The notes below the pieces were generated by a model. That model was given only the letters and a program-made list of their open reading frames with translations, was not told where the DNA came from and made no database searches. A DNA stretch of 64,000 bases from NCBI GenBank assembly GCA_947460875.1, contig CANHGR010000007.1, forward strand, positions 1 through 64,000, given 5' to 3'. Shown here in pieces: positions 1 to 64,000 of the stretch (its first letter is position 1; every line of letters starts with the position of its first letter). Both the position numbers and the translations under genes were made by a program. Source of the DNA: Sphingobacteriaceae bacterium (GTDB lineage Bacteria; Bacteroidota; Bacteroidia; Sphingobacteriales; Sphingobacteriaceae).

Positions 1-8
1 GGTTTCTA

Positions 9-392
9 TTATTTTTTAAGAGCGCGCAAGTTACGTAATAGAGAGTAAATTTCAAATGCTGTAAAGAATAAATATAACACTATAAAATTGATACCGAACC
101 ACAGGGCATTTGAACGGTTATTTAAGAGGTAAAAAACAATAAATGCTATACTTAATAGAAGCTTCAACCCAATTGATCCAAACACAGCCGTCATAAAAGT
201 GCTGTTATTCTTATTAGCTGCATTCACGGTCAAAAAATGCAGAAGTAGTGTGAGAATAATATAAAATATTAAAATCGACCAAACAGCGTCATGTACATAT
301 CTCGCGGGGAATTGCCATTCAATTAGAACGATAAAAAGCGAAATAATGGCAGTAAAACCGGTAAGCTGAAGGAAATACGAAACGTTCTTCAT
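9..392 (-). CDS. Small integral membrane protein of the ATP synthase locus
   Basis: A 127-residue protein with four evident hydrophobic segments (about residues 8-28, 37-57, 67-88 and 95-115) and a basic C-terminal tail (LLRNLRALKK). I do not recognise a named domain. It starts 5 nt after an AtpZ/AtpI-type gene on the same strand, and in Bacteroidota such a pair usually precedes atpB, the F0 subunit a gene, which would lie beyond the left edge. The position suggests an accessory membrane factor for F0 assembly, similar in role to AtpI. That role is inferred from context only; the sequence itself shows just a polytopic membrane protein. Confidence 0.65.
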   Translation of the reverse strand: MKNVSYFLQLTGFTAIISLFIVLIEWQFPARYVHDAVWSILIFYIILTLLLHFLTVNAANKNNSTFMTAVFGSIGLKLLLSIAFIVFYLLNNRSNALWFGINFIVLYLFFTAFEIYSLLRNLRALKK

Positions 393-397
393 GATGA

Positions 398-625
398 TTA
401 TTTTAAACCCCTGATGATGGAGTATAATGATGCAATTACAGATAAAAAAATTAATACTATGGTAAAGATTGGATAGCTAAGTTCAAGCCAGCGATCAAGT
501 TTATAACCGATAAATGTAAATACACCAATAACCGCTAGCATTTGGAATGCCAAGCCGGTATATCGCCCGTAATCGTTAAGAGCTTTTTTGTCTTTTTGAA
601 AGTTTTCCTGATCTTCCTGCTGCAT
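398..625 (-). CDS. AtpZ/AtpI family F0F1 ATPase accessory protein
   Basis: A 75-residue protein with a charged N-terminus and two transmembrane helices (about 24-44 and 52-72) separated by a short loop containing GYKLDRWLE. This is the layout of the ATPase_gene1 (AtpZ/AtpI) family, small proteins found at the start of F0F1 ATP synthase operons that help assemble or stabilise the rotor ring or aid Mg2+ supply. It would be the first gene of a leftward unit continuing through the 127-residue protein toward the ATP synthase genes outside the window. It diverges from porW across 165 bp. Confidence 0.75.
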   Translation of the reverse strand: MQQEDQENFQKDKKALNDYGRYTGLAFQMLAVIGVFTFIGYKLDRWLELSYPIFTIVLIFLSVIASLYSIIRGLK

Positions 626-731
626 CTAAAAAGGCTAAATTACCAAATTACACGCTCCGAAGTCTAATTCAGGGATTATTATTTTTATTGCTTCGCGTCA
701 ACAAAATTCCAGTCTGAACATTATCTTTAAC

Positions 732-739
732 TAAATTTG
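732..739 (+). promoter_or_regulatory. Probable -7 element upstream of porW
   Basis: TAAATTTG matches the Bacteroidota -7 consensus TAnnTTTG. It predicts transcription from near 746 and a leader of about 45 nt. No clear TTTG lies at the -33 distance, so this half-site alone supports the call. Confidence 0.35.
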
Positions 740-790
740 CAATAAAATATTTTTGATCAAAAACTGTTATAAACAGTAAAATATATCCGA

Positions 791-3541
791 TTGAAGCCTT
801 TCGTATTTTCTATACTTTGTATTTTACTGTCTATAATTATTCTTTTCACTGAAGCATGCAGCTCGAAAAAGGATACAGTCGCAAGCATTGGTATGCAAAA
901 TCTCACCGCGCGCTTTAATATTTTCTACAATGCCACCGAACTCCTCAACGAAAGTCACGTCAACATTGAGACTGCTTATTTAGACGATTATGAGCAATTA
1001 CTGAGCATTTATAAGGAACCCTCTAGCATTACCAGTAAGTCTGAGCAAAAAAACCTCGACTCTGTAATTAAAAAGATGAACTTCCTTATCGATGAAAAGA
1101 TCAAAAGCAATTATGTTGACGATGCGTATTTTTTGAAAGGAAAGGCAAATTATTTTAAGGGGGATTATTTCAATGCTTCCGAATTTTTCAATTATGTCTA
1201 CACTACTTTTCCTGAAGAGAAAGAAATAAAACAAGCTTCACTTGCTTGGAAAGCACGCGCCCTCATACAACTTGGCAATCTAGTAGAAGCCAAAATTGTC
1301 TTGGACAGCGCAAATAAAAATATTGCAATAGAAAAGAATTCTGTTGCAGATATCTATGCAACAAGTGCACATTATTTCATCAGGCGAGAACGATTAGATG
1401 AAGCCGCCAAAATGCTCGAACAGGCTTTAGAATTTGAAAAAAGCAAAGCAACTATAATTCGATGGACCTACCTACTAGCACAGCTCCAAGAGCGTACTAA
1501 TCAATTGCAGCTCGCATCTGAAAATTATACAAGAGTAATAAAAAGTAATGCACCCTTCGAAATGGCTTTTAACGCCAAGTTAAACCGTATTCATATTGAA
1601 GAAGAACAAAGTGGCAATACCAGCAAACAAGTTGAAAGACTGGAGGCTCTGTTGTCTGATAATAAGAGCAGGGAGTTCATTGACCAGATCCACTATCGGA
1701 TAGCCGGTATTCATAAAAAGAATGGCCGACTGGGGGATGCAATTAAAAGCTATAATACCGCTATCAGAAGTAGCCTGAAAAATCAGAACCAAAAAGGACT
1801 TGCCTATGCGCAGCTGGCGGAAATCTATTTTAAGGGAGGCGGATATCAACTTGCAAAAACTTACTACGACAGCACGCTGACCGCGCTTTCCCCGGCGTAT
1901 GCAAGTTATGAGCAGATTCGCTTAAAAAGCAGTAACCTGGATCAATTAGCAAAAAGCTTTCGGACGATTAGTCGGCAAGATACCCTACAAATTCTTGCAA
2001 GGCTCCCTCAAAATCGCCGCGATCAGTTTATCGATTCACTATTTCAAAATCAATCACAGTCCATTAATGGTAGCTTTGTAATTTTCCCAATCCAGGGCAG
2101 CTCTTCCATGATGACATCCAATGCTAAATTTTACTTCAATAATCCACTAGCCTTAAGAACAGGAAGTGTAGATTTTGTAAAGCGTTGGGGCAACCGAAAA
2201 CTAGAGGACAACTGGCGAATAAGCGTAAAAACCTCTGCGGAATCAGTCGCGCTTGCTGCGGATACCACTTTAAGTAAAAGTCCCCTTACAGCCGGCGTAG
2301 TACTTACTAACGATTCATTGGCGTTTCGAAAGATCTATATTGACGATTTGCCCTTGACAACCTCTCAATTAGATCTTTCTAACCAAAAAATAGTAAATGC
2401 TTATTTTGATATCGCCAATTTTTATAAAGATGTACTGAAGGCCGATACTGAAGCAATTGATACTTATTTACAGATCTTAAGCCGATACCCTGAAAGTGGA
2501 CTTAAGCCAGCCATTTATTATAACCTCTATCGCTTGTATGCTTCTATTGACGCTCCGAAATCGGCGCAGTATCGCGATATCCTACTACGAGAATACCCTC
2601 AATCTGCTTTCGCCCGGACGATAATTGACCCATCCTACAATCAAAGGGCAGATGAGCAATTGTTAGCTCTCAACAACACATATAATAGTATTTATGAGGT
2701 TTATTCGGAAAAAAAATACACCGAAGTAATTTCTAAAATTCAACAAGGCGAACAAGTTTTTGGCGAAAATTCTTTATCGCCTCAACTTGCTTATCTAAAG
2801 GCTTTAGCAACCGGAAGAACCCAAAAAGTAGAAGTTTTTGAAAGCTCACTGCAGCAGTTAGTAAAATCGTATCCAACCGATCAATTAGTTACCCCTTTGG
2901 CAAAACAACATCTTGAATATGTGCAAGCTAATCGCGATGCAATGAGTAGGCGAGATTTTGCATTGATAGATTTCGATCCCAATGAGCCAAGATTTATCGA
3001 ACCTAAATCAGAACCAGCTCTACAACAAGCTGTTAGTCAGCAAATATTTTTGACGTCTCCCAAAAATATGGTCATTACGCCTTCGGCTATGCCGCCTTCT
3101 TCACCAATCACAACGAATATACCAACCGGTGCTATGGCGGCTTCAACGCCTGCCCTATTCAGCTTGCCAGACTCCTCAGAGTATTATTTTGTGGTGAACG
3201 TATTGAATCCGCGAACTGCCCTCAGCTCTTCGCGCTTTGGTATTGGGCAATTTAACCGATCAAATTATGCCAGCGCAAAAATAAGTCATCAGCTGCAGGC
3301 TGTAAACAGAGAAAATCAACTGATATTTGTGGGCCCGTTTTTTACAAGACTAGATGTCGAGAGATACGAGAGAACCATCAGTCCCTTGATCAAAGAGATT
3401 ATGAAAATTCAGGCACCAACGTACAATACCTTTGTAATCACCAAAGAGGGCTTAGAAAGATTAAGTACACGGGAAATCATCAATTCTTACATAGATTTTT
3501 ATACAGACAGCAGAGAATGGAGAAACGAAATAAAACCTTAA
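791..3541 (+). CDS. porW: PorW/SprE-type type IX secretion TPR lipoprotein
   Basis: A 916-residue lipoprotein. The signal peptide ends in FTEAC with the lipid-accepting Cys at residue 23. Next comes the family's signature region (MQNLTARFNIFYNATELL, about 35-52), then a long helical body of tetratricopeptide-like repeats (about 100-700), a variable Ser/Pro linker (about 755-795) and a conserved C-terminal domain (about 800-905, beginning YYFVVNVLNPR). PorW/SprE links the outer-membrane Sov translocon to the PorK/N ring and is needed for type IX secretion and gliding. The start is TTG, the only plausible initiator before the signal peptide. The 3' end overlaps the next gene by 25 nt, so the two are probably co-transcribed. 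Confidence 0.85.
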   Translation: MKPFVFSILCILLSIIILFTEACSSKKDTVASIGMQNLTARFNIFYNATELLNESHVNIETAYLDDYEQLLSIYKEPSSITSKSEQKNLDSVIKKMNFLIDEKIKSNYVDDAYFLKGKANYFKGDYFNASEFFNYVYTTFPEEKEIKQASLAWKARALIQLGNLVEAKIVLDSANKNIAIEKNSVADIYATSAHYFIRRERLDEAAKMLEQALEFEKSKATIIRWTYLLAQLQERTNQLQLASENYTRVIKSNAPFEMAFNAKLNRIHIEEEQSGNTSKQVERLEALLSDNKSREFIDQIHYRIAGIHKKNGRLGDAIKSYNTAIRSSLKNQNQKGLAYAQLAEIYFKGGGYQLAKTYYDSTLTALSPAYASYEQIRLKSSNLDQLAKSFRTISRQDTLQILARLPQNRRDQFIDSLFQNQSQSINGSFVIFPIQGSSSMMTSNAKFYFNNPLALRTGSVDFVKRWGNRKLEDNWRISVKTSAESVALAADTTLSKSPLTAGVVLTNDSLAFRKIYIDDLPLTTSQLDLSNQKIVNAYFDIANFYKDVLKADTEAIDTYLQILSRYPESGLKPAIYYNLYRLYASIDAPKSAQYRDILLREYPQSAFARTIIDPSYNQRADEQLLALNNTYNSIYEVYSEKKYTEVISKIQQGEQVFGENSLSPQLAYLKALATGRTQKVEVFESSLQQLVKSYPTDQLVTPLAKQHLEYVQANRDAMSRRDFALIDFDPNEPRFIEPKSEPALQQAVSQQIFLTSPKNMVITPSAMPPSSPITTNIPTGAMAASTPALFSLPDSSEYYFVVNVLNPRTALSSSRFGIGQFNRSNYASAKISHQLQAVNRENQLIFVGPFFTRLDVERYERTISPLIKEIMKIQAPTYNTFVITKEGLERLSTREIINSYIDFYTDSREWRNEIKP

Positions 3542-5763
3542 CCCGAGATGAAATTAGCCGTTTCACGATCCTTTTCTGGAAAATTGTACTCGGCTGTATT
3601 GCTTTTGTAGCGATATTCATTTTGAGCATCGGCTTGGGCTTGTTTGGCGAACTCCCCAGCGGCAGAATCATTGAACACCCTGAGAGCAACTTAGCGTCGA
3701 TGGTCATCGCTTCAGACGGGGTAGACCTTGGTGGTTATTATGTGCAGAACCGCTCACCTATTCGTTACGAAGAAATCTCTCCAAACGTGATCAACGCCCT
3801 AATAGCGGCTGAAGACAAGCGCTTTTATTCTCATTCGGGCATAGACTTTAGAAGAACTTTTACTATTCTTTTTTACAACCTAACTGGAAGAAAACAAGGT
3901 GCCAGCACCATTACCCAACAACTTGCACTAAATCTTTTTTCTAAAGAAGGCAGGGCCTCTAATACCTTCAAAAGAGGCATTCAAAAATTGCAGGAGTGGA
4001 TTGTAGCAGTAAGGCTTGAACGCGAATACACCAAGGAGGAAATAATAGCCATGTACCTGAACACAGTCGACTGGGGCGCCTATAATACTTATGGCATTAA
4101 AGCCGCGGCAAGTCGTTATTACGATACCACTCCAGATAAATTGGCTCCTGAGCAAGCCGCAGTGCTTATAGGCATGCTTAAAGGACCATCGATGTATTCG
4201 CCGATACGCAAGCCCGATAATGCGTTGGCCCGCCGAAATTTGATCTTAAGTCAGATGGTTGATGAAGGATTTCTTAGCGAAAGTGAAGCTATAAAACTTC
4301 AACAGAAGCCATTAGGATTAAAATTAAACTCCACAAATCATAACGAAGGACTAGCGCCATATTTCAGGTCAGAATTAAAAAAAGAAGTTCAGAAAATCTT
4401 AGAGGAAAACTCTATATATAAAGATGATAATACGCCATACGACCTTGATCGTGACGGCTTAAGGATTTATACTACAATAGACTCCAGAATGCAGCAATAT
4501 GCCGAGGAAGCCCAACAAGAGTACCTTCAGCAATTGCAGGCGCAGTTTAGCAGACAATGGCGGGGAGCAGATCCGTTTAAAGGTCTGGAAGCGCTCCTCG
4601 ATCAGGGCATGAAACGTTCTGACCGTTATCGGCAGCTACTAACTGAAGATAAATCCGTAGCCGAAATCCGTGAAGATTTTAATACCCCGACCCGGATGAC
4701 CATTTTTACTTGGCGGGGAAACAGGGATACTATCATGAAGCCAATAGATTCTATAAAATATTACAAGCTGATGCTACGCAATTCAGTGATGTCTATGGAT
4801 CCGCAATCGGGCGATGTGAAGGCATGGGTTGGCGGAATAAATTTTGAACATTTTAAATATGATCAAGTTAAAGTTGGAACACGTCAGGTGGGTTCGACAG
4901 CTAAGCCCTTCACATATGCAGTAGCGATTAGCAGCGGCGGATATTCGCCTTGCCAAAAAGTATTAAACGCTTCGGTCACATTTGAAGATTTCAATAACTG
5001 GACCCCTCGCTCAGATCATACCGTGCCCGGAGAAATAACTCTCAGAAAGGCTTTAGCAGAATCGCAGAACTGGGTAACAGCCTATATGATGAAACAAGTG
5101 GGGCCAACGGCAGTGGCGACTTTAACAAAAAAAATGGGGATTAGCTCTGATGTGCCGTCATACCCTTCTATCTGCCTTGGAGCTTTCGATGCATCTGTTT
5201 TTGATATGGTAGGCGCCTATTCTGTTTTTGCTCATCAGGGGATTTGGCAAGAGCCTCGCTATCTTCTTCGTATCGAAGATAAAAACGGAGCGGTTTTGTA
5301 TGAAAATAGCGCCCCAAAAGTTCGTCAGGCTCTTGATGCTCAGACAGCTTACGTGATTACCGACATGCTTAAAGCTGTTGTGACAGAAGGCACAGGTCGG
5401 CGTTTAAGAAATTCTAGATATAACCTTACCAACCCCATAGCCGGTAAAACCGGAACAACGCAGGAAAACTCAGACGGCTGGTTTATAGGTGTTACTCCTC
5501 AGTTAGTGACCGGTGTATGGACAGGTGCTGAAGATAGACAGATACACTTTAAATCATTAGATGACGGTGAGGGTGCTAATTCTGCATTACCGGTTTTCGC
5601 ACTGTATATGAATAAGGTGTATGCCGACAAGAGTCTGCCTTACACTAAAAATATTGATTTTGAACCACCAAAAGGCGGATTGAGTATTACGATAGATTGT
5701 AATACGTACAATACGCCGCAGCAACCCGGTCAATCAGAACTTGACCAGAAATTAGGCTTCTGA
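3517..5763 (+). CDS. Class A penicillin-binding protein (PBP1A-like)
   Basis: A bifunctional peptidoglycan synthase of 748 residues. One membrane anchor lies at about 17-43. The glycosyltransferase family 51 domain carries the catalytic EDKRFYSHSG motif (Glu99) and GASTITQQLALNLF (about 128-141). The transpeptidase domain has all three penicillin-binding motifs: STAK (Ser460, Lys463), SQN (516-518) and KTG (644-646). It polymerises lipid II into glycan strands and crosslinks stem peptides on the outer face of the inner membrane. The gene overlaps porW by 25 nt. That coupling places wall synthesis and a type IX secretion lipoprotein in one transcript, though a functional link is not shown by the sequence. 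Confidence 0.93.
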   Translation: MEKRNKTLTRDEISRFTILFWKIVLGCIAFVAIFILSIGLGLFGELPSGRIIEHPESNLASMVIASDGVDLGGYYVQNRSPIRYEEISPNVINALIAAEDKRFYSHSGIDFRRTFTILFYNLTGRKQGASTITQQLALNLFSKEGRASNTFKRGIQKLQEWIVAVRLEREYTKEEIIAMYLNTVDWGAYNTYGIKAAASRYYDTTPDKLAPEQAAVLIGMLKGPSMYSPIRKPDNALARRNLILSQMVDEGFLSESEAIKLQQKPLGLKLNSTNHNEGLAPYFRSELKKEVQKILEENSIYKDDNTPYDLDRDGLRIYTTIDSRMQQYAEEAQQEYLQQLQAQFSRQWRGADPFKGLEALLDQGMKRSDRYRQLLTEDKSVAEIREDFNTPTRMTIFTWRGNRDTIMKPIDSIKYYKLMLRNSVMSMDPQSGDVKAWVGGINFEHFKYDQVKVGTRQVGSTAKPFTYAVAISSGGYSPCQKVLNASVTFEDFNNWTPRSDHTVPGEITLRKALAESQNWVTAYMMKQVGPTAVATLTKKMGISSDVPSYPSICLGAFDASVFDMVGAYSVFAHQGIWQEPRYLLRIEDKNGAVLYENSAPKVRQALDAQTAYVITDMLKAVVTEGTGRRLRNSRYNLTNPIAGKTGTTQENSDGWFIGVTPQLVTGVWTGAEDRQIHFKSLDDGEGANSALPVFALYMNKVYADKSLPYTKNIDFEPPKGGLSITIDCNTYNTPQQPGQSELDQKLGF

Positions 5764-5785
5764 TTCGGTTGACATTAATTAGTGT

Positions 5786-7606
5786 ATGGATAAGTTCGAT
5801 TATAAAGCGGCACTAAAAAATATTCCGAAAAAACCTGGCGTCTATCAGTTTCGCGACGACCTGGATGAGTTAATCTATATCGGTAAAGCCAAAAACCTTA
5901 AAAACCGTGTATCGAGCTATTTCAATAAAGAGACTTATCGGATCAATGCTAAAACTAAGGTACTAGTCAATAAGATCAGAAATATCACTTTTACAATCGT
6001 TGATACGGAGATTGATGCCTGGTTGCTTGAGAACAGTCTGATTAAAAAACATCAACCGAAGTACAATGTTCTCCTAAAAGACGACAAGACCTATCCTTGG
6101 ATAGTTATTAAAAACGAAAACTTCCCAAGGATATATTGGACTAGAAGGATCATCCGAGATGGTTCCAAATATTTTGGGCCCTATGCGTCGGTGGGGATGA
6201 TGCATGTTATACTCGACCTGATCAAAGAAATCTATCAACTACGTACTTGCAGTCTGCCACTCAAGCCGGATAATATAGCTGCTGGCAAGTTTAAGGTCTG
6301 TTTAGAATACCAGATTGGCAATTGCAAAGGTCCATGCCAGAATTATCAGTCAGAGCAAGATTATAATATCAATATCGAAGAAATCAAGAACATTCTCAAC
6401 GGCAAGATCGGATCGGTGATCCGTAGCTTGAAACAGGATCTAGATAAAGCCGTAGCCGAGCTAAATTTTGAACTAGCTCATAAACTCAAGCGTCAGTATG
6501 AATTGCTAGACAGGTACCAAAGCAAATCCACAATTGTAAATTCTTCAATTACCGACGTTGATGTATTCAGCATCGCTTCTGATGATAAATATGCTTTCGT
6601 TAACTTCCTCAAAGTCATGAATGGCACCGTGACGCAAACGCAAACACTTGAGATCAAAAAGAAGTTAGATGAAACAGAGGAAGAACTCTTAAGCATAGCC
6701 ATTTCGGAGTTTAGAACCCGTTTTAACAGTACTTCCAAAGAAATTATTGTTCCCTTCGGACTGGACTTAAATGATCCGGGCATCAAGTTTAGAGTACCCA
6801 AGATGGGCGAAAAAAAGAAGCTACTTGAACTATCGCAGAAGAACGTAATGTTCTTTAAAAGGGATAAGCTGGATCAATATGAAAAACTTAATCCGGATCT
6901 AAAATACGATCGCATTCTGAACCAAATGATGAAAGATCTTCGATTAAATCAGTTACCGCGACATATTGAATGTATTGACAATTCTAACTTTCAAGGTAAA
7001 TACCCGGTTTCTGCAGTAGTAGTTTTTAAAGATACGAAGCCGTCGAAAAAAGATTACAGGCACTTCAATGTAAAAACCGTCGTCGGCCCCAATGATTTTG
7101 CAACGATGGAAGAAGTGGTACATCGCCGCTACAAGCGGATGCTAGAAGAAAAGGAAACACTGCCTCAATTAATTGTTATCGACGGCGGCAAGGGACAATT
7201 ATCTTCGGCAATGAAAAGTCTGCAAATTTTAGGGATAGAAAAGGATGTAACAATCATTGGCATTGCAAAACGCCTGGAAGAAATCTTTTATCCGGGCGAT
7301 CAATATCCGATGTATCTCGATAAAAAATCAGAAACATTAAAGATTATTCAGCAGCTAAGGGATGAAGCACACCGTTTCGGAATAACGTTTCATCGTAAAC
7401 AAAGAGATAAAGGCACCTTGATGACGGAGTTAGAGCACATTGCAGGAATCGGGAAAACTACAGCGGAAAAACTATTAAAACACTTCAAATCGGTAAAAAA
7501 TATCCGGGAAGCAAGTCAGGAAGAATTGAGCCAAATTCTGAACAGCAAACAGTTAACCGAACTTAACAATTATTTCGTGTCCGAACCTATTAGCAGTACG
7601 AATTAG
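5786..7606 (+). CDS. uvrC: Excinuclease ABC subunit C
   Basis: A 606-residue UvrC, the dual-incision nuclease of nucleotide excision repair. An N-terminal GIY-YIG domain (GVYQF at about 18-22, YIGKAKNLKNRVSSYF at about 31-46) makes the 3' incision. A central UVR motif (about 210-235) contacts UvrB, an RNase H-like domain makes the 5' incision (region HIECIDNSNFQG and VIDGGKGQL), and a C-terminal helix-hairpin-helix (HIAGIGKTTAEKLLKHF) binds DNA. The length is usual. It starts 22 nt after the PBP gene, and its last 4 bases overlap the convergent gldN stop. Confidence 0.95.
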   Translation: MDKFDYKAALKNIPKKPGVYQFRDDLDELIYIGKAKNLKNRVSSYFNKETYRINAKTKVLVNKIRNITFTIVDTEIDAWLLENSLIKKHQPKYNVLLKDDKTYPWIVIKNENFPRIYWTRRIIRDGSKYFGPYASVGMMHVILDLIKEIYQLRTCSLPLKPDNIAAGKFKVCLEYQIGNCKGPCQNYQSEQDYNINIEEIKNILNGKIGSVIRSLKQDLDKAVAELNFELAHKLKRQYELLDRYQSKSTIVNSSITDVDVFSIASDDKYAFVNFLKVMNGTVTQTQTLEIKKKLDETEEELLSIAISEFRTRFNSTSKEIIVPFGLDLNDPGIKFRVPKMGEKKKLLELSQKNVMFFKRDKLDQYEKLNPDLKYDRILNQMMKDLRLNQLPRHIECIDNSNFQGKYPVSAVVVFKDTKPSKKDYRHFNVKTVVGPNDFATMEEVVHRRYKRMLEEKETLPQLIVIDGGKGQLSSAMKSLQILGIEKDVTIIGIAKRLEEIFYPGDQYPMYLDKKSETLKIIQQLRDEAHRFGITFHRKQRDKGTLMTELEHIAGIGKTTAEKLLKHFKSVKNIREASQEELSQILNSKQLTELNNYFVSEPISSTN

Positions 7607-8484
7607 TACGACCAAAGATCATGCTCATAGTTAAACAGCTCTTTCTTAATTCTTTCAGATTCATATAGCCTGTCTATTCCATCTGCATAATCCTTTATTC
7701 GAAGATCGTCAGGATTCGATTCTTTAACAATATAGCTTGTAAATAGCCGCTTCATGAAAATATCGTCGTAGCTTAGGCCCGATGCGTCATTGGTACGGTT
7801 TATCGCTTCCTTTGTAACTAATATATACCTGGCTTCTGGAAAATAAATCCAGAAAGCCGGTTGATCATCAAGCACCTGACCGCCAACCTGCAGACGTACC
7901 ATTGGCGCGATGCCAATAATGCGAGGTTCCCAAACGGAACGTTGTTTATCAAATATCCAATCTTCTTTTATCCTAAATTTCAACACGCTATCCGGATTAA
8001 AAACCCCCGGTTTCACAATTGTTCCTGTTTGATCACCTGTTACAGAGTCAAATACTGGAACCAGAACACTATCAGCAAACTTTTTCATCGCTTGATCCGG
8101 CGTCAAAACTGTAGAAAATGAATCGCCATTCGGATCATCTTTTTCAGGAGCTGGAGTCGCATCATAAGCTGTAAGTTCCCCAGCCATCACTGCGTCCATG
8201 AATAAATCTATCAAACGACCTTTGGGAGAAGAGTATATTCTATTAGCCTTTTCACGAAGATCAATTTCTCGCCATACACGTTTAGAATACATAACATCCG
8301 CTTCACGCAAATTAGCATAAGGCGTCACGCGTCGATTCAGAATGTTGTTATTCTTGTAATAGCCATCAACTGGCCGATCAATACTGTCAGCGATTGGTTT
8401 AATACTGTTATTAAGATTAGGTTGCTGAGCAAATGCTGCAATACTTAATGATAACAAACCCAATACTAAAAATTTCTGTTTCAT
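7603..8484 (-). CDS. gldN: Gliding motility/type IX secretion protein GldN
   Basis: A 293-residue exported protein with a signal peptide ending AAFAQ (about residue 19). The region RPVDGYYKNNNILNRR...YANLREADV...KRVWREIDLREKAN is characteristic of GldN/PorN. It forms the periplasmic ring with the lipoprotein GldK and contacts GldM. It is the last gene of gldK-gldL-gldM-gldN, 8 nt after gldM. The tail is convergent with uvrC and overlaps it by 4 nt. Confidence 0.93.
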   Translation of the reverse strand: MKQKFLVLGLLSLSIAAFAQQPNLNNSIKPIADSIDRPVDGYYKNNNILNRRVTPYANLREADVMYSKRVWREIDLREKANRIYSSPKGRLIDLFMDAVMAGELTAYDATPAPEKDDPNGDSFSTVLTPDQAMKKFADSVLVPVFDSVTGDQTGTIVKPGVFNPDSVLKFRIKEDWIFDKQRSVWEPRIIGIAPMVRLQVGGQVLDDQPAFWIYFPEARYILVTKEAINRTNDASGLSYDDIFMKRLFTSYIVKESNPDDLRIKDYADGIDRLYESERIKKELFNYEHDLWSY

Positions 8485-8492
8485 AACCTCTT

Positions 8493-10031
8493 TTAATTAG
8501 CTGTGAATACAATATCGTCTAATTGCCTCTGAGAACCATCCGGCCCCACGGCTACAATGTTCCCGAAAAATACGCGCGTTCCTGGCGTCACTCCAGCCAT
8601 AGCCGTTTTCATTGCCGGTGTTAAAGCACTTGCCGTTCCCTGCAATGTAATTGCATCTTGGCGCGGCTTTAATATTACCAGATTGTAACGAGTGACTGTA
8701 AATTTCGCATCATATACAAAATCATCCAACACAGCAAACAAGTTCGGGGTATTCTTAAGTATCACGGCGCTAACAGTACCGCTAGACTTTCCCGCAAATC
8801 TCGGCTTAGGATCAGGAATTCTTTTTACACGGAAAGATGATGAGCCAAAAGACTGCACTTTTCCGTTAATTTCAGCAGAAACCGCAACAGTTGCGGTTGA
8901 TCCGGGATTTGTTACATTAACCTCAAACTGACCATTCGAACCTGTATATGTTCCTCCGGTGACACTAATTCTTATTTTATCTTTTGGAATGCCGGGGGCA
9001 GAAATATCAACTGGATTGGGCAAACCAACATAAAAAACATTCATTTTCGTCGGAGAAACTGTTGCAGAAGGCTTGGCAACCTGATAAGTTTGCTCAGGCG
9101 TTTTGTACTCTTTAATGGAGCCATCAGTCTGTTTTACACGTATTGTTCCAACCCACTTATAAACTCCTTCTGCGTTATTAGACGTATATACGCCTTTGCC
9201 ATCTTTAACTGATAGCGGAGAGCCATTTACAGAAACAGATGGTGTTAACTTTGAATCATAAGCTGTAAGGAAAACCTCTGCAGTATAAGGCTGACCTTGA
9301 ATAATATATGAAGTGGGCGCAACGGCTACCGCTGCAAACTGATCAAGGTTCACAACCGCCATATCCATTTTCCCTAGAATTCTCTTTACCATTTCAGACT
9401 CAGCATTCTTTGTATCGGCTTGAATTTTTGCAAGTGCGGTAAGCGCTGCCGTCAAAGGAATACCATCGCCAAAACTGGCTTGCTCCCAAGTTTTTCGTGT
9501 TAAACCGGTTGTCTTCGGATCAACGGCCTGAAGGGAAAAGTTTACGTTGGCACGTTCCTTTTCATCTAGCAACGCTAATAAACTGGCACGGGTATCATTT
9601 ATTCTTTTCTTCAATTCAGCTCCCGGTCCGGGGTTGCCGTTAGGAATCATTATGCGCGGCGATATGTCTAAATCGTCACGCTTTTTTAAATCGCCAGTAT
9701 CTTCGTTATATCCACCGCCCTCAGCTTCTAACTGCTTTCTCAAGCCCTCCACATAAGTTTCAAGTTCTTTTACAAGCGCACTAGCTTGCTTAGCCTTATC
9801 ATATATGGGTTTTGCACGTTCGGGCTCTTCTTTCAACTTGGTGGCCTCAAAGGAAGCAAAGGTCGCATCGACGCTGCTTTGCACATTTGCAGTAGATGTA
9901 TTTAAGCTATCTGTTAATGTCTTAAACGCTTCTAATATAGAATCGCTTACATTTAATGCTACTAAACCCAGCAAAACTAGGTATAGTATTCCGATCATCT
10001 TCTGCCTTGGTGTTTGTTTACCTCCCGCCAT
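8493..10031 (-). CDS. gldM: Type IX secretion motor protein GldM
   Basis: A 512-residue protein with one transmembrane helix near the N-terminus (about 12-30, GILYLVLLGLVALNV) and a large periplasmic part. An N-terminal helical domain follows the anchor, then beta-rich domains (about 220-512). GldM spans the periplasm and passes torque from the GldL-based proton-driven motor to the GldK/N ring. The N-terminal MAGGKQTPRQKMIGILYL is typical of the family. It lies 36 nt after gldL and 8 nt before gldN. Confidence 0.93.
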   Translation of the reverse strand: MAGGKQTPRQKMIGILYLVLLGLVALNVSDSILEAFKTLTDSLNTSTANVQSSVDATFASFEATKLKEEPERAKPIYDKAKQASALVKELETYVEGLRKQLEAEGGGYNEDTGDLKKRDDLDISPRIMIPNGNPGPGAELKKRINDTRASLLALLDEKERANVNFSLQAVDPKTTGLTRKTWEQASFGDGIPLTAALTALAKIQADTKNAESEMVKRILGKMDMAVVNLDQFAAVAVAPTSYIIQGQPYTAEVFLTAYDSKLTPSVSVNGSPLSVKDGKGVYTSNNAEGVYKWVGTIRVKQTDGSIKEYKTPEQTYQVAKPSATVSPTKMNVFYVGLPNPVDISAPGIPKDKIRISVTGGTYTGSNGQFEVNVTNPGSTATVAVSAEINGKVQSFGSSSFRVKRIPDPKPRFAGKSSGTVSAVILKNTPNLFAVLDDFVYDAKFTVTRYNLVILKPRQDAITLQGTASALTPAMKTAMAGVTPGTRVFFGNIVAVGPDGSQRQLDDIVFTAN

Positions 10032-10067
10032 GTATTATTATCTTAAAATTTACGGATAAAGTCAATA

Positions 10068-10859
10068 CTAAGTACGGGTTTGATTCATCGCAGTGAGCAT
10101 ATTACCATAGATCGCATTCAGTGATGCCAAGTTTTTAGCCAACCTACCAACTTCCTCTTTAAACATCTTTGAATCTTCCATCGACTCATTGAAATTTTGC
10201 ATCGTAAGCGATAGATTATGGTAGAATTTATTCATTGATTTCAAATGCGCACTTGAGTCTTGAAGTTCCAACTCATAGACCGCATTTAGAGCAGAAAGAT
10301 TTTTTGCCAAACTGTTCACTTGGTCATGATATCCTTTCGAATCAATACTTGAATTTGCCATTTCTGCCAAATTAGCGGTGGCCATATCAAAAGAATTACT
10401 AAGATTATCGAAACTGTTTGAAGCCGCTTTCAGTTTGCCAGTAAATTCAGTCGTTGCAATTGAAGCGTCAGAAACGTTCGATATTGCAGTTACCTTGTCT
10501 CCAAAAGTACGAAGGCCGGTTCCAAGGCTTGCAATAAGTTCGGGACCGATCTTTGCATCAGACATCATTTGATCTAATGCCGCTGTTCCGCTACCTGAAG
10601 CCATTGCACGTGAGGAAGGCAAATCACCTTTAAATTCTTCATCCAGTTCTGGATAAACACGGGTCCAATCGGGCTCGGTTGCTTCTGTTTGAAAACCTAA
10701 TATAAAAAACAGTATTGCCTCGGTGATTAGCCCGATGGCGATCATGAGCTCTCCATTTTTCCAATGAAGAATCTTGAACATCAATCCAACGATAACAATA
10801 CTCGCGCCCCATGAGATGAACGTATTAATTCCTAATTTAAACTTGCCTTTCTTAGCCAT
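10068..10859 (-). CDS. gldL: Type IX secretion motor protein GldL
   Basis: A 263-residue inner-membrane protein with two helices (about 11-30 and 37-55) and a long, largely helical cytoplasmic tail. The second helix contains GLITEAILFFILGF with a buried acidic residue, Glu47, which corresponds to the conserved Glu thought to carry protons in GldL. Lys29 lies in the first helix. GldL and GldM form the proton-motive-force-powered motor for type IX secretion and gliding. The gene lies 28 nt after gldK. Confidence 0.93.
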   Translation of the reverse strand: MAKKGKFKLGINTFISWGASIVIVGLMFKILHWKNGELMIAIGLITEAILFFILGFQTEATEPDWTRVYPELDEEFKGDLPSSRAMASGSGTAALDQMMSDAKIGPELIASLGTGLRTFGDKVTAISNVSDASIATTEFTGKLKAASNSFDNLSNSFDMATANLAEMANSSIDSKGYHDQVNSLAKNLSALNAVYELELQDSSAHLKSMNKFYHNLSLTMQNFNESMEDSKMFKEEVGRLAKNLASLNAIYGNMLTAMNQTRT

Positions 10860-10887
10860 ATAGGTGATTGTTCTTTAAATTTTCTAT

Positions 10888-12186
10888 TTAACGTCTGTCT
10901 TGGATATCACGTCCAGGAAATGCCGTAACACAACGAAATCCGATGTATGACTTCGCAGTATCCTGATATTCAAATGACTTCGAAGAGTTTTGCAGGAAAT
11001 ATCCAATGTCTTTCCAGGATCCACCTTTAATTACTTTACGTTTTAACGCTTCAGGATCGCCGGATTTTGCGTTGTATGTAAAGGAGGGATTTAAATCATT
11101 AACGAAAGTAGATGCCGAAGGGTTGAATGCTGAAGAAGTCCATTCAGCAACATTGCCTGCCATATTGAACAATCCAAAATCATTCGGGAAATAGGAGTTT
11201 ACGCTCACCGTAAATGTTCCGCCATCATCTACATAATTGCCTCTTCCAGGTTTAAAATTTGCCATCAAACAGCCTTTTGCATTTCGGATATAAGGGCCAC
11301 CCCAAGGGTAGTCGTTGCCTATCCTACCTCCACGTGCTGCATACTCAAATTCTGCTTCAGAGGGAAGCTCATAGGGCAAGCGACTGATTCCGCGACTTAT
11401 CGCGGTAGCCTGATATAAATTTGTACGCCATGCCGTGAAGGCTTTCGCCTGACGCCAAGTAACGCCAACAACCGGATAGTTTGCAAAGGCCGGGTGCGAA
11501 AAATAACCTTCTACTAGGGGCTCGTTTTGAGCATAAGCAAAATCTGCCAACCAAACTAATGTATCGGGATAAACACCCACCGTATCGCGGAAAATGAAAT
11601 CAGCACGCCTTGCATTTACATCTCCACGAGCATTTGCCGCCCGGCGTTGGTTGATGACGGCGTAATTATATTTCAACAATCGAACATCCACTTCGTTCCG
11701 ATCAAATAGTTTGTCCTCGCCTTGATAATACATTGGCTCCAATGCAGCCGCATTGGCATTACGCGATTTCTTGCCCCAAATTAAAGCTGCCTTTTTCCAG
11801 TTAATGTATTTGTTTCCGTTGGCATTAACCTTTGACCCCTTGGCCTGGATATAGTACTGGTCATCATTCAAATAATCTGTTATTGCTATAGAATCTCGTA
11901 CCCAATTAACAAATTGGCGATATTCGCTATTTGATATTTCGGTTGCATCCATGTAAAATGCCTGAACAGTTACTTGCCTATTTTGTGAAATTTGCGAGTA
12001 GGTAATATCTTGATCAACAGCACCGCTTATAAAGGTTCCACCAGGAACATAAACCATCCCGTAAGGAACTTGAGTTCTAAACGTCTTTGTCCGCACTCCG
12101 ACTAATTCACCGCTACCACCACCTTTACTACAACTGCTTGAGATCGCTACAAGAGCCGCTAGAGCTATAAAGTAAAATTTTTTCAT
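10888..12186 (-). CDS. gldK: Type IX secretion ring lipoprotein GldK
   Basis: A 432-residue lipoprotein with a lipobox ISSSC (Cys19). The bulk is a formylglycine-generating-enzyme/sulfatase-modifying-factor fold: MVYVPGGTFISGA near the start, PSEAEFEYAARGGR in the middle, NMAGNVAEWTSSA and VIKGGSW near the C-terminus. In PorK/GldK this fold is structural, forming the outer-membrane-attached ring with GldN. It is the first gene of gldKLMN and lies 245 bp after hemD. I found no convincing promoter in that gap, so the gld genes may depend on the promoter ahead of the DUF4271 gene or on one I cannot recognise. Confidence 0.93.
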   Translation of the reverse strand: MKKFYFIALAALVAISSSCSKGGGSGELVGVRTKTFRTQVPYGMVYVPGGTFISGAVDQDITYSQISQNRQVTVQAFYMDATEISNSEYRQFVNWVRDSIAITDYLNDDQYYIQAKGSKVNANGNKYINWKKAALIWGKKSRNANAAALEPMYYQGEDKLFDRNEVDVRLLKYNYAVINQRRAANARGDVNARRADFIFRDTVGVYPDTLVWLADFAYAQNEPLVEGYFSHPAFANYPVVGVTWRQAKAFTAWRTNLYQATAISRGISRLPYELPSEAEFEYAARGGRIGNDYPWGGPYIRNAKGCLMANFKPGRGNYVDDGGTFTVSVNSYFPNDFGLFNMAGNVAEWTSSAFNPSASTFVNDLNPSFTYNAKSGDPEALKRKVIKGGSWKDIGYFLQNSSKSFEYQDTAKSYIGFRCVTAFPGRDIQDRR

Positions 12187-12431
12187 CTATTGATTATAGG
12201 AAATACCCTTAAAAACGTCTCTAAGATAATAAAAAAGCGATGTAAGATAAGAAATCTTGAAAAAGATAACATATTCGCAACATTAGCGCTTTACAAAATG
12301 TGCTACATTAACGCAAAACAAATACAAATATTACTTCTTTTTTTCGATTTCAAAGCCATTTTTGAAAAATCCAATCTGTACGACAGTCTTAACAAATTAC
12401 CTTAGAGCGCATCAATTTAAAATAGAAATTT

Positions 12432-13202
12432 CTATCGATTAACTTGCTTAACATACTGCTCTATCGCCATAGTCATGCTTGGTGCATTAGGCGTTGGAGC
12501 CATAATGTCTACAATAAGATTCCGTTCCAAAACAGCTTTATGCGTCGTTGCTCCAAAAGCTGCAATCCGCGTATTGTTCTGTTGAAAATCCGGAAAATTC
12601 TTATATAAGGATTGTACGCTTGAGGGACTAAAAAATACGATTATATCATAAAATACTTCCCGAAGATCAGAAAGATCACTACATACGGTACGAAATAATA
12701 CCGCTGGCTTAAAATTGTAGCCGTTTTCTTGCAAGAACTTTAATGTCTCTTCCGCTGCAACGTCAGAACATGGATATAAAAAAACTTCGCCAACGTGTTT
12801 TTTTAACAGTTCTTCAAGATCTGACGCAGTCTGTTTGCCGAAAAAGATCTTTCGCTTGCGATATTGTATGTATTTCTGAAGATATAACGCAATATTTTCT
12901 GAAATACAGAGATATTTTAAATCGACCGGCACTTCATACCGCATTTCTTCACACACCCTGAAGTAATGATCTACTGCGTTTTTGCTAGTGAAAATAACTG
13001 CCGTAAAATCTGCGAGATTAACTTTATCTTTTCTAAAATCCTTTGCACTTACCCCCTCAACATGTATAAAGGATCTAAAATCTAGCTTTAAATTGAATTT
13101 TTTTGCCAATTCAAAGTAAGGTGACTTCTCAGTTTCTGGTTTTGGAAGCGTAACCAATACGCTTTTTACTTTTCTTTTTCTGTCGTCTGAAGTCGCTAAC
13201 AT
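12432..13202 (-). CDS. hemD: Uroporphyrinogen-III synthase
   Basis: A 256-residue HemD-family protein. It shows the two-lobe pattern of the family: an N-terminal half with DFTAVIFTSKNAVDHYF (about 65-81) and a C-terminal half with DIIVFFSPSSVQSLYKNF (about 185-202) and RIAAFGATTHKAV (about 210-222). The enzyme cyclises hydroxymethylbilane to uroporphyrinogen III, the branch point to heme and siroheme. It follows the DUF4271 gene by 13 nt, so they share a transcript. Siroheme demand also links it to the sulfite reductase module at 39.6-43.2 kb. Confidence 0.85.
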   Translation of the reverse strand: MLATSDDRKRKVKSVLVTLPKPETEKSPYFELAKKFNLKLDFRSFIHVEGVSAKDFRKDKVNLADFTAVIFTSKNAVDHYFRVCEEMRYEVPVDLKYLCISENIALYLQKYIQYRKRKIFFGKQTASDLEELLKKHVGEVFLYPCSDVAAEETLKFLQENGYNFKPAVLFRTVCSDLSDLREVFYDIIVFFSPSSVQSLYKNFPDFQQNNTRIAAFGATTHKAVLERNLIVDIMAPTPNAPSMTMAIEQYVKQVNR

Positions 13203-13215
13203 ACTTTTTAATTGC

Positions 13216-14211
13216 CTAATTCATAAGCACCTTAATAAGAATCAATAAAGGGCAAATTTCGAGAGTGCAAAGATAGATAAATAAATAAGTTTTAGAAAAT
13301 TGGTAATTAGACAACACATTGGCACCGGCGCGTATAAATTGCAACACGAATATGCTGCATAATAACGCTATAGCCAAGTAAATGTATATCGAGGCATATC
13401 TAAAAGGACTAAGGCTAAATGCGATGACCAATGGCAAAAAAAATATCGCAGTATTAAAATAGCTTAAATATAAAATGGAGATATACTCGCGCACAATTCG
13501 CTGAATATCAAATAAAAATCCAAGGACGCGAAGCAATATTATTTTTAAGGTGAAGAGTCCCAATACCAACATTGATAAAATGAAAAACCATTGAAACCCG
13601 GTATAGGCATAATTTATTTTATAATACCTGCCGCAGAGATAAAGAAAAATCCCTATTGTGAATCCAAATAGAACATACAAAAAAATGAAAGGCCAGGAAT
13701 TAAATAGAGTGTCTTCTTTGTTTATCTGAGCCAAAACGCGATTGCTGTAAAGCGATTGCACGATGATTTCAAGTTCCTTGGAGAACGCAAACTTTATTAT
13801 TGCGAAAAAGAGCACAAGAAGAACAATCAGGCCGAGCACCCAGATTTCTCCTTTGGAGCGCAGGCTTCCACTATCGTATCGATTTTTCGTCAACTTAAAT
13901 TTCTGAGCCCAACCGGCAAAATCTCCATTTTCTATCGTATGAAATTTTATAAGGCTGTCTATAAACTTATTTGGTCTATTAGGATTGGGACTAACAATCC
14001 ATCCCATTTTGAGCGAATCTTGCACAGATTTGATTGAATCTTGCCTTTGAAACCATCGAGCATATGTGATTGAATCCTGAAGATCGCTTCCGCCATACGC
14101 ATAACTTGGCTGTACTCTCATCGGGGCAGATGTCGATGTATCGTTTTGAGCAAACACCGTTATAAGGGTAAAGCTATAGAAAACAACAAGCTGAAAAATC
14201 TTTTTACACAT
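13216..14211 (-). CDS. DUF4271-type membrane protein
   Basis: A 331-residue protein with a signal-like N-terminus ending VFAQ (about residue 21), a hydrophilic region with several DSI/DSL repeats (about 45-90), and a C-terminal membrane domain of about six helices (from about 125 to the end). This is the layout of the DUF4271 family found next to hemD in Bacteroidota. The function is unknown. As first gene of the unit it is preceded by a well-formed promoter. Confidence 0.75.
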   Translation of the reverse strand: MCKKIFQLVVFYSFTLITVFAQNDTSTSAPMRVQPSYAYGGSDLQDSITYARWFQRQDSIKSVQDSLKMGWIVSPNPNRPNKFIDSLIKFHTIENGDFAGWAQKFKLTKNRYDSGSLRSKGEIWVLGLIVLLVLFFAIIKFAFSKELEIIVQSLYSNRVLAQINKEDTLFNSWPFIFLYVLFGFTIGIFLYLCGRYYKINYAYTGFQWFFILSMLVLGLFTLKIILLRVLGFLFDIQRIVREYISILYLSYFNTAIFFLPLVIAFSLSPFRYASIYIYLAIALLCSIFVLQFIRAGANVLSNYQFSKTYLFIYLCTLEICPLLILIKVLMN

Positions 14212-14237
14212 AAGTTGCCCCCTGCTTTAGAGCCGCG

Positions 14238-14270
14238 CAAAATTACCTGATTATTTGGTGTTTTACCAAA
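14238..14270 (-). promoter_or_regulatory. Promoter of the DUF4271-hemD unit
   Basis: On the minus strand TTTG (14267-14270) is followed after 21 nt by TAATTTTG (14238-14245), matching the Bacteroidota -33/-7 consensus. The predicted start near 14231 gives a 5' leader of about 20 nt before the ATG at 14211. Confidence 0.65.
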
Positions 14271-14329
14271 ATCAGGGCAGTTCATTCGTCTATATGTGAA
14301 AATAAGGAACTCTTCAGCTTATATAATGC

Positions 14330-14337
14330 TAATTTTG
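14330..14337 (+). promoter_or_regulatory. -7 element close to the hemW start codon
   Basis: TAATTTTG ends only 4 nt before the ATG at 14342. If used, the transcript would be leaderless or nearly so. No -33 element is evident. Confidence 0.35.
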
Positions 14338-14341
14338 ATGC

Positions 14342-15469
14342 ATGGCTGGTATTTATTTTCATATTCCCTTTTGCAAACAGGCCTGTCATTACTGCGATTT
14401 CCATTTTAGCACCTCTCTTCAATATAAGGATGATCTGCTAAACGCGATGCTTGCTGAGCTACTGCTGCAAAAAGATTACCTCCAAGGTGAGGCAATTGAA
14501 ACGATTTATTTTGGAGGAGGAACACCTTCGCTTTTAAGCAGCGATGAGATCAGGGTCTTTATTGATCAAATAGCAAAACTATTTAAGCTCATATCCGCGC
14601 CCGAAATTACACTAGAGGCCAATCCGGACGATCTGGATATTAACAAAGTTAGAGAGCTGCGACAAAGTCTTATCAACCGCTTTAGCGTAGGCATCCAATC
14701 ATTTTACGACGAAGACCTCCGCTGGATGAACAGGGTACACACCTCAAATGAGGCTGAAAACTCAATTAAAAGAGTACAAGATGCCGGCTTTGAAAACATA
14801 ACTTCCGATTTGATCTACGGCTATCCGCTGTTAAGCGATGAAAAGTTTAAAAGCAATATCAGAAAATTACTGGATCTCTCAATCCCACATATCTCCGCCT
14901 ATTCTATGACCGTTGAGCCCCAAACTGCCTTAGGGTCATTTATAAAAAATAAGAAACAACCTGCAATGAACGAATCGCAAAGTGCAGATCAGTTTTTGTT
15001 GTTGACAGAAATGTTGATCGAATCAGGTTTTGAACATTACGAGATTTCTAATTTCGCCAGACGTGAAATGTATTCAAAACATAATACAAACTATTGGAGA
15101 GGTGTATCTTACTTAGGGATTGGCCCCTCGGCGCATTCATTCAACGGGAATACTAGAGCTTGGAATATTTCAAACAACGCAAGATATATCGAAAGCATCA
15201 GCAGAAAGGCAATTCCGGCTGAACTAGAGACCTTAACTATTGCTAATAAAATAAATGAGTATATTTTAACTTCCCTGAGGACAATGTGGGGCACCGACCT
15301 CACTAAATTAACTCAAGACTTTGGTGCAAGCTACCGCATTGACGTTGAAAGCGCCACAAAAAGGGTCCTTGAAAAAGGGTTAATTAGTCGGGAAAACGAC
15401 ATCATTACTCTAACCCTTTCGGGGAAGCTTTTAGCCGATCAGATTGCTGCAGAACTATTTGTCGATTAA
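14342..15469 (+). CDS. hemW: Radical SAM heme chaperone HemW
   Basis: A 375-residue protein of the HemN/HemW family. The N-terminal IYFHIPFCKQACHYCDFHF carries the radical SAM cluster ligands Cys11, Cys15 and Cys18. TIYFGGGTPSLL (about 58-69) and FSVGIQSFYDEDL (about 117-129) are family motifs. Short length and lack of the HemN N-terminal extension point to HemW, a heme-trafficking protein, rather than the coproporphyrinogen dehydrogenase HemN. It is divergent from the hemD unit, so heme-related genes lie on both sides of 14.25 kb. An ATG also lies at 14338 in another frame. The tail abuts the GH3 gene. Confidence 0.88.
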   Translation: MAGIYFHIPFCKQACHYCDFHFSTSLQYKDDLLNAMLAELLLQKDYLQGEAIETIYFGGGTPSLLSSDEIRVFIDQIAKLFKLISAPEITLEANPDDLDINKVRELRQSLINRFSVGIQSFYDEDLRWMNRVHTSNEAENSIKRVQDAGFENITSDLIYGYPLLSDEKFKSNIRKLLDLSIPHISAYSMTVEPQTALGSFIKNKKQPAMNESQSADQFLLLTEMLIESGFEHYEISNFARREMYSKHNTNYWRGVSYLGIGPSAHSFNGNTRAWNISNNARYIESISRKAIPAELETLTIANKINEYILTSLRTMWGTDLTKLTQDFGASYRIDVESATKRVLEKGLISRENDIITLTLSGKLLADQIAAELFVD

Positions 15470-17209
15470 TTACTTTTTTGATACCGGCAGGCTTACGCCA
15501 TCACCAGTTTTGAAAAAGCTATTGATGCTCACTGATAGCCTTCCTGAAGCTGCTGCCTGTCCGGAGAGTACCTTTGCGGAAGCTTTCTGAGCCTCATTAC
15601 TGTTTTGATAGTTCACAATCAAGGCCTTGCTTTGCTCGATGTCTTCGAAACCCGCTAATGTGTAGGGATTTGCAAATAATACAATGACCGAAGTTAATTT
15701 AGCAAGTTCAGAAATCAACACGCTCATCTCCCTGTTATAGTCGAGGGTGCTGGCTGGCCGTTTGCGATAATCATGTATTCCAACAATAATTTGATCGTAT
15801 GATCTCAATTCTTGCAATAGCGTTGAGATGTCTGAAGCGCCGGCAATCTTAGAAAGAGTGAAATTGGTAGAGTTTTGAAATGAACCTTTTAGTTCGTTCT
15901 GAAAAAGCGAGATCTCTGACATCCCAAGACTGATTAGTGCAGTCTTTTTCTGTAGTTCTAATGAACTAATCACATCCCCACCTTTTATTACCGTTAGAGC
16001 AGCATCAGCCAGTTGCTGATTCAGGCTCATCGATTCACTGCGGTTAAGAAACTCTGATACACCTGTATCTATTTTATGAATTTGGTTCAATCCCGACCAG
16101 TATTTAGCTGCCAGTACTTTTTTTACACTTTCATTAACCTGCTCCCAACTTAAGTGATTTTGATGTATCGCTCTGCGAACGAGCAAATTTGCCCTTTTGC
16201 TATTTTGCGAAAGTTCAACGATATCATTACCGGCTATAATCGCGCGAACGTCAGCTTCCCCGTTAGGGAAATATTTTACAACGCCTTTCATTTCCATTGC
16301 ATCAGAAAATATTAAACCTTTAAATCCCAGATCTTCTTTCAGCACACCGGTTACAATAGGCTTTGACAAAGTTGAGGGAAGATTTGGCGTGTTATCCAGT
16401 GCCGGAATACTCATATGTGCTACCATCACGCCTGCGGCATTTTGTTTAATCAACTCCCGAAAAGGATACATTTCTAGTGAATCAAGTCTGGCTCTTCCAA
16501 AGGGCAACAAAGGTAGATCATAATGAGAATCGACGTCAGTGTCTCCATGCCCTGGGAAATGCTTTAAACTTATAAGAATACCCTCGTCTTGCATTCCCTT
16601 CATATATGCTCCGGCTTTGGCCGTTACGTTAGCTTTGTCATCGCCAAAAGAGCGGTAACCAATTACGGGATTTTTCGGGTTGTTATTGACATCTACCACC
16701 GGTGCAAAATTTACATGAATCCCTAAACGTTTAAAATCTTTCGCCACTTCTTGCCCCATCCTATAGATAAGATTGTTGTCCTGAATTGCGCCCAGTGTCA
16801 TCTGATAAGGATATGAAATTGAGCTATCCAGGCGCATACCAACACCCCATTCGCCATCCATCGCAACGAGCAATGGAGTACGTGCCAGAGACTGATAGCG
16901 ATTAGTCAAAGCTGCTTGTCTTTCCGGACCACCCTGAAAAAATACGAGTCCACCGATGCGCTCTTGCATGATAATGTTAGCCACAGAATCTTCATATCTT
17001 TTGCCTCTATCGGTATGTGCTCTGATCATAAATAACTGGGCTACTCGATCATGCCTGTTTAGCTTCTTGAAAACAGAATCTACCCAAGCATTTTGCCGAC
17101 CGATAGTCGAAATAAACAGCTCTTTATTTACGCTAGATATCGTTTGTGAGGAAACTTGTGTTGACGTGCATAAAATTAACGCTGCAAAAGCCCAAAGAAT
17201 TCGAATCAT
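15470..17209 (-). CDS. Glycoside hydrolase family 3 (beta-N-acetylhexosaminidase-like)
   Basis: A 579-residue exported enzyme with a signal peptide ending QVSSQ (about 22). The GH3 N-terminal barrel (about 45-375) includes LLVAMDGEWGVGMRL, LKHFPGHGDTDVDSH (the KH/GHGDT active-site loop of NagZ-type enzymes) and the nucleophile loop GLIFSDAMEMKGV. A GH3_C-like alpha/beta domain follows (about 410-579). It probably releases N-acetylglucosamine from peptidoglycan or chitooligosaccharides in the periplasm. In many Bacteroidota this enzyme is fused to a C-terminal serine beta-lactamase-like domain. Here that domain sits in a separate gene two positions upstream. Confidence 0.85.
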   Translation of the reverse strand: MIRILWAFAALILCTSTQVSSQTISSVNKELFISTIGRQNAWVDSVFKKLNRHDRVAQLFMIRAHTDRGKRYEDSVANIIMQERIGGLVFFQGGPERQAALTNRYQSLARTPLLVAMDGEWGVGMRLDSSISYPYQMTLGAIQDNNLIYRMGQEVAKDFKRLGIHVNFAPVVDVNNNPKNPVIGYRSFGDDKANVTAKAGAYMKGMQDEGILISLKHFPGHGDTDVDSHYDLPLLPFGRARLDSLEMYPFRELIKQNAAGVMVAHMSIPALDNTPNLPSTLSKPIVTGVLKEDLGFKGLIFSDAMEMKGVVKYFPNGEADVRAIIAGNDIVELSQNSKRANLLVRRAIHQNHLSWEQVNESVKKVLAAKYWSGLNQIHKIDTGVSEFLNRSESMSLNQQLADAALTVIKGGDVISSLELQKKTALISLGMSEISLFQNELKGSFQNSTNFTLSKIAGASDISTLLQELRSYDQIIVGIHDYRKRPASTLDYNREMSVLISELAKLTSVIVLFANPYTLAGFEDIEQSKALIVNYQNSNEAQKASAKVLSGQAAASGRLSVSINSFFKTGDGVSLPVSKK

Positions 17210-17334
17210 ATTATGTCAAAAAATTGAAAAACTAACTGGTCTACGCAAGGCAAATTATTTTGTTTAGTTAAAGATAGATTTTAGTGGTTTTTGTTATCAC
17301 TGGTTACCCTAATCGTATCCCAAGGTCTACTGTC

Positions 17335-18471
17335 TCAACTTTTATTTACGACTTCGATTATCTCTCTGTAATAATGTTCATATAGAGGAAGAACCAGACT
17401 CAACTCAAATTCTTTCGCCCTGTTCAGCGCCGCTTCTTTAAACTTTTTCAAGCGTTCTCCATCCTCAAGGATATAGATAGCCTGCTTAGCCATGCTTTCA
17501 ATGTTTCCAACTTCACTCATAAATCCAGTTACGCCGTCTATATTTAATTCTGGTAATCCGCCGGCATTGCTCGATACTACCGGCACCTTACAAGCCATCG
17601 CTTCCAGCGCTGCTAGTCCAAAACTTTCTGATTCTGAAGGCATTAAGAACAAATCGGCAACGGATAAAATCTCTTCGACAGCATCTTGTTTACCCAGAAA
17701 GCGAACGCTTTCTGCAATGTCCAGATCGCGACAAAGCCCTTCTGCATTTGCACGATCGGGGCCATCGCCGATTAATAAGAGTTTACTCGGGATTTTTTCA
17801 GACACTAATTTAAATATCTGAATCACGTCTGCGGTTCGTTTGACCTTCCGAAAATTAGAAGTATGCACAATAATGAACTTATCATTAGGAGCTATCGCTT
17901 TTTTGAAATGATCTTTTGGTTTTAAACTAAAGCGGTTAAGATCGATGAAGTTGGGGATTACCCGTATGTCTTTTGGAACATCAAAATGCTCGTAAGTAGC
18001 CTTTTTTAAATATTCGGACACCGCAGTTACCCCATCAGACTGGTTGATAGAGAAAGTAACCACCGGTTTGTAGGTCATGTCTTTCCCTACCAAGGTGATA
18101 TCAGTACCATGCAATGTAGTAACCACCGGAATATTAATTCCAAATGTTAGTAGAATCTGTTTTGCCATGAAGGCGGCAGACGCATGTGGAATGGCATAAT
18201 GCACATGCAAAATGTCCAGCTTCTCAAACCGAACAACATCTACCAATTTACTTGCCAAGGCTAGCTCATAAGGCGGGAAATCAAATAAGGGATAATTGGA
18301 GACCGAAACCTCATGGTAAAAGAGATTTTCTGAGAAGAAATCAAGCCTTGCCGGCTGACTGTAAGTGATAAAGTGTACTTGATGGCCGTTATCCGCCAGC
18401 GCTTTACCAAGCTCGGTGGCTACAACCCCGCTACCGCCAAAAGTTGGGTAGCAAACAATTCCTATTTTCAT
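17335..18471 (-). CDS. bshA: N-acetyl-alpha-D-glucosaminyl L-malate synthase
   Basis: A 378-residue GT4-family glycosyltransferase. N-terminal MKIGIVCYPTFGGSGVVATE and DILHVHYAIPHASAA (about 85-99) are the signature of BshA. The C-terminal GT-B half has ESESFGLAALEAMACKVPVV (about 285-304), which binds UDP-sugar. BshA joins UDP-GlcNAc and L-malate, the first step of bacillithiol synthesis, so the organism probably uses bacillithiol as a low-molecular-weight thiol. No other bsh gene is in the window. It lies between two parts of what is often one GH3/beta-lactamase gene. Confidence 0.88.
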   Translation of the reverse strand: MKIGIVCYPTFGGSGVVATELGKALADNGHQVHFITYSQPARLDFFSENLFYHEVSVSNYPLFDFPPYELALASKLVDVVRFEKLDILHVHYAIPHASAAFMAKQILLTFGINIPVVTTLHGTDITLVGKDMTYKPVVTFSINQSDGVTAVSEYLKKATYEHFDVPKDIRVIPNFIDLNRFSLKPKDHFKKAIAPNDKFIIVHTSNFRKVKRTADVIQIFKLVSEKIPSKLLLIGDGPDRANAEGLCRDLDIAESVRFLGKQDAVEEILSVADLFLMPSESESFGLAALEAMACKVPVVSSNAGGLPELNIDGVTGFMSEVGNIESMAKQAIYILEDGERLKKFKEAALNRAKEFELSLVLPLYEHYYREIIEVVNKS

Positions 18472-18545
18472 GAAAATAAATTTCGATACAAATTAAAAGC
18501 TATTCTTTTAATGAATTGTTTAGTACAAGTAAATTAATAGATCGC

Positions 18546-20390
18546 CTATCTGCTCTTTCTAAGTGCTTCGTAAATTGCATCCTGAATTCTTGGTCGGATT
18601 TTCAAGTCCGAAAGTTTATCAGTGACCTTAGGATAAACCCTGTTTGATAAGAAAATATAAATCATCTTATATTGAGGATCTACCCAAATACAAGTACCGG
18701 TATAACCTGTATGCCCATACGTAGAGGAGGAGGCAAACTGAGAGGGATAATTCTTTGATGCTTCGGGATCACGGCGGTCAAAGCCAAGGCTTCGTCTACT
18801 AACTTCAAACTGTTTAGCGGTGAAAAGATCCACAGTTTCAGGTTTAAAATAGCGCTGCCCCCCGTATGTTCCTTTGTTCAGCATCATTTGAAAAAGAATT
18901 GCAAGGTCGTTTGCATTAGAAAACAAACCGGCGTGACCCGCAATACCGCCCGCCAAAGCTGCCCCCTGATCATGCACATAGCCCTGTACAAGCGTATTTC
19001 TAAAATAAGTATCCTCCTCTGTTGGAACAATTTTATTCTTATCAAAGCGAGTCCGTGGATTAAAGCCCGCAGTCTGCATCCCCAAAGGATTATAAAACTG
19101 TTCCAGAACATATTGATCCATTGGCTCATGTGCAATGCCTTCTATGACTTCTTTCATATAATACATACTCAGGTCGCTGTAGACATATCTAGCACGGCTC
19201 ACCAGCCTTGCGTTTAGCATTTGAGGCCACATTACCTCTTCATAATAATTCTTACGCAGGAAGTAGTTATCTGCAACTTTGGTAGAAAACTCCCCTGATG
19301 AGTCTCGGCTATGATCAGTTGCCTTTAGCCTATCGTAAAAAGGGATAAAAGGTGTAAATCCGGCTTGATGTAGCATCACCTCCTTTAGTCTGATATATTG
19401 CTTTTCTGTATTCCTGGTGCGCCCAAGATAATTGTAAAGCGTGCTATCGAGATTTAACTTACCTTCTTCCACCAATCGCATCACACCCAAAGTAGTAGCT
19501 GAGATTTTAGTGACAGAAGCCAAATCATATATATCATCAACTTTCACTGGCCTATTATTTGCATAGGTATGATTGCCGAAAGCTTTATTATAGATTACGC
19601 TACCATCCTTTACTACCAGTACCACAGCGCCCGGAGTAGCCCGTTGACTTATCGCTTCTCGTGCGATTGCGTCTATTTTATCAAGATCCGCTGCATTTAT
19701 TCCTACGTCTTCGGGCACGGTATATTTTAATCGAATTTTACTTATCGGATAACCATCTCCGGCTTTGAAATTGCTTGTATAGGTGTCTCTTAGAGTATTA
19801 TTAAGATCAATACCGCCGAAAATCGCTTGAGCTACAATCGATGCTGCAGCCGGAGTATGTGTCGCGCACCAAATAATTGGCGATTGTACAAGATCAAGTT
19901 TTACAAGACTACGGCCATCACCGAAAAGGGCAATAATTACTTTCCGATTTTTTTCTACTTCAAGGATAAAGTTTAACACCCGCTGGTCAAAAACAGAAAC
20001 ATCAGAAATCTCCAGCACTAGGGTGTTATAAAATTTCAAGTCATCCAAAAGTGCATTTAACGAGCTTATTGCAACATATGTGTTTCCGTTAAAATGATCT
20101 ACCTTAACGTATTTATTGAGCAAACTATCGAAAACCACGGAATGATTAAAACCTAAGTCGATTGAAGCAATTTTAAGAGATTGTATCGAAGTCAACGGCA
20201 CCACGCGTTTGCTATTATTAAGAAGAACACTAGCCTGAAGGGCCACTTTTTCATCTCGTAGCCACTGCTCATTTTGGGTATGATTCTGAGCATAGGTGCA
20301 TGAAAAAAAGCTGAAGAGTGTCAAGCTTAAAAAAACGTTTTTCAAGTTACTTAACATATCGAGAGAATCGGGGAATGACGTCATTTTCAA
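18546..20390 (-). CDS. GH3_C-like domain fused to serine beta-lactamase/transpeptidase-like domain
   Basis: A 614-residue exported protein. After a signal peptide (about 18-35) comes an alpha/beta region (about 40-215) resembling the GH3 C-terminal domain (ALQASVLLNNSKRVVPL). A class C beta-lactamase/esterase-like domain follows (about 230-610) with SVTK as the SxxK nucleophile motif (in YDLASVTKISATT), YSD as the YxN equivalent (RYVYSDLSMYY) and GHTGYTGT as the KTG equivalent. It lacks the catalytic GH3 barrel. Likely a periplasmic peptidase or esterase acting on peptidoglycan stems. It precedes bshA by 74 bp and the catalytic GH3 gene lies just beyond. Confidence 0.78.
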   Translation of the reverse strand: MKMTSFPDSLDMLSNLKNVFLSLTLFSFFSCTYAQNHTQNEQWLRDEKVALQASVLLNNSKRVVPLTSIQSLKIASIDLGFNHSVVFDSLLNKYVKVDHFNGNTYVAISSLNALLDDLKFYNTLVLEISDVSVFDQRVLNFILEVEKNRKVIIALFGDGRSLVKLDLVQSPIIWCATHTPAAASIVAQAIFGGIDLNNTLRDTYTSNFKAGDGYPISKIRLKYTVPEDVGINAADLDKIDAIAREAISQRATPGAVVLVVKDGSVIYNKAFGNHTYANNRPVKVDDIYDLASVTKISATTLGVMRLVEEGKLNLDSTLYNYLGRTRNTEKQYIRLKEVMLHQAGFTPFIPFYDRLKATDHSRDSSGEFSTKVADNYFLRKNYYEEVMWPQMLNARLVSRARYVYSDLSMYYMKEVIEGIAHEPMDQYVLEQFYNPLGMQTAGFNPRTRFDKNKIVPTEEDTYFRNTLVQGYVHDQGAALAGGIAGHAGLFSNANDLAILFQMMLNKGTYGGQRYFKPETVDLFTAKQFEVSRRSLGFDRRDPEASKNYPSQFASSSTYGHTGYTGTCIWVDPQYKMIYIFLSNRVYPKVTDKLSDLKIRPRIQDAIYEALRKSR

Positions 20391-20710
20391 TATTAATTAT
20401 CTTACAGCCAATAAACACAGCGAAGGCTTTTATGTGATGAATTGTCAAAGATAAGAAGATGTAAGTTAGGAAGATGTGCCCCATAGGGGATCCTTCGGAT
20501 AGATGTAAGATATGAGCATCTCGCTTGGACCTATAATGGGCAGAGGAGCATGCCAGGAATATTACAGGATGTCAACCAGTCGCTGCAGTATTTAAAGGCC
20601 AAGATACTGGATGTCAAAGTTCTCGGCATGCTCGTGCCCGATTATTCTACGACGATCTGAAGAAAATTAATATTGTCACAAGGAAACTCCAAAGAGCGAT
20701 ATAAGAATTA
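20391..20710. other. Gene-free stretch with possible coding remnant
   Basis: A 320-bp gap between two leftward genes. On the plus strand, 20550-20660 can be read as a 36-codon open frame (MPGILQDVNQSLQYLKAKIL...) and an overlapping frame continues with FYDDLKKINIVTRKLQRA. The two frames together look like an eroded reading frame, but I cannot assign a family. No promoter or terminator stands out. Confidence 0.2.
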
Positions 20711-21991
20711 TTACTTTACAAACCTGTTGTAATAGGCCAGTTCCAGCATTTCGCGGTGACCCGGATGTGCAATTTCAATTAATGCCTTTGCGCGTTGTTT
20801 TAGACTCTTACCAAACAGATTAACGATACCATATTCTGTTACCACCCAATGCACGTGTCCCCGACTGGTTACAACCCCTGCACCCTCTTTCAAAAACGGC
20901 ACGATCCTGCTAACACCTTTATTGGTTTGTGAGGGAATGGCAATGATGGGCTTTCCACCTACAGAGAGCGATGCTCCATGTATAAAATCCATTTGCCCGC
21001 CGATGCCCGAATACTGGTAGCTCCCTATAGAATCAGAGCAAATCTGGCCAGTGAGATCAATCTCTATGGCGCTATTTATGGCTACAACTTTTTGATTTTG
21101 CCGGATAACGCTTGTATCGTTTACATAGCTGATATCCATTACCCTCACACTGGGGTTATCGTCTACAAAATCATATAGTTTGCGTGTGCCGGCCATAAAA
21201 GCAGTAACCGATCGGCCTCTATTAAGCTTTTTTTGGCTGTTATTAATCACGCCACTTTCAATTAGGGGGATAATGCCATCTGAAAACATTTCGGTATGCA
21301 AGCCTAGGTTTTTATGTGTACTCAAATTCATCAGCACCTGATCAGGGATACTTCCAATACCCAGTTGCAAGGTCGAACCATCTTCGACTAAGGAGGCAAC
21401 ATGGATACCAATTTTTTTCATAGCTTCACTTACGTCCGATGAATAGTTAATCTCCGGAAGCGCCGCCTCATGCCATACCATTGAATCAAGTTTGCTCACA
21501 TGAATGAAACCATCGCCATGAGTACGCGGCATTAACGGGTTTACCTGTGCGATGATATACTTTGAAACCTCAATTGCTGCTTTTGCAATGTCTACTGATG
21601 TCCCCAAGGAACAATATCCATGAATATCTGGCGGAGATACTTGAATTAATGAGACATTGAGTGGCAAAATATCTCTACGAAATAGCAGTGGTATCTGACT
21701 TAAAAAAACAGGTACGTAATCGCCATCTTCGCTATTAGCCACATTACGCGTAGCTGCAGAAACAAATAAGGAATTAAAGTAGAATGACTTTCTATATTCC
21801 GGGCGATCGAAATTTACATCCCCCAAGGTTGTAATACTAACAAGCTCAACATCATGAAGTTCTAAATGCCTGCGTTGTAACGCTTCAACAAGACATATCG
21901 GCGTAGCGGCACTACCATGAATAAATACTCGTTGACCGGGCATTACATGCTTTAAAGCCTCATCCGCAGTCAGGTAATTTGGAACGATCAT
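20711..21991 (-). CDS. Acetyl-CoA hydrolase/4-hydroxybutyrate CoA-transferase family protein
   Basis: A 426-residue class I CoA-transferase. N-terminal motifs PGQRVFIHGSAATP (about 18-31) and C-terminal motifs GLHTEMFSDG (about 232-241, Glu is the usual covalent acceptor), SGIGGQMDFIHGA and TEYGIVNLFGKS match the acetyl-CoA hydrolase/transferase family. It moves CoA between acetyl-CoA and a carboxylic acid, with substrate not decidable here. It stands alone, divergent from mutL. Confidence 0.85.
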   Translation of the reverse strand: MIVPNYLTADEALKHVMPGQRVFIHGSAATPICLVEALQRRHLELHDVELVSITTLGDVNFDRPEYRKSFYFNSLFVSAATRNVANSEDGDYVPVFLSQIPLLFRRDILPLNVSLIQVSPPDIHGYCSLGTSVDIAKAAIEVSKYIIAQVNPLMPRTHGDGFIHVSKLDSMVWHEAALPEINYSSDVSEAMKKIGIHVASLVEDGSTLQLGIGSIPDQVLMNLSTHKNLGLHTEMFSDGIIPLIESGVINNSQKKLNRGRSVTAFMAGTRKLYDFVDDNPSVRVMDISYVNDTSVIRQNQKVVAINSAIEIDLTGQICSDSIGSYQYSGIGGQMDFIHGASLSVGGKPIIAIPSQTNKGVSRIVPFLKEGAGVVTSRGHVHWVVTEYGIVNLFGKSLKQRAKALIEIAHPGHREMLELAYYNRFVK

Positions 21992-22138
21992 CCTATCTGA
22001 TTAGTTCATTAAATGAAGCTGAATGCTCAAGTATCAAAGATAAGCAAGCTTATCGGGAATGGATGTATAATTGTAGGTAGACACTCCCAAAAAATCGCTA
22101 TTTTTGCCACGAAGAGACTCCTTTGGAGCGATCTGTCT

Positions 22139-23986
22139 ATGCATGATATTATCCAGCTTTTACCAGATTCTGTTGCCAACCAGATTGCCGCCGGAGAGGT
22201 CGTTCAACGCCCTTCATCTGCGGTAAAAGAATTGGTTGAAAACGCGATTGACTCCGGAGCGGACCGGATACAGCTTATTATTAAAGATTCTGGCAAATCT
22301 CTGATTCAAGTAATTGATAACGGCTGTGGCATGAGCCTTACGGATGCTCGTATGTGCTTCGAGCGGCATGCCACTTCGAAGATCCATAAAGCCGAGGACC
22401 TTTTTGCCATTCGCACCATGGGATTTCGCGGTGAAGCTATGGCTTCCATAGCGGCAATTGCACAGGTAGAACTTAAAACCCGACGCCATGAAGATGAATT
22501 GGGCACTTTGATCAGCATTGAGGGTTCGGAATTTTTAGGGCAAGAACCCGTTTCGTCTCCGTCAGGGACAAGTATTAGCGTAAAGAATCTATTCTATAAT
22601 ACCCCCGCAAGGCGAAATTTTCTCAAAGGAAATTCTATTGAGATGCGACATATCATCGACGAATTTCAGCGAGTTGCACTAGCATGGCCTACCATATTTT
22701 TTTCGCTGATTAACGATGGAAGTGAACTGTTTCATTTACCGCAAGGGAGTCTAAAACAGCGTATCATTCATCTTTTTGGAAACAGCTATAACCAAAAGCT
22801 GGTACCTATTGAAGAAAACACGAATATTATCGGACTAAAGGGATATATAGGTAAACCGGAGTTCGCTAAAAAAACACGCGGAGAACAGTTCTTTTTTGTC
22901 AATAATCGATTTATAAAAGACCCCTACCTCAATCACGCTGTTCTTAAAGCCTACGAAGAAATACTGCCGGAAGATAGCTACCCTTTATATGTTCTGTTTA
23001 TCGAAATTGATCCTGCAAAGATTGATATCAACGTCCATCCCACTAAAACGGAGATAAAATATCAAGATGATAGGAGCATCTATGCGATTGTGAGGTCTGC
23101 TGTGAAGCGTTCATTAGGTCAGTACAACATTACCCCAACGCTAGATTTTAATCAAGAGACCGCTTTTAGTACGCTGATTTCAGACAAGGACATGACAGAT
23201 ATTGTTCAGCCTTCTATTAAGTTTAATCCTGATTACAATCCTTTTAACACTGAGGGCAACAATGCATCAGGATCTTATTTTTTCCGAAGTTTTGACAAAA
23301 AGCCTGCAGAAACTAGTCGGAATTGGGGTTCACTCTATGAGATAGTCAGTAATTCATCCAATGAACAAGCTCAAATTGACCTTTCAGATCATACGAATTT
23401 ACCCAATGCTCGCATTGGCGAACGTCAGGTATTTCAACTTCATGGCCGTTTCCTTGTATCACAAATTAAATCAGGTTTACTACTCATCGATCAAAGGGCA
23501 GCGCACGAACGGGTGCTGTATGAACGCTTTTTACAACAGCTCGAAAATCAGCAAGGTGCAAGTCAGCAGACCTTATTTCCAAAGGCGGTATCACTAAATG
23601 CGGCTGATTTTGAGTTATTAAAGGAAATTCTGCCAGACATAAGGGCTTTAGGGTTTCAAATCCGCGAGTTTGGCAAGAATTCTGTAGTTGTGGAGGGTAT
23701 CCCTGCAGATATTGGAATAGCCGTCAATGAAACAGAGATGCTTGAACTTTTGATAGAAAGCTTTAAGAAGAGTCCAGCGGCCTTAAAACTTAATAAGCGC
23801 GACAATCTTGCTCGGACATTAGCGCGAAACTCAGCCATTAAAAGCGGCACAATACTCAGTACCGGCGAGATGAATGATCTTGTAGACCAACTTTTTGCTT
23901 GCCAGTCACCCGCGATTTCACTTTTGGGCAAACCGATCATTATCACCTTAAGTTTAGAAGAATTGATACAGAAATTTGAAAAATAA
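22139..23986 (+). CDS. mutL: DNA mismatch repair protein MutL
   Basis: A 615-residue MutL. The GHKL ATPase domain has ANQIAAGEVVQRPSSAVKEL, ELVENAIDSGAD and the GFRGEAMASIAA lid. A transducer domain follows with DINVHPTKTEIKY, then a linker and the MutL_C dimerisation domain (from about 420). I set the start at the ATG giving MHDIIQLLPDSVANQ; the frame is open 42 codons further upstream but that extension is not MutL-like. The C-terminal domain has DQRAAHERVLYE where endonuclease-type MutL has DQHAxxE, and no CPHGR-like motif is visible, so nicking activity is uncertain. Confidence 0.93.
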   Translation: MHDIIQLLPDSVANQIAAGEVVQRPSSAVKELVENAIDSGADRIQLIIKDSGKSLIQVIDNGCGMSLTDARMCFERHATSKIHKAEDLFAIRTMGFRGEAMASIAAIAQVELKTRRHEDELGTLISIEGSEFLGQEPVSSPSGTSISVKNLFYNTPARRNFLKGNSIEMRHIIDEFQRVALAWPTIFFSLINDGSELFHLPQGSLKQRIIHLFGNSYNQKLVPIEENTNIIGLKGYIGKPEFAKKTRGEQFFFVNNRFIKDPYLNHAVLKAYEEILPEDSYPLYVLFIEIDPAKIDINVHPTKTEIKYQDDRSIYAIVRSAVKRSLGQYNITPTLDFNQETAFSTLISDKDMTDIVQPSIKFNPDYNPFNTEGNNASGSYFFRSFDKKPAETSRNWGSLYEIVSNSSNEQAQIDLSDHTNLPNARIGERQVFQLHGRFLVSQIKSGLLLIDQRAAHERVLYERFLQQLENQQGASQQTLFPKAVSLNAADFELLKEILPDIRALGFQIREFGKNSVVVEGIPADIGIAVNETEMLELLIESFKKSPAALKLNKRDNLARTLARNSAIKSGTILSTGEMNDLVDQLFACQSPAISLLGKPIIITLSLEELIQKFEK

Positions 23987-23995
23987 TTCGTTTAC

Positions 23996-24721
23996 TTGTC
24001 TTATATGAATATGTTTGGATCTTCGCCTTTTGCAAATATTCCGGTGGTGGTAAAGAATCTACTTATCATCAATATTATCTTTTTCATCGCTACTTTACTG
24101 TTTCAAAACGCTGAAAGTTCGCCGCTAGTTGAGTGGTTGGGCGTTTATTATTTCGATTCGCCGAAATTTAGAGTTTGGCAGATCGTTACCTATATGTTCA
24201 TGCATGGCGGTATTGGACATATATTCTTTAATATGTTCGCACTTTTCACGTTCGGCTCGTCGATTGAATATTTGATGGGGCCAAAACGATTTTTAAACTT
24301 TTATCTTCTAACGGGATTAGGAGCGCTTGCTTTACAAATGATAGTGCAGGCGACAGAGGTCTATTTGATTACCGGAAGCATCACAATTGATCCGGCGACG
24401 TATGTTTCTGATGATGCTGAGGCGCTCCGAACTTTGAGCGGAATTTATTTTGGCACAATGGTTGGCGCTTCAGGTGCGATATTTGGCTTGTTAATTGCCT
24501 TCGGAATGTTATTTCCAAACGCTGAGCTGATGATGATATTTTTTCCGGTTCCAATCAAGGCGAAATATATGATCCCGGTATATATCGTGTTGGAGCTATT
24601 TCTGGGGGTATATAAGATTCAAGGTGATTCAGTTGCGCATTTTGCACACCTAGGCGGCGCTTTGTTCGGATTTCTCTTAATTAAAATGTGGGGATTACGT
24701 GGTCCCCGCGGGTTTATATGA
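23996..24721 (+). CDS. Rhomboid family intramembrane serine protease
   Basis: A 241-residue polytopic membrane protein. The catalytic serine motif GASGAIFG is at about 159-166 and the partner His is in VAHFAHLGGALFG (about 211-223). The early HGGIGHIFFNMFALFTFG (about 70-87) provides the conserved His/Asn of loop 1 and helix 2. It cleaves transmembrane substrates within the inner membrane. Start is 9 nt after mutL. Its stop overlaps the start of a second rhomboid as ATGA, so the two are translationally coupled. Confidence 0.9.
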   Translation: MSYMNMFGSSPFANIPVVVKNLLIINIIFFIATLLFQNAESSPLVEWLGVYYFDSPKFRVWQIVTYMFMHGGIGHIFFNMFALFTFGSSIEYLMGPKRFLNFYLLTGLGALALQMIVQATEVYLITGSITIDPATYVSDDAEALRTLSGIYFGTMVGASGAIFGLLIAFGMLFPNAELMMIFFPVPIKAKYMIPVYIVLELFLGVYKIQGDSVAHFAHLGGALFGFLLIKMWGLRGPRGFI

Positions 24722-25563
24722 AAAAATCAATAGTAAATGAGCTAAGGTTTAAAATGTTTCAGTCTGGTAGCAGTCTAAACCTGTTCGTTGGAATAAATGT
24801 ACTTGTATTTATACTAGTAGGGCTGATTGCCGTATTAGATCTGATTGCAGGAACATCTTTGTCGCCATGGCTTACGGAACAACTTGCAATGCATGCTTGG
24901 ATACAATCCTTACCTTATAAATTATGGACGCCGTTTACCTACATGTTTTTCCACCGCGATGTCTTCCATGTTCTCTTTAATATGCTTTGGTTGTATTGGA
25001 TGGGAAGGATATTTGAGGAATATCTCAATAATAGACAATTTACATTTACCTATCTGGCAGGAGGCTTAGTCGGCGCCTCTTTTTATTTGCTCGCTTACAA
25101 TTTGCTCCCTGCATTTAGTAACAATGTTACCAATTCGTCGCTTTTAGGTGCTTCTGCTGGGGTTAATGCAATCGTAATTGCAACTGCGACACTCTTACCC
25201 GAATTTACGATCGGCCTTCTGTTTTTCGGGCAGGTACGCTTGAAGTATCTTGCGCTAGCATTTATTGTGCTTGATTTTTTAAGCATTGCTTCGAGTAATC
25301 CTGGTGGAAGTATTGCGCATCTTGGTGGTGCATTTTTAGGCTTCATATTTATTAGACAACTTCAGAAAGGGAACGATTGGAGTAATATTTTCCAGAAAAA
25401 ATCAAAACTCAAAGTAATTAGAACAGATAAATCGTCAGTTCGTCAATCAATCCTACCGGATCAGGAAGTCGTTGACCGTATCTTAGATAAGATATCTAGA
25501 TCGGGCTATGAAAGCCTCAGTAAAAAAGAAAAGGAACAACTATTTAAGGCTAGCGAAAAATAA
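24718..25563 (+). CDS. Rhomboid family intramembrane serine protease with cytosolic tail
   Basis: A 281-residue second rhomboid. The catalytic motif is GASAGVNAIV, the His motif is SIAHLGGAFLGF, and the helix 2 region is HRDVFHVLFNMLWLYWMG. A soluble C-terminal extension of about 65 residues (ending SRSGYESLSKKEKEQLFKASEK) is seen on one of the paired rhomboids of this phylum. I chose the ATG overlapping the previous stop (ATGA). A start 30 nt upstream is possible but would lie inside the previous gene. The stop TAA overlaps the next ATG (TAATG), giving a three-gene coupled unit. Confidence 0.9.
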   Translation: MKKSIVNELRFKMFQSGSSLNLFVGINVLVFILVGLIAVLDLIAGTSLSPWLTEQLAMHAWIQSLPYKLWTPFTYMFFHRDVFHVLFNMLWLYWMGRIFEEYLNNRQFTFTYLAGGLVGASFYLLAYNLLPAFSNNVTNSSLLGASAGVNAIVIATATLLPEFTIGLLFFGQVRLKYLALAFIVLDFLSIASSNPGGSIAHLGGAFLGFIFIRQLQKGNDWSNIFQKKSKLKVIRTDKSSVRQSILPDQEVVDRILDKISRSGYESLSKKEKEQLFKASEK

Positions 25564-26690
25564 TGGCCAATAGACCTATAAAAAAATCAAGGCTCGGCCT
25601 CGGCAACAAATTAATGCTGTGGCTCAACCTTATTGTTGTATTTTTTTTGGCAATAAGCTATCTCGCTTCTATGATTGATCCGGGGATATTCTGGCCACTT
25701 GCATTTTTCGGTCTTGCTTACCCCGCTATACTACTTGGCAACATCTTTTTTATTATTTACTGGTGCTTCAAAAGGCCCTCGATGGCGTTAATTTCTATGC
25801 TTGCAATTTTTGCCGGCTGGAAATTCCTGGTGAGCCATGTCGGGTTGAGAGAGCCCACCGCAATTGAAGTACCTAAATCTTCTTCAGATTTTATAAGAAT
25901 AATGACCTACAATATTCATTATTTTAAAAAGATGGACAATATTAACAGCAAGTTGGTGCGTGATCAAATGTTTGATCTAATCCGCAAAGAGCAACCTGAC
26001 GTAATATGTCTTCAGGAGTTTATGACCCATAACAATGGAGACATTAACACTGAAAAAACCATGAAGGAATTGATGAGTTCTATGCACTTTTATTTTAATC
26101 CCGTAAACGGATCTGATGCTTATGAACGGATTGGACTCGCCATTTATTCAAAGTATCCAATCAAAAAGAAAGGTTCAATACTCTTTCCCGGGACCGAGCG
26201 AGGCAATGAAGCGATCTATACCGATCTGGAAATCAATAAAAAAATTGTAAGATTATACAACGTTCATTTTCAGTCAATTGCATTTCAACCAGATGATTAT
26301 AAAGCTATTGAAGACGTGAAAGATATTAGTCCCGACGTTGAGTCATCGAGGCGTATTGGTAGCCGATTGAAACAGGCCTTTATAAAACGAGCTGATCAGG
26401 TAACATTTCTTAAACAGGAAACTGAACAGTGCGAAACGCCCTTCATTGTAGCCGGCGATTTTAATGATACCCCTATTTCGTATGCTGTAAATACGATGTC
26501 TAAAGGCTTAAAAAATGCATTTAGAGAGAAAGGAAGTGGGTTCGGTAACACCTATAATGGAGATTTTCCTAATTTTCAAATTGATTACATCTTAACCTCC
26601 CTTGATTTCGACATCAAAAATTATTTGATCATCAACAAGAAATTGTCTGATCATTTTGCCGTACGCAGTGACGTAGAATTATTGAAATAA
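25563..26690 (+). CDS. Membrane-anchored endonuclease/exonuclease/phosphatase family protein
   Basis: A 375-residue protein with three N-terminal transmembrane helices (about 14-36, 40-65, 72-92) and an EEP domain (about 105-375). EEP motifs are visible: MTYNIHYF, DVICLQEF (metal-binding Glu), AGDFNDTP (Asp, Asn), QIDYILTS and a final SDHFAV with the catalytic His. The family includes nucleases and phospholipid or phosphoinositide phosphatases; the substrate cannot be read from sequence. The coupling to two rhomboids suggests a membrane-associated role. Confidence 0.85.
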   Translation: MANRPIKKSRLGLGNKLMLWLNLIVVFFLAISYLASMIDPGIFWPLAFFGLAYPAILLGNIFFIIYWCFKRPSMALISMLAIFAGWKFLVSHVGLREPTAIEVPKSSSDFIRIMTYNIHYFKKMDNINSKLVRDQMFDLIRKEQPDVICLQEFMTHNNGDINTEKTMKELMSSMHFYFNPVNGSDAYERIGLAIYSKYPIKKKGSILFPGTERGNEAIYTDLEINKKIVRLYNVHFQSIAFQPDDYKAIEDVKDISPDVESSRRIGSRLKQAFIKRADQVTFLKQETEQCETPFIVAGDFNDTPISYAVNTMSKGLKNAFREKGSGFGNTYNGDFPNFQIDYILTSLDFDIKNYLIINKKLSDHFAVRSDVELLK

Positions 26691-26714
26691 CCTGCATTTT
26701 ACTAAGTTTACAGA

Positions 26715-28175
26715 ATGAACAATAAACTGGTCATATACAATACACTATCACGTGAAAAAGAAATCTTCAAGCCAATTAATCCTCCATTTGTGGGTCTCTA
26801 TGTCTGCGGACCGACCGTTTATGGCGATGTCCATTTAGGGAACTGTCGCACCTTTATATCGTTTGATCTTATCTATCGTTATTTACTATTTTTAGGTTAT
26901 AAAGTTCGTTACGTTCGCAATATCACTGATGCAGGGCACCTTGAAGGCGACCGCGATGAAGGAGACGACAAATTCTCAAAGAAAGCTCGTCTTGAGCGGG
27001 TAGAGCCAATGGAAATCGTACAACGTTATACTGTCAGATTTCATGATATCATGCGCCTTTTTAATTCTTTACCACCAAATATTGAGCCTACAGCTACCGG
27101 CCACATTGCTGAGCAAATAGAAATGATCAAGAAAATAATTGATCATGGCTTTGGCTATGAAGTGAACGGAACCGTCTATTTTGATGTAGAAAAGTACAGT
27201 GATGAATATAACTATACCGTCTTAACAAACAGAAATCTAGACGAAATGCTTAACAACACGCGTGATTTGGGCGGGCAAGATGAGAAGAGAGGTCGGTTAG
27301 ATTTCGCATTATGGATAAAAGCTAAACCAGAGCATATTATGCGCTGGCCTTCTCCATGGGGATGGGGATTCCCAGGCTGGCATATCGAGTGCTCGGCGAT
27401 GAGCAGTAAATACCTTGGCGACACTTTCGACATACATGGTGGCGGGATGGATCTTGCTGCCACACATCATACAAATGAAATTGCGCAATCCCAAGCATGT
27501 TCTAAAACACAGCCTGCCACGTACTGGATGCATACAAATATGCTAACGGTAAACGGTACCCGGATGTCAAAATCGGCAGGAAATGGCTTTTTACCTCAGC
27601 AATTATTTACAGGAGAACACCCCCTTCTAAAGCAGGGTTTCTCTCCGATGACGATTCGCTTTTTTATGCTTCAAGCCCATTACCGAAGTACGCTTGACTT
27701 TTCAAACGAAGCTCTTGAAGCGGCCGAAAAAGGGTTTGGACGTTTAATGAGTGCATGTAGTCTTGTTTCGAAGTTAACAGCATCTGAAAAATCCACTGTA
27801 AATATCTCGCCACTAAGGGATCGATGCATTTCGGCCATGAACGACGACTTTAACAGTCCGATATTAATTGCAGAACTATTTGAAGCGGTTAGAATGATCA
27901 ATAGCATTTATGACAAGAAATTATTTATCGATGTAAACGATCTGGCGGAACTTAATTCGTTAATCAATGATTTCGTATACGATGTCTTGGGATTGAAGGA
28001 GGAAGTGGAACAAACAAACGATTTGAACAGCATCATGGATTTCGTGATTAAGCTAAGAATGGAAGCAAAGATTAGTCAAGATTATGCACTTTCTGATAAG
28101 ATCAGGGATGGTCTCCAGGAGATTGGAATAAAGCTGAATGACGGCAAGGAAGCGACCAATTGGACTAAATCATAG
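26715..28175 (+). CDS. cysS: Cysteinyl-tRNA synthetase
   Basis: A 486-residue class I synthetase of usual length. The N-terminus carries CGPTVYGDVHLGNCRTF (HIGH-equivalent HLGN plus the first zinc Cys). The zinc site continues with GWHIECSAMS and GGGMDLAATHHTNEIAQS, and the KMSKS loop is RMSKSAGN. It charges tRNA-Cys with cysteine. It is the enzyme whose product would be read by the cysteine-codon leader described at 39.1 kb, though the genes are 11 kb apart. Confidence 0.96.
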   Translation: MNNKLVIYNTLSREKEIFKPINPPFVGLYVCGPTVYGDVHLGNCRTFISFDLIYRYLLFLGYKVRYVRNITDAGHLEGDRDEGDDKFSKKARLERVEPMEIVQRYTVRFHDIMRLFNSLPPNIEPTATGHIAEQIEMIKKIIDHGFGYEVNGTVYFDVEKYSDEYNYTVLTNRNLDEMLNNTRDLGGQDEKRGRLDFALWIKAKPEHIMRWPSPWGWGFPGWHIECSAMSSKYLGDTFDIHGGGMDLAATHHTNEIAQSQACSKTQPATYWMHTNMLTVNGTRMSKSAGNGFLPQQLFTGEHPLLKQGFSPMTIRFFMLQAHYRSTLDFSNEALEAAEKGFGRLMSACSLVSKLTASEKSTVNISPLRDRCISAMNDDFNSPILIAELFEAVRMINSIYDKKLFIDVNDLAELNSLINDFVYDVLGLKEEVEQTNDLNSIMDFVIKLRMEAKISQDYALSDKIRDGLQEIGIKLNDGKEATNWTKS

Positions 28176-28248
28176 ACAAATTAAAACCAAATCTTTCTTT
28201 TTGTGGTTTATTAAAGGCTTGATATCATCCCCTCGGAAATCAGATTGC

Positions 28249-29112
28249 ATGGAAAAATTATCTGTATATATCTTTACCTTATTTCTCACAGCAACTAGTT
28301 TAGCGCAGCCAACTGATAAGATCGGCCAACTGATCTCGGCCGAAAATTATTTCGCCGCTACTGCTAAAGAGAAAGGAACAAAACAGGCTTTCCTCTTTGT
28401 GTCAGATGAAAATACGATTGTTTACAGACCGGGGCCCGTATTGGCACAAGAATTCTATAAAAAAACCAAAGAGGATAGAGGCCTATTAAGTTGGGAACCG
28501 GTCTTTGCAAAAATTTCCAAAAGTGGCGATTGGGGATTTACAACCGGACCATATACTTACAAAAGTAATGATATCAGCACCAATATAGCCTACGGGCAAT
28601 ATTTATCGGTCTGGAAGAAAAATGATAAAGATATTTGGAAGCTTGTGCTGGATCTTGGCATACCTCATAAAAAGCCCTTATTATCGCCAAAACTAGTATT
28701 CAATAATCCCTTAAATGAGCGGTTTATGCATCAGTATTCTGATATCAGGCTTAAGCAAAGAGAAGAGCTGGTTTTGAGTACCGACCAGCTGTACTCTACT
28801 GTTTTAAACGCAGACTTCAATATCGCATCTGATGAATTTATTGCAGAAAACAGCCGACTTTTATTTCCGGGCAATGAGCCCATAATAGGAAAAAACTCAA
28901 TAAAATTGTTTTGGGAAAAACAGAACGTCAGATTTAATTCAAAACCTCTAAGGGCTAATCGATCTTTCAGTGGAGAACTCGCCTATACCTCTGGCGATGC
29001 AACAATAGAGCAAAATGGTGTTAAGAAACTCTACCACTATGTACGCATATGGGAAGTCCAAAATGAGTTCAAATGGAATATTCTAATAGAAGTCTACACC
29101 GAAGTAGAATAA
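28249..29112 (+). CDS. Exported protein with two NTF2-like (SnoaL/DUF4440-like) domains
   Basis: A 287-residue protein. I use the ATG that starts a clean signal peptide (MEKLSVYIFTLFLTATSLAQ) rather than upstream starts inside cysS. Two repeats of an alpha-plus-beta NTF2-like fold follow: one at about 30-145 (SWEPVFAKISKSGDWGFTTGPY) and one at about 165-287 (ADFNIASDEFIAENSRLLFPG, then NEFKWNILIEVYTE). Such proteins are often annotated DUF4440. The role is unknown, probably periplasmic ligand binding. Confidence 0.65.
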   Translation: MEKLSVYIFTLFLTATSLAQPTDKIGQLISAENYFAATAKEKGTKQAFLFVSDENTIVYRPGPVLAQEFYKKTKEDRGLLSWEPVFAKISKSGDWGFTTGPYTYKSNDISTNIAYGQYLSVWKKNDKDIWKLVLDLGIPHKKPLLSPKLVFNNPLNERFMHQYSDIRLKQREELVLSTDQLYSTVLNADFNIASDEFIAENSRLLFPGNEPIIGKNSIKLFWEKQNVRFNSKPLRANRSFSGELAYTSGDATIEQNGVKKLYHYVRIWEVQNEFKWNILIEVYTEVE

Positions 29113-29120
29113 TTGCAAGA

Positions 29121-30086
29121 TTAAAACAGATTGGCGATAAGTGACTCTGTTGTAATCCCTTCTGCCTCAGCCTTATAATTTCTAACAATTCGGTGACGAA
29201 GGATTGGTTCTGCAACTGCCTGTACATCTTCAATATCCGGAGAATACTTGCCGGAGATAGCTGCATGACATTTAGCGCCAAGTACTAGGTACTGGGAGGC
29301 ACGGGGTCCTGCGCCCCAACTTAAAAACTTGTTCACTTCATCTGTGGCAGTTGACGTATTCGGTCGTGTCTTTGAGGCAAGCGAAACAGCATATTTAAGA
29401 ACATTCTCTGCAATAGGAATATTTCTAACTAATTGCTGAAAGTATTGTATCTGCTCTGCTGTTAAAATTTTGCTGAGACTTACCTCTCTGTTACTGGTGG
29501 TGTTTTTAACTACTTGCAATTCTTCTTCAAAAGAAGGATAAGTTAGAAATACATTAAACATAAAACGATCTAATTGTGCTTCTGGAAGTGGATAGGTTCC
29601 TTCCTGTTCGATCGGGTTTTGTGTTGCCAATACAAAAAATGGTTGAGGCAACTTATGTGTCTTACCTCCAACGGTAATAATTTTCTCTTGCATTGCCTCT
29701 AGTAAGGCCGCTTGAGTTTTTGGTGGAGTACGATTAATCTCATCAGCGAGGATGATATTTGAAAACACCGGCCCCGGAATGAACTTAAATGTGCGATCTT
29801 CTCCAAGAATCTCAGAACCAATAATGTCAGATGGCATTAAATCAGGTGTAAACTGGATCCTGTTATAACTTAGGTCTAAAACCTGTGCAACAGTCTGAAC
29901 GAGCAAAGTTTTCGCCAGGCCTGGAACACCAACCAGTAAACAATGTCCATTACTAAATATTGAGATCAGAACAGATTTTACTACATCATCTTGTCCGATA
30001 ATTACGTTACCGATCTCTTTCCGAATTTTCTGGTAAGAGTCGCTTAGCGCGTCTACTGCCTCTGTTTCTGAGCTAAAAGTATTCAT
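29121..30086 (-). CDS. MoxR-type AAA ATPase
   Basis: A 321-residue AAA+ ATPase of the MoxR class. Walker A is GVPGLAKTLL (about 57-66), Walker B is NIILADEINRTPPKTQAALLEAM (about 108-130, DEINR), sensor 1 is FVLATQNP and the lid domain ends the protein. MoxR proteins act as chaperones, often with VWA-domain partners encoded next door. Here no VWA gene follows; the gene lies 6 nt after a periplasmic isomerase and its downstream neighbour is convergent. Confidence 0.9.
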   Translation of the reverse strand: MNTFSSETEAVDALSDSYQKIRKEIGNVIIGQDDVVKSVLISIFSNGHCLLVGVPGLAKTLLVQTVAQVLDLSYNRIQFTPDLMPSDIIGSEILGEDRTFKFIPGPVFSNIILADEINRTPPKTQAALLEAMQEKIITVGGKTHKLPQPFFVLATQNPIEQEGTYPLPEAQLDRFMFNVFLTYPSFEEELQVVKNTTSNREVSLSKILTAEQIQYFQQLVRNIPIAENVLKYAVSLASKTRPNTSTATDEVNKFLSWGAGPRASQYLVLGAKCHAAISGKYSPDIEDVQAVAEPILRHRIVRNYKAEAEGITTESLIANLF

Positions 30087-30092
30087 CTAAAA

Positions 30093-31445
30093 TTATTTAA
30101 TTGGTGTTAGCCATATCTTGAGATTATTGCAACTCAACAACTCAGGACTAATCCGAACATACGTTGTAGCGCGGCGCTTCTCAAACCATTCACTTACAAC
30201 TCTATCTGTTTTATCAGCCATCGTTGCAATCTTAATCTTTGGAAAATCTCTTTCAAGGTTTGCTTGATGAGGTTCAGTCTTTGATTTCAAATGCAGAAAA
30301 CGATAACCAATTTTTCCGTTAGGAGCTTTGAAGACAATCGGTGTAGAATAACTTCCAACTTTCATCGTATCGATGACCACAAATACCTGTGGATCAAGTT
30401 TGTCAGTAGGAATAAATGTTGAACGGTTTTCTACATCCTCTTCATTTAAGAGCATTCCGCCATTATACTTGGTTTCATTGTTATCAGAATAAAGTGCAGC
30501 AGCGGTAGAGAAAGTAATCTTTTTAGTGATTATACCCTTATAAATACTGTCGCTGAATGCCTTTGTCCTATCCATGCTGCTTTGGGTAGGTTCTAACTTG
30601 ATCAAAATATGTCTTGCACTTACCTGTTCGCCCCGCCGTTCGGTCACTTGCATAATGTGAAATCCAAACTCTGATTCAAAAACCGAAGAGACTTCGCCGG
30701 CTTTCAACTTAAAGGCCACAGCAGTGAATTCCTTTACCATTTGAGTGCGATCAAAAAATCCAAGATCGCCTCCTTCAGCAGCTGAAATTGGATCCTGCGA
30801 ATATAACCTAGCGAGAACCGCAAAGTCTTCGCCTTTTTTTATCCTATCAAGCAAGTCATTCGCTTTAGCGCGCGCGCCACCCTTTTCTGCTGTATTAAGC
30901 TTTGGGTACATGACTATTTCACCTACTTCCACCTCTGTGTTGATATACGGAAGACTGTCTTTAGAAAGTGATTCAAAAAATCTCTTTACTTCCATCGGCG
31001 TAACCGAAACATTTTCGGTTATTTTATTCTGCATTTTATTAGCAACTAATTGCTCTCTAATATCTCCCCGAACTTGATCTTTATACTGTAAGATAGACCG
31101 TCCAAGGAATTGCTCTAAACGCTCCTCGCCGCCGGCCCTTGAGACCATCGACCGCATTCTTCTGTCAATTGCGTCGTCAACTTGCGACTCTTCAACGGTA
31201 ACTGAATCGATAATTGCTTGCTGAGAAAGCAGCTTTTGTGTCAATAAATTTTGCAGTATTACACACTTTAGTTCAGGATCGGGTTTATTGCCCTGAGAAA
31301 TATACTCAGCATATTGCATTTCTATTTCAGATTGCAATATGATCGCTCCCCCTACAACACCGGCAATCTTATCTATAGATTGCGCCGAACTGTTTATTTG
31401 CCCCGTAAAAAATATAATTATAACTATGGCTAAAATCTTTCTCAT
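30093..31445 (-). CDS. SurA-like periplasmic peptidylprolyl isomerase
   Basis: A 450-residue exported protein with a signal peptide ending NSSAQ. After a helical N-terminal chaperone region (about 25-170) come two parvulin (PpiC) domains. The first, about 175-275, contains KGEDFAVLARLYSQDP, GGDLGFFDR and SEFGFHIMQVTER. The second, about 280-395, is more divergent. This is the SurA arrangement, which escorts unfolded outer-membrane proteins across the periplasm. It is co-oriented with moxR 6 nt downstream and has its own promoter. Confidence 0.85.
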   Translation of the reverse strand: MRKILAIVIIIFFTGQINSSAQSIDKIAGVVGGAIILQSEIEMQYAEYISQGNKPDPELKCVILQNLLTQKLLSQQAIIDSVTVEESQVDDAIDRRMRSMVSRAGGEERLEQFLGRSILQYKDQVRGDIREQLVANKMQNKITENVSVTPMEVKRFFESLSKDSLPYINTEVEVGEIVMYPKLNTAEKGGARAKANDLLDRIKKGEDFAVLARLYSQDPISAAEGGDLGFFDRTQMVKEFTAVAFKLKAGEVSSVFESEFGFHIMQVTERRGEQVSARHILIKLEPTQSSMDRTKAFSDSIYKGIITKKITFSTAAALYSDNNETKYNGGMLLNEEDVENRSTFIPTDKLDPQVFVVIDTMKVGSYSTPIVFKAPNGKIGYRFLHLKSKTEPHQANLERDFPKIKIATMADKTDRVVSEWFEKRRATTYVRISPELLSCNNLKIWLTPIK

Positions 31446-31510
31446 ATTTCTTTATGTCTCGCTTCTTACTTTTAGTCAGGCCGTAAAATAGTTGGAAATT
31501 CTGAGCCCCA

Positions 31511-31544
31511 CAAAAATATTATATATAATTTGCCAAAAGGCAAA
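31511..31544 (-). promoter_or_regulatory. Promoter of the SurA-like/moxR unit
   Basis: On the minus strand a TTTG (31541-31544) is followed after 22 nt by TATTTTTG (31511-31518), matching the Bacteroidota consensus. The predicted start is near 31504, about 60 nt ahead of the ATG. Confidence 0.5.
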
Positions 31545-31686
31545 AAAACGATAAAATTCTGAATTAATCGCATTAGTTAAATTATTGAATCTACCGGCTC
31601 AGTGTGCAATTTATCGAAATGGATACTAAGTTAACTTTTTATTAAAACGACTTAGGTCATTTAACTCTTTTTAACAGATGCTTTTC

Positions 31687-31694
31687 TATTTTTG
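31687..31694 (+). promoter_or_regulatory. -7 element immediately ahead of the 31701 gene
   Basis: TATTTTTG ends 6 nt before the ATG at 31701, which puts the predicted +1 on the start codon itself. This is consistent with a leaderless transcript. It also argues against a TTG start at 31692, which would lie inside the element. Confidence 0.35.
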
Positions 31695-31700
31695 AAACAT

Positions 31701-32201
31701 ATGGCTTTAACAACAATAGATCCTTTGGCGTTGCGCCTTCTGATGACCGAAGACCTTTACAGTCTAAAACAGCTACATATCGAGAATATTGCTATAAATG
31801 ATCCTGACCCGATTACCATGCCGGTGTTTAATTACCTTGGCGAGAATAATAAGTTCATGCTCATTCTAGTAAATGAAGACGTTTTTGAGCATATCGACCC
31901 AAAAGACCTTGACACATTGAACAGTATCTTGTTGGCAAAAAAGATGGAACTTCGCGATGTTGCTATTGTAAACCTTAAAAATCATAGCAACTATAATTTT
32001 GATCTGCTTAAACAATTCTTTTCAAGTTCCTCGATGGTTTTATTCGGAATCAACCCCGCCAATCTCATCTTAAACGAAATTAGCGCAAATCATATCGCTC
32101 TGGTAAATGGCGTCAGGATACTTGCGACATTTAATTTCGATGAGATGAGAGATGATGAAAGTAAAAAGCGCATGTTCTGGAACGAAATGAAAAACCTTTA
32201 G
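31701..32201 (+). CDS. Conserved small protein upstream of rdgB
   Basis: A soluble 166-residue protein. I choose the ATG at 31701. The C-terminal half reads SSMVLFGINPANLILNEI...VNGVRILATFNFDEM, followed by KKRMFWNEMKNL at the end. That pattern recalls proteins annotated as DNA polymerase III psi-like in Bacteroidota (a small clamp-loader partner), but I cannot confirm it. It is 1 nt from rdgB and surely co-transcribed with it. No signal peptide or membrane segment. Confidence 0.6.
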   Translation: MALTTIDPLALRLLMTEDLYSLKQLHIENIAINDPDPITMPVFNYLGENNKFMLILVNEDVFEHIDPKDLDTLNSILLAKKMELRDVAIVNLKNHSNYNFDLLKQFFSSSSMVLFGINPANLILNEISANHIALVNGVRILATFNFDEMRDDESKKRMFWNEMKNL

Positions 32202-32202
32202 C

Positions 32203-32781
32203 ATGTCAGTTGAACTAGTATTCGCTACCTCAAACACTCATAAATTGCAAGAAGTGCAATTTATGATGGGCGATAAATTTATGATTAAGAGTCTTCATGA
32301 TATAGGATGCAACGATGATATTGCCGAAACTGGCAAAACTTTTCATGAGAATGCCACTTTAAAAAGTACATATATCTATCAACATTTTGGATTGCATTGT
32401 TTCGCAGATGATTCTGGATTAGAAATTGATGCATTAGGCGGCGAACCAGGGGTATTTTCTGCAAGGTATTCTGGATTGCGAAATGATGAAGAAAATCTAC
32501 AGCTTGTGCTAAACAAAATGACAGGAATTGAATGTCGTAATGCGCGATTTAAATGCGTTATTTCATTGCTCTTGGATGGAATTGAACACTTTTTTGAAGG
32601 TGCGGTAGAAGGGACTATCCTCACAGAAAAGACCGGCGACTCCGGTTTTGGTTACGACCCAATTTTTATGCCAGATGGGTACTCAAAGTCGTTTGCAGAT
32701 ATGCCTTCTAAGGTAAAAAATAGCATCAGCCACCGGGGACGAGCAGTTTCTAAAATGCTCGATTTTTTTAACAACATTTAA
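32203..32781 (+). CDS. rdgB: Non-canonical purine NTP pyrophosphatase (RdgB/HAM1)
   Basis: A 192-residue ITPase-family enzyme. Signature motifs are FATSNTHKLQEV at the N-terminus, FADDSGLEIDALGGEPG (about 66-82), SARYSG, and DSGFGYDPIFMPDGYSKSFA (about 147-166). It hydrolyses dITP and XTP to monophosphates and so prevents incorporation of deaminated purines. Length is typical. Its tail is convergent with the LptA/OstA-like gene. Confidence 0.95.
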   Translation: MSVELVFATSNTHKLQEVQFMMGDKFMIKSLHDIGCNDDIAETGKTFHENATLKSTYIYQHFGLHCFADDSGLEIDALGGEPGVFSARYSGLRNDEENLQLVLNKMTGIECRNARFKCVISLLLDGIEHFFEGAVEGTILTEKTGDSGFGYDPIFMPDGYSKSFADMPSKVKNSISHRGRAVSKMLDFFNNI

Positions 32782-32793
32782 CTTCGCCCTTGG

Positions 32794-34530
32794 TCAGGAC
32801 TTGCGGATGTTAGAAATAGCATCGGTCGCTTTAGTAGCTGGCGCGATTGAAGGCGCCGCATTAATGCTTGACGGAATAATTTCGTCTTTTGATTTCGGCC
32901 TGTCTTTAGGCTTCCAGCTAAACCCTTTCAGGACGTCCATGTCCCGCGGAATTTTATCAATTGGAAAAATATGCATGTCGACTGTATTTTTAAAATTGGT
33001 CTTTGCTGGCTTATTATCATCCAAAGTAATTTCTATCCTTAAACTCATCGAACGGTTCATCCCAATATAACTAGTGGAATCCTTCATATAAAAAATGCTT
33101 TCGGCATTACCGTCGATAAACATTTTAGATAATTTATCATCCTTAAAAAGGCCTGTTATCATTTTCCCTTTTACCTGATTAAACTTAGTTGAATCCCCGT
33201 CGGTACTCACAATAAGTCCGTTTCGATGCAGCAACATGTTATCCATCTCTCTGTTTTTCAGCTCCATATAAATCGTATCTGCAGAAAGTTGATTACCCTG
33301 AGTCCATATCATCGGAGCGTTATAACATCGGATGGTAGAATCAGAATAACTGTAGAAAACAGAATCTGCCCTTGCTTGTAGATCTGACTTAAATATTTTC
33401 ACATTGCGATAAAAGCTCATCACCCTAATTGTTGAAGTATCCAATTTTGATTCGGCAATTGAGTCTTTTAAATCAATGGAGCTATTTTTTGCACTCAGCT
33501 TCATCGTATCTGCCAGGCTTACTTCCTTCACTTCTTCATCGAGATCGCTGAGCTCTGAGTCCTTTTTTAATACCGGCTTTTTAGTAAGCTTAAGTTCACT
33601 TTTTAAAACTTTTTTTGAAAATAAGGTATCTGCAGTTATCCAAATAGAATCAAGCTTTAAAGAATCCTTAGTAACTATTACCACATATGGTGTTTTAGTT
33701 ATGAGAATGCTCTCATCTACACTTTTATATACAGCCAGCTGTCCTCTAAGGGAAACATTATCAGTGGTGTCTTGAAACAGGATATTGCCTGTTGCCCTAC
33801 CGAAGCCGGCCTTTCTATCGTAAAACAAACTATCACCTACCAATGATTTACTCCCCTGCGTATATCGATTGCTTTTCCAGAAATTGGCTTGATCAGTTTC
33901 AGTATTGTACTGACCATTTTCTGTATAAAGAGTATCATTTTTTCCATAAATATGAGTAGGTCCATACAAGTACGCGATCTTCGAGCCTGAATTATATCGA
34001 AGGGTATCAGATTTAATCATTGCGTCTTTAGAATTGATCACTACATTATGTCTAAAATAGGCATCTCTTGTGCTTGAAAAATAATACCCAGTTTTGCTGC
34101 TAAGAGTATCCTTTCCATTATTAATTTTTCCTTCATTAGTGTATGTCCCGATCTTTGTAGCCAAATTATAAGTGAGGTAGTTTGTTGTTAGTAAAGCGTC
34201 TCTATCCCTTAGCCGCACATTATTGGTAAGTACAGCTATGCGCGAATTCCCGTTATAATTCAATAAGTCTGAATAAATGGTTGTTCCGTCGCTTTGCGTA
34301 ATTACTACATGTCCAAAAGCATCAAATGCGTTAAGTTGCTGATTAAAGTTCGCGCTGTCGGCTGCTAAACTTGCCCCTTCGTGCGTAAAAACGGGCTTGA
34401 TAACCCGAAGGAAACCACTTTGGATACCTGTTAAGGAATCTGATTGTATGAGTTGTACCTGCTTGCTTTGCGAGAAACAGTAAGTAACGCTAATGCAACA
34501 GATAATCAGAAACAGTATTTTCTTCACCAT
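32794..34530 (-). CDS. OstA/LptA-like lipopolysaccharide transport protein
   Basis: A 578-residue exported protein with a signal peptide ending TYCFSQ (about 21). It consists of repeated short beta-strands of LptA/OstA type: DAFGHVVITQSDGTTIYSD, VLTNNVRLRDRDALL, and AYLYGPTHIYGKNDTLYTENGQY. The C-terminal part has further repeats and an Ala/Ser-rich tail. LptA-like proteins form the periplasmic bridge that carries LPS to the outer membrane. Bacteroidota versions are longer than the E. coli one. The gene is divergent from tilS across 47 bp. Confidence 0.8.
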   Translation of the reverse strand: MVKKILFLIICCISVTYCFSQSKQVQLIQSDSLTGIQSGFLRVIKPVFTHEGASLAADSANFNQQLNAFDAFGHVVITQSDGTTIYSDLLNYNGNSRIAVLTNNVRLRDRDALLTTNYLTYNLATKIGTYTNEGKINNGKDTLSSKTGYYFSSTRDAYFRHNVVINSKDAMIKSDTLRYNSGSKIAYLYGPTHIYGKNDTLYTENGQYNTETDQANFWKSNRYTQGSKSLVGDSLFYDRKAGFGRATGNILFQDTTDNVSLRGQLAVYKSVDESILITKTPYVVIVTKDSLKLDSIWITADTLFSKKVLKSELKLTKKPVLKKDSELSDLDEEVKEVSLADTMKLSAKNSSIDLKDSIAESKLDTSTIRVMSFYRNVKIFKSDLQARADSVFYSYSDSTIRCYNAPMIWTQGNQLSADTIYMELKNREMDNMLLHRNGLIVSTDGDSTKFNQVKGKMITGLFKDDKLSKMFIDGNAESIFYMKDSTSYIGMNRSMSLRIEITLDDNKPAKTNFKNTVDMHIFPIDKIPRDMDVLKGFSWKPKDRPKSKDEIIPSSINAAPSIAPATKATDAISNIRKS

Positions 34531-34531
34531 A

Positions 34532-34539
34532 CAAAATTA
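34532..34539 (-). promoter_or_regulatory. -7 element adjoining the OstA-like start codon
   Basis: TAATTTTG on the minus strand ends 1 nt before the ATG. Either a leaderless transcript starts at the ATG or the match is chance. No -33 element is clear. Confidence 0.25.
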
Positions 34540-34566
34540 GCTATTTGGCTAAGGATTTAAATTAAA

Positions 34567-34574
34567 TAATTTTG
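34567..34574 (+). promoter_or_regulatory. -7 element adjoining the tilS start codon
   Basis: TAATTTTG ends 3 nt before the ATG at 34578. It fits the recurring pattern of TAnnTTTG placed right at start codons in this window. Confidence 0.3.
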
Positions 34575-34577
34575 GAG

Positions 34578-35912
34578 ATGCTTCCTCTCAATCGTTTTGA
34601 CGCTTTTAGAACTGATAATAAGCTTTTTGATTTGTCTGACAGGATTTTGCTGGCCGTAAGTGGCGGAAAAGATTCAGTGTTGATGTGTCAGTTCTTTAAC
34701 GCTTCGGGTATCGAATTTGGTATTTCACATTGCAATTTTAAATTGAGGGATACAGACGCTGATCTTGATGAAACATTTGTAAAGGATCTAGCTAAACAAT
34801 TTAATGTTCCATTCCATTCTACTTCTTTTGACACAAAGGGCTATTCTATTGAGCATCGTGTTTCTGTGCAAATGGCCGCGCGCGATTTACGTTATAAATG
34901 GCTTGAAGAAATTAGAATAGCCAATAATTATGATTTCATCGCAGTAGCACAGCATAAGAACGATGCAGTTGAAACTGTTCTGTTAAATCTTGTTAGGGGG
35001 ACTGGCATTTCTGGTCTACACGGTATCAGAGCCAAACTTAATTTAATTGTTCGCCCTCTCTTATTCCTGTCGAGGGATGAGATAGATGAGTTAATAGAAA
35101 GTGAAGGAATCAGCTACCGCGAAGACAGTTCAAACGCTTCCGTAAAATATGCCAGAAATAAAATAAGGATAGAAGTTATTCCAAAATTGAAAGAACTAAA
35201 TCCGGCTTTAGTAGAAACCTTTGAATCCAATCTTCGGCATTTTGCCGGCATCGAGCAGTTCTTCAAACAACAGATCGATGAATTGAGAATAACGCTGTTT
35301 CAAGAAAAGGAAGATTATTCTATAATTGATATTAATTCTCTATTGAACTTTAGCCATCAGCAGGTAGTGATCTTTGAATTATTCAGGCCCTTTCATTTTA
35401 CTCGAAACGTTCTAGAAGATCTGATAAAATCTTGCCACGGCATCTCGGGCAAAATATTTGAATCCGTTTCTCATACGATTTTGGTTGACAGAGGTAAATT
35501 AATCTTACAACCACGGCAAAAAACTGACCTTAATAACATGTTGCTTAATGAAGATAGCGGCTTTACCGTCTGGGGCGGCTATCATTTTTCCTGGCACGGA
35601 CTTGCTCTAAAAGATGCCCAAATAAAGTCGGGTTCAAATCTTGCCTATTTTGATGCGCGTGGAATTTCATTCCCCCTAACACTTCGCTCATGGATAAAAG
35701 GCGATACTTTTGTTCCTCTAGGAATGAAGGGCAGGAAAAAAGTAAGCGACTTTTTTATCAGCAAAAAAGTTCCGGTTACTGCGAAACAGCACATCCCAAT
35801 TTTAGAAAATGGAAATGGCGATATACTATGGATAGCGGGGTTTCAATCAGACGATCGCTATAAAGTTAGCCTGCAGAGCGAAAAAGTTATTATCTTCGAA
35901 ATACACAAATAA
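34578..35912 (+). CDS. tilS: tRNA(Ile)-lysidine synthetase
   Basis: A 444-residue N-type PP-loop ATPase. The ATP-binding motif AVSGGKDSVLM is at about 26-36, with the downstream family signatures AVAQHKNDAVETVLLNLVRGTG and SNASVKYARNKIRIEVIPKL. A C-terminal TilS substrate-binding domain is present (RSWIKGDTFVPLGMKGRKKV). It converts the wobble C of tRNA-Ile(CAU) to lysidine. I choose ATG over a TTG 6 nt upstream. Its stop overlaps the next start as TAATG. Confidence 0.93.
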   Translation: MLPLNRFDAFRTDNKLFDLSDRILLAVSGGKDSVLMCQFFNASGIEFGISHCNFKLRDTDADLDETFVKDLAKQFNVPFHSTSFDTKGYSIEHRVSVQMAARDLRYKWLEEIRIANNYDFIAVAQHKNDAVETVLLNLVRGTGISGLHGIRAKLNLIVRPLLFLSRDEIDELIESEGISYREDSSNASVKYARNKIRIEVIPKLKELNPALVETFESNLRHFAGIEQFFKQQIDELRITLFQEKEDYSIIDINSLLNFSHQQVVIFELFRPFHFTRNVLEDLIKSCHGISGKIFESVSHTILVDRGKLILQPRQKTDLNNMLLNEDSGFTVWGGYHFSWHGLALKDAQIKSGSNLAYFDARGISFPLTLRSWIKGDTFVPLGMKGRKKVSDFFISKKVPVTAKQHIPILENGNGDILWIAGFQSDDRYKVSLQSEKVIIFEIHK

Positions 35913-36394
35913 TGGAAGACCAACCAGAATTTTTAGAAAAACAATACCTGGGCCGTGATTATCTACGGATAAGCGTCCGCTTGGTATTGGCATTATTTTG
36001 TTTTGCTGCCTATTTTATAACAGAAGAGCGCGAGCGCGATGGGAATCTTTTCCTTGTTGCAGGATGTGGAATTTTGGTCGTTTCATTTATCATGATGTTT
36101 TTATTACACTACCGAACTACAGTTAAAACTAAAAGTGTGATTATTGATGGTTCTTGGACAACAAAGCTTGTTAAAATAGATCTGAATAGCATCGTAAAAA
36201 TTGAGCGTAAACCGTATAGCACTTATCTAATCAGCAACCCCGTATATAACCTCCATCGAAAAGGTAAAATTTACTTTTATGCGGGAGGGAAGGAAGCGAT
36301 TTGGCTGACAGACCGGGACGGATTACAGTATATCATCGGTACACAAATGCCAGCGGAATTTGAGCAGGCTATAAAAAAGGCTATAAAGATTTAA
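35912..36394 (+). CDS. Small membrane protein coupled to tilS
   Basis: A 160-residue protein with two transmembrane helices (about 22-40 and 48-68) and a C-terminal soluble part with a PH-like feel (VKTKSVIIDG...LVKIDLNSIVKIER, AIWLTDRDGLQYIIGTQ). The start codon overlaps the tilS stop, so translation is coupled. The family is not recognised. A strong terminator lies 50 nt after it. Confidence 0.65.
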   Translation: MEDQPEFLEKQYLGRDYLRISVRLVLALFCFAAYFITEERERDGNLFLVAGCGILVVSFIMMFLLHYRTTVKTKSVIIDGSWTTKLVKIDLNSIVKIERKPYSTYLISNPVYNLHRKGKIYFYAGGKEAIWLTDRDGLQYIIGTQMPAEFEQAIKKAIKI

Positions 36395-36443
36395 ACTTTA
36401 CTTAGAAAAGCGGATACTTAATTAAAAAAGGGCCGCTGTTAAA

Positions 36444-36473
36444 CAGAAAAAGCCGGCTAGCCGGCTTTTTCTG
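36444..36473. terminator. Bidirectional intrinsic terminator
   Basis: A perfect 14-bp inverted repeat (AGCCGGC core, 2-nt loop) flanked by A5 on one side and T5 on the other. It serves both the rightward tilS unit and the leftward TonB-receptor gene, whose stop is at 36489. Confidence 0.9.
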
Positions 36474-36488
36474 TTCGTAGATTTTTAC

Positions 36489-39074
36489 TTAAAGCACAAC
36501 CCTCAAAGTCAATCCTAATGTTCTTGGATCTCCAAGAACAGAAGCATAGTGACCTGCGTTTCCACCGGCAGGTAACAGTTGCTCATGATAGTCCTTAGCA
36601 AACACATTACGAGCCCAAATAGCTACTGATAGGCCGATTGCCGTTTTAAATCCTAATCTTGGATTAATTAATGTATAGCCATCAATATTTAAAAATGCAG
36701 AAGGCGATGGACTTGAAGAAAAAGAAGAACGATAATAGCCATCAATAGCCGCATAGAACTTTCCTTCGTTGGCGAAAAACTTGGCGTCTGTTGAGAACTC
36801 TCCGCCAAAAGAACCAGCCCATTTAGAAATTCCCGGAAGGGCGCCACCAGAGATATCTTTAAATGCAACTTGTACATTTGAGCTATTTACAGCACCTGTT
36901 TCCTCAAGTGGGAGAGGCGCATTGGCAAATCTAACGTAACTCGCATCGGTAAATGCTCCAGCAACATAAAAATAGAAATTTCTACTAGCCTGGAGAGTCG
37001 CGTCTAGTTCAAAGCCATGTGTATTTACTTTTTCTGCATTTGCGATATAGCCACGATTAACTCCAAGCTCAGGTGATTGAACATTTGTTTGAAAGTCTTC
37101 GATATCCGAGTTGTGATAAGTTACGTTTAGCGATGAATTGCTAGTGGGGTTTGTCTTAATGCCAATTTCATAGTGCTTTGTATATTCCGGTTTAATCACG
37201 GCGAGATCAAGCGCCGGTGCTCCGGCAATTGTAGGTAAACCTGCTACATTGACTCCTACGGGCTTAAAACTTGTAGAGTAAGTAGCGAAAGCATTTAGAC
37301 GTCTACTTGGTCTATACGATGCCGTTAGGGCATAAGTAAAGTTCTTCTCCGTTGCATCTGCAACATACTTCTGACTGCTGTATACTCCGTTTTTTAACGC
37401 AAGTAGAGCCTGATCGGTTGTTACCAAACCGCCTCTTGCCACGCGATCATAGCTCACATCTTTATTATCATAGTTGTAACGCAGGCCGGGCTGGAAGTGT
37501 AACCCTTCAGCAATTTCCCAATCTACATTAGCAAATATGGCGGCACTTTGGGATTTAATCGATGCATCGGTATATATACCATATCCTTCGAAAAGTCCCG
37601 GTGTTCTCCATCGAGCATCATTAGCGGCACCGGTTGAACTTTGAGAGAAACGCCATTGAGCAGATCCTGATTCTTCTGTACCGTCGACTACCACTTCTTG
37701 ATCAATATAGAACAAGCCGATTACAGCGCTTAATTTTTCAGATAAATCACCAGAATAGCGTATTTCTTGCGACCAGTTATCGTGATCGGCCGGGTTCTGT
37801 GATTTTGCTAAAGCCTGTAGGCCTGTAAAATCTCTGTCATTTGAGGGCCTCCAATTCCAGTATCGCCATGCTGTAGTAGAGGTCAGTGTTCCCGCACCCA
37901 GTTTCGTTTCAGCATTTAGTGAAAAACCTCCTAGTTCGTTTCCCGATCTCCATGGAGTATCATGATCAATTTTACGATCAAATGCGTTCAGGCTTGGCAG
38001 TGTATATCCAAGATCTGAAATTATTGCATTGAATTGTCTATAAGCTGGTCGTTTGGTAGTGACAACTCCGGCTACTACCTGGGCGTATCCATCAGGATTC
38101 TGACCAGAAACATCTCCTACCAGAGTGATTGAGGTATTTTCAGAAGGTTTGAACAATAGTTGACCCCGAAAACCCAGGTTGTTAATATCATTTGTTGCAT
38201 GGCCTGTTCTCACATTCTCAACCACACCATCTCTTTGAGTTCCTGAGAATGAAAGGCGCGCTGCAAATTTCTTGCTTATCGGTCCGGAAACCGAGGCTTT
38301 TGCCTGGATGTAGCCATAATTGCCGAAGCTCGTTTCAAAACTTGCTTCAGGTTTAAACGAAGCTTTACGTGTAGTTATGTTAAACGCCCCTGATGTGGTA
38401 TTCTTCCCGAATAATGTCCCTTGTGGGCCGCGCAGTACCTCGATTCGTTCAATATCTATAAAATCAAGGGTGGCTGCTGCAGGGCGTGCATAATATACGC
38501 CATCCACATAATAGCCAACACCCGGATCAAGGCCATCATTAGTTAAACCGAATGGTGATCCTATTCCGCGGATATTTATACCGGTATTTCTAGGATTTGA
38601 CGTGTACATCTGAACTGATGGAATTAGTTCTTTTATACGGGTAACATTAAATGCACCCGCTTCTTCGAGCTGACTACCTCCTACGACGGAAATTGGAATA
38701 GGAACATTCTGTAAGGTTTCAGTACGCCGTCTGGAAGTAACAACAATTTCCTCTAACAAGGCATCGTCTACAAGAGTTATTTGCAATGGTTCAGCTTGGA
38801 ATCTAAGTACTTGAAAATCCTGAGCCTTAAATCCGACAAAACTTACTCTTAAGAAAAATGGAGTTTCAAGGTTTACCGTAAGGGTAAAATTACCGATTGA
38901 ATCTGCAACGGTGGAGGTTGATGTTCCGCGAACGGTTACGGAAGCTCCGGGTAATGGTAAACCATTGCTGTCTTTGACTACGCCGCTTACATTTTGCTGC
39001 GCAAATGAAGGAACGAGATAAATAGTTATTATAACAAGTAGTATAAATTTTACTGCATAAATTAAATTTTTCAT
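36489..39074 (-). CDS. TonB-dependent outer-membrane receptor
   Basis: An 861-residue receptor. The signal peptide ends PSFAQ (about 25). A CarboxypepD_reg-like beta domain (about 28-105) with GVVKDSNGLPLPGASVTVRG is followed by the plug (TLQNVPIPISVVGGSQLEE, about 120-138; GPQGTLFGKNTTSGAFNI) and a 22-strand-type barrel ending in a hydrophobic C-terminal strand (LGLTLRVVL). It is not SusC-like and has no SusD neighbour, so it resembles siderophore- or small-molecule-type receptors. The divergent sulfur genes and the cysteine-rich leader ahead of it suggest it imports a sulfur compound. The substrate is inferred, not shown. Confidence 0.88.
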   Translation of the reverse strand: MKNLIYAVKFILLVIITIYLVPSFAQQNVSGVVKDSNGLPLPGASVTVRGTSTSTVADSIGNFTLTVNLETPFFLRVSFVGFKAQDFQVLRFQAEPLQITLVDDALLEEIVVTSRRRTETLQNVPIPISVVGGSQLEEAGAFNVTRIKELIPSVQMYTSNPRNTGINIRGIGSPFGLTNDGLDPGVGYYVDGVYYARPAAATLDFIDIERIEVLRGPQGTLFGKNTTSGAFNITTRKASFKPEASFETSFGNYGYIQAKASVSGPISKKFAARLSFSGTQRDGVVENVRTGHATNDINNLGFRGQLLFKPSENTSITLVGDVSGQNPDGYAQVVAGVVTTKRPAYRQFNAIISDLGYTLPSLNAFDRKIDHDTPWRSGNELGGFSLNAETKLGAGTLTSTTAWRYWNWRPSNDRDFTGLQALAKSQNPADHDNWSQEIRYSGDLSEKLSAVIGLFYIDQEVVVDGTEESGSAQWRFSQSSTGAANDARWRTPGLFEGYGIYTDASIKSQSAAIFANVDWEIAEGLHFQPGLRYNYDNKDVSYDRVARGGLVTTDQALLALKNGVYSSQKYVADATEKNFTYALTASYRPSRRLNAFATYSTSFKPVGVNVAGLPTIAGAPALDLAVIKPEYTKHYEIGIKTNPTSNSSLNVTYHNSDIEDFQTNVQSPELGVNRGYIANAEKVNTHGFELDATLQASRNFYFYVAGAFTDASYVRFANAPLPLEETGAVNSSNVQVAFKDISGGALPGISKWAGSFGGEFSTDAKFFANEGKFYAAIDGYYRSSFSSSPSPSAFLNIDGYTLINPRLGFKTAIGLSVAIWARNVFAKDYHEQLLPAGGNAGHYASVLGDPRTLGLTLRVVL

Positions 39075-39084
39075 TGAGTCATTG

Positions 39085-39153
39085 TTAAGATTTAGAAATA
39101 GAGGAATAAATGAGAAACTGTCTTAGAAAAATCAACAACAGCAGCAAGGGCAT
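39085..39153 (-). other. Second overlapping short open frame ahead of the TonB receptor
   Basis: A 22-codon frame starting at an ATG that lies within the cysteine codon run of the upstream leader (the ATG is formed by the AAA-TGC junction). It reads MPLLLLLIFLRQF... and stops 10 nt before the receptor ATG. Its placement would let it couple leader translation to receptor translation. It may equally be chance. No composition or homology evidence supports expression. Confidence 0.25.
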
Positions 39154-39206
39154 TTATTAAACACAAAAAGTTCAAAATTCGGAGAAATAAATAAATTAAA
39201 ATACAT
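39132..39206 (-). CDS. Candidate cysteine-rich leader peptide
   Basis: A 24-residue open frame, too short for usual gene calls. It begins at an ATG 13 nt downstream of the predicted transcription start and ends NKCPCCCC-stop, so five of the last six codons are Cys (TGC, TGC, TGC, TGT, TGT). The receptor gene starts 57 nt after its stop. The form is that of an amino-acid-sensing leader: scarcity of Cys-tRNA would stall ribosomes in the run. Cysteine-codon leaders that attenuate sulfur genes are known from mycobacteria. I see no clear terminator hairpin in the 57-nt gap, so any control would be translational or Rho-based. Expression is inferred from promoter and context. Confidence 0.6.
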   Translation of the reverse strand: MYFNLFISPNFELFVFNKCPCCCC

Positions 39207-39225
39207 AGTCTATAGAAATAGTAGG

Positions 39226-39254
39226 CAAATATACTGTATTTCTTATGTTTCAAA
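39226..39254 (-). promoter_or_regulatory. Promoter of the leader and TonB receptor
   Basis: On the minus strand TTTG (39251-39254) is followed after 17 nt by TATATTTG (39226-39233), a full match to the Bacteroidota consensus. The predicted start at about 39219 lies 13 nt ahead of the leader ATG. Confidence 0.75.
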
Positions 39255-39533
39255 ATTATTTTTTTAATTTTTTATCATCCCTTTGCCAGTAAGCTCTTTG
39301 GAACCTTGCATTTTCAAGGGCCGGCAATGCATTATGATGAATACGGATATTTGGGCATTATCTCCCAAAAGCCATGCACAGAGCTATCATTTCGTCATGA
39401 AGCATACAATATTTGGCATTTTATCAACGCAAAGTAAAACCGTGTGTGAATGAAAGATAACCGCACTTTTCAAGTCCATATATCCCGTCCAATTCGGTTT
39501 ATTGCATTCTAATGATTCTGTTTGAAGATTTTA
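39255..39533. other. Gene-free spacer between divergent sulfur promoters
   Basis: A 279-bp stretch between the two divergent promoters. It holds short imperfect hairpins (for example GGGCATTATCTCCC near 39353) but no open frame of note in either direction and no riboswitch that I recognise. It is the likely place for upstream regulator binding. Confidence 0.4.
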
Positions 39534-39565
39534 TTTGCCAAAAGCAAACTCAAGTCTTATTTTTG
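39534..39565 (+). promoter_or_regulatory. Promoter of the sulfite reductase unit
   Basis: TTTG (39534-39537), 20 nt, then TATTTTTG (39558-39565) match the Bacteroidota consensus. The predicted start at about 39572 gives a leader of about 22 nt before the ATG at 39594. Confidence 0.7.
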
Positions 39566-39593
39566 CTGGCATACACTACCAACTCTATAGAAT

Positions 39594-41690
39594 ATGCAAA
39601 GTTTCAGGACTGAATTAGAAAATCCTGTAGTCGAACAAGATATTATCGATCTCGAAAGAAGGATCCGATTGTTCCAAGAAGGCGAAATCCATGAAGAAAA
39701 ATTTCGAAGCTTGAGACTTGCGCGCGGTGTATACGGTCAGCGTCAACAAGGTGTACAAATGATTCGTATCAAGTTGCCTTATGGAAAAGTAAGCACAACA
39801 CAACTCAACAGGATTTCTGATGTGGCTGATAAGTACGCAACCGGAAACCTTCATATAACCACCCGCCAAGATATACAATTACACTTTGTCAGCTTGGACA
39901 GAACTCCCGAACTTTGGTCTGAGCTGGAACAAGATAAAATAACGCTACGTGAAGCTTGCGGCAATACTGTACGAAACGTTACTGCCTCGGCAGAGGCTGG
40001 TATTGACCCCAATGAAGTTTTTGATATCAGTCCGTACGCACAGGCCTATTTCGAATACTTCTTACGTAATCCTGTTTGCCAGGACATGGGTAGAAAGTTT
40101 AAAATCGCATTTTCCTCGTCAGAATCAGATACGGCGTTTACGTTTATGCATGATCTTGGTTTTATCCCGAAGGTTAGAGTTGAAAACGGAAAAGAAATAA
40201 GGGGATTTAAAATAGTCTTAGGAGGGGGTTTAGGTTCACAACCACATATTGCTGAGCATGTTACAGATTTCATGCATGAAGACCTTATTATCCCTTTCGG
40301 GGAAGCTGTGTTGCGCATTTTTGACCGATACGGTGAGCGTGTAAAAAGACATAAGGCGCGGATGAAATACCTCATTCAAGACCTGGGCCTAGATCCGTTC
40401 TTAAAACTTGTTGAGGAAGAACGTTTAGCGCTCAAGAACAAAATAGTTAAAATTAGCCGTGAGTATCCTGCGCCGATTTTATCTGACGGGAAGATATTCA
40501 GCGCAATCCCGAGCAACCCATTGAAATATGAACAATGGTTGCAAAGCAACATTTATTCGCAGCGTCAGGAAGGTTTCAAGGCAATCGGTCTAAAGGTTCA
40601 AAATGGCGATATAAAGACACCCATTGCTCGCAAATTGGTACATTTAGTAAGGGCAATTGCTGCCGACGATATTCGTCTTACGAACACGCAGGGAATAGTA
40701 TTGCGTTATGTGCGTGAAGAGAATCTTGCTTATGCATTCGAAGAATTAGATAAGCTAGGATTGGCCGAGCCAGGTTTCGGCTCCGTGGCCGACGTAACTT
40801 CATGCCCCGGCACCGATACTTGTAATCTTGGTATCTCTAACAGTACAGGCATCACCCGCGAGCTTGAAAAAGTGATCGTCGAAGAATATCCTGACCTAAT
40901 TTATAATAAAGACATTACTATAAAAATAAGCGGTTGTATAAATGCCTGCGGACAGCATGCGATGGCTGCTATCGGCTTCCACGGTTCCAGTATGAAAGTT
41001 GGTAAATTGGTTGCTCCTGCCTTGCAGGTTTTATTAGGTGGCGGCCCTACCGGGGATGGTGCCGGACTGGCATCAGACAAGGTTATAAAAGTTCCGAGCA
41101 AAAGGGGACCACAGGCGCTACGCGTCTTGCTGGAAGATTACCAGTCTAAATGCGATGAAGGTGAGCTATTCAACCAATATTATGCCCGCCAGGGGAAGAT
41201 CTATTTCTACGATCTTTTAAACCATCTTGGAAATACTGATACGATTACACCTGATGATTTCATCGACTGGGGACATACAGAGGCCTACAAACCTGAAATA
41301 GGCGTAGGCGAATGCGCAAGTGTTATGATCGATCTTGTAGCGACATTACTTCTTGATTCTGAAGAAAAAATACAGAAGGCAGAAGAATCATTCGCTGCAG
41401 ACGATTTTCCAGAATCAATTTATTACAGCTATACTTCCTTCGTCAATACTGCTAAAGCGCTACTGACCGGAGAGGGTACAAAAACAAATACGCAAGCGGG
41501 AATTATTAAAGATTTTGATGAACTTTTTATATCGGGAGGTAAAATCGATGTTGGCGTTAGTTTTACAGATCTGGTTTATCAGATCAATCAACAAGAGCCT
41601 TCGAGAGAATTTGCATCGTATTATTTAGAGCAAGCAAATATTTTTCAACAAAAAGCAGCAGCATTTCGACAGCTACAAATAGCCGAATAA
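39594..41690 (+). CDS. Siroheme sulfite/nitrite reductase with C-terminal HEPN domain
   Basis: A 698-residue reductase. Two ferredoxin-like half-domains and two siroheme/[4Fe-4S] domains run from about 40 to 560. Cluster ligands are Cys404, Cys410, Cys448 and Cys452 (TSCPGTDTC...SGCINACGQH), with NLHITTRQDIQLHF near 85-98. It catalyses six-electron reduction of sulfite to sulfide (or nitrite to ammonia). After about residue 575 there is a helical HEPN-like domain (FPESIYYSYTSFVNTAKALL). The next gene, a siroheme synthase/sulfite exporter fusion, favours sulfite as substrate. Electron donor is not encoded here. Confidence 0.87.
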   Translation: MQSFRTELENPVVEQDIIDLERRIRLFQEGEIHEEKFRSLRLARGVYGQRQQGVQMIRIKLPYGKVSTTQLNRISDVADKYATGNLHITTRQDIQLHFVSLDRTPELWSELEQDKITLREACGNTVRNVTASAEAGIDPNEVFDISPYAQAYFEYFLRNPVCQDMGRKFKIAFSSSESDTAFTFMHDLGFIPKVRVENGKEIRGFKIVLGGGLGSQPHIAEHVTDFMHEDLIIPFGEAVLRIFDRYGERVKRHKARMKYLIQDLGLDPFLKLVEEERLALKNKIVKISREYPAPILSDGKIFSAIPSNPLKYEQWLQSNIYSQRQEGFKAIGLKVQNGDIKTPIARKLVHLVRAIAADDIRLTNTQGIVLRYVREENLAYAFEELDKLGLAEPGFGSVADVTSCPGTDTCNLGISNSTGITRELEKVIVEEYPDLIYNKDITIKISGCINACGQHAMAAIGFHGSSMKVGKLVAPALQVLLGGGPTGDGAGLASDKVIKVPSKRGPQALRVLLEDYQSKCDEGELFNQYYARQGKIYFYDLLNHLGNTDTITPDDFIDWGHTEAYKPEIGVGECASVMIDLVATLLLDSEEKIQKAEESFAADDFPESIYYSYTSFVNTAKALLTGEGTKTNTQAGIIKDFDELFISGGKIDVGVSFTDLVYQINQQEPSREFASYYLEQANIFQQKAAAFRQLQIAE

Positions 41691-41732
41691 TGATCTCATT
41701 TAGAGTGTATAAAAAGGAATACCCATTCAGCC

Positions 41733-43226
41733 ATGTCAACAGAACATAAAGAGCATAACACACTTTTTCCTGTATTTCTCAAGCTTGAGAAGTTAAACCT
41801 GTTGATCGTTGGTGGAGGAACCGTGGCTCTGGAAAAACTAACTGCAGTGATGTCGAATAGCCCGCAGGCGAAAGTTAAATTAGTTGCAACAGAGATCTTC
41901 CCTGAAGTAAAAGCTTTTATCGAAAAAAAGGCTATTCCGTTTCAAGAAAGACCGTTTCAAGAACAGGATATGGAGGGCGTCGATGTCGCGATCATCGCGG
42001 TAAACGATAAGACCCTTAGCCAAGAGATTTCTGATGCATGTGTTTCCCGAAAAATTCTCACCAACGTGGCTGATAAGCCTGAATACTGTGATTTTTATCT
42101 GGGCTCTGTTGTACAAAAAGGAAATCTGAAAATTGCAATATCAACTAACGGCAAATCGCCCACGGTTGCAAAAAGAGTAAAAGAGGTTTTAAATGAAGCC
42201 TTCCCACATGAGATAGATGATGTGCTTACTAATATGCAGCAAATCAGGAACACCCTAAGCGGCGATTTTTCTGACAAGGTAAAGCAGCTAAATGATATTA
42301 CTTCTGTTCTTGCGGTAAAAACTGAGACGGAAACCTCAGGTCACAAAAAACTTGTTCAAACACTACTCTATTTAGGTGCTGCAGTTTGCCTGATGGTGCT
42401 TGGACATTTACTTTTTTCTTTTTTTACTTATGATCGAATTTATAGTGTTTCAGGCTGGCTCACTGCACAAATAACGACGGATCTGCTCATTTATATGCTG
42501 GGTGGCTTTATTGCCCAAATGATAGACGGAGCTCTCGGAATGGCATATGGCGTGAGCGCAACTACATTTCTACTTTCTTTTGGAATCAGTCCGGCAGCTG
42601 CAAGCGCAAGCGTGCATACATCAGAGATATTTACCTCGGGTGTTTCAGGGTTGATGCACCTGAAATTTGGCAATGTCAATAGTAAACTTTTTAAGAATTT
42701 ACTTCTCCCAGGCATAGTAGGCGCAATACTCGGAGCGTATATACTTTCTTCTTTGGAAGAATATAGCTATATATTGAAACCCATTGTTGCATCGTACACA
42801 ATGGTGCTGGGTGTTATTATTATCCGCAAGGCCATAAAAGCTAAGTCTAAAAAGAAAAAAACCAAGAATATCGGAGTTTTAGCATTGTTTGGGGGCTTCT
42901 TAGACGCTGTTGGAGGTGGAGGATGGGGACCAATTGTCACTTCCACGCTTATCGCCAACGGACGCAATGCTCGTTACACCATTGGCTCGGTAAACCTCGC
43001 GGAATTTTTTGTTGCGTTCTCAAGTTCAGTAACTTTTATTTTATTTATTGGGCTTAACCATTTCCAGGTAATTTTGGGACTAATCCTTGGCGGAATGATT
43101 GCAGCACCTATCGCTGCTCGCTTGTCGAGTAAACTTCCTGTTAAAACCATTATGCTCGTCGTTGGCATCGTCGTCATATTAGTTTCTGTTCGAATCATCT
43201 TGCTCATGCTTTGGCCCTACCTGTAA
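41733..43226 (+). CDS. Precorrin-2 dehydrogenase/ferrochelatase domain fused to TauE/SafE exporter
   Basis: A 497-residue fusion. The N-terminal part (about 1-205) is a Met8/CysG N-terminal-type siroheme domain: LLIVGGGTVALEKL (NAD-binding, about 23-36), VDVAIIAVND, LTNVADKPEYCDFY and ISTNGKSPTVAKRVKE. The C-terminal part (about 212-497) is a TauE/SafE (TSUP) membrane transporter of about eight helices with two half-repeats (GGFIAQMIDGALGMAYGVS and GGFLDAVGGGGWGPIVTS). One chain therefore makes siroheme for the reductase next door and probably moves sulfite or a related anion across the inner membrane. The gene lies 42 nt after the reductase. Confidence 0.88.
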   Translation: MSTEHKEHNTLFPVFLKLEKLNLLIVGGGTVALEKLTAVMSNSPQAKVKLVATEIFPEVKAFIEKKAIPFQERPFQEQDMEGVDVAIIAVNDKTLSQEISDACVSRKILTNVADKPEYCDFYLGSVVQKGNLKIAISTNGKSPTVAKRVKEVLNEAFPHEIDDVLTNMQQIRNTLSGDFSDKVKQLNDITSVLAVKTETETSGHKKLVQTLLYLGAAVCLMVLGHLLFSFFTYDRIYSVSGWLTAQITTDLLIYMLGGFIAQMIDGALGMAYGVSATTFLLSFGISPAAASASVHTSEIFTSGVSGLMHLKFGNVNSKLFKNLLLPGIVGAILGAYILSSLEEYSYILKPIVASYTMVLGVIIIRKAIKAKSKKKKTKNIGVLALFGGFLDAVGGGGWGPIVTSTLIANGRNARYTIGSVNLAEFFVAFSSSVTFILFIGLNHFQVILGLILGGMIAAPIAARLSSKLPVKTIMLVVGIVVILVSVRIILLMLWPYL

Positions 43227-43260
43227 TTGATTTATTTTTATAATTTTATAAAAAAATCCC

Positions 43261-43716
43261 TTGCTAACCAAGAAAGCGAAATACGCGTTTAAGGCATTAA
43301 TTGCTCTTGCGAGGAATGAGAGCAATCAACCAATCCTTATATCAGATATTGCTAGGAACGAACAACTTCCAAGGAAATTTCTTGAAGCAATCTTGCTGGA
43401 ACTAAAGCGAGGCGGATATCTTGGAAGCAAGAAAGGTGCAGGTGGAGGATATTATCTTTTAAAACCCGCATCGGAAATCCAAATGACATCGGTCATCCGA
43501 ATTATCGACGGTCCGATTGCCATGCTCCCTTGTATAAGTTTAAACTTCTACGAGCGCTGTGATGAGTGCATAAGTGAACATTATTGCGGAATCCGCGATG
43601 TTATGAAAGATGTTCGTGATGCAACATTAAAAATACTCGGCGAAACTACCATCGCAGACATGGTGAAGAGAGAAGATGCACTCGGCTTTACGCTTAAAAA
43701 ACTTCCGGTAACTTAA
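43261..43716 (+). CDS. Rrf2-family transcriptional regulator
   Basis: A 151-residue Rrf2 protein. The winged-helix half (KYAFKALIALARNESNQPILISDIA) includes the recognition segment RKFLEAILLELKRGGYLGSKKGAGGGYYL (split here by motif: EAILLELKRGGYL and KKGAGGGYYLLKP). The C-terminal half has four cysteines (MLPCIS, RCDECIS, HYCGI), suggesting a redox, Fe-S or O-acetylserine/cysteine-type signal. The start is TTG; the family N-terminus ML(S/T)KKAKYA begins here and no ATG is available. Last gene of the sulfur unit, so it probably regulates it. A terminator follows. Confidence 0.87.
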   Translation: MLTKKAKYAFKALIALARNESNQPILISDIARNEQLPRKFLEAILLELKRGGYLGSKKGAGGGYYLLKPASEIQMTSVIRIIDGPIAMLPCISLNFYERCDECISEHYCGIRDVMKDVRDATLKILGETTIADMVKREDALGFTLKKLPVT

Positions 43717-43838
43717 TTTCCAAGACCAAATCTCTACTCATTGCAATGTCAGTCAATCGTCAGTTTTCTAGACATGCAAATCTTTTCTGACACGTATAGC
43801 GTAACTATAAGCATCATTGGTTTGGTGGTTTAGGTTAG

Positions 43839-43870
43839 ACTTGACCTAGCATGTTGTTAGGTCAAGTTTT
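43839..43870 (+). terminator. Probable intrinsic terminator of the sulfur unit
   Basis: A 9-bp stem (CTTGACCTA paired with TAGGTCAAG) with a 9-nt loop, followed by TTTTT. It lies about 125 nt after the Rrf2 gene and 40 nt before the peroxidase gene. Confidence 0.65.
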
Positions 43871-43909
43871 TAAAAAATATCAATTACTTTGTAAGAAAAA
43901 TCCAGGATC

Positions 43910-44419
43910 ATGAAAATTGCACTACTACTTTTAGCCTTTTTATTTGCAGATACAGCATCTGTCTATGACTTTAAAGTCAATTCTATAGAAGGTAGAACTA
44001 TTGACCTAAAAAAATACAAAGGAAGAAAAATACTAATCGTCAATACTGCCTCTGAATGTGGATATACACCACAATACAAAGAACTAGAGGCTTTGTCTAA
44101 ACAGTATAAAAACAAGTTGGTAGTTATAGGCTTTCCTGCGAATAATTTTGGTGGTCAAGAACCAGGGAGTAATACTCTTATTAAAGAATTTTGTGAGAAG
44201 AACTATGGTGTTACTTTTCCATTAAGCGAAAAGGTAAGTGTAAAAGGCAGTGATATCAATGCGCTCTTTAAATACTTAGTATCTGCACCTAATCCAGATT
44301 TTACAGGAGAAGTAAAATGGAATTTCGAAAAATTCTTATTGGACGAGAATGGAACATTAATACACCGTTTTAGATCGGCTGTACGCCCTACTTCGATTGA
44401 AATTACTAAATATCTTTAA
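43910..44419 (+). CDS. Glutathione peroxidase-family thiol peroxidase
   Basis: A 169-residue peroxidase with a hydrophobic N-terminus (about 1-17) that may direct export. The catalytic motif is NTASECGYTPQY with Cys50 in place of selenocysteine. The Gln and Trp partners lie in GFPANNFGGQEPG and WNFEKFLLDENG. Such Cys-type enzymes usually take electrons from thioredoxin rather than glutathione and reduce peroxides. The gene is a single unit, preceded by a terminator. Confidence 0.9.
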   Translation: MKIALLLLAFLFADTASVYDFKVNSIEGRTIDLKKYKGRKILIVNTASECGYTPQYKELEALSKQYKNKLVVIGFPANNFGGQEPGSNTLIKEFCEKNYGVTFPLSEKVSVKGSDINALFKYLVSAPNPDFTGEVKWNFEKFLLDENGTLIHRFRSAVRPTSIEITKYL

Positions 44420-44465
44420 TAAGAAATACGATTCATGGATCATATTCCCACAAGAAACTGAAGAA

Positions 44466-44573
44466 TTAAAATCGTAATGCACTAAGCATTGCAACAACAA
44501 GTCCAAGGTATTTTAATACGCCAATGATTGCTACTTCATCCTCGACAGGAAGTCGCGGTCGTTCAATATTCAT
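44466..44573 (-). CDS. Candidate 35-residue membrane microprotein
   Basis: A short open frame starting MNIERPRLPVEDEV and continuing into one hydrophobic helix (about 16-33) that ends at the C-terminus with LRF. It lies 61 nt downstream of a 73-residue membrane protein on the same strand and fills an otherwise empty gap. The acidic-then-hydrophobic layout resembles a small single-pass protein. Coding status rests on frame, start codon and context; no family is known to me. Confidence 0.45.
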   Translation of the reverse strand: MNIERPRLPVEDEVAIIGVLKYLGLVVAMLSALRF

Positions 44574-44634
44574 ACCGATGTGACAGTCAAGTACGTCGTA
44601 TGTTTTAAAAAAACGGAAAAAAAATAGTTGATTA

Positions 44635-44856
44635 TTAAGCCTGCCTTTTCTCGCGATAGGCTACAACAACAGACAAAACAAGTAGAAGTACAATAAAAAT
44701 ATACATTCCCAACTGATCTTTGCCTTCATTTGATCCGGCAGAGTTACTTAGATCGCTGTCAACCGGATTAGTCGCAAATGATTGCATAACAAAAAAGACA
44801 GCAAAAATCAGTATAGAGCCTGCTTTCATTAGAAAAGAAGAATTAAAAAATTTCAT
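44635..44856 (-). CDS. Small exported single-pass membrane protein
   Basis: A 73-residue protein. It has a signal-like N-terminus ending QSFA (about 28), a short acidic/Ser region (about 30-47) and a transmembrane helix (about 49-65) followed by a basic end YREKRQA. Function unknown. A TACCTTTG element lies 17 nt upstream, so it may have its own promoter, and the 35-residue frame downstream may belong to the same transcript. Confidence 0.6.
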   Translation of the reverse strand: MKFFNSSFLMKAGSILIFAVFFVMQSFATNPVDSDLSNSAGSNEGKDQLGMYIFIVLLLVLSVVVAYREKRQA

Positions 44857-44873
44857 CTGAACATTAATTTTTA

Positions 44874-44881
44874 CAAAGGTA
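44874..44881 (-). promoter_or_regulatory. -7 element upstream of the 73-residue protein
   Basis: TACCTTTG matches TAnnTTTG and predicts a start about 11 nt ahead of the ATG at 44856. A TTTG lies 13 nt further upstream, closer than usual. Confidence 0.35.
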
Positions 44882-44889
44882 CAAGGAAA

Positions 44890-45315
44890 TTATTCAAATT
44901 TATGGGCATTTCTTACTAGAGCGAATATTTTTGATTTCAAAAAACGAGTTTTCTCGTCGAGGATAACTGATTGCATAGACTGTTCCCATTCCTGCATTTC
45001 TACTTTCCTCTTGAAAGTGTAATCCAATTCCTTATAGAAGATGTCCCGTTCTTCAGCCCAAATCTTAAAATCTTCATCAAATGCCTTTTTTTCATCTCCG
45101 CTGAATGTTTTAGAAAGTCTTGTAAACGTGTTTTCTAAAACGTTGATCATCTCGATGTGAAAGACCGATCCACATCCAACTAAATCAGTACTTTTGGCCG
45201 CGCAGGCCTTATACACTTCTTCCAGCGTATTCACTTGCAAAATTGTTTGAGCCTGCCCAGCGTGTACGGTAAACGTTAGAGCAACATAAAATAATAGTAC
45301 TTTCAAGATCTTCAT
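44890..45315 (-). CDS. Small secreted helical protein of unknown function
   Basis: A 141-residue protein from the ATG at 45315 (a GTG codon directly precedes it). The signal peptide ends GQAQ (about 22). The mature part has two Cys in the first third (KACAAKS, VGCGSV), suggesting a disulfide, and is otherwise helical and charged (FKIWAEERDIFYKELDY, MQEWEQSMQ). This loosely recalls LprI/DUF1311-type proteins, but the match is not firm. Confidence 0.6.
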   Translation of the reverse strand: MKILKVLLFYVALTFTVHAGQAQTILQVNTLEEVYKACAAKSTDLVGCGSVFHIEMINVLENTFTRLSKTFSGDEKKAFDEDFKIWAEERDIFYKELDYTFKRKVEMQEWEQSMQSVILDEKTRFLKSKIFALVRNAHKFE

Positions 45316-45399
45316 CACTGTCTAACGTTTGTAACTTAAATGTAGTCTCTTTTAATTTTGAGAAGCGAATATATAAATTTAACAGACAATTTTAGTCTT

Positions 45400-47079
45400 T
45401 TACCTGATCACGGTTACAGATCCTGAGCGGGTATATTTCGCAGAATCTTCAACTCCTTCAAGCAGCCAATAATAAACTCCTGTCGGCACTTTTTGCCCAT
45501 CCTTTAAGCCATCCCAAAAATTCTCGATGTCTATGGTGGTAAAAACTACGTCCCCCCACCTATTGAAGACCTTAAAATACTTAATGTTGACTTTGCCATC
45601 CATCAATATCGTCAAAACATCGTTTGTACCATCCCCATTAGGGGTAAAGGTATTAGGAATCACCAGATCCGCGAATATGATATCAACTGTAACCGGCACA
45701 ATAGTTATACAGCCACTTAGGCTTATTCCCTTAATATAATAAGTACCATCTCTTACTATACTACTAGGATTGGGCAAACGCCGGGTCGTATCTGAATTGA
45801 ACCAATAAGAATAACTGAAACCCGCCTCATGAGGAAAGCTCCTGGTAATATCAATACCTGCAGGATATATGACAGGTTCAGGATCAATTACCGCGATAAT
45901 GGGCGCCGGACTAATCACAACAACTACCGGTCTAACCGCTACACAACCTGAAGAGCTTCGACCCATAATGTAATAGGTGCCTCCAACTGTAACCGCCTTA
46001 GGGTCAAGTATAGGAAGAGTAGCTTGCGGATTTCTCCAGTAAGTATAAGTTAAATCAGAACTGTTGCCTATGTGTACAGACTGGGCAGTCAAATCGACAG
46101 AAAAACAATCAGGCGGCGGGTCGTTAATAGACAACTCAATTCCCGAAATCGTAGTATAAATTGTCTGAGTACAACCAAGTCCAGGATAAGGAATTAATTC
46201 TACTGCAATACGAGTACCGGGACGCGGCACTGGAGAAAGCAACACAGTATCCGCGTCACCTAAATCTTGTAAAGTTTCAGCATTGTACCATCTATAATGA
46301 AAAAAACCAGAGATAATCTTTAGTGTAATTTCATCGACATCCGGACAAATGATATTGCCAGTTACCGGAATAGAACAATTTTCGTTAAAATCAATATATG
46401 CATAACCAAAATGACCTCCCTCCGAGCAATCGTTAGTGGTAAATTCTAGCCTAATAGTGCGGCCAATATAATCGTCCAGATTAACAAAAACCGGCGACCA
46501 TGGCTTGTATAATACATCAGCATTCGGTTGCTTTTTTATGTCAGAGACAAAAAAACCCGGCAAGCCACTTAACGCTACAAACTCGAAAGATCCACAGTCT
46601 GAAGCCGTGTTTGAAGCAACATCAACTACTCTGGCCCTGAATTTTGGTTGTTGTTCAGATGGGTGCCCCCTATCTTCGAAAACCACTGCATAGTTGAAAA
46701 TAATCGAGTACGAATTGACGTTTTTCGGCACAGTTAACGTATAACTGATCATTTCTGCCTCGGCTCCGTTCAGACTATTTCCCAAACGCACTACATATTC
46801 ACTACCATTTGGAGAATTGAGAGAGAAATGTCCATATTCATCCGTCAAAGTCTCTCTCTTTATAATATCTTGTCTGCCAAAAGGAGAGGGATTTACTACA
46901 ACGGTACCGACCGGTCGTGTGTCAGCAAATCTCCTGCCTACAACCCCTCCAATATAGGTTTCCCAGCCATTAAGAGTGCCGTTTTCAAAACCAATATTGG
47001 GTGGGCATACAGTTACTACCTGACTATAAGAATTGAGAGCAGTAAAAAACCAAATTAGCTGTATTAGTTTTCTGAGCAT
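45400..47079 (-). CDS. Type IX-secreted surface protein with type B (CHU_C) sorting domain
   Basis: A 559-residue exported protein. The signal peptide ends NSYSQ (about 19). A lectin-like beta domain (about 25-235) is followed by repeated Ig-like modules (TVGGTYYIMGRSSSGC and VRDGTYYIKGISLSGC are near repeats). The C-terminus is the gliding-motility-associated/CHU_C domain: IPNTFTPNGDGTNDVL, KYFKVFNRWGDVVF and GLKDGQKVPTGVYYWLL. This type B signal sends the protein through the type IX system, whose core genes are at 0.8 and 7.6-12.2 kb. Function is probably adhesion or surface structure. Confidence 0.87.
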   Translation of the reverse strand: MLRKLIQLIWFFTALNSYSQVVTVCPPNIGFENGTLNGWETYIGGVVGRRFADTRPVGTVVVNPSPFGRQDIIKRETLTDEYGHFSLNSPNGSEYVVRLGNSLNGAEAEMISYTLTVPKNVNSYSIIFNYAVVFEDRGHPSEQQPKFRARVVDVASNTASDCGSFEFVALSGLPGFFVSDIKKQPNADVLYKPWSPVFVNLDDYIGRTIRLEFTTNDCSEGGHFGYAYIDFNENCSIPVTGNIICPDVDEITLKIISGFFHYRWYNAETLQDLGDADTVLLSPVPRPGTRIAVELIPYPGLGCTQTIYTTISGIELSINDPPPDCFSVDLTAQSVHIGNSSDLTYTYWRNPQATLPILDPKAVTVGGTYYIMGRSSSGCVAVRPVVVVISPAPIIAVIDPEPVIYPAGIDITRSFPHEAGFSYSYWFNSDTTRRLPNPSSIVRDGTYYIKGISLSGCITIVPVTVDIIFADLVIPNTFTPNGDGTNDVLTILMDGKVNIKYFKVFNRWGDVVFTTIDIENFWDGLKDGQKVPTGVYYWLLEGVEDSAKYTRSGSVTVIR

Positions 47080-47086
47080 ATCACGT

Positions 47087-47094
47087 CAAAAATA
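47087..47094 (-). promoter_or_regulatory. -7 element adjoining the CHU_C protein start
   Basis: TATTTTTG on the minus strand ends 7 nt before the ATG at 47079, which puts the predicted +1 one base from the start codon. No firm -33 element. Confidence 0.3.
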
Positions 47095-47294
47095 CCTCTT
47101 ACTGAAAATCAACTAGAGGAAACATTATAACTTTGCAAGTTGCAGAATTCCAATAAGGCATGATAACGAAAACTACACATTTGAAAATCACAATATATAA
47201 TACTATAATACCTTGGATAAAACCACCAGGAAGTATCTACGGTTCTCTATTCACCCGGGATATTATCTATAAAAAGACTTTCAATTTATCCTAA

Positions 47295-49349
47295 TCAATT
47301 TAAAACCGGCAAAAATGAATACTGTCTTGCATACTCCATCATTTGATCAAAAAACGATGCTGGATATTCGACCTTTACATCAGTAATATTCGTTCCGTCC
47401 ATCACTGCAACTAATTTAGGTTGTATAAACCCGCTGTATGGCTTAATATTCAATTTTGCATACCTGGCTAAAACTTCTTTGTGAAGCACCCGATCTACTT
47501 TTACCCCATAATTCTCAATTAGGTTCTTTCCTGCTGTAAAATCGCCTTCAGACTTAATACGCTGAATTTCGCGCAAAAGTTGCCCAAATAACACACGAAG
47601 TTTGTTATAGTCATTAATTTGAGTGTAGGTTTTTCCGTCAACTTTTATGAACTCAACTACATTATCCTTCTTCCCCATCTCATAAACCCACTTGGCATTG
47701 AGCTGCCGGTTACGCATATGTGCTTCCTCAAGATTATTACCTAGCTTAATTCTAGTAAGTTGAGTTAATAAACCGTTTCTTATGTATCCATCATATTCTG
47801 TTTTGCCAACTTCAAGCGAAGGCATCACACCGATTTCCACAAGTTTAGGATCCATGATGTAGTATAGTGCAACGAGGTCGGCGCGAGCTTCCTCTAATGC
47901 AGACGCATAATTTTTCAGGGTCTTATCTGTAGTAAGCACCCCGGGGTTTAGCTGTCCAGAGGCGTGTCCGATACACTCATGCATGTCTGTATGGAGATCG
48001 GCAGCAAGTGCGCCATATTTTCTAGCTCTTGCTTTCACGCTATCGCTAAACGCATATTCATCTAATGATCCGCTTTTTGTACCCATGTTATTATATGCAT
48101 AAATAATATTGCTTAAAGACGCTGATTTTGAACCATGGTCTTTGCGGATCCATTCTGAGTTAGGCAAGTTAATGCCTATTGGGGTAGCCGGACTTGCATC
48201 TCCGGATTCGCCAATCACCGTTATCGCTTTTGCTGTTATACCTTTAACCTTCTTTTTCTTGTGCTGAGGCATCAATGGTGAGTTATCTTCGAACCATTGC
48301 GCTTGATCTGCAATCGCTTTTATTCTTTTTGTGGCTTCTATATCCTTCATAGAAACCACACTCTCATAACTTCCCTTCTTTCCAATGGCATCATTATAGA
48401 CTTCAATAAACCCGTTTATCACGTCTATTCTTGACGCCGTATCAGCTACCCATGCAATACTATATGCATCAAAATCTTTAAGATCCCCAGATTTATAATA
48501 TTTAATCAATTTTTGAAGGGCGTCTTTCTGATTAGCATTTTCTGCTACCGCAACGGCTTTTTCCAGCCAGTAAACTATTTTATCAATTGCCGGACCGTAC
48601 ATACCGCCGCTCTTCCAAATCTTTTCCTGTATTTTCCCATCTTCCTTTAGCACTTTAGAATTTAATCCCCAGGAAGGAGAATTCCCTTCACTTTCAAATT
48701 TTTTATAAAATGCTTCTACTTCTTTTTGTGTAACTCCCTCGTAAAAGTTATTTGACGAGGCCACGATATTGTCGTTATTCGCCGACAGGTCAACAAGTTT
48801 TGGTTGAAAGGTGGGGTCGAAAACAATTGGCTTAATCAATACTAGAAAGGACTCTACGGTTTGACTAGCACTCATCGGAAAACCGGTGGAGTCAGAATTC
48901 TTAACCAATTCTGCAAAATACTCAAAAGAAAATTCGGGAATAAACTTTTCATTTCCATAATGATGGTGGTTGCCATTACTAAACCAAAACCGACCGGCAT
49001 ACGTCTTGAATTGTGCCCACTCTGTTGTTGTTTGATCGCCTTTATAGGTAGCATAAATATTTTCAAGCGTTTTACGGATCAACAAATTGTACTTCCCTTT
49101 TTGGTCATAGATGATGTCTCGTCCAGATAAACCTGCCTCCTGTAAAAAGTATGCCAACTGCTTTTGTTGTAGACTTAGCTCATTAAATCCTGGGACCTGA
49201 TATCGCAATATCTGCAAATCCGCGAAAGAGTCGGCCGCCACGACAAAGTTTGAATCGGCAGTACCTGTATTGGACTTTTCCACTGAATTTTTACATGCAC
49301 TAACTGTAAAAAGGGTCAAGCATGCTAAGTAAATTGAATAATATTTCAT
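47295..49349 (-). CDS. Family M49 (dipeptidyl-peptidase III-like) lipoprotein
   Basis: A 684-residue protein with a lipobox TVSAC (Cys19). The zinc motif is HECIGH in TDMHECIGHASGQLNPG, matching the HEXXGH signature unique to family M49, with the third ligand in EEARADLVALYY about 40 residues later. Length is close to DPP III. It would be a periplasmic or surface zinc peptidase releasing dipeptides. It stands alone, with 215-bp and 227-bp gaps on either side. Confidence 0.88.
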   Translation of the reverse strand: MKYYSIYLACLTLFTVSACKNSVEKSNTGTADSNFVVAADSFADLQILRYQVPGFNELSLQQKQLAYFLQEAGLSGRDIIYDQKGKYNLLIRKTLENIYATYKGDQTTTEWAQFKTYAGRFWFSNGNHHHYGNEKFIPEFSFEYFAELVKNSDSTGFPMSASQTVESFLVLIKPIVFDPTFQPKLVDLSANNDNIVASSNNFYEGVTQKEVEAFYKKFESEGNSPSWGLNSKVLKEDGKIQEKIWKSGGMYGPAIDKIVYWLEKAVAVAENANQKDALQKLIKYYKSGDLKDFDAYSIAWVADTASRIDVINGFIEVYNDAIGKKGSYESVVSMKDIEATKRIKAIADQAQWFEDNSPLMPQHKKKKVKGITAKAITVIGESGDASPATPIGINLPNSEWIRKDHGSKSASLSNIIYAYNNMGTKSGSLDEYAFSDSVKARARKYGALAADLHTDMHECIGHASGQLNPGVLTTDKTLKNYASALEEARADLVALYYIMDPKLVEIGVMPSLEVGKTEYDGYIRNGLLTQLTRIKLGNNLEEAHMRNRQLNAKWVYEMGKKDNVVEFIKVDGKTYTQINDYNKLRVLFGQLLREIQRIKSEGDFTAGKNLIENYGVKVDRVLHKEVLARYAKLNIKPYSGFIQPKLVAVMDGTNITDVKVEYPASFFDQMMEYARQYSFLPVLN

Positions 49350-49576
49350 AAAGTTTTTTTGTATAGGTCAAAACAACGTGCCAACCGTGTCGCCACGATC
49401 GCTGATATCAAATATAAGGATTGAATACATTACAAAAGCATCAACGCTTTGTTTTCTGAGCTTGTGCATTAGACGAAAAAAATTCATAAAATATTTGTTT
49501 TTCATTTTGATTTCATGTTTGCAGAATAGCTTCGTTACAACAAATCAAAAAATCTGTAAAACCTAAAGCTCAAAAA

Positions 49577-50464
49577 ATGAAAAAGTTAACAAAAATTTAC
49601 GCTACGTTCGCAGCAGTTGCAGTACTAGCATTTACATCCTGCGAGAAGGAAAGAATTAGTTCAGACAACTCAAATGCGATTTCACAATTAAACGCACTGG
49701 CAGTTACTGCTGATTCTACGTCGGACGATGCAATTTTCATCATCAATACCTGCGCTCGTGGATCAAAACGGGATTCAATTACGTTCAGTGCACTTCCTAC
49801 AGGCATCAGTACTTATTTAACAATGAATTATTCCGGGTATACCTTTAAGAAGGCGTTAAAAGTGGCCACGCGTAATGAAGTTCAAGAAGGATTTATCGTA
49901 GTCGTTGAGTTCGAAGGCAAACCAGTAGGCCTAAAATTCGATAACACTGGCGCCTTTGTGAAGGTATTGGAGCAACGCGAGCGTCGTGATCTACTTGGAA
50001 AAGGATGGAGACCCGGAGGCCGTTTTGACTGCCGTGACGGCAAGCATAAAGATACCATTGCTTTGAGTGCAATACCTGCGGCAATAAAAACTTATATCAC
50101 AACTAATTATCCGATGGATACTTTGTTGCATGCATCATCCGTTAAAGATGGCAGCGTTATTGTATTAACGACTAATAACGGGCACTTTGCTAATATATTT
50201 AAGGTTAATTCCTCATTTGTAAAAAGAATTGCACTACCTGCGCCGCATGGAAAAGGAAGTTCAATAGCTGAGACTTCTCTTCCATCTACCATCAAGAACT
50301 ATTTGATCGCAACTTATCCGGCTTACGTTTTTACAAAAGCCTTCATAGTGAAAAGCGATTCAATTGTAAAGGGTTACGTTGTCATGATCGACGCAAATGC
50401 CACTAAATATGTAATCCATTTTGATGAATTAGGCAATTTTGTTAAAAATATTGCAGTAAAATAA
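49577..50464 (+). CDS. Lipoprotein with three PepSY-like repeats
   Basis: A 295-residue lipoprotein with lipobox TSC (Cys22 in LAFTSCEKE). Three PepSY-like (PF11396-type) units are visible, each opening with a Ser/Thr strand and LP-x-x-I-x-x-Y-(L/I)-x-x-x-Y: FSALPTGISTYLTMNYSGY (about 72-90), LSAIPAAIKTYITTNYPMD (about 155-173) and TSLPSTIKNYLIATYPAY (about 232-249). Such proteins are periplasmic, often linked to two-component systems and metal or envelope stress. A two-component operon begins about 500 nt downstream, beyond a terminator. Confidence 0.82.
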   Translation: MKKLTKIYATFAAVAVLAFTSCEKERISSDNSNAISQLNALAVTADSTSDDAIFIINTCARGSKRDSITFSALPTGISTYLTMNYSGYTFKKALKVATRNEVQEGFIVVVEFEGKPVGLKFDNTGAFVKVLEQRERRDLLGKGWRPGGRFDCRDGKHKDTIALSAIPAAIKTYITTNYPMDTLLHASSVKDGSVIVLTTNNGHFANIFKVNSSFVKRIALPAPHGKGSSIAETSLPSTIKNYLIATYPAYVFTKAFIVKSDSIVKGYVVMIDANATKYVIHFDELGNFVKNIAVK

Positions 50465-50518
50465 AAGGCGGCCAATTGAAAAAAGAAGTGTTGGGCAATA
50501 TCGAGAGCTCCCTGCCCT

Positions 50519-50544
50519 TAGCATCCCATCTAGATGGGATGCTA
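50519..50544 (+). terminator. Terminator after the PepSY-like gene
   Basis: A perfect 12-bp inverted repeat (TAGCATCCCATC, 2-nt loop) followed by a T-rich run TTCTTATTTCT. It separates the PepSY-like lipoprotein from the two-component operon. Confidence 0.7.
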
Positions 50545-50588
50545 TTCTTATTTCTACATTTAAACTTTAAATTTGTTAACTGTCTGCT

Positions 50589-50948
50589 ATGAGAATACTA
50601 ATACAATATCTTATTTTATCAATAACATTTGTTACGATAGCATCTACTGTTAAAGCAGAACTTTTGCCTGTTAGACTTCTAGTATTTCAGAATTCTGCTA
50701 AGCGTAATAACATTGATCGTACCCATTTCCATAGAGACCAAGACACTTCAGCACTGGGCAAGAAAAAAATCAAGGAAATTGCAAAACCCAGACCACAGGT
50801 AAAACCTGAACGAGTTGAAATGCCCCCAGTTGTTATTCGCCCGCCATCTGCGGCTCCGGATAACGCGCGGCCAAGGCCCGGAGCACAAGTTGGCCGCGGC
50901 CAGGGAAATACTCGCCCTCAGAACCCACCACAAAGGCGGGGAAGATAA
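50589..50948 (+). CDS. Small secreted Pro/Arg-rich protein of a two-component operon
   Basis: A 119-residue protein. The signal peptide ends TVKA (about 23). The mature chain is unstructured and basic: His-containing FHRDQD in the middle, then Pro/Arg/Gly-rich repeats (ARPRPGAQVGRGQG, RPQNPPQRRGR). No cysteines. The gene lies 11 nt before the response regulator gene, so it is likely part of, and perhaps sensed by, the same signalling unit. Function unknown. Confidence 0.6.
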   Translation: MRILIQYLILSITFVTIASTVKAELLPVRLLVFQNSAKRNNIDRTHFHRDQDTSALGKKKIKEIAKPRPQVKPERVEMPPVVIRPPSAAPDNARPRPGAQVGRGQGNTRPQNPPQRRGR

Positions 50949-50959
50949 TTTTTTTTGCG

Positions 50960-51643
50960 ATGAATGTTCTAATCATTGAAGATGAAAAAAGCCTGGCTAA
51001 AGAGATGGAAACATTTCTGAAGAAAGCCTTTTATACCTGCGACGTTAGTTATACCGGAAATAGCGCTTCAGAAAAAATTGCAGTAAATCTATATGATTTC
51101 ATATTGATAGACCTCGGACTACCCGATTATGATGGCCTTGACCTACTCAAAGAAGCAAGAGAACACAATCCTGAAGCCACTTGTATTATCCTTACTGCTC
51201 GCGCAGCCATATCCGATAGGGTTAGGGGTCTTGATCTTGGAGCCGATGATTATCTGCCCAAGCCATTCTCTTTATTAGAACTTCAAAGCAGGATGCAGGC
51301 AATTGGCAGGCGTAAATTCGGCATTAAAAACACGTTGGTGCCGCTTGGAGAGTTTGCTGTAGATCTCACAAGCCGCACCATATCCCATCAAGGTAAAGAA
51401 CTTAGCAACGTTACAAAGAAAGAGTTTGACCTACTAAGTTATCTGTTGCTCCATAAGAACCGTACGCTAAACCGGATGCAGCTAAATGAGCATATCTGGG
51501 GAAGCTGGGTCGCGGATGATTCTGATTCAAACTACATTGACGCACATATAAAAAACGTTCGTAAGAAGCTAAACATTTTCGCTTCTACAGATTGGCTTGA
51601 AACGGTTCGTGGAGTTGGCTATCGGATCAGATTAAAGGACTAG
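50960..51643 (+). CDS. OmpR/PhoB-family response regulator
   Basis: A 227-residue regulator. The receiver domain has the acidic pair E7/D8, phospho-acceptor Asp51 (FILIDLGLPDYDG), Thr in IILTARAA and Lys in YLPKPFSLLEL. The C-terminal winged helix (about 125-225) ends DAHIKNVRKKLNIF and TVRGVGYRIR. It pairs with the histidine kinase 3 nt downstream. The two-gene unit probably senses an envelope condition, given the secreted small protein in front. Confidence 0.93.
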   Translation: MNVLIIEDEKSLAKEMETFLKKAFYTCDVSYTGNSASEKIAVNLYDFILIDLGLPDYDGLDLLKEAREHNPEATCIILTARAAISDRVRGLDLGADDYLPKPFSLLELQSRMQAIGRRKFGIKNTLVPLGEFAVDLTSRTISHQGKELSNVTKKEFDLLSYLLLHKNRTLNRMQLNEHIWGSWVADDSDSNYIDAHIKNVRKKLNIFASTDWLETVRGVGYRIRLKD

Positions 51644-51646
51644 CCA

Positions 51647-52972
51647 TTGAAACTGCAAACTAAACTCACGCTTTTTAATACCTGTTCCAAGCTTGTTATC
51701 GTTTTTCTATTCATATTACTTTTACCTGCGCTGATTAAAACCATTAATCTCGACTATACAGACAGTAGGCTGAATAAGCAGAAAGAAAGGGTTCTTAGCG
51801 AGATAAAGGAAAAAGGCATCGAAGCCTATATTCAAAACGGTTCACCATACGCGAGTTATACCCTTCTAAAGGAAGAGTATATGAGCCTTGAAGAGGATAG
51901 CTTAAGAGAATTTCTGGATACCATTAAAGATGAGCAGCGAATTGTAGAATTGGACACCATCGAATACCGCATACTAAGTCATTCGTTCAACTTAAGCAAT
52001 AAGAAATATCTATTAGAAATTGCGAAAAGTGTTGAGACTGTTGATGAAACTAGTACTCCACTTCAAAATATTGCTTTGCAAGTCCTTTTGGTAATGATAC
52101 TGCTTACAATCCTTGCCGATCTCTTATATACCCACCACATTTTACAGCCACTTGGGCTAATAATCCGGGAAAAGTTGGGGAAACGCGGACCATCGGCAGG
52201 AATATTTAAAGAAGTAAAAACAACAACTTCAGATTTTAGATACCTAGACAAAAGCATCCATCAAATGATGGAACATATAGAACAGGCCTTTTTAAAAGAA
52301 CGTGAGTTTATCTCAAATGCTTCGCATGAACTGATGACTCCTATTTCTATCCTGCAAAGCAAAATCGAAAATCTTTTTGACAGGAAAGACATCTCAGAAG
52401 ATCTTCAAATCCAGTTAGTTGGAATGCTTAAAACGCTTAATCGCCTTAAAAGAATTACTCAAACTCTACTTCTTATTTCTCAAATTGAAAATGAGCAATT
52501 TTTAAAAGAAGACTCATTATCAATTAAGGAGCTAATTGATGAGGTACATGAAGAAATATTAATTAGACTGCAGGATAAAAACATTAGTTGCACAATTGAT
52601 ATCATCGAAGATGAAACCCTGAACCATGTAAACAGGTTTCTGCTTTTTAACCTCTTCTTTAATCTTGTGAACAATGCTGTAAAGTACAACAAAGAAAACG
52701 GCGAGATTCTAATCACTTCTCGAAAAGAAAACGGACATCTGGTCTTAGAGTTTAAAGATACAGGAAAGGGAATAGAAGAAACAGACCAGGCTTTTATTTT
52801 TAATCGTTTTAAGAAACTCAGACAATCATCACCCGAGGATAGTTTCGGGTTAGGCCTTCCAATCGTTAAATCTATCGCAGATTACCATCAAATTGGCATC
52901 CAGGTGGAGTCAACGGTTGGCATAGGAAGCGTTTTTCGTCTGATCTTTACTGCATTACCGCGCACCGACTGA
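51647..52972 (+). CDS. Sensor histidine kinase
   Basis: A 441-residue kinase beginning at TTG, with no better start. Two transmembrane helices (about 14-32 and 142-162) enclose a small periplasmic sensor of about 110 residues. The HisKA motif is NASHELMTPISILQSK with phospho-accepting His227. The HATPase domain has N box FNLVNNAVKYN, G1 DTGKGIEE and G2 SFGLGLPIVKSI. Three nt separate it from the response regulator. Its last 18 bp overlap the decayed DUF2892-like gene on the other strand. Confidence 0.92.
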   Translation: MKLQTKLTLFNTCSKLVIVFLFILLLPALIKTINLDYTDSRLNKQKERVLSEIKEKGIEAYIQNGSPYASYTLLKEEYMSLEEDSLREFLDTIKDEQRIVELDTIEYRILSHSFNLSNKKYLLEIAKSVETVDETSTPLQNIALQVLLVMILLTILADLLYTHHILQPLGLIIREKLGKRGPSAGIFKEVKTTTSDFRYLDKSIHQMMEHIEQAFLKEREFISNASHELMTPISILQSKIENLFDRKDISEDLQIQLVGMLKTLNRLKRITQTLLLISQIENEQFLKEDSLSIKELIDEVHEEILIRLQDKNISCTIDIIEDETLNHVNRFLLFNLFFNLVNNAVKYNKENGEILITSRKENGHLVLEFKDTGKGIEETDQAFIFNRFKKLRQSSPEDSFGLGLPIVKSIADYHQIGIQVESTVGIGSVFRLIFTALPRTD

Positions 52973-53267
52973 TGATTGATCACGAAAAGATTCTGCCATC
53001 TCTGCGATATAGCTCTTTTCAGTGTTTCTATTATCTTCTAACGCTGCAACTACTTTTACTGAGCAGTATCCTGTTATACCACGATGTAACAGAGTAGCGC
53101 CAATAGCTACTTCAGCCAGGGCCAGAAGAGGATGAGAAAATAAATTCGTTACCCCCTTATAAAAATAAAAACCCGGCTAAAAAGAGATGGCTCTCTCAGA
53201 TTTCTGAACGTCTACAGTTTCATTGTAGTAAAGTCTCTTCTAAAGAGTCTTTCAATTTGTTTATCAT
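52955..53267 (-). pseudogene. Decayed DUF2892/YgaP-like membrane protein gene
   Basis: The 415-bp gap between the kinase and the receiver gene is filled by a broken leftward frame. It starts MINKLKDSLEETLL (ATG at 53267), changes frame near 53225 (NETVDVQKSERAIS), meets a TAG at 53177-53179, then continues open to 52955 as GFYFYKGVTNLFSHPLLALA, EVAIGATLLHRGITGYCSV and a charged tail. The order of hydrophobic segments with a GITGYC ending matches the DUF2892 family. With one frameshift and one nonsense codon, and no start after the TAG, it cannot give a full product. Confidence 0.6.
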
Positions 53268-53387
53268 ATCAGTTTCTGCATGAGGTTGACAACACATTCG
53301 GCAGTGTGTTTTGATCTAAAAAAATTTGGCGGATAACACAAAACTCTTCTTTACTTGTTTCATATTCAATTAGACCCGGCACTCCAA

Positions 53388-53747
53388 ATGCGTAAAAAAA
53401 TCTTAGTTATAGAAGACGATCCGGATATCCTTGAAATTCTGATCAGTATTTTAGGTGAAGAAGGATACACCATGAGTTCGATATCAGATGGAAAAGACAT
53501 TGACGGTATCGCTATAGATCCACCCGACTTAATTATCTGTGATATCTGGCTACCAAACCGTAAGGGAACCGAAATTTGCAAAATTTTAAAAGCTGAAATC
53601 GCCACGGCAAAAATTCCGTTTATCCTAATCTCAACTGCAATGGATTTAAAGGAAATCGCACGACAATGTGGTGCAGATGCCTATGTTGAGAAACCATTTC
53701 ACATCAAAGAAATGATCAATACAGTAAAAACCTATCTTCGTGCTTAA
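53388..53747 (+). CDS. Stand-alone receiver (CheY-like) protein
   Basis: A 119-residue receiver domain with no output domain. The acidic pair is E9/D10, the phospho-acceptor is Asp52 (LIICDIWLPNRKG), the Ser/Thr is in ILISTA and the Lys in VEKPF (Lys102). I choose the ATG giving MRKKILVIEDD, 33 nt inside the longest frame. It probably relays phosphate from a hybrid or orphan kinase. The partial kinase at the right edge is a possible, unproven partner. Confidence 0.87.
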   Translation: MRKKILVIEDDPDILEILISILGEEGYTMSSISDGKDIDGIAIDPPDLIICDIWLPNRKGTEICKILKAEIATAKIPFILISTAMDLKEIARQCGADAYVEKPFHIKEMINTVKTYLRA

Positions 53748-53759
53748 AATTACCCAAGT

Positions 53760-54365
53760 ATGATTAGAAAGCTTTTTTTATTTTGCCTTGCGGCGATAGT
53801 ATTTCTGGGTTGTGGACTAAATAAACAGGCAAGGCAGTTGCAGGCACTTGAAAAATGTGATTACCAACTAGTATCAGCCGATAGCATTTATCTGGCAGGC
53901 ACCAACATCACAAGAATGCTGCAAACTAAAAATTTCGAACTTGCCAAACTCCCCACGGTTGCACTAGCTTTTCTTAGAAAAGATATCCCATTAGAGGCAA
54001 GAGTAAAACTTAGCATTAGCAATCCTTCTACTGATCTGGCAGCGATTAATCGATTTGATTATATTGTACTAATCAAGGATCAACAGATTGCCAATGGTTC
54101 TGTTAATCAAAAGGTTACAATAAGTCCGGGAAGTTCTGTTACAGTGCCGGTATTCGTGAATTCTAACATATACACGTTCCTTTCCAACGGTAAAACAATG
54201 TCGCAGATTATCGAATTTATTCAGGGCGGTGATAGTTCTGCCACCGAGCAGAAAGGTACAGTAACGATAAAAATCAGACCTACAATTGAGGTAGGCGAGA
54301 AACTTGTTCAATATCCCGACTATATTACCATTAAAAAAGAAGTTAGTAGCAAAATATTGTTTTAA
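53760..54365 (+). CDS. Lipoprotein, LEA14/WHy-like fold possible
   Basis: A 201-residue lipoprotein with lipobox FLGC (Cys18). The mature part has a single beta-rich domain: LARKDIPLEARVKLSISNPS-type segment (ARVKLSISNPSTDLAA) followed by YIVLIKDQQIANGSVNQ and TISPGSSVTVPV. That order (strand, NPS, conserved IANG, then SG-rich strand) is typical of LEA type 2/WHy domains. It lies 12 nt after the receiver gene, so the two may share a transcript. Function unknown. Confidence 0.6.
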   Translation: MIRKLFLFCLAAIVFLGCGLNKQARQLQALEKCDYQLVSADSIYLAGTNITRMLQTKNFELAKLPTVALAFLRKDIPLEARVKLSISNPSTDLAAINRFDYIVLIKDQQIANGSVNQKVTISPGSSVTVPVFVNSNIYTFLSNGKTMSQIIEFIQGGDSSATEQKGTVTIKIRPTIEVGEKLVQYPDYITIKKEVSSKILF

Positions 54366-54456
54366 TTGGTTAAGGGACATATTGAGCAGACAATTTTCTT
54401 ATATTCCTTTACAAAACGAGATGTATCGCTTAAAAATTCCCTACCAGTTTCTCGGT

Positions 54457-54843
54457 TCACGCTGTAATTTTTTTCAAAAGCATTTCAGCTTCCACTTTAA
54501 ATTCCAGATTTAAAGTATCCTGCATGCCTTCTCGCGTAAATAGCCAAACGGCTTTAATAACATTACCCATGTCTAGTACATTGGAGAGTTCCCCTACGGG
54601 CGACTTTTTCAAAAAGCATATTTAGTAATTCGCCGCTAATATCATTGCCGGATAAAATAAGTCTAACCAAAGCAGTGTCTTGATTATTTAAACCTTCAAG
54701 TCTTTGAAAACACAATGTCCCAATGACTGATTAAGTATTTTCAGCAATTGGGTGGCCGTATCAGCAACAGCTGTTGTGCTATCTCGATTAGTACAAGCGC
54801 AAATGAATAAAAGTATAACTGGCAAAACAAAGAGCGGCTTCAT
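54457..54843 (-). pseudogene. Decayed small lipoprotein gene
   Basis: A leftward frame starts MKPLFVLPVILLFICACTN (lipobox, Cys17) and breaks twice. The frame changes near 54700 to read QRLEGLNNQDTALVRLIL and again near 54595 to read ELSNVLDMGNVIKAVWLF, with AEMLLKKITA at the end. The three pieces join into a plausible 125-130 residue lipoprotein. Two indels are needed, so it is a pseudogene or the assembly has errors here. It accounts for most of the otherwise empty 54366-54961 region. Confidence 0.6.
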
Positions 54844-54961
54844 AAATGATGCTTTACTTTATAACAACAGAGAAGCAAAAATGACTTACAGAAAACTAAA
54901 TAGATCATGCAATTTGCCTACCGAACCTATTTATTGGATATTTGTTCAAAATAGGTTTCTC

Positions 54962-55780
54962 ATGATAAAGCACCGCCTCTCTCCTTTGTTATTCATTATT
55001 ATTTTCGCCTCTTGCGCTTCTAACCCCTACGCTCCGGCAAACAAGCTATATAAAAGGCAAGCTAAAGGGTTTGCAAAATCAATATCATCGATTCCGCCAA
55101 TAACAGCCGGAAAAGACTCTATTATCATAGCAGAAAACTGGGTTGGCACTGTCAATTTTAATCTGCGCAAACCAAATTATGTAATTATTCATCATACAGC
55201 TCAAAACTCTGCTGAACAAACTCTCAAAACGTTTACAACGGTTAGTACTCAAGTGAGCGCCCACTACGTAATTGGCAGAGATGGAAAAATCAATCATATG
55301 TTAAATGATTATATGCGTTCATGGCATGCCGGGGTATCGAGATGGGGAAATGAGACGGACCTAAATTCTGCCTCCATCGGAATTGAGCTCGATAATAACG
55401 GATCAGAAATTTTCTCGGAAGCACAAATAAATAGTCTACTTAAATTATTGGGAAGTCTTAAGAAAACCTATAATATCCCCACTGCTAATTTCATTGGACA
55501 TTCTGATATCGCCCCGGGAAGAAAGGTCGATCCTAATGCCAACTTTCCCTGGAAAACACTCTCCCAAAAAGGCTTTGGTCTATGGCACGATGAGATTCTT
55601 GAACCGACGCCACTCAATTTTAATCCTGCCAACGCCTTACGAATCATTGGTTACGATGTAAAAAATATCGAATCAGCAATCAGGTCGTTCAAACTACATT
55701 TTATACAAACAGATCTAAATCCGGCGCTTACAGAATCAGACATAAATGTATTGTTCAATCTTTATAAAAAGTATATGTAG
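54962..55780 (+). CDS. N-acetylmuramoyl-L-alanine amidase (Amidase_2) lipoprotein
   Basis: A 272-residue lipoprotein with lipobox ASC (Cys18 in IFASCASN). The amidase domain (about 60-210) has zinc His in YVIIHHTAQ, SAHYVIGRDG, SWHAGVSRWG, SIGIELDNNG and the final GHSDIAPGRKVDPN with His and Asp ligands and Lys. It cleaves the MurNAc to L-Ala bond in peptidoglycan. I choose the ATG before the signal peptide, 70 codons inside the longest frame. A C-terminal helical extension (about 225-272) is PG-binding-like. Confidence 0.88.
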   Translation: MIKHRLSPLLFIIIFASCASNPYAPANKLYKRQAKGFAKSISSIPPITAGKDSIIIAENWVGTVNFNLRKPNYVIIHHTAQNSAEQTLKTFTTVSTQVSAHYVIGRDGKINHMLNDYMRSWHAGVSRWGNETDLNSASIGIELDNNGSEIFSEAQINSLLKLLGSLKKTYNIPTANFIGHSDIAPGRKVDPNANFPWKTLSQKGFGLWHDEILEPTPLNFNPANALRIIGYDVKNIESAIRSFKLHFIQTDLNPALTESDINVLFNLYKKYM

Positions 55781-55845
55781 AAAATGGCCTAGCCTAACAC
55801 CAAAATATTAAAATTAAACATCAGCCTCGTGTACATTGGCTTTGC

Positions 55846-55853
55846 TATTTTTG
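55846..55853 (+). promoter_or_regulatory. -7 element adjoining the 55858 start
   Basis: TATTTTTG ends 4 nt before the ATG at 55858, again suggesting a leaderless or nearly leaderless transcript. Confidence 0.3.
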
Positions 55854-55857
55854 TACA

Positions 55858-56421
55858 ATGTCATCACACCATATCGTTCTCGAAAAACAAGAGCCTGCAC
55901 TACTCATTATGAGCCTGGAGTTCAATTCGGAATATTTTGGCCAACTACTTGAATGGAGCCCAACTATTATTGTTCATGCACCGCTTTATGAGTATGCTGA
56001 TTCACTGGGAATTAAAATAGATGTTGTCATTACACCGGATGCCGACTTTGCTTGCCAACATGGCACTTCCATAATTTCCTCCGAAAAAAACCCACTTGAA
56101 GACGGATTGAAATTTCTGGTAGGCGAACAATATCCCTCGGTCAATATTATAACTGACCAGTTTATGGTGAAAAATTATTCCATGTATGTAGACCGTATAA
56201 ACATGGTGATCTACATGGAAAATAAAAAGATTTTCCCCATTCGTTCAGGCTTTAGCAAGTGGCGGGCAAAAGGCGAACAGGTTTTGCTCTTGCAGGAAGT
56301 AAAAAATTTAGGGATTTCCGGACTAATCCCCACTTCTAAACATGAATTCGAAACTGAAAAAGACGGTTTTTATACCCTTAATTTCGAGCACGATTTTATA
56401 TTTATAGCAGAGACTATTTAA
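55858..56421 (+). CDS. Thiamine pyrophosphokinase-like protein
   Basis: A 187-residue soluble protein. The opening MSSHHIVLEKQEPALLIM and the DVVITPDADF segment recall Bacteroidota proteins annotated thiamine pyrophosphokinase, which make thiamine diphosphate from thiamine and ATP. The C-terminal half (FPIRSGFSKWRAKGEQVLLL, FYTLNFEHDFIFIAE) resembles the thiamine-binding beta domain. Canonical N-terminal catalytic motifs are not obvious to me. The gene is followed 1 nt later by a GNAT gene. Confidence 0.55.
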   Translation: MSSHHIVLEKQEPALLIMSLEFNSEYFGQLLEWSPTIIVHAPLYEYADSLGIKIDVVITPDADFACQHGTSIISSEKNPLEDGLKFLVGEQYPSVNIITDQFMVKNYSMYVDRINMVIYMENKKIFPIRSGFSKWRAKGEQVLLLQEVKNLGISGLIPTSKHEFETEKDGFYTLNFEHDFIFIAETI

Positions 56422-56422
56422 T

Positions 56423-56920
56423 ATGCAGATCCGTCAAGCACATAGAGTGGATGTATCAGAAATTCATCGCCTTGCCCATGAAACATGGTGGGTAGCTTAT
56501 AAAAATGTGATTTCTAAGAGGCAAATAAGCTTCATGCTGGATGATATGTATTCTGAAGCTGCTCTTCTGGAACAATTCGATAGTGAGATTGAATTTCTGA
56601 TTGCAGAAAAAGACGATGTTGCGTGTGGATTTGCAGCATTTTCCAGTTCAGATTCAATTATTCTTAGGATTCACAAGCTTTATATATTGCCTTCGGCCCA
56701 AGGAAAAGGAGCCGGGAAAATGCTTTTAGATTATCTATCAAACATCGCTTTACATCGCGGACTTATTCGCTTAGAATTAAATGTGAACCGTGCTAATCCT
56801 TCCTTAGACTTTTATAAAAAGTATGGATTTAAAATATCAGATAAAGTCGATATTCCCTATTATCAATTCATTTTGAAGGACTATATTTTGAGAAAAGATA
56901 TTAGAATTTCTCGGCACTAG
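56423..56920 (+). CDS. GNAT-family N-acetyltransferase
   Basis: A 165-residue GNAT protein. Motif A, the acetyl-CoA site, is KLYILPSAQGKGAGKMLLDYL (Q/RxxGxG/A), followed by RLELNVNRANPSLDFYKKYGF. The N-terminal part (HETWWVAYKNVIS) contributes acceptor binding. The substrate is unknown. Coupled to the preceding gene by 1-nt spacing. Confidence 0.87.
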   Translation: MQIRQAHRVDVSEIHRLAHETWWVAYKNVISKRQISFMLDDMYSEAALLEQFDSEIEFLIAEKDDVACGFAAFSSSDSIILRIHKLYILPSAQGKGAGKMLLDYLSNIALHRGLIRLELNVNRANPSLDFYKKYGFKISDKVDIPYYQFILKDYILRKDIRISRH

Positions 56921-56939
56921 ATCTCGCGCTAGCAATTTT

Positions 56940-57908
56940 TTATTTTGTTAACTTCGGAATCCTTTTAGGAGTATCTATTCCGGCTACTATACTTTTTGAG
57001 CTTAACGCGATGGCTTTAATTGTGGCTACGATGTTGTTAATATCTAATGATCCGACTTCATCTTTTACGGTATGGTATAATTTGTCAGAATCGATTTGGT
57101 CTGTCGATATAGTATGAGCAGGTACACCTAAAGCTGCTAATCGGGCGTTATCACTTCTATAAAATAAGTTCTGTGTAGGGTAAGGATCAGGGTGGAAAGT
57201 AAATGCCGTACCCCTCAGGTTCCGTTGCAGTATTTGTCCGAAATCTGAACGCTCATATCCCGTTATAAAAGCTGCGTTTTTCCCAAACTTAGATTCCTTG
57301 CCTATCATTTCGATATTGAACATCGCTACAACATCATCAGCGTTCATTTTTTGAGAAAAATAGGCTGAACCAAAACCACCAATCTCTTCAGCAGTGAACG
57401 CAACAAATATTAGCGTCCGCTCATTGTTATTGAGTTTTTTGTAGTATTCTGCCAACGCAATCACAGCGGTAACACCTGATGCATCATCATCAGCTCCGTT
57501 AGCGATGGAATCGCCCTGTACGGCTTTCAAAATCCCTAAGTGATCATAATGCGCCGAAAAAATTACGAATTCGTTCGGCTTTGACTTTCCGGTGATCATT
57601 CCTCCTACGTTAAACAAGGTGCGAGTATCAGTTGGTCGGTTAAAAGCCTGCAGAAAACCAGTCTCACTTTGCAGGGGCTCAAGCCCTATTTTCTTAAACT
57701 CTTCCTCAATAAAAGCGGCTGCTTTCTCAATTCCCAAAGTAAATGAACGTCTTCCCTGCATCTCATCCGATGAAAGCGTTCCAACAACACGAGCGATCGC
57801 GCTGCTCTCTATTTGCGGTTCCTTAAGCTGAGCGTATGAGGATACAAAAACAAGTAAAAAAGCAGACGTGCTTATTACCCTAAAGACATGTAATTTGAAA
57901 ATGTGCAT
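56940..57908 (-). CDS. M28-family zinc aminopeptidase
   Basis: A 322-residue exported peptidase from the ATG at 57908; a TTG 6 nt upstream is less likely because it overlaps a -7 element. The signal peptide ends SSYAQ. Zinc-site motifs of M28 are seen: SAHYDHLG, GADDDASGVTAV (bridging Asp), FTAEEIGGFGS (catalytic and binding Glu), FNIEMIG and a final YHTVKDE (His). It trims N-terminal residues from peptides in the periplasm or outside. Confidence 0.88.
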   Translation of the reverse strand: MHIFKLHVFRVISTSAFLLVFVSSYAQLKEPQIESSAIARVVGTLSSDEMQGRRSFTLGIEKAAAFIEEEFKKIGLEPLQSETGFLQAFNRPTDTRTLFNVGGMITGKSKPNEFVIFSAHYDHLGILKAVQGDSIANGADDDASGVTAVIALAEYYKKLNNNERTLIFVAFTAEEIGGFGSAYFSQKMNADDVVAMFNIEMIGKESKFGKNAAFITGYERSDFGQILQRNLRGTAFTFHPDPYPTQNLFYRSDNARLAALGVPAHTISTDQIDSDKLYHTVKDEVGSLDINNIVATIKAIALSSKSIVAGIDTPKRIPKLTK

Positions 57909-57911
57909 AAA

Positions 57912-57919
57912 CAAATATA
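57912..57919 (-). promoter_or_regulatory. -7 element adjoining the M28 peptidase start
   Basis: TATATTTG on the minus strand ends 3 nt before the ATG at 57908. It supports that ATG over the upstream TTG. Confidence 0.35.
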
Positions 57920-57952
57920 TAAGTATTAAAAGTTAAATTAATTGTCGGTTAT

Positions 57953-58412
57953 TCATTTCAGCAATCGCTTTTGCTTGCTGATTCCGGTTTCAATACGAGT
58001 ATCCTGTACACCATCAATGATTGCGATATCATAATCCTAATTTAAAGAACCGTGAATGGCAGATTCATCAACATTTTGCAAAGCTATATCGTAGGGTCCG
58101 GGACTGCTCGTTAATTTAACAAAAACAGGTAAAAATTGAAAAAGGATAAATAAAAAGCCGATGAACGACATTGCCAGATAGTTATCCAAATCCCTTGTTC
58201 CATCTTCCTTAAAGGATAGCTGACCCAGTGCCCAGTTTCTCTATGAGGAGTACCCTGTAAAACTTGTTCTTTGGTATACCGGCATTACTGATACTGGAAA
58301 CTATAAAGCTATTCCTGTTAAAGACAGCCAGGGCCCAGATTATCCCAAGAATGACCGTAGCAGTTGTTCCGGCAAATACAAAATACATAGCATAACCACC
58401 TAATAAACCAGT
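57953..58412 (-). pseudogene. Decayed DUF4407-like membrane protein gene
   Basis: This 580-bp gap holds a leftward broken frame. The first piece reads GLLGGYAMYFVFAGTTAT, then VILGIIWALAVFNRN and SFIVSSISNAG, two hydrophobic segments and a conserved-looking end. The frame shifts near 58235 into LGQLSFKEDGTRDLDNYL and FIGFLFILFQFLPVFVKLTS. A TAG stands at 58037-58039, followed in frame by DYDIAIIDGVQDTRIETG up to 57953. Segment order matches DUF4407 proteins (membrane N- and C-terminal parts), but the long middle helical region is missing, so an internal deletion is likely as well. Confidence 0.55.
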
Positions 58413-58466
58413 ATCGTTAACTTACAGCCTATAACTTACAACTCTTTCCTTTCAGCTTTATTCCGC

Positions 58467-58474
58467 TATCTTTG
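58467..58474 (+). promoter_or_regulatory. -7 element upstream of the rhodanese gene
   Basis: TATCTTTG matches TAnnTTTG and predicts a start about 13 nt ahead of the ATG at 58494. No clear -33 element. Confidence 0.4.
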
Positions 58475-58493
58475 TATTATAATCATACATAGC

Positions 58494-58808
58494 ATGAATG
58501 AGATTACAGTCCAGGAATTGAAGAAAATGATCGACAATAAGGAAGATTTTCAATTGGTCGATGTGCGCGAGTCTTTCGAATATGAACTGTCAAACCTTGG
58601 CGGCGAGAATATTCCCTTAGCCGGCGTCGTACTCGAGTCTGATAAGATTTCTACAGAAAAGCCCGTAATTATACAATGCCGCAGTGGGAAACGGAGTGCG
58701 ATCGCAATTATGCAGTTGGAACCATTAGGTTTTGATAACTTATACAACCTCGAGGGGGGTATCCTGGCATGGGCTGAAGAGTTTGATCCGGGAATGCAAG
58801 TTTACTAA
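58494..58808 (+). CDS. Single-domain rhodanese-like sulfurtransferase
   Basis: A 104-residue rhodanese domain. The catalytic loop is QCRSGKRSA with the persulfide-forming Cys (about residue 62), and the early DVRESFEYELSNLGG (about 23-37) and final NLEGGILAWAEE are family motifs. It carries sulfane sulfur and may supply sulfur transfer or detoxify sulfide or cyanide. The next gene, a 63-residue membrane protein, starts 1 nt later. Confidence 0.92.
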   Translation: MNEITVQELKKMIDNKEDFQLVDVRESFEYELSNLGGENIPLAGVVLESDKISTEKPVIIQCRSGKRSAIAIMQLEPLGFDNLYNLEGGILAWAEEFDPGMQVY

Positions 58809-58809
58809 G

Positions 58810-59001
58810 ATGTTTTTAAAATTCGCACTTAGCTTATTTATTAATCTCGCCTTGATTATGCTGGTATTGAGCCTATTCTGGGCATTTAACCGTCAATTTT
58901 ATCCATTGATGATCGGGCTGCTATTTGCCTTTGCCCTGTTCATCTTTTTTAAGATCCGGCTAATGAAGAGTGTTAGAGAGCTTACCAGAAAAGACAAATA
59001 A
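58810..59001 (+). CDS. Small two-helix membrane protein after rhodanese
   Basis: A 63-residue protein from the ATG 1 nt after the rhodanese stop. It has two transmembrane helices (about 5-23 and 31-49) and a basic C-terminal tail (KSVRELTRKDK). Its stop abuts the convergent epimerase stop. Function unknown; possibly a membrane partner of the rhodanese, by spacing only. Confidence 0.6.
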   Translation: MFLKFALSLFINLALIMLVLSLFWAFNRQFYPLMIGLLFAFALFIFFKIRLMKSVRELTRKDK

Positions 59002-60015
59002 CTATTTTTCTTTAAGCCCCAGGCCAGGATTCTCGGTTAAAACATACTTACCATCTTCAAAATCAGGATCTTTATAAGGATTGTTACTCACCAGAAATGG
59101 TCCGTCAAGATCGGCCCAATCGCATAAAGGCGCCATTGCGACACCGGCAAGAGTAGCGATACTGGTTTCACTCATACAGCCTATAAGAACCTTTAGGTTG
59201 AGGTCGCGTGCTTTTTTGATCATCTTGTGTCCTTCGTGCATTCCCGCACTTTTCATGAGCTTTAGATTAATCCCACTATAAACACCAACAGCTTTATTCA
59301 CGTCGGACAAACGTTGCACGGCTTCATCGCCAATAATCGGCAGCGGACTGCGCTCAGTTAGCCAGGCGTTTGAATCAGGATCCTTTGCAGCCATAGGCTG
59401 TTCTACCAGCTCTACACCCTGATCAGCAAGCCAGTGAATCATATTCAGGGCAGCATGTCTGTTACTCCATCCCTGGTTTGCATCAACATAAATCGGTTTG
59501 TCACTCACAGAGCGAATAATATTAATTATCTCCCTGTCATTTTCCGATCCCAGCTTAACCTTTAAAATCTTGCATAAAGCACCTGCGTGAACTTTTTTAA
59601 TGATCACATCTGCAGTATCAATTCCTATTGTGTAAGACGTTGGGGGCATTTTGGCCAAATCTGAGTGAAAGTACTGATAACAGGGCCTGTTTTCAATCTT
59701 ACCCTGAAGATCATGTAGCGCGATGTCAATCGCTGCTTTTATATTCGGGTTACCAGCAGCCTTGCTATCCAGATATGCTAAAATCTCATCAAAATCAAAA
59801 GGAAATTTTAACCACGAGAGATCGATCAGTTTCATAAAACTTGATGCGGTTTCATGATTTTCACCCATGTAGGGAACCATCGACGCTTCACCCAAACCCG
59901 TATATCCATTTAATGTTAGCTTTATGAACATCATTGGTGTACTTCGGCGTGAAAATCCGGATATGGTAAACGTGTGTTTTAGCTCTAATCTGTACGGACT
60001 GAATTCAACCTTCAT
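59002..60015 (-). CDS. Dipeptide (L-Ala-D/L-Glu-type) epimerase of the enolase superfamily
   Basis: A 337-residue enolase-superfamily protein of the muconate-lactonising subgroup. Catalytic Lys154 lies in LKVKLG (Lys152-Val-Lys154). Metal ligands are Asp178 (YVDANQGW), Glu205 (ELVEQP) and Asp230 (IIGDEA), with Lys255 as the second base. The late motif IGCMSETSIATLAG and DLDGPFL (substrate-binding) match L-Ala-D/L-Glu epimerases that recycle murein dipeptides. Substrate range cannot be settled here. Confidence 0.85.
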   Translation of the reverse strand: MKVEFSPYRLELKHTFTISGFSRRSTPMMFIKLTLNGYTGLGEASMVPYMGENHETASSFMKLIDLSWLKFPFDFDEILAYLDSKAAGNPNIKAAIDIALHDLQGKIENRPCYQYFHSDLAKMPPTSYTIGIDTADVIIKKVHAGALCKILKVKLGSENDREIINIIRSVSDKPIYVDANQGWSNRHAALNMIHWLADQGVELVEQPMAAKDPDSNAWLTERSPLPIIGDEAVQRLSDVNKAVGVYSGINLKLMKSAGMHEGHKMIKKARDLNLKVLIGCMSETSIATLAGVAMAPLCDWADLDGPFLVSNNPYKDPDFEDGKYVLTENPGLGLKEK

Positions 60016-60062
60016 ATCGAAACTATTATAAGCAAAAGACCCTTCTATATTAGATAATCAAT

Positions 60063-60780
60063 ATGAAACTGACTATATCTAAATTAATATTGTATCTGAT
60101 ACTGCCTCTAACTGCTCTTTTGACTCAATGTGGCAGTACAAAAAGTATCCGCAGCCACACTCCAAAGGTACCCATTGCAATTCTTATAAGTACGGATAAT
60201 AGTCCCGACATTTTCGGACTGAACGACGAATATTATACCTACCACATTGTGGACGTACTGGATAACTTCCCTGAGTACGATCTTGTATTAGTTAATTACG
60301 ATGAAAATCCGGAAGTCGTATGTAATCTATCCATCAATACTTTTAATATCTGGCCGAAAGATGAACGGGTTTATAGACGTAGCTTTAGCAAAAATATACA
60401 ATCTGGAGTTAATGCAGCCGGCCAGCCGGTTTATCAGGCTATTTCTGCGATTGCCGAGATCGTTCAAATCACCTACGATCTAATGTCAGATTTGCAACCA
60501 AACTAAGCATGACCGGGGCGGCAACTCCAAAAGTCTATCAACAAATTTTCAGTCCGTCATATACCTGGAAAAATACTTTTTTGAGAACTATTCAGGGGGA
60601 TAGCAGGGCCATAGACTCGTCCATTTTTCTGGCAGTATGATGGATGGGATCGAGCCTACACCTAGTGATCTCTTACTGTATTTAACGCGCAAAGAGATGT
60701 CGGACAGGATAGCCAACGAAATTCGAGCGTATTATCAGAAAGAAAAAAATCGACTCATTCTTAGTAAATTGCCGACATGA
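60063..60780 (+). pseudogene. Lipoprotein gene broken by two frameshifts
   Basis: The first frame gives 147 residues: a lipobox (LTQC, Cys23) and a domain with PIAILISTDNSPDIFGLNDE up to a TAA at 60504-60506. A second frame continues as NVRFATKLSMTGAATPKVYQ and TFLRTIQGDSRAIDSSIFL to 60640. A third continues as MMDGIEPTPSDLLLYLTRKE, then IANEIRAYYQKEKNRL to a TGA at 60778-60780. That TGA overlaps the ATG of the next gene (ATGA), a coupling expected of a real gene end. Joined, the pieces would make about 238 residues. It may be a pseudogene, or hold sequencing indels. Alternatively the first 147 residues could act alone. Confidence 0.55.
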
Positions 60781-61754
60781 TAATTCCGGCGTATAAGCCC
60801 TTTGATCGCTTTACATTTGATGACCGTACTTGCTTCCTTAGCGGTAATCCAACATCTCCCTTACACAAATTACCTGTTTTTCCAGAATGGATCACTGATA
60901 CCTATGGGCTAGCAGATAAGCCGTTTAAATTACTTGATGAGACTATTGTAGTTTACAGTGACATAGAAGTAATTTACTCACAAGACATTATCAAGCAACT
61001 TTACACCCTCGAAAAAAAAATAAAGACAGCATTTACAGCCGGATACGAGCAAGTGAAGGGCTTAGAGCAGATTGAGTTGTTTCAATGGATCTCCAAGCTT
61101 GTTTATGGCTTAATCTATCATGAGATCCGAACCGGGTTAAATAACAAAGCCCTTAACGGGGATGGGATGGATTTTTCACAATCGCTTGTACACAAACTAA
61201 GTAACCTTCACTTGATGCTTCAATCGGTTATTAGGAATGTTGTTTTCGAAGGAGTTTCGCCATGGACAATTCTGATTTTTCCGGTAAATAATCCGCCCTC
61301 AACGTTCAGCTACCGCGATGAGGTCAATACGCTGACTTTTTCCTTAAAAATGCAGGACTTCGGCATCATTGCCTGCCTCCAGGACAATAACGCCAACGAA
61401 CATTACCACAAAGATATACTTGCGAAAGTCGGTGATAAACAATTGCATCCGATACAGTTCGAAGAACTATGCGGAAGATTTTTTTATTCAGCCTATTTGT
61501 TAAATAGACTGCCTCAATACACGGTTCTTCCGCTTGAAGACGCTATATATATAGAATCGATGCCGCTGGGTGGCATGAATAGCAAGCCACTCTTTGACGC
61601 CTGGCAAAATAAAACCTATGCACAGGTGCTTGAAAATTTTTGGAAAGAGTGGGGCTACACGCGTCTTGAAATTAACAAAGATCCGGAAAAGCCGATGAGC
61701 TTTATATCTGATCATGCTGGTAATTTTATATCGGCAGAAAGTATAATTCTTTAA
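60777..61754 (+). CDS. Conserved protein of unknown function
   Basis: A soluble 325-residue protein with no signal peptide or membrane segment. I do not recognise a domain. Visible features: FDDRTCFLSGNP near the start (Cys about residue 20), a helical middle (FQWISKLVYGLIYHEIRTGL, about 102-121) and SYRDEVNTLTFSLKMQDFG (about 200-218). The pattern FLSG is that of a short HNH-like start, but no HNH motif follows. The start overlaps the end of the broken lipoprotein frame (ATGA), and its stop overlaps the convergent rhomboid by 4 nt. Confidence 0.65.
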   Translation: MIIPAYKPFDRFTFDDRTCFLSGNPTSPLHKLPVFPEWITDTYGLADKPFKLLDETIVVYSDIEVIYSQDIIKQLYTLEKKIKTAFTAGYEQVKGLEQIELFQWISKLVYGLIYHEIRTGLNNKALNGDGMDFSQSLVHKLSNLHLMLQSVIRNVVFEGVSPWTILIFPVNNPPSTFSYRDEVNTLTFSLKMQDFGIIACLQDNNANEHYHKDILAKVGDKQLHPIQFEELCGRFFYSAYLLNRLPQYTVLPLEDAIYIESMPLGGMNSKPLFDAWQNKTYAQVLENFWKEWGYTRLEINKDPEKPMSFISDHAGNFISAESIIL

Positions 61755-62368
61755 AATCCGCCAAGTAACTGTCCTATAAAATGGTTGATTACCTGCGGAT
61801 AAAAAATAATCGTAATAATCATTCCAGATATTGCCCCATAAAAATGTGCATCGTGATTAATGTTGCTGCCTGATTGATTTGACGCATATACACTGTAAGC
61901 AAGATAAAGTCCCCCAAATATTACAGCAGGAATAGGAATCGGTAATGGGAATATCATCATCTTGGTTAACGGCGAGAACAAGATGAAGCTGAAAATGACC
62001 GCAGCTATCGCGCCCGAGGCGCCTAAACTATTATACCAAAAATGTTCTTTATGCTTTAAAATAGTTGGCAGATCACTTAAAGCAAGACTTGCTAAATATA
62101 GTAGTGCAAATTGCCAGTGGCCAATTATGCCCTCTAGGGTAAAAGCAAAAAAGAAATAAGACATCATGTTAAAAAACAAATGCCCCCAATCTTTATGAAT
62201 TAATCCACTGGTTATCAGAGTATATACACGTTCGCCGCGACTAACACTGTACGGATGCAGCATAAACTTTCCGTAGATTTCCGGATTGGAAAAAGCATAT
62301 AAGCTGGTTATTATTGTAAAAATTAAAATGATGGTTGCTACGGGGGTCTCTGTAATGTACTGTTCCAT
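61751..62368 (-). CDS. Rhomboid family intramembrane serine protease
   Basis: A 205-residue six-helix rhomboid, the third in the window. Helix 2 region is LIHKDWGHLFFNMMSYFFF, the catalytic Ser is in SLGASGAIAAVIFSF and the His in NHDAHFYGAISG. It lacks the soluble tail of the second rhomboid. The paired genes at 24 kb and this one are separate paralogs. Confidence 0.9.
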   Translation of the reverse strand: MEQYITETPVATIILIFTIITSLYAFSNPEIYGKFMLHPYSVSRGERVYTLITSGLIHKDWGHLFFNMMSYFFFAFTLEGIIGHWQFALLYLASLALSDLPTILKHKEHFWYNSLGASGAIAAVIFSFILFSPLTKMMIFPLPIPIPAVIFGGLYLAYSVYASNQSGSNINHDAHFYGAISGMIITIIFYPQVINHFIGQLLGGF

Positions 62369-62382
62369 TGTATTATTTGCTG

Positions 62383-62390
62383 CAAATATA
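62383..62390 (-). promoter_or_regulatory. -7 element upstream of the third rhomboid
   Basis: TATATTTG on the minus strand predicts a start about 8 nt ahead of the ATG at 62368. No clear -33 element. Confidence 0.35.
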
Positions 62391-62438
62391 AGTATAAGGG
62401 CCGCTCAATTTAATGATACGAACGTGAATCCATCTGAA

Positions 62439-62446
62439 TACTTTTG
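62439..62446 (+). promoter_or_regulatory. -7 element upstream of pepT
   Basis: TACTTTTG matches TAnnTTTG and predicts a start about 11 nt ahead of the ATG at 62464. No clear -33 element. Confidence 0.35.
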
Positions 62447-62463
62447 CCATTCAAATCTAAACT

Positions 62464-63720
62464 ATGCTTCACAATTATAAATTTAGCGTTCTCGATCGCT
62501 TTCTACGGTATGTTGCCGTCGATACACAGTCTGACTCGAATTCAGAAACATCGCCTTCAACTAAAAAACAAATCGACCTTGGAAAATTATTAGCTAATGA
62601 GCTTAAATCTCTCGGCCTGACTGCAGAGCTTGACCAATACGGCTATGTCTATGCTTCTGTACCTTCAAATTCTGAAGCGCAGATTCCTGTGATTTGCTTC
62701 TGTTCGCATATGGATACTTCACCAGATTGTAGCGGATCCAATGTAAAACCCATTATTCATAGAAACTATCAAGGGGCAGATATAATTTTACCTGATGATA
62801 CATCGCAGATCATCCGCCTAAACGAACATTCTGATCTGAAAGATCAGATAGGCAATGATATTGTTACTGCTAGTGGGACAACCTTGCTCGGAGCGGATAA
62901 TAAAGCCGGAATTGCGGAGATTATGGATGCAGTGGCATTTTTAACTTCACATCCTGAAATTAAACATGGTGAACTTAGGATTCTTTTTACTCCAGATGAA
63001 GAAATTGGGAGGGGGGTCGATAAGATCGATCTACAAAAACTTGGCGCTGACTATTGTTATACCGTTGATGGTGAAACTCGCGGCTCAATAGAAAATGAGA
63101 CTTTTTCTGCCGATGAGGCAGTAGTAACCATCCATGGACGTAGCACCCACCCCGGGTTTGCAAAAAACAAGATGGAAAGTGCGATTAAAATTGCCGCTGA
63201 TATTATCTCATTACTGCCAAAAAACAAACTTTCACCTGAAAGTACCGATGGAAGAGAGGGCTTTGTTCATCCCGTAGCCATCCAAGGTTCTGTAGAAAAA
63301 GCAACGTTAGAATTTATCATCCGTGATTTTGATGAGCATCAGTTGAAAGATCATAGTCTGTTCCTGCAAAGCCTAATCAATACTGTTTTAAGAAACTACC
63401 CAGGCTCTTCCGCAGATATCAAAATCAATGAGCAATACCGAAATATGAAAATAGTTTTAGATGCTCATCCGCGAGTGATCGAATTCGGAATGAGAGCAAT
63501 TGAAAGAGCCGGTTTAGCACCAAAACTGCAAAGTATCCGAGGAGGTACCGATGGATCAAGATTATCTTTTATAGGGTTGCCAAGTCCAAATATATTTGCC
63601 GGAGAACATGCCTTTCATAGCAAAAAAGAGTGGATATCCGTTCAAGACATGCAGAAGTCCGTAGAAACAATTGTAAATATTGCGGTGATATGGGAAGAAG
63701 AATTTAAACGGCCACTTTAG
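62464..63720 (+). CDS. pepT: Peptidase T (tripeptidase)
   Basis: A 418-residue M20-family aminotripeptidase. Dizinc ligands are His82 and Asp84 context CSHMDTSPD, Asp145 (LLGADNKAG), the catalytic Glu pair at 179-180 (FTPDEEIGRG), Asp202 (YTVDGE) and a final His in GEHAFHSKKEW. The dimerisation lid holds VTIHGRSTHPGFAKNK. It releases N-terminal residues from tripeptides in the cytoplasm. The stop overlaps a convergent partial kinase gene by 4 nt. Confidence 0.93.
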   Translation: MLHNYKFSVLDRFLRYVAVDTQSDSNSETSPSTKKQIDLGKLLANELKSLGLTAELDQYGYVYASVPSNSEAQIPVICFCSHMDTSPDCSGSNVKPIIHRNYQGADIILPDDTSQIIRLNEHSDLKDQIGNDIVTASGTTLLGADNKAGIAEIMDAVAFLTSHPEIKHGELRILFTPDEEIGRGVDKIDLQKLGADYCYTVDGETRGSIENETFSADEAVVTIHGRSTHPGFAKNKMESAIKIAADIISLLPKNKLSPESTDGREGFVHPVAIQGSVEKATLEFIIRDFDEHQLKDHSLFLQSLINTVLRNYPGSSADIKINEQYRNMKIVLDAHPRVIEFGMRAIERAGLAPKLQSIRGGTDGSRLSFIGLPSPNIFAGEHAFHSKKEWISVQDMQKSVETIVNIAVIWEEEFKRPL

Positions 63721-64000
63721 AAACCAGGTTTTGAATTTTTTCCAAATAATAAAATAAAGTGGAAGTGAGAACCATGATTGGGTTTACTATTAACAAATAC
63801 TTTTCCGTTCTGCCTTCCCACAAGCCTTTTTAGGATGCTTAAACCGAGTCTAGAGCTACTAACTTTACAGACCGTCTCGGTGGCAGAATACTCAAAACTT
63901 TCAAATATCCCCTCCTGCTTGTCGAGCGGCATTCCGATTCCAGTATTTTTTATACTGAAATCTAAAACTATTCGCTCATCATCCTGTTCTAACCACCCAA
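63717..64000 (-). CDS. Histidine kinase, C-terminal ATPase part (partial, runs off right edge)
   Basis: The frame is open from the window end to the stop at 63717. It shows the end of a HATPase domain: VLDFSIKNTGIGMPLDKQ (G1 box NTGIGM, with Asn where Asp is usual), the F box IFESFEYSAT and G2-like SSRLGLSILKRLV, then the final strands GKVFVNSKPNHGSHFHFIL. The G1 Asp-to-Asn reading and degenerate G2 could weaken ATP binding. Start, sensor and possible receiver domains lie outside the window. Confidence 0.75.
   Translation of the reverse strand, partial: GWLEQDDERIVLDFSIKNTGIGMPLDKQEGIFESFEYSATETVCKVSSSRLGLSILKRLVGRQNGKVFVNSKPNHGSHFHFILLFGKNSKPGF

Follow-up and report, generated by a model that had tools for sequence, protein, structure and literature searches.

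In mycobacteria, leaderless poly-Cys short open reading frames (sORFs) stand before cysteine biosynthesis operons and sense cysteine supply (Canestrari et al. 2020, doi 10.1111/mmi.14498, via PMC9031893 and PMC13236596); the original prediction had named Cys-codon leaders as reported in mycobacteria, and these accounts do report them. Leaders of cys and cbs genes have been predicted in Actinobacteria, with Rho suggested as the coupling factor (Seliverstov et al. 2005, PMC1262725), and one paper makes a general mention of leader attenuation ahead of amino-acid operons in Flavobacterium psychrophilum (PMC9723704). A search confined to open-access papers yields no earlier case of a Cys-codon leader in Bacteroidota, as had been supposed, so that priority is not certain. 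Here we describe, in a 64,000-nt stretch of a Sphingobacteriaceae genome (the window, meaning the whole stretch of DNA that was analysed), a short frame ending in Cys codons upstream of a TonB-dependent receptor, which is best read as an attenuator that would gauge Cys-tRNA supply on top of a probable Rrf2 operator.

A short frame ending in cysteine codons

Coordinates re-derived from the sequence bear out the promoter and frame first proposed for this locus (Table 1). On the minus strand a TTTG element is followed after 17 nt by TATATTTG, and the ATG of a 24-codon frame, translated as MYFNLFISPNFELFVFNKCPCCCC and a stop, lies 19 nt past this -10 element; with transcription taken to start 6 to 7 nt past the -10 element, the leader ATG is predicted to lie ~13 nt downstream of the start. 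Cysteine occupies five of the final six codons (C-terminal end NKCPCCCC-stop), and the receptor ATG follows the leader stop after 57 nt, both as originally described, so that the receptor has, upstream and on its own strand, a short frame carrying consecutive Cys codons. Across positions 39085-39153 (-) we also observed a second frame that spans the Cys codons and contains MPLLLLLIFLRQF; such Leu frames, present in one relative too, arise because TGY runs give Leu in another frame.

Table 1. Features of the leader locus and the divergent sulfur genes, in window coordinates
Feature	Position	Strand	Evidence or remark
861-aa TonB-dependent receptor, the leader's target gene	36489..39074	-	Pfam plug, barrel and CarbopepD_reg_2
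G-poor 57-nt spacer, leader stop to receptor ATG; candidate Rho-loading region	39075..39131	-	spacers of the class 1-4% G vs 12-15% before other genes
Leader ORF, MYFNLFISPNFELFVFNKCPCCCC-stop	39132..39206	-	frame, and leaders kept here before orthologous receptors
Putative control codons, Cys-Pro-Cys-Cys-Cys-Cys abutting the stop	39135..39152	-	sequence; relatives keep Cys codons with synonymous change
Operator-like motif TGCCTACTATTTCTATAGACT at the predicted start site	39207..39227	-	27.3 bits, best in 64 kb
-7/-10 element TATATTTG	39226..39233	-	sequence; in relatives too, just before the operator
-33 element TTTG, Bacteroidota-type promoter	39251..39254	-	sequence
Second operator-like site, abutting the sulfite reductase ATG	39573..39593	+	13.7 bits, ranks second in the window
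Sulfite reductase-type gene, NIR_SIR domains	39594..41690	+	under the curated cut-offs of the CysI and NirA models
Siroheme synthase N-domain fused to TauE-like exporter region	41733..43226	+	TIGR01470 over cut-off
Rrf2-family regulator, candidate operator reader	43261..43716	+	TIGR00738 over cut-off

A pattern search of the entire 2.2-Mb genome found four TGY codons followed by a stop at this single place, and genome-wide we found no other poly-Cys leader. The frame could in principle be functionless and due to chance, as strings of three Cys codons and a stop occur 13 times in the genome, near the 10 of a reversed control. Among these strings, however, the one in the window alone has a leader-sized ATG frame at an intergenic site (the other leader-sized frame lies antisense within a cytochrome gene), and the conservation described below effectively refutes a chance origin, which we regard as scarcely credible. 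In a separate search of 200 genomes of the order, the exact Cys-Pro-Cys4-stop string had two other matches, both in a coding gene and in the wrong frame. Rfam returned only tRNAs and no cis-regulatory RNA for eight loci including that of the window leader (L094), and NCBIfam gave no match to the leader peptide.

Conservation of the leader across families and target genes

We collected 80 orthologous receptor loci by protein alone, regardless of whether a leader was present, and scored a leader where a short frame within 300 nt upstream of the gene carried at least two Cys near its end. Such frames precede 53 of 79 orthologues, which are related by descent and so are not independent trials, compared with 21 of the 556 remaining genes of these loci, 104 of 3950 dinucleotide shuffles and 1 of 79 reverse strands. 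Requiring at least three Cys in the final eight residues leaves 29/79 orthologues against 5/556 other genes, 9/3950 shuffles and 0/79 reverse strands. The window's own genus is represented by one genome; in other genera of Sphingobacteriaceae the same place holds the leaders MKKQITSSVSQTYSGSTLCCGCCR, MNRIIHSSSPCCCCCCVSCN and MKAFKNYSQSSCCCCKNNNVKTFLTALNT, each followed by a stop. Chitinophagaceae leaders frequently end RCC or RCCC, and in Flavobacterium (L043-L090) nearly every locus has a leader, situated roughly at -161 to -47 relative to the receptor ATG, whose tail alternates Met and Cys codons (MMCMC or MMCMCW), as though Met and Cys, the two sulfur amino acids, were both being read. Outside the Cys codons the leaders of Sphingobacteriaceae, Chitinophagaceae and Flavobacteriaceae show no evident kinship, and Cytophagales orthologues mostly have no leader.

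The same class of leader occurs on other genes. A search for CTATAGA followed by four Cys codons within ~90 nt gave matches in 79 of the family's 301 genomes, where the reversed control gave 15, and the leaders found in this way precede the window-type receptor, a separate SusC-like receptor in Mucilaginibacter (~985 residues, adjoining cysD and cysN in one locus examined) and a PhyH dioxygenase in Pedobacter and Mucilaginibacter. Both additional sets were then gathered again by protein, in order to escape the bias of a pattern built on Cys codons, and a Cys-ending leader preceded 17/17 SusC-like genes and 24/24 PhyH oxygenase genes, with tails that include CCCC, GCCC, MCCC and CCYCCC. The expectations that relatives would keep the frame and its Cys run, and that similar frames would turn up at other Bacteroidota sulfur loci, are thereby borne out, with leaders in three Bacteroidota families and before three gene families. 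The PhyH-type dioxygenase (268 residues, for example at L138 6145-6948 (-) and at 23 other Pedobacter loci within L227-L250) may act by releasing sulfur from an organosulfur compound. We also note poly-Cys leaders before AhpC/TSA-type (thioredoxin-fold) genes in two Mucilaginibacter genomes (L129 3016-3815 (+) and L126).

A probable start-site operator and sulfur regulon

Matches to NIR_SIR, TIGR01470 and TIGR00738 uphold the earlier naming of the divergent genes as a sulfite reductase, a siroheme synthase/exporter fusion and an Rrf2 regulator. The exporter region of the fusion is named from the homologous fusion of locus L025, in which a TauE domain was detected, and the window Rrf2 protein is similar to CymR, yet under the CymR cut-off. 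Of 67 long loci, 44 have sulfur genes or Rrf2 no more than 8 kb from the receptor, and 30 have an Rrf2 gene at such a distance; in most Flavobacterium loci it stands just upstream.

The segment from the -10 element to the leader ATG, CCTACTATTTCTATAGACT, is a conserved operator-like motif common to the sulfite reductase and cysHDN promoters. A matrix of 37 sites from relatives, with the window left out (consensus TGTCTACTAANTCTATAGA), places its two best sites in the window at the predicted leader start and at the sulfite reductase gene. A third copy in the same genome, TGCCTACTTTTTCTAAAGACA (contig C15, L207 10117-10137 (-), 20.0 bits), has no Cys leader; it lies at the cysH promoter right after the -10 element, and no site in the 15.5 kb surrounding cysH-cysD-cysN scores higher. 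The operator common to the receptor, sulfite reductase and cysHDN, together with the gene neighbourhood, supports placing the receptor in a sulfur regulon that comprises three or more transcription units and in this way links the target gene to sulfur metabolism; we infer that its substrate is a sulfur compound. The Rrf2 protein probably binds the start-site motif. In three Cytophagales orthologues the operator lies 21-23 nt before the receptor ATG. In Chitinophagaceae (L024, L025, L031, L038 and L044) operator-like motifs flank the leader on its upstream side and on the side facing the receptor, an arrangement that suggests a second control point in several members of this family.

Selection on the cysteine codons and drift of the peptide body

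In the 17-codon body of the SusC-set leaders, differences number 276, 251 and 241 at codon positions 1, 2 and 3, and 382 of 412 codon differences alter the residue; the near-equal counts at the three positions therefore indicate that the body of this peptide is unconstrained. In the PhyH set (n = 11) all 58 differences in the last six codons, MCCCCA, are third-position and synonymous, and the leader body shows partial conservation, which is to be expected of sequences from a single genus. The leaders use both TGT and TGC, the Cys are kept as codons in relatives, and in 81 of 94 leaders, a set partly selected by Cys content, at most one residue separates the final Cys from the stop. That the body drifts while the Cys codons stay fits what a codon gauge would predict, and is predicted less by an arrest or metal-binding peptide.

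This pattern bears on a nascent-peptide metal sensor of the CutF/CruR kind, in which a Cys or Met-Cys tail would bind copper or another thiophilic metal and alter ribosome release. Tails rich in Cys or Met-Cys could bind Cu(I), and CruR, like the leader here, is an upstream ORF with a Cys motif that precedes a TonB-dependent transporter (PMC9973294). CutF and CruR are, however, copper-binding nascent proteins with CxxxC and a Pro-rich tail (PMC9973294), features absent from NKCPCCCC-stop, and the Cys residues here would still be inside the ribosome when it reaches the stop. With peptide bodies unconserved, and with neighbours and operator that indicate sulfur, we consider metal sensing very unlikely.

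Leader RNA and the G-poor spacer

The window leader RNA folds no better than its shuffles (z 0.09). A classical attenuator, switching between terminator and antiterminator, finds a few cases of hairpins with U runs, chiefly in Chitinophagaceae, where 4 against 0.85 expected may be a local enrichment; across all leaders, by contrast, terminator-like sites are not generally enriched (9/94 against ~5.7 expected), and no intrinsic terminator lies between leader and receptor in the window or in Flavobacterium. This mechanism is accordingly highly improbable for the class. In most Mucilaginibacter SusC leaders a small hairpin, ATGCAG...CTGCAT, with little covariation, stands just before the Cys codons (for example L115 1510-1673 (+)).

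A second way of reading Cys would act on translation: the Cys codons would form a hairpin with spacer sequence close to the receptor start, and a stalled ribosome would melt it and so allow the receptor to be translated. Mycobacterial poly-Cys leaders are reported to attenuate translation (PMC9031893), a mode also proposed for toiL (PMC12121999). The Flavobacterium MCMC codons do pair with a conserved element that precedes the receptor ATG (z -3.7 versus shuffles, 8 consensus pairs), a finding in favour of translational control in that genus; pairing is weaker for the Cys codons of the SusC set (z -1.3). Against it, the Flavobacterium pairs include none with changes at both sides, Cys codons and spacer show no sign of pairing in the window's group (mean z -0.05), and none is seen in Chitinophagaceae; we think this account rather unlikely.

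The spacer itself is distinctive in composition. The final 45 nt before the target gene contain 1-4% G versus 12-15% before other genes in the same loci, and spacer G is 3.7% versus 10.9% for large genes (p about 3e-14). This G-poverty extends across all groups tested, and C is raised in the spacers of Sphingobacteriaceae groups only. Rho loads on G-poor unstructured RNA, and the window spacer belongs to this G-poor class within an RNA whose fold is as weak as that of shuffles. Because the spacers are strongly G-depleted, with no terminator or general hairpin, Rho is the coupling that we favour; the depletion could instead serve ribosome access.

A proposed mechanism

That the leader is a cis-regulator of a sulfur gene, reading Cys supply, is very probable on the evidence of these comparisons. 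We propose that a sulfur-responsive regulator, probably the Rrf2 protein, would work at the start-site operator, and that once transcription begins a ribosome would translate the leader immediately. With ample cysteine the ribosome would clear the Cys codons and depart, baring the G-poor spacer, and transcription would be terminated early, most likely by Rho. With scarce cysteine it would stall on the Cys codons by the stop and shield the start of the spacer, so that receptor expression would continue; both the stall and the direction of the response, up under cysteine shortage, are conjectural. Within a Cys-reading regulator we hold coupling through Rho masking as a tentative choice, consider coupling through a translational effect possible but somewhat doubtful, and leave the remaining weight to mRNA protection or another route. 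More broadly, and also tentatively, we envisage a two-layer Bacteroidota sulfur regulon in which a start-site operator common to sulfur genes at large is combined with a terminator-free Cys gauge (Met-Cys in Flavobacterium) on genes for outer-membrane import and oxygenases, with a coupling outside the textbook scheme, either Rho masking where the spacer nearly lacks G or protection of the mRNA by the ribosome.

If true, and to judge by searchable papers, Bacteroidota would here gain their first Cys-codon leader, and TonB-dependent receptors their first leader of the amino-acid-codon kind. Leader and operator together could assign substrate-orphan receptors, plentiful in Bacteroidota, to sulfur acquisition, and the system opens attenuation to test where ribosome binding departs from the Shine-Dalgarno rule and the terminator is absent.

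Comparison with known leader systems

To judge from the open papers, this kind of leader appears to be known from Actinobacteria and new in Bacteroidota and on importers. E. coli tnaC, of the tryptophanase operon, illustrates the coupling proposed here, in that a ribosome held at the leader end can block Rho nearby; TnaC stalls by means of its own peptide and tryptophan, whereas for the present leaders, with their unconserved body, we propose codon supply (PMC9973294, PMC1262725). The Rhodobacterales uORFC-8-2 before cysS likewise has tandem Cys codons in an upstream frame, but it ends in an intrinsic terminator and its target is cysteinyl-tRNA synthetase (PMC8632094). The predicted actinobacterial leaders share Cys runs near the stop, the absence of a terminator hairpin and the suggestion of Rho, and differ in standing on biosynthesis operons, with neither an importer target nor a Met-Cys variant (PMC1262725). 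The mycobacterial poly-Cys sORFs resemble the present leaders in being short upstream frames with contiguous Cys codons at sulfur genes. They are leaderless and act on biosynthesis operons, whereas here, in a different phylum, the AUG would lie ~13 nt past a predicted start that carries an operator, and the target is an outer-membrane receptor or PhyH.
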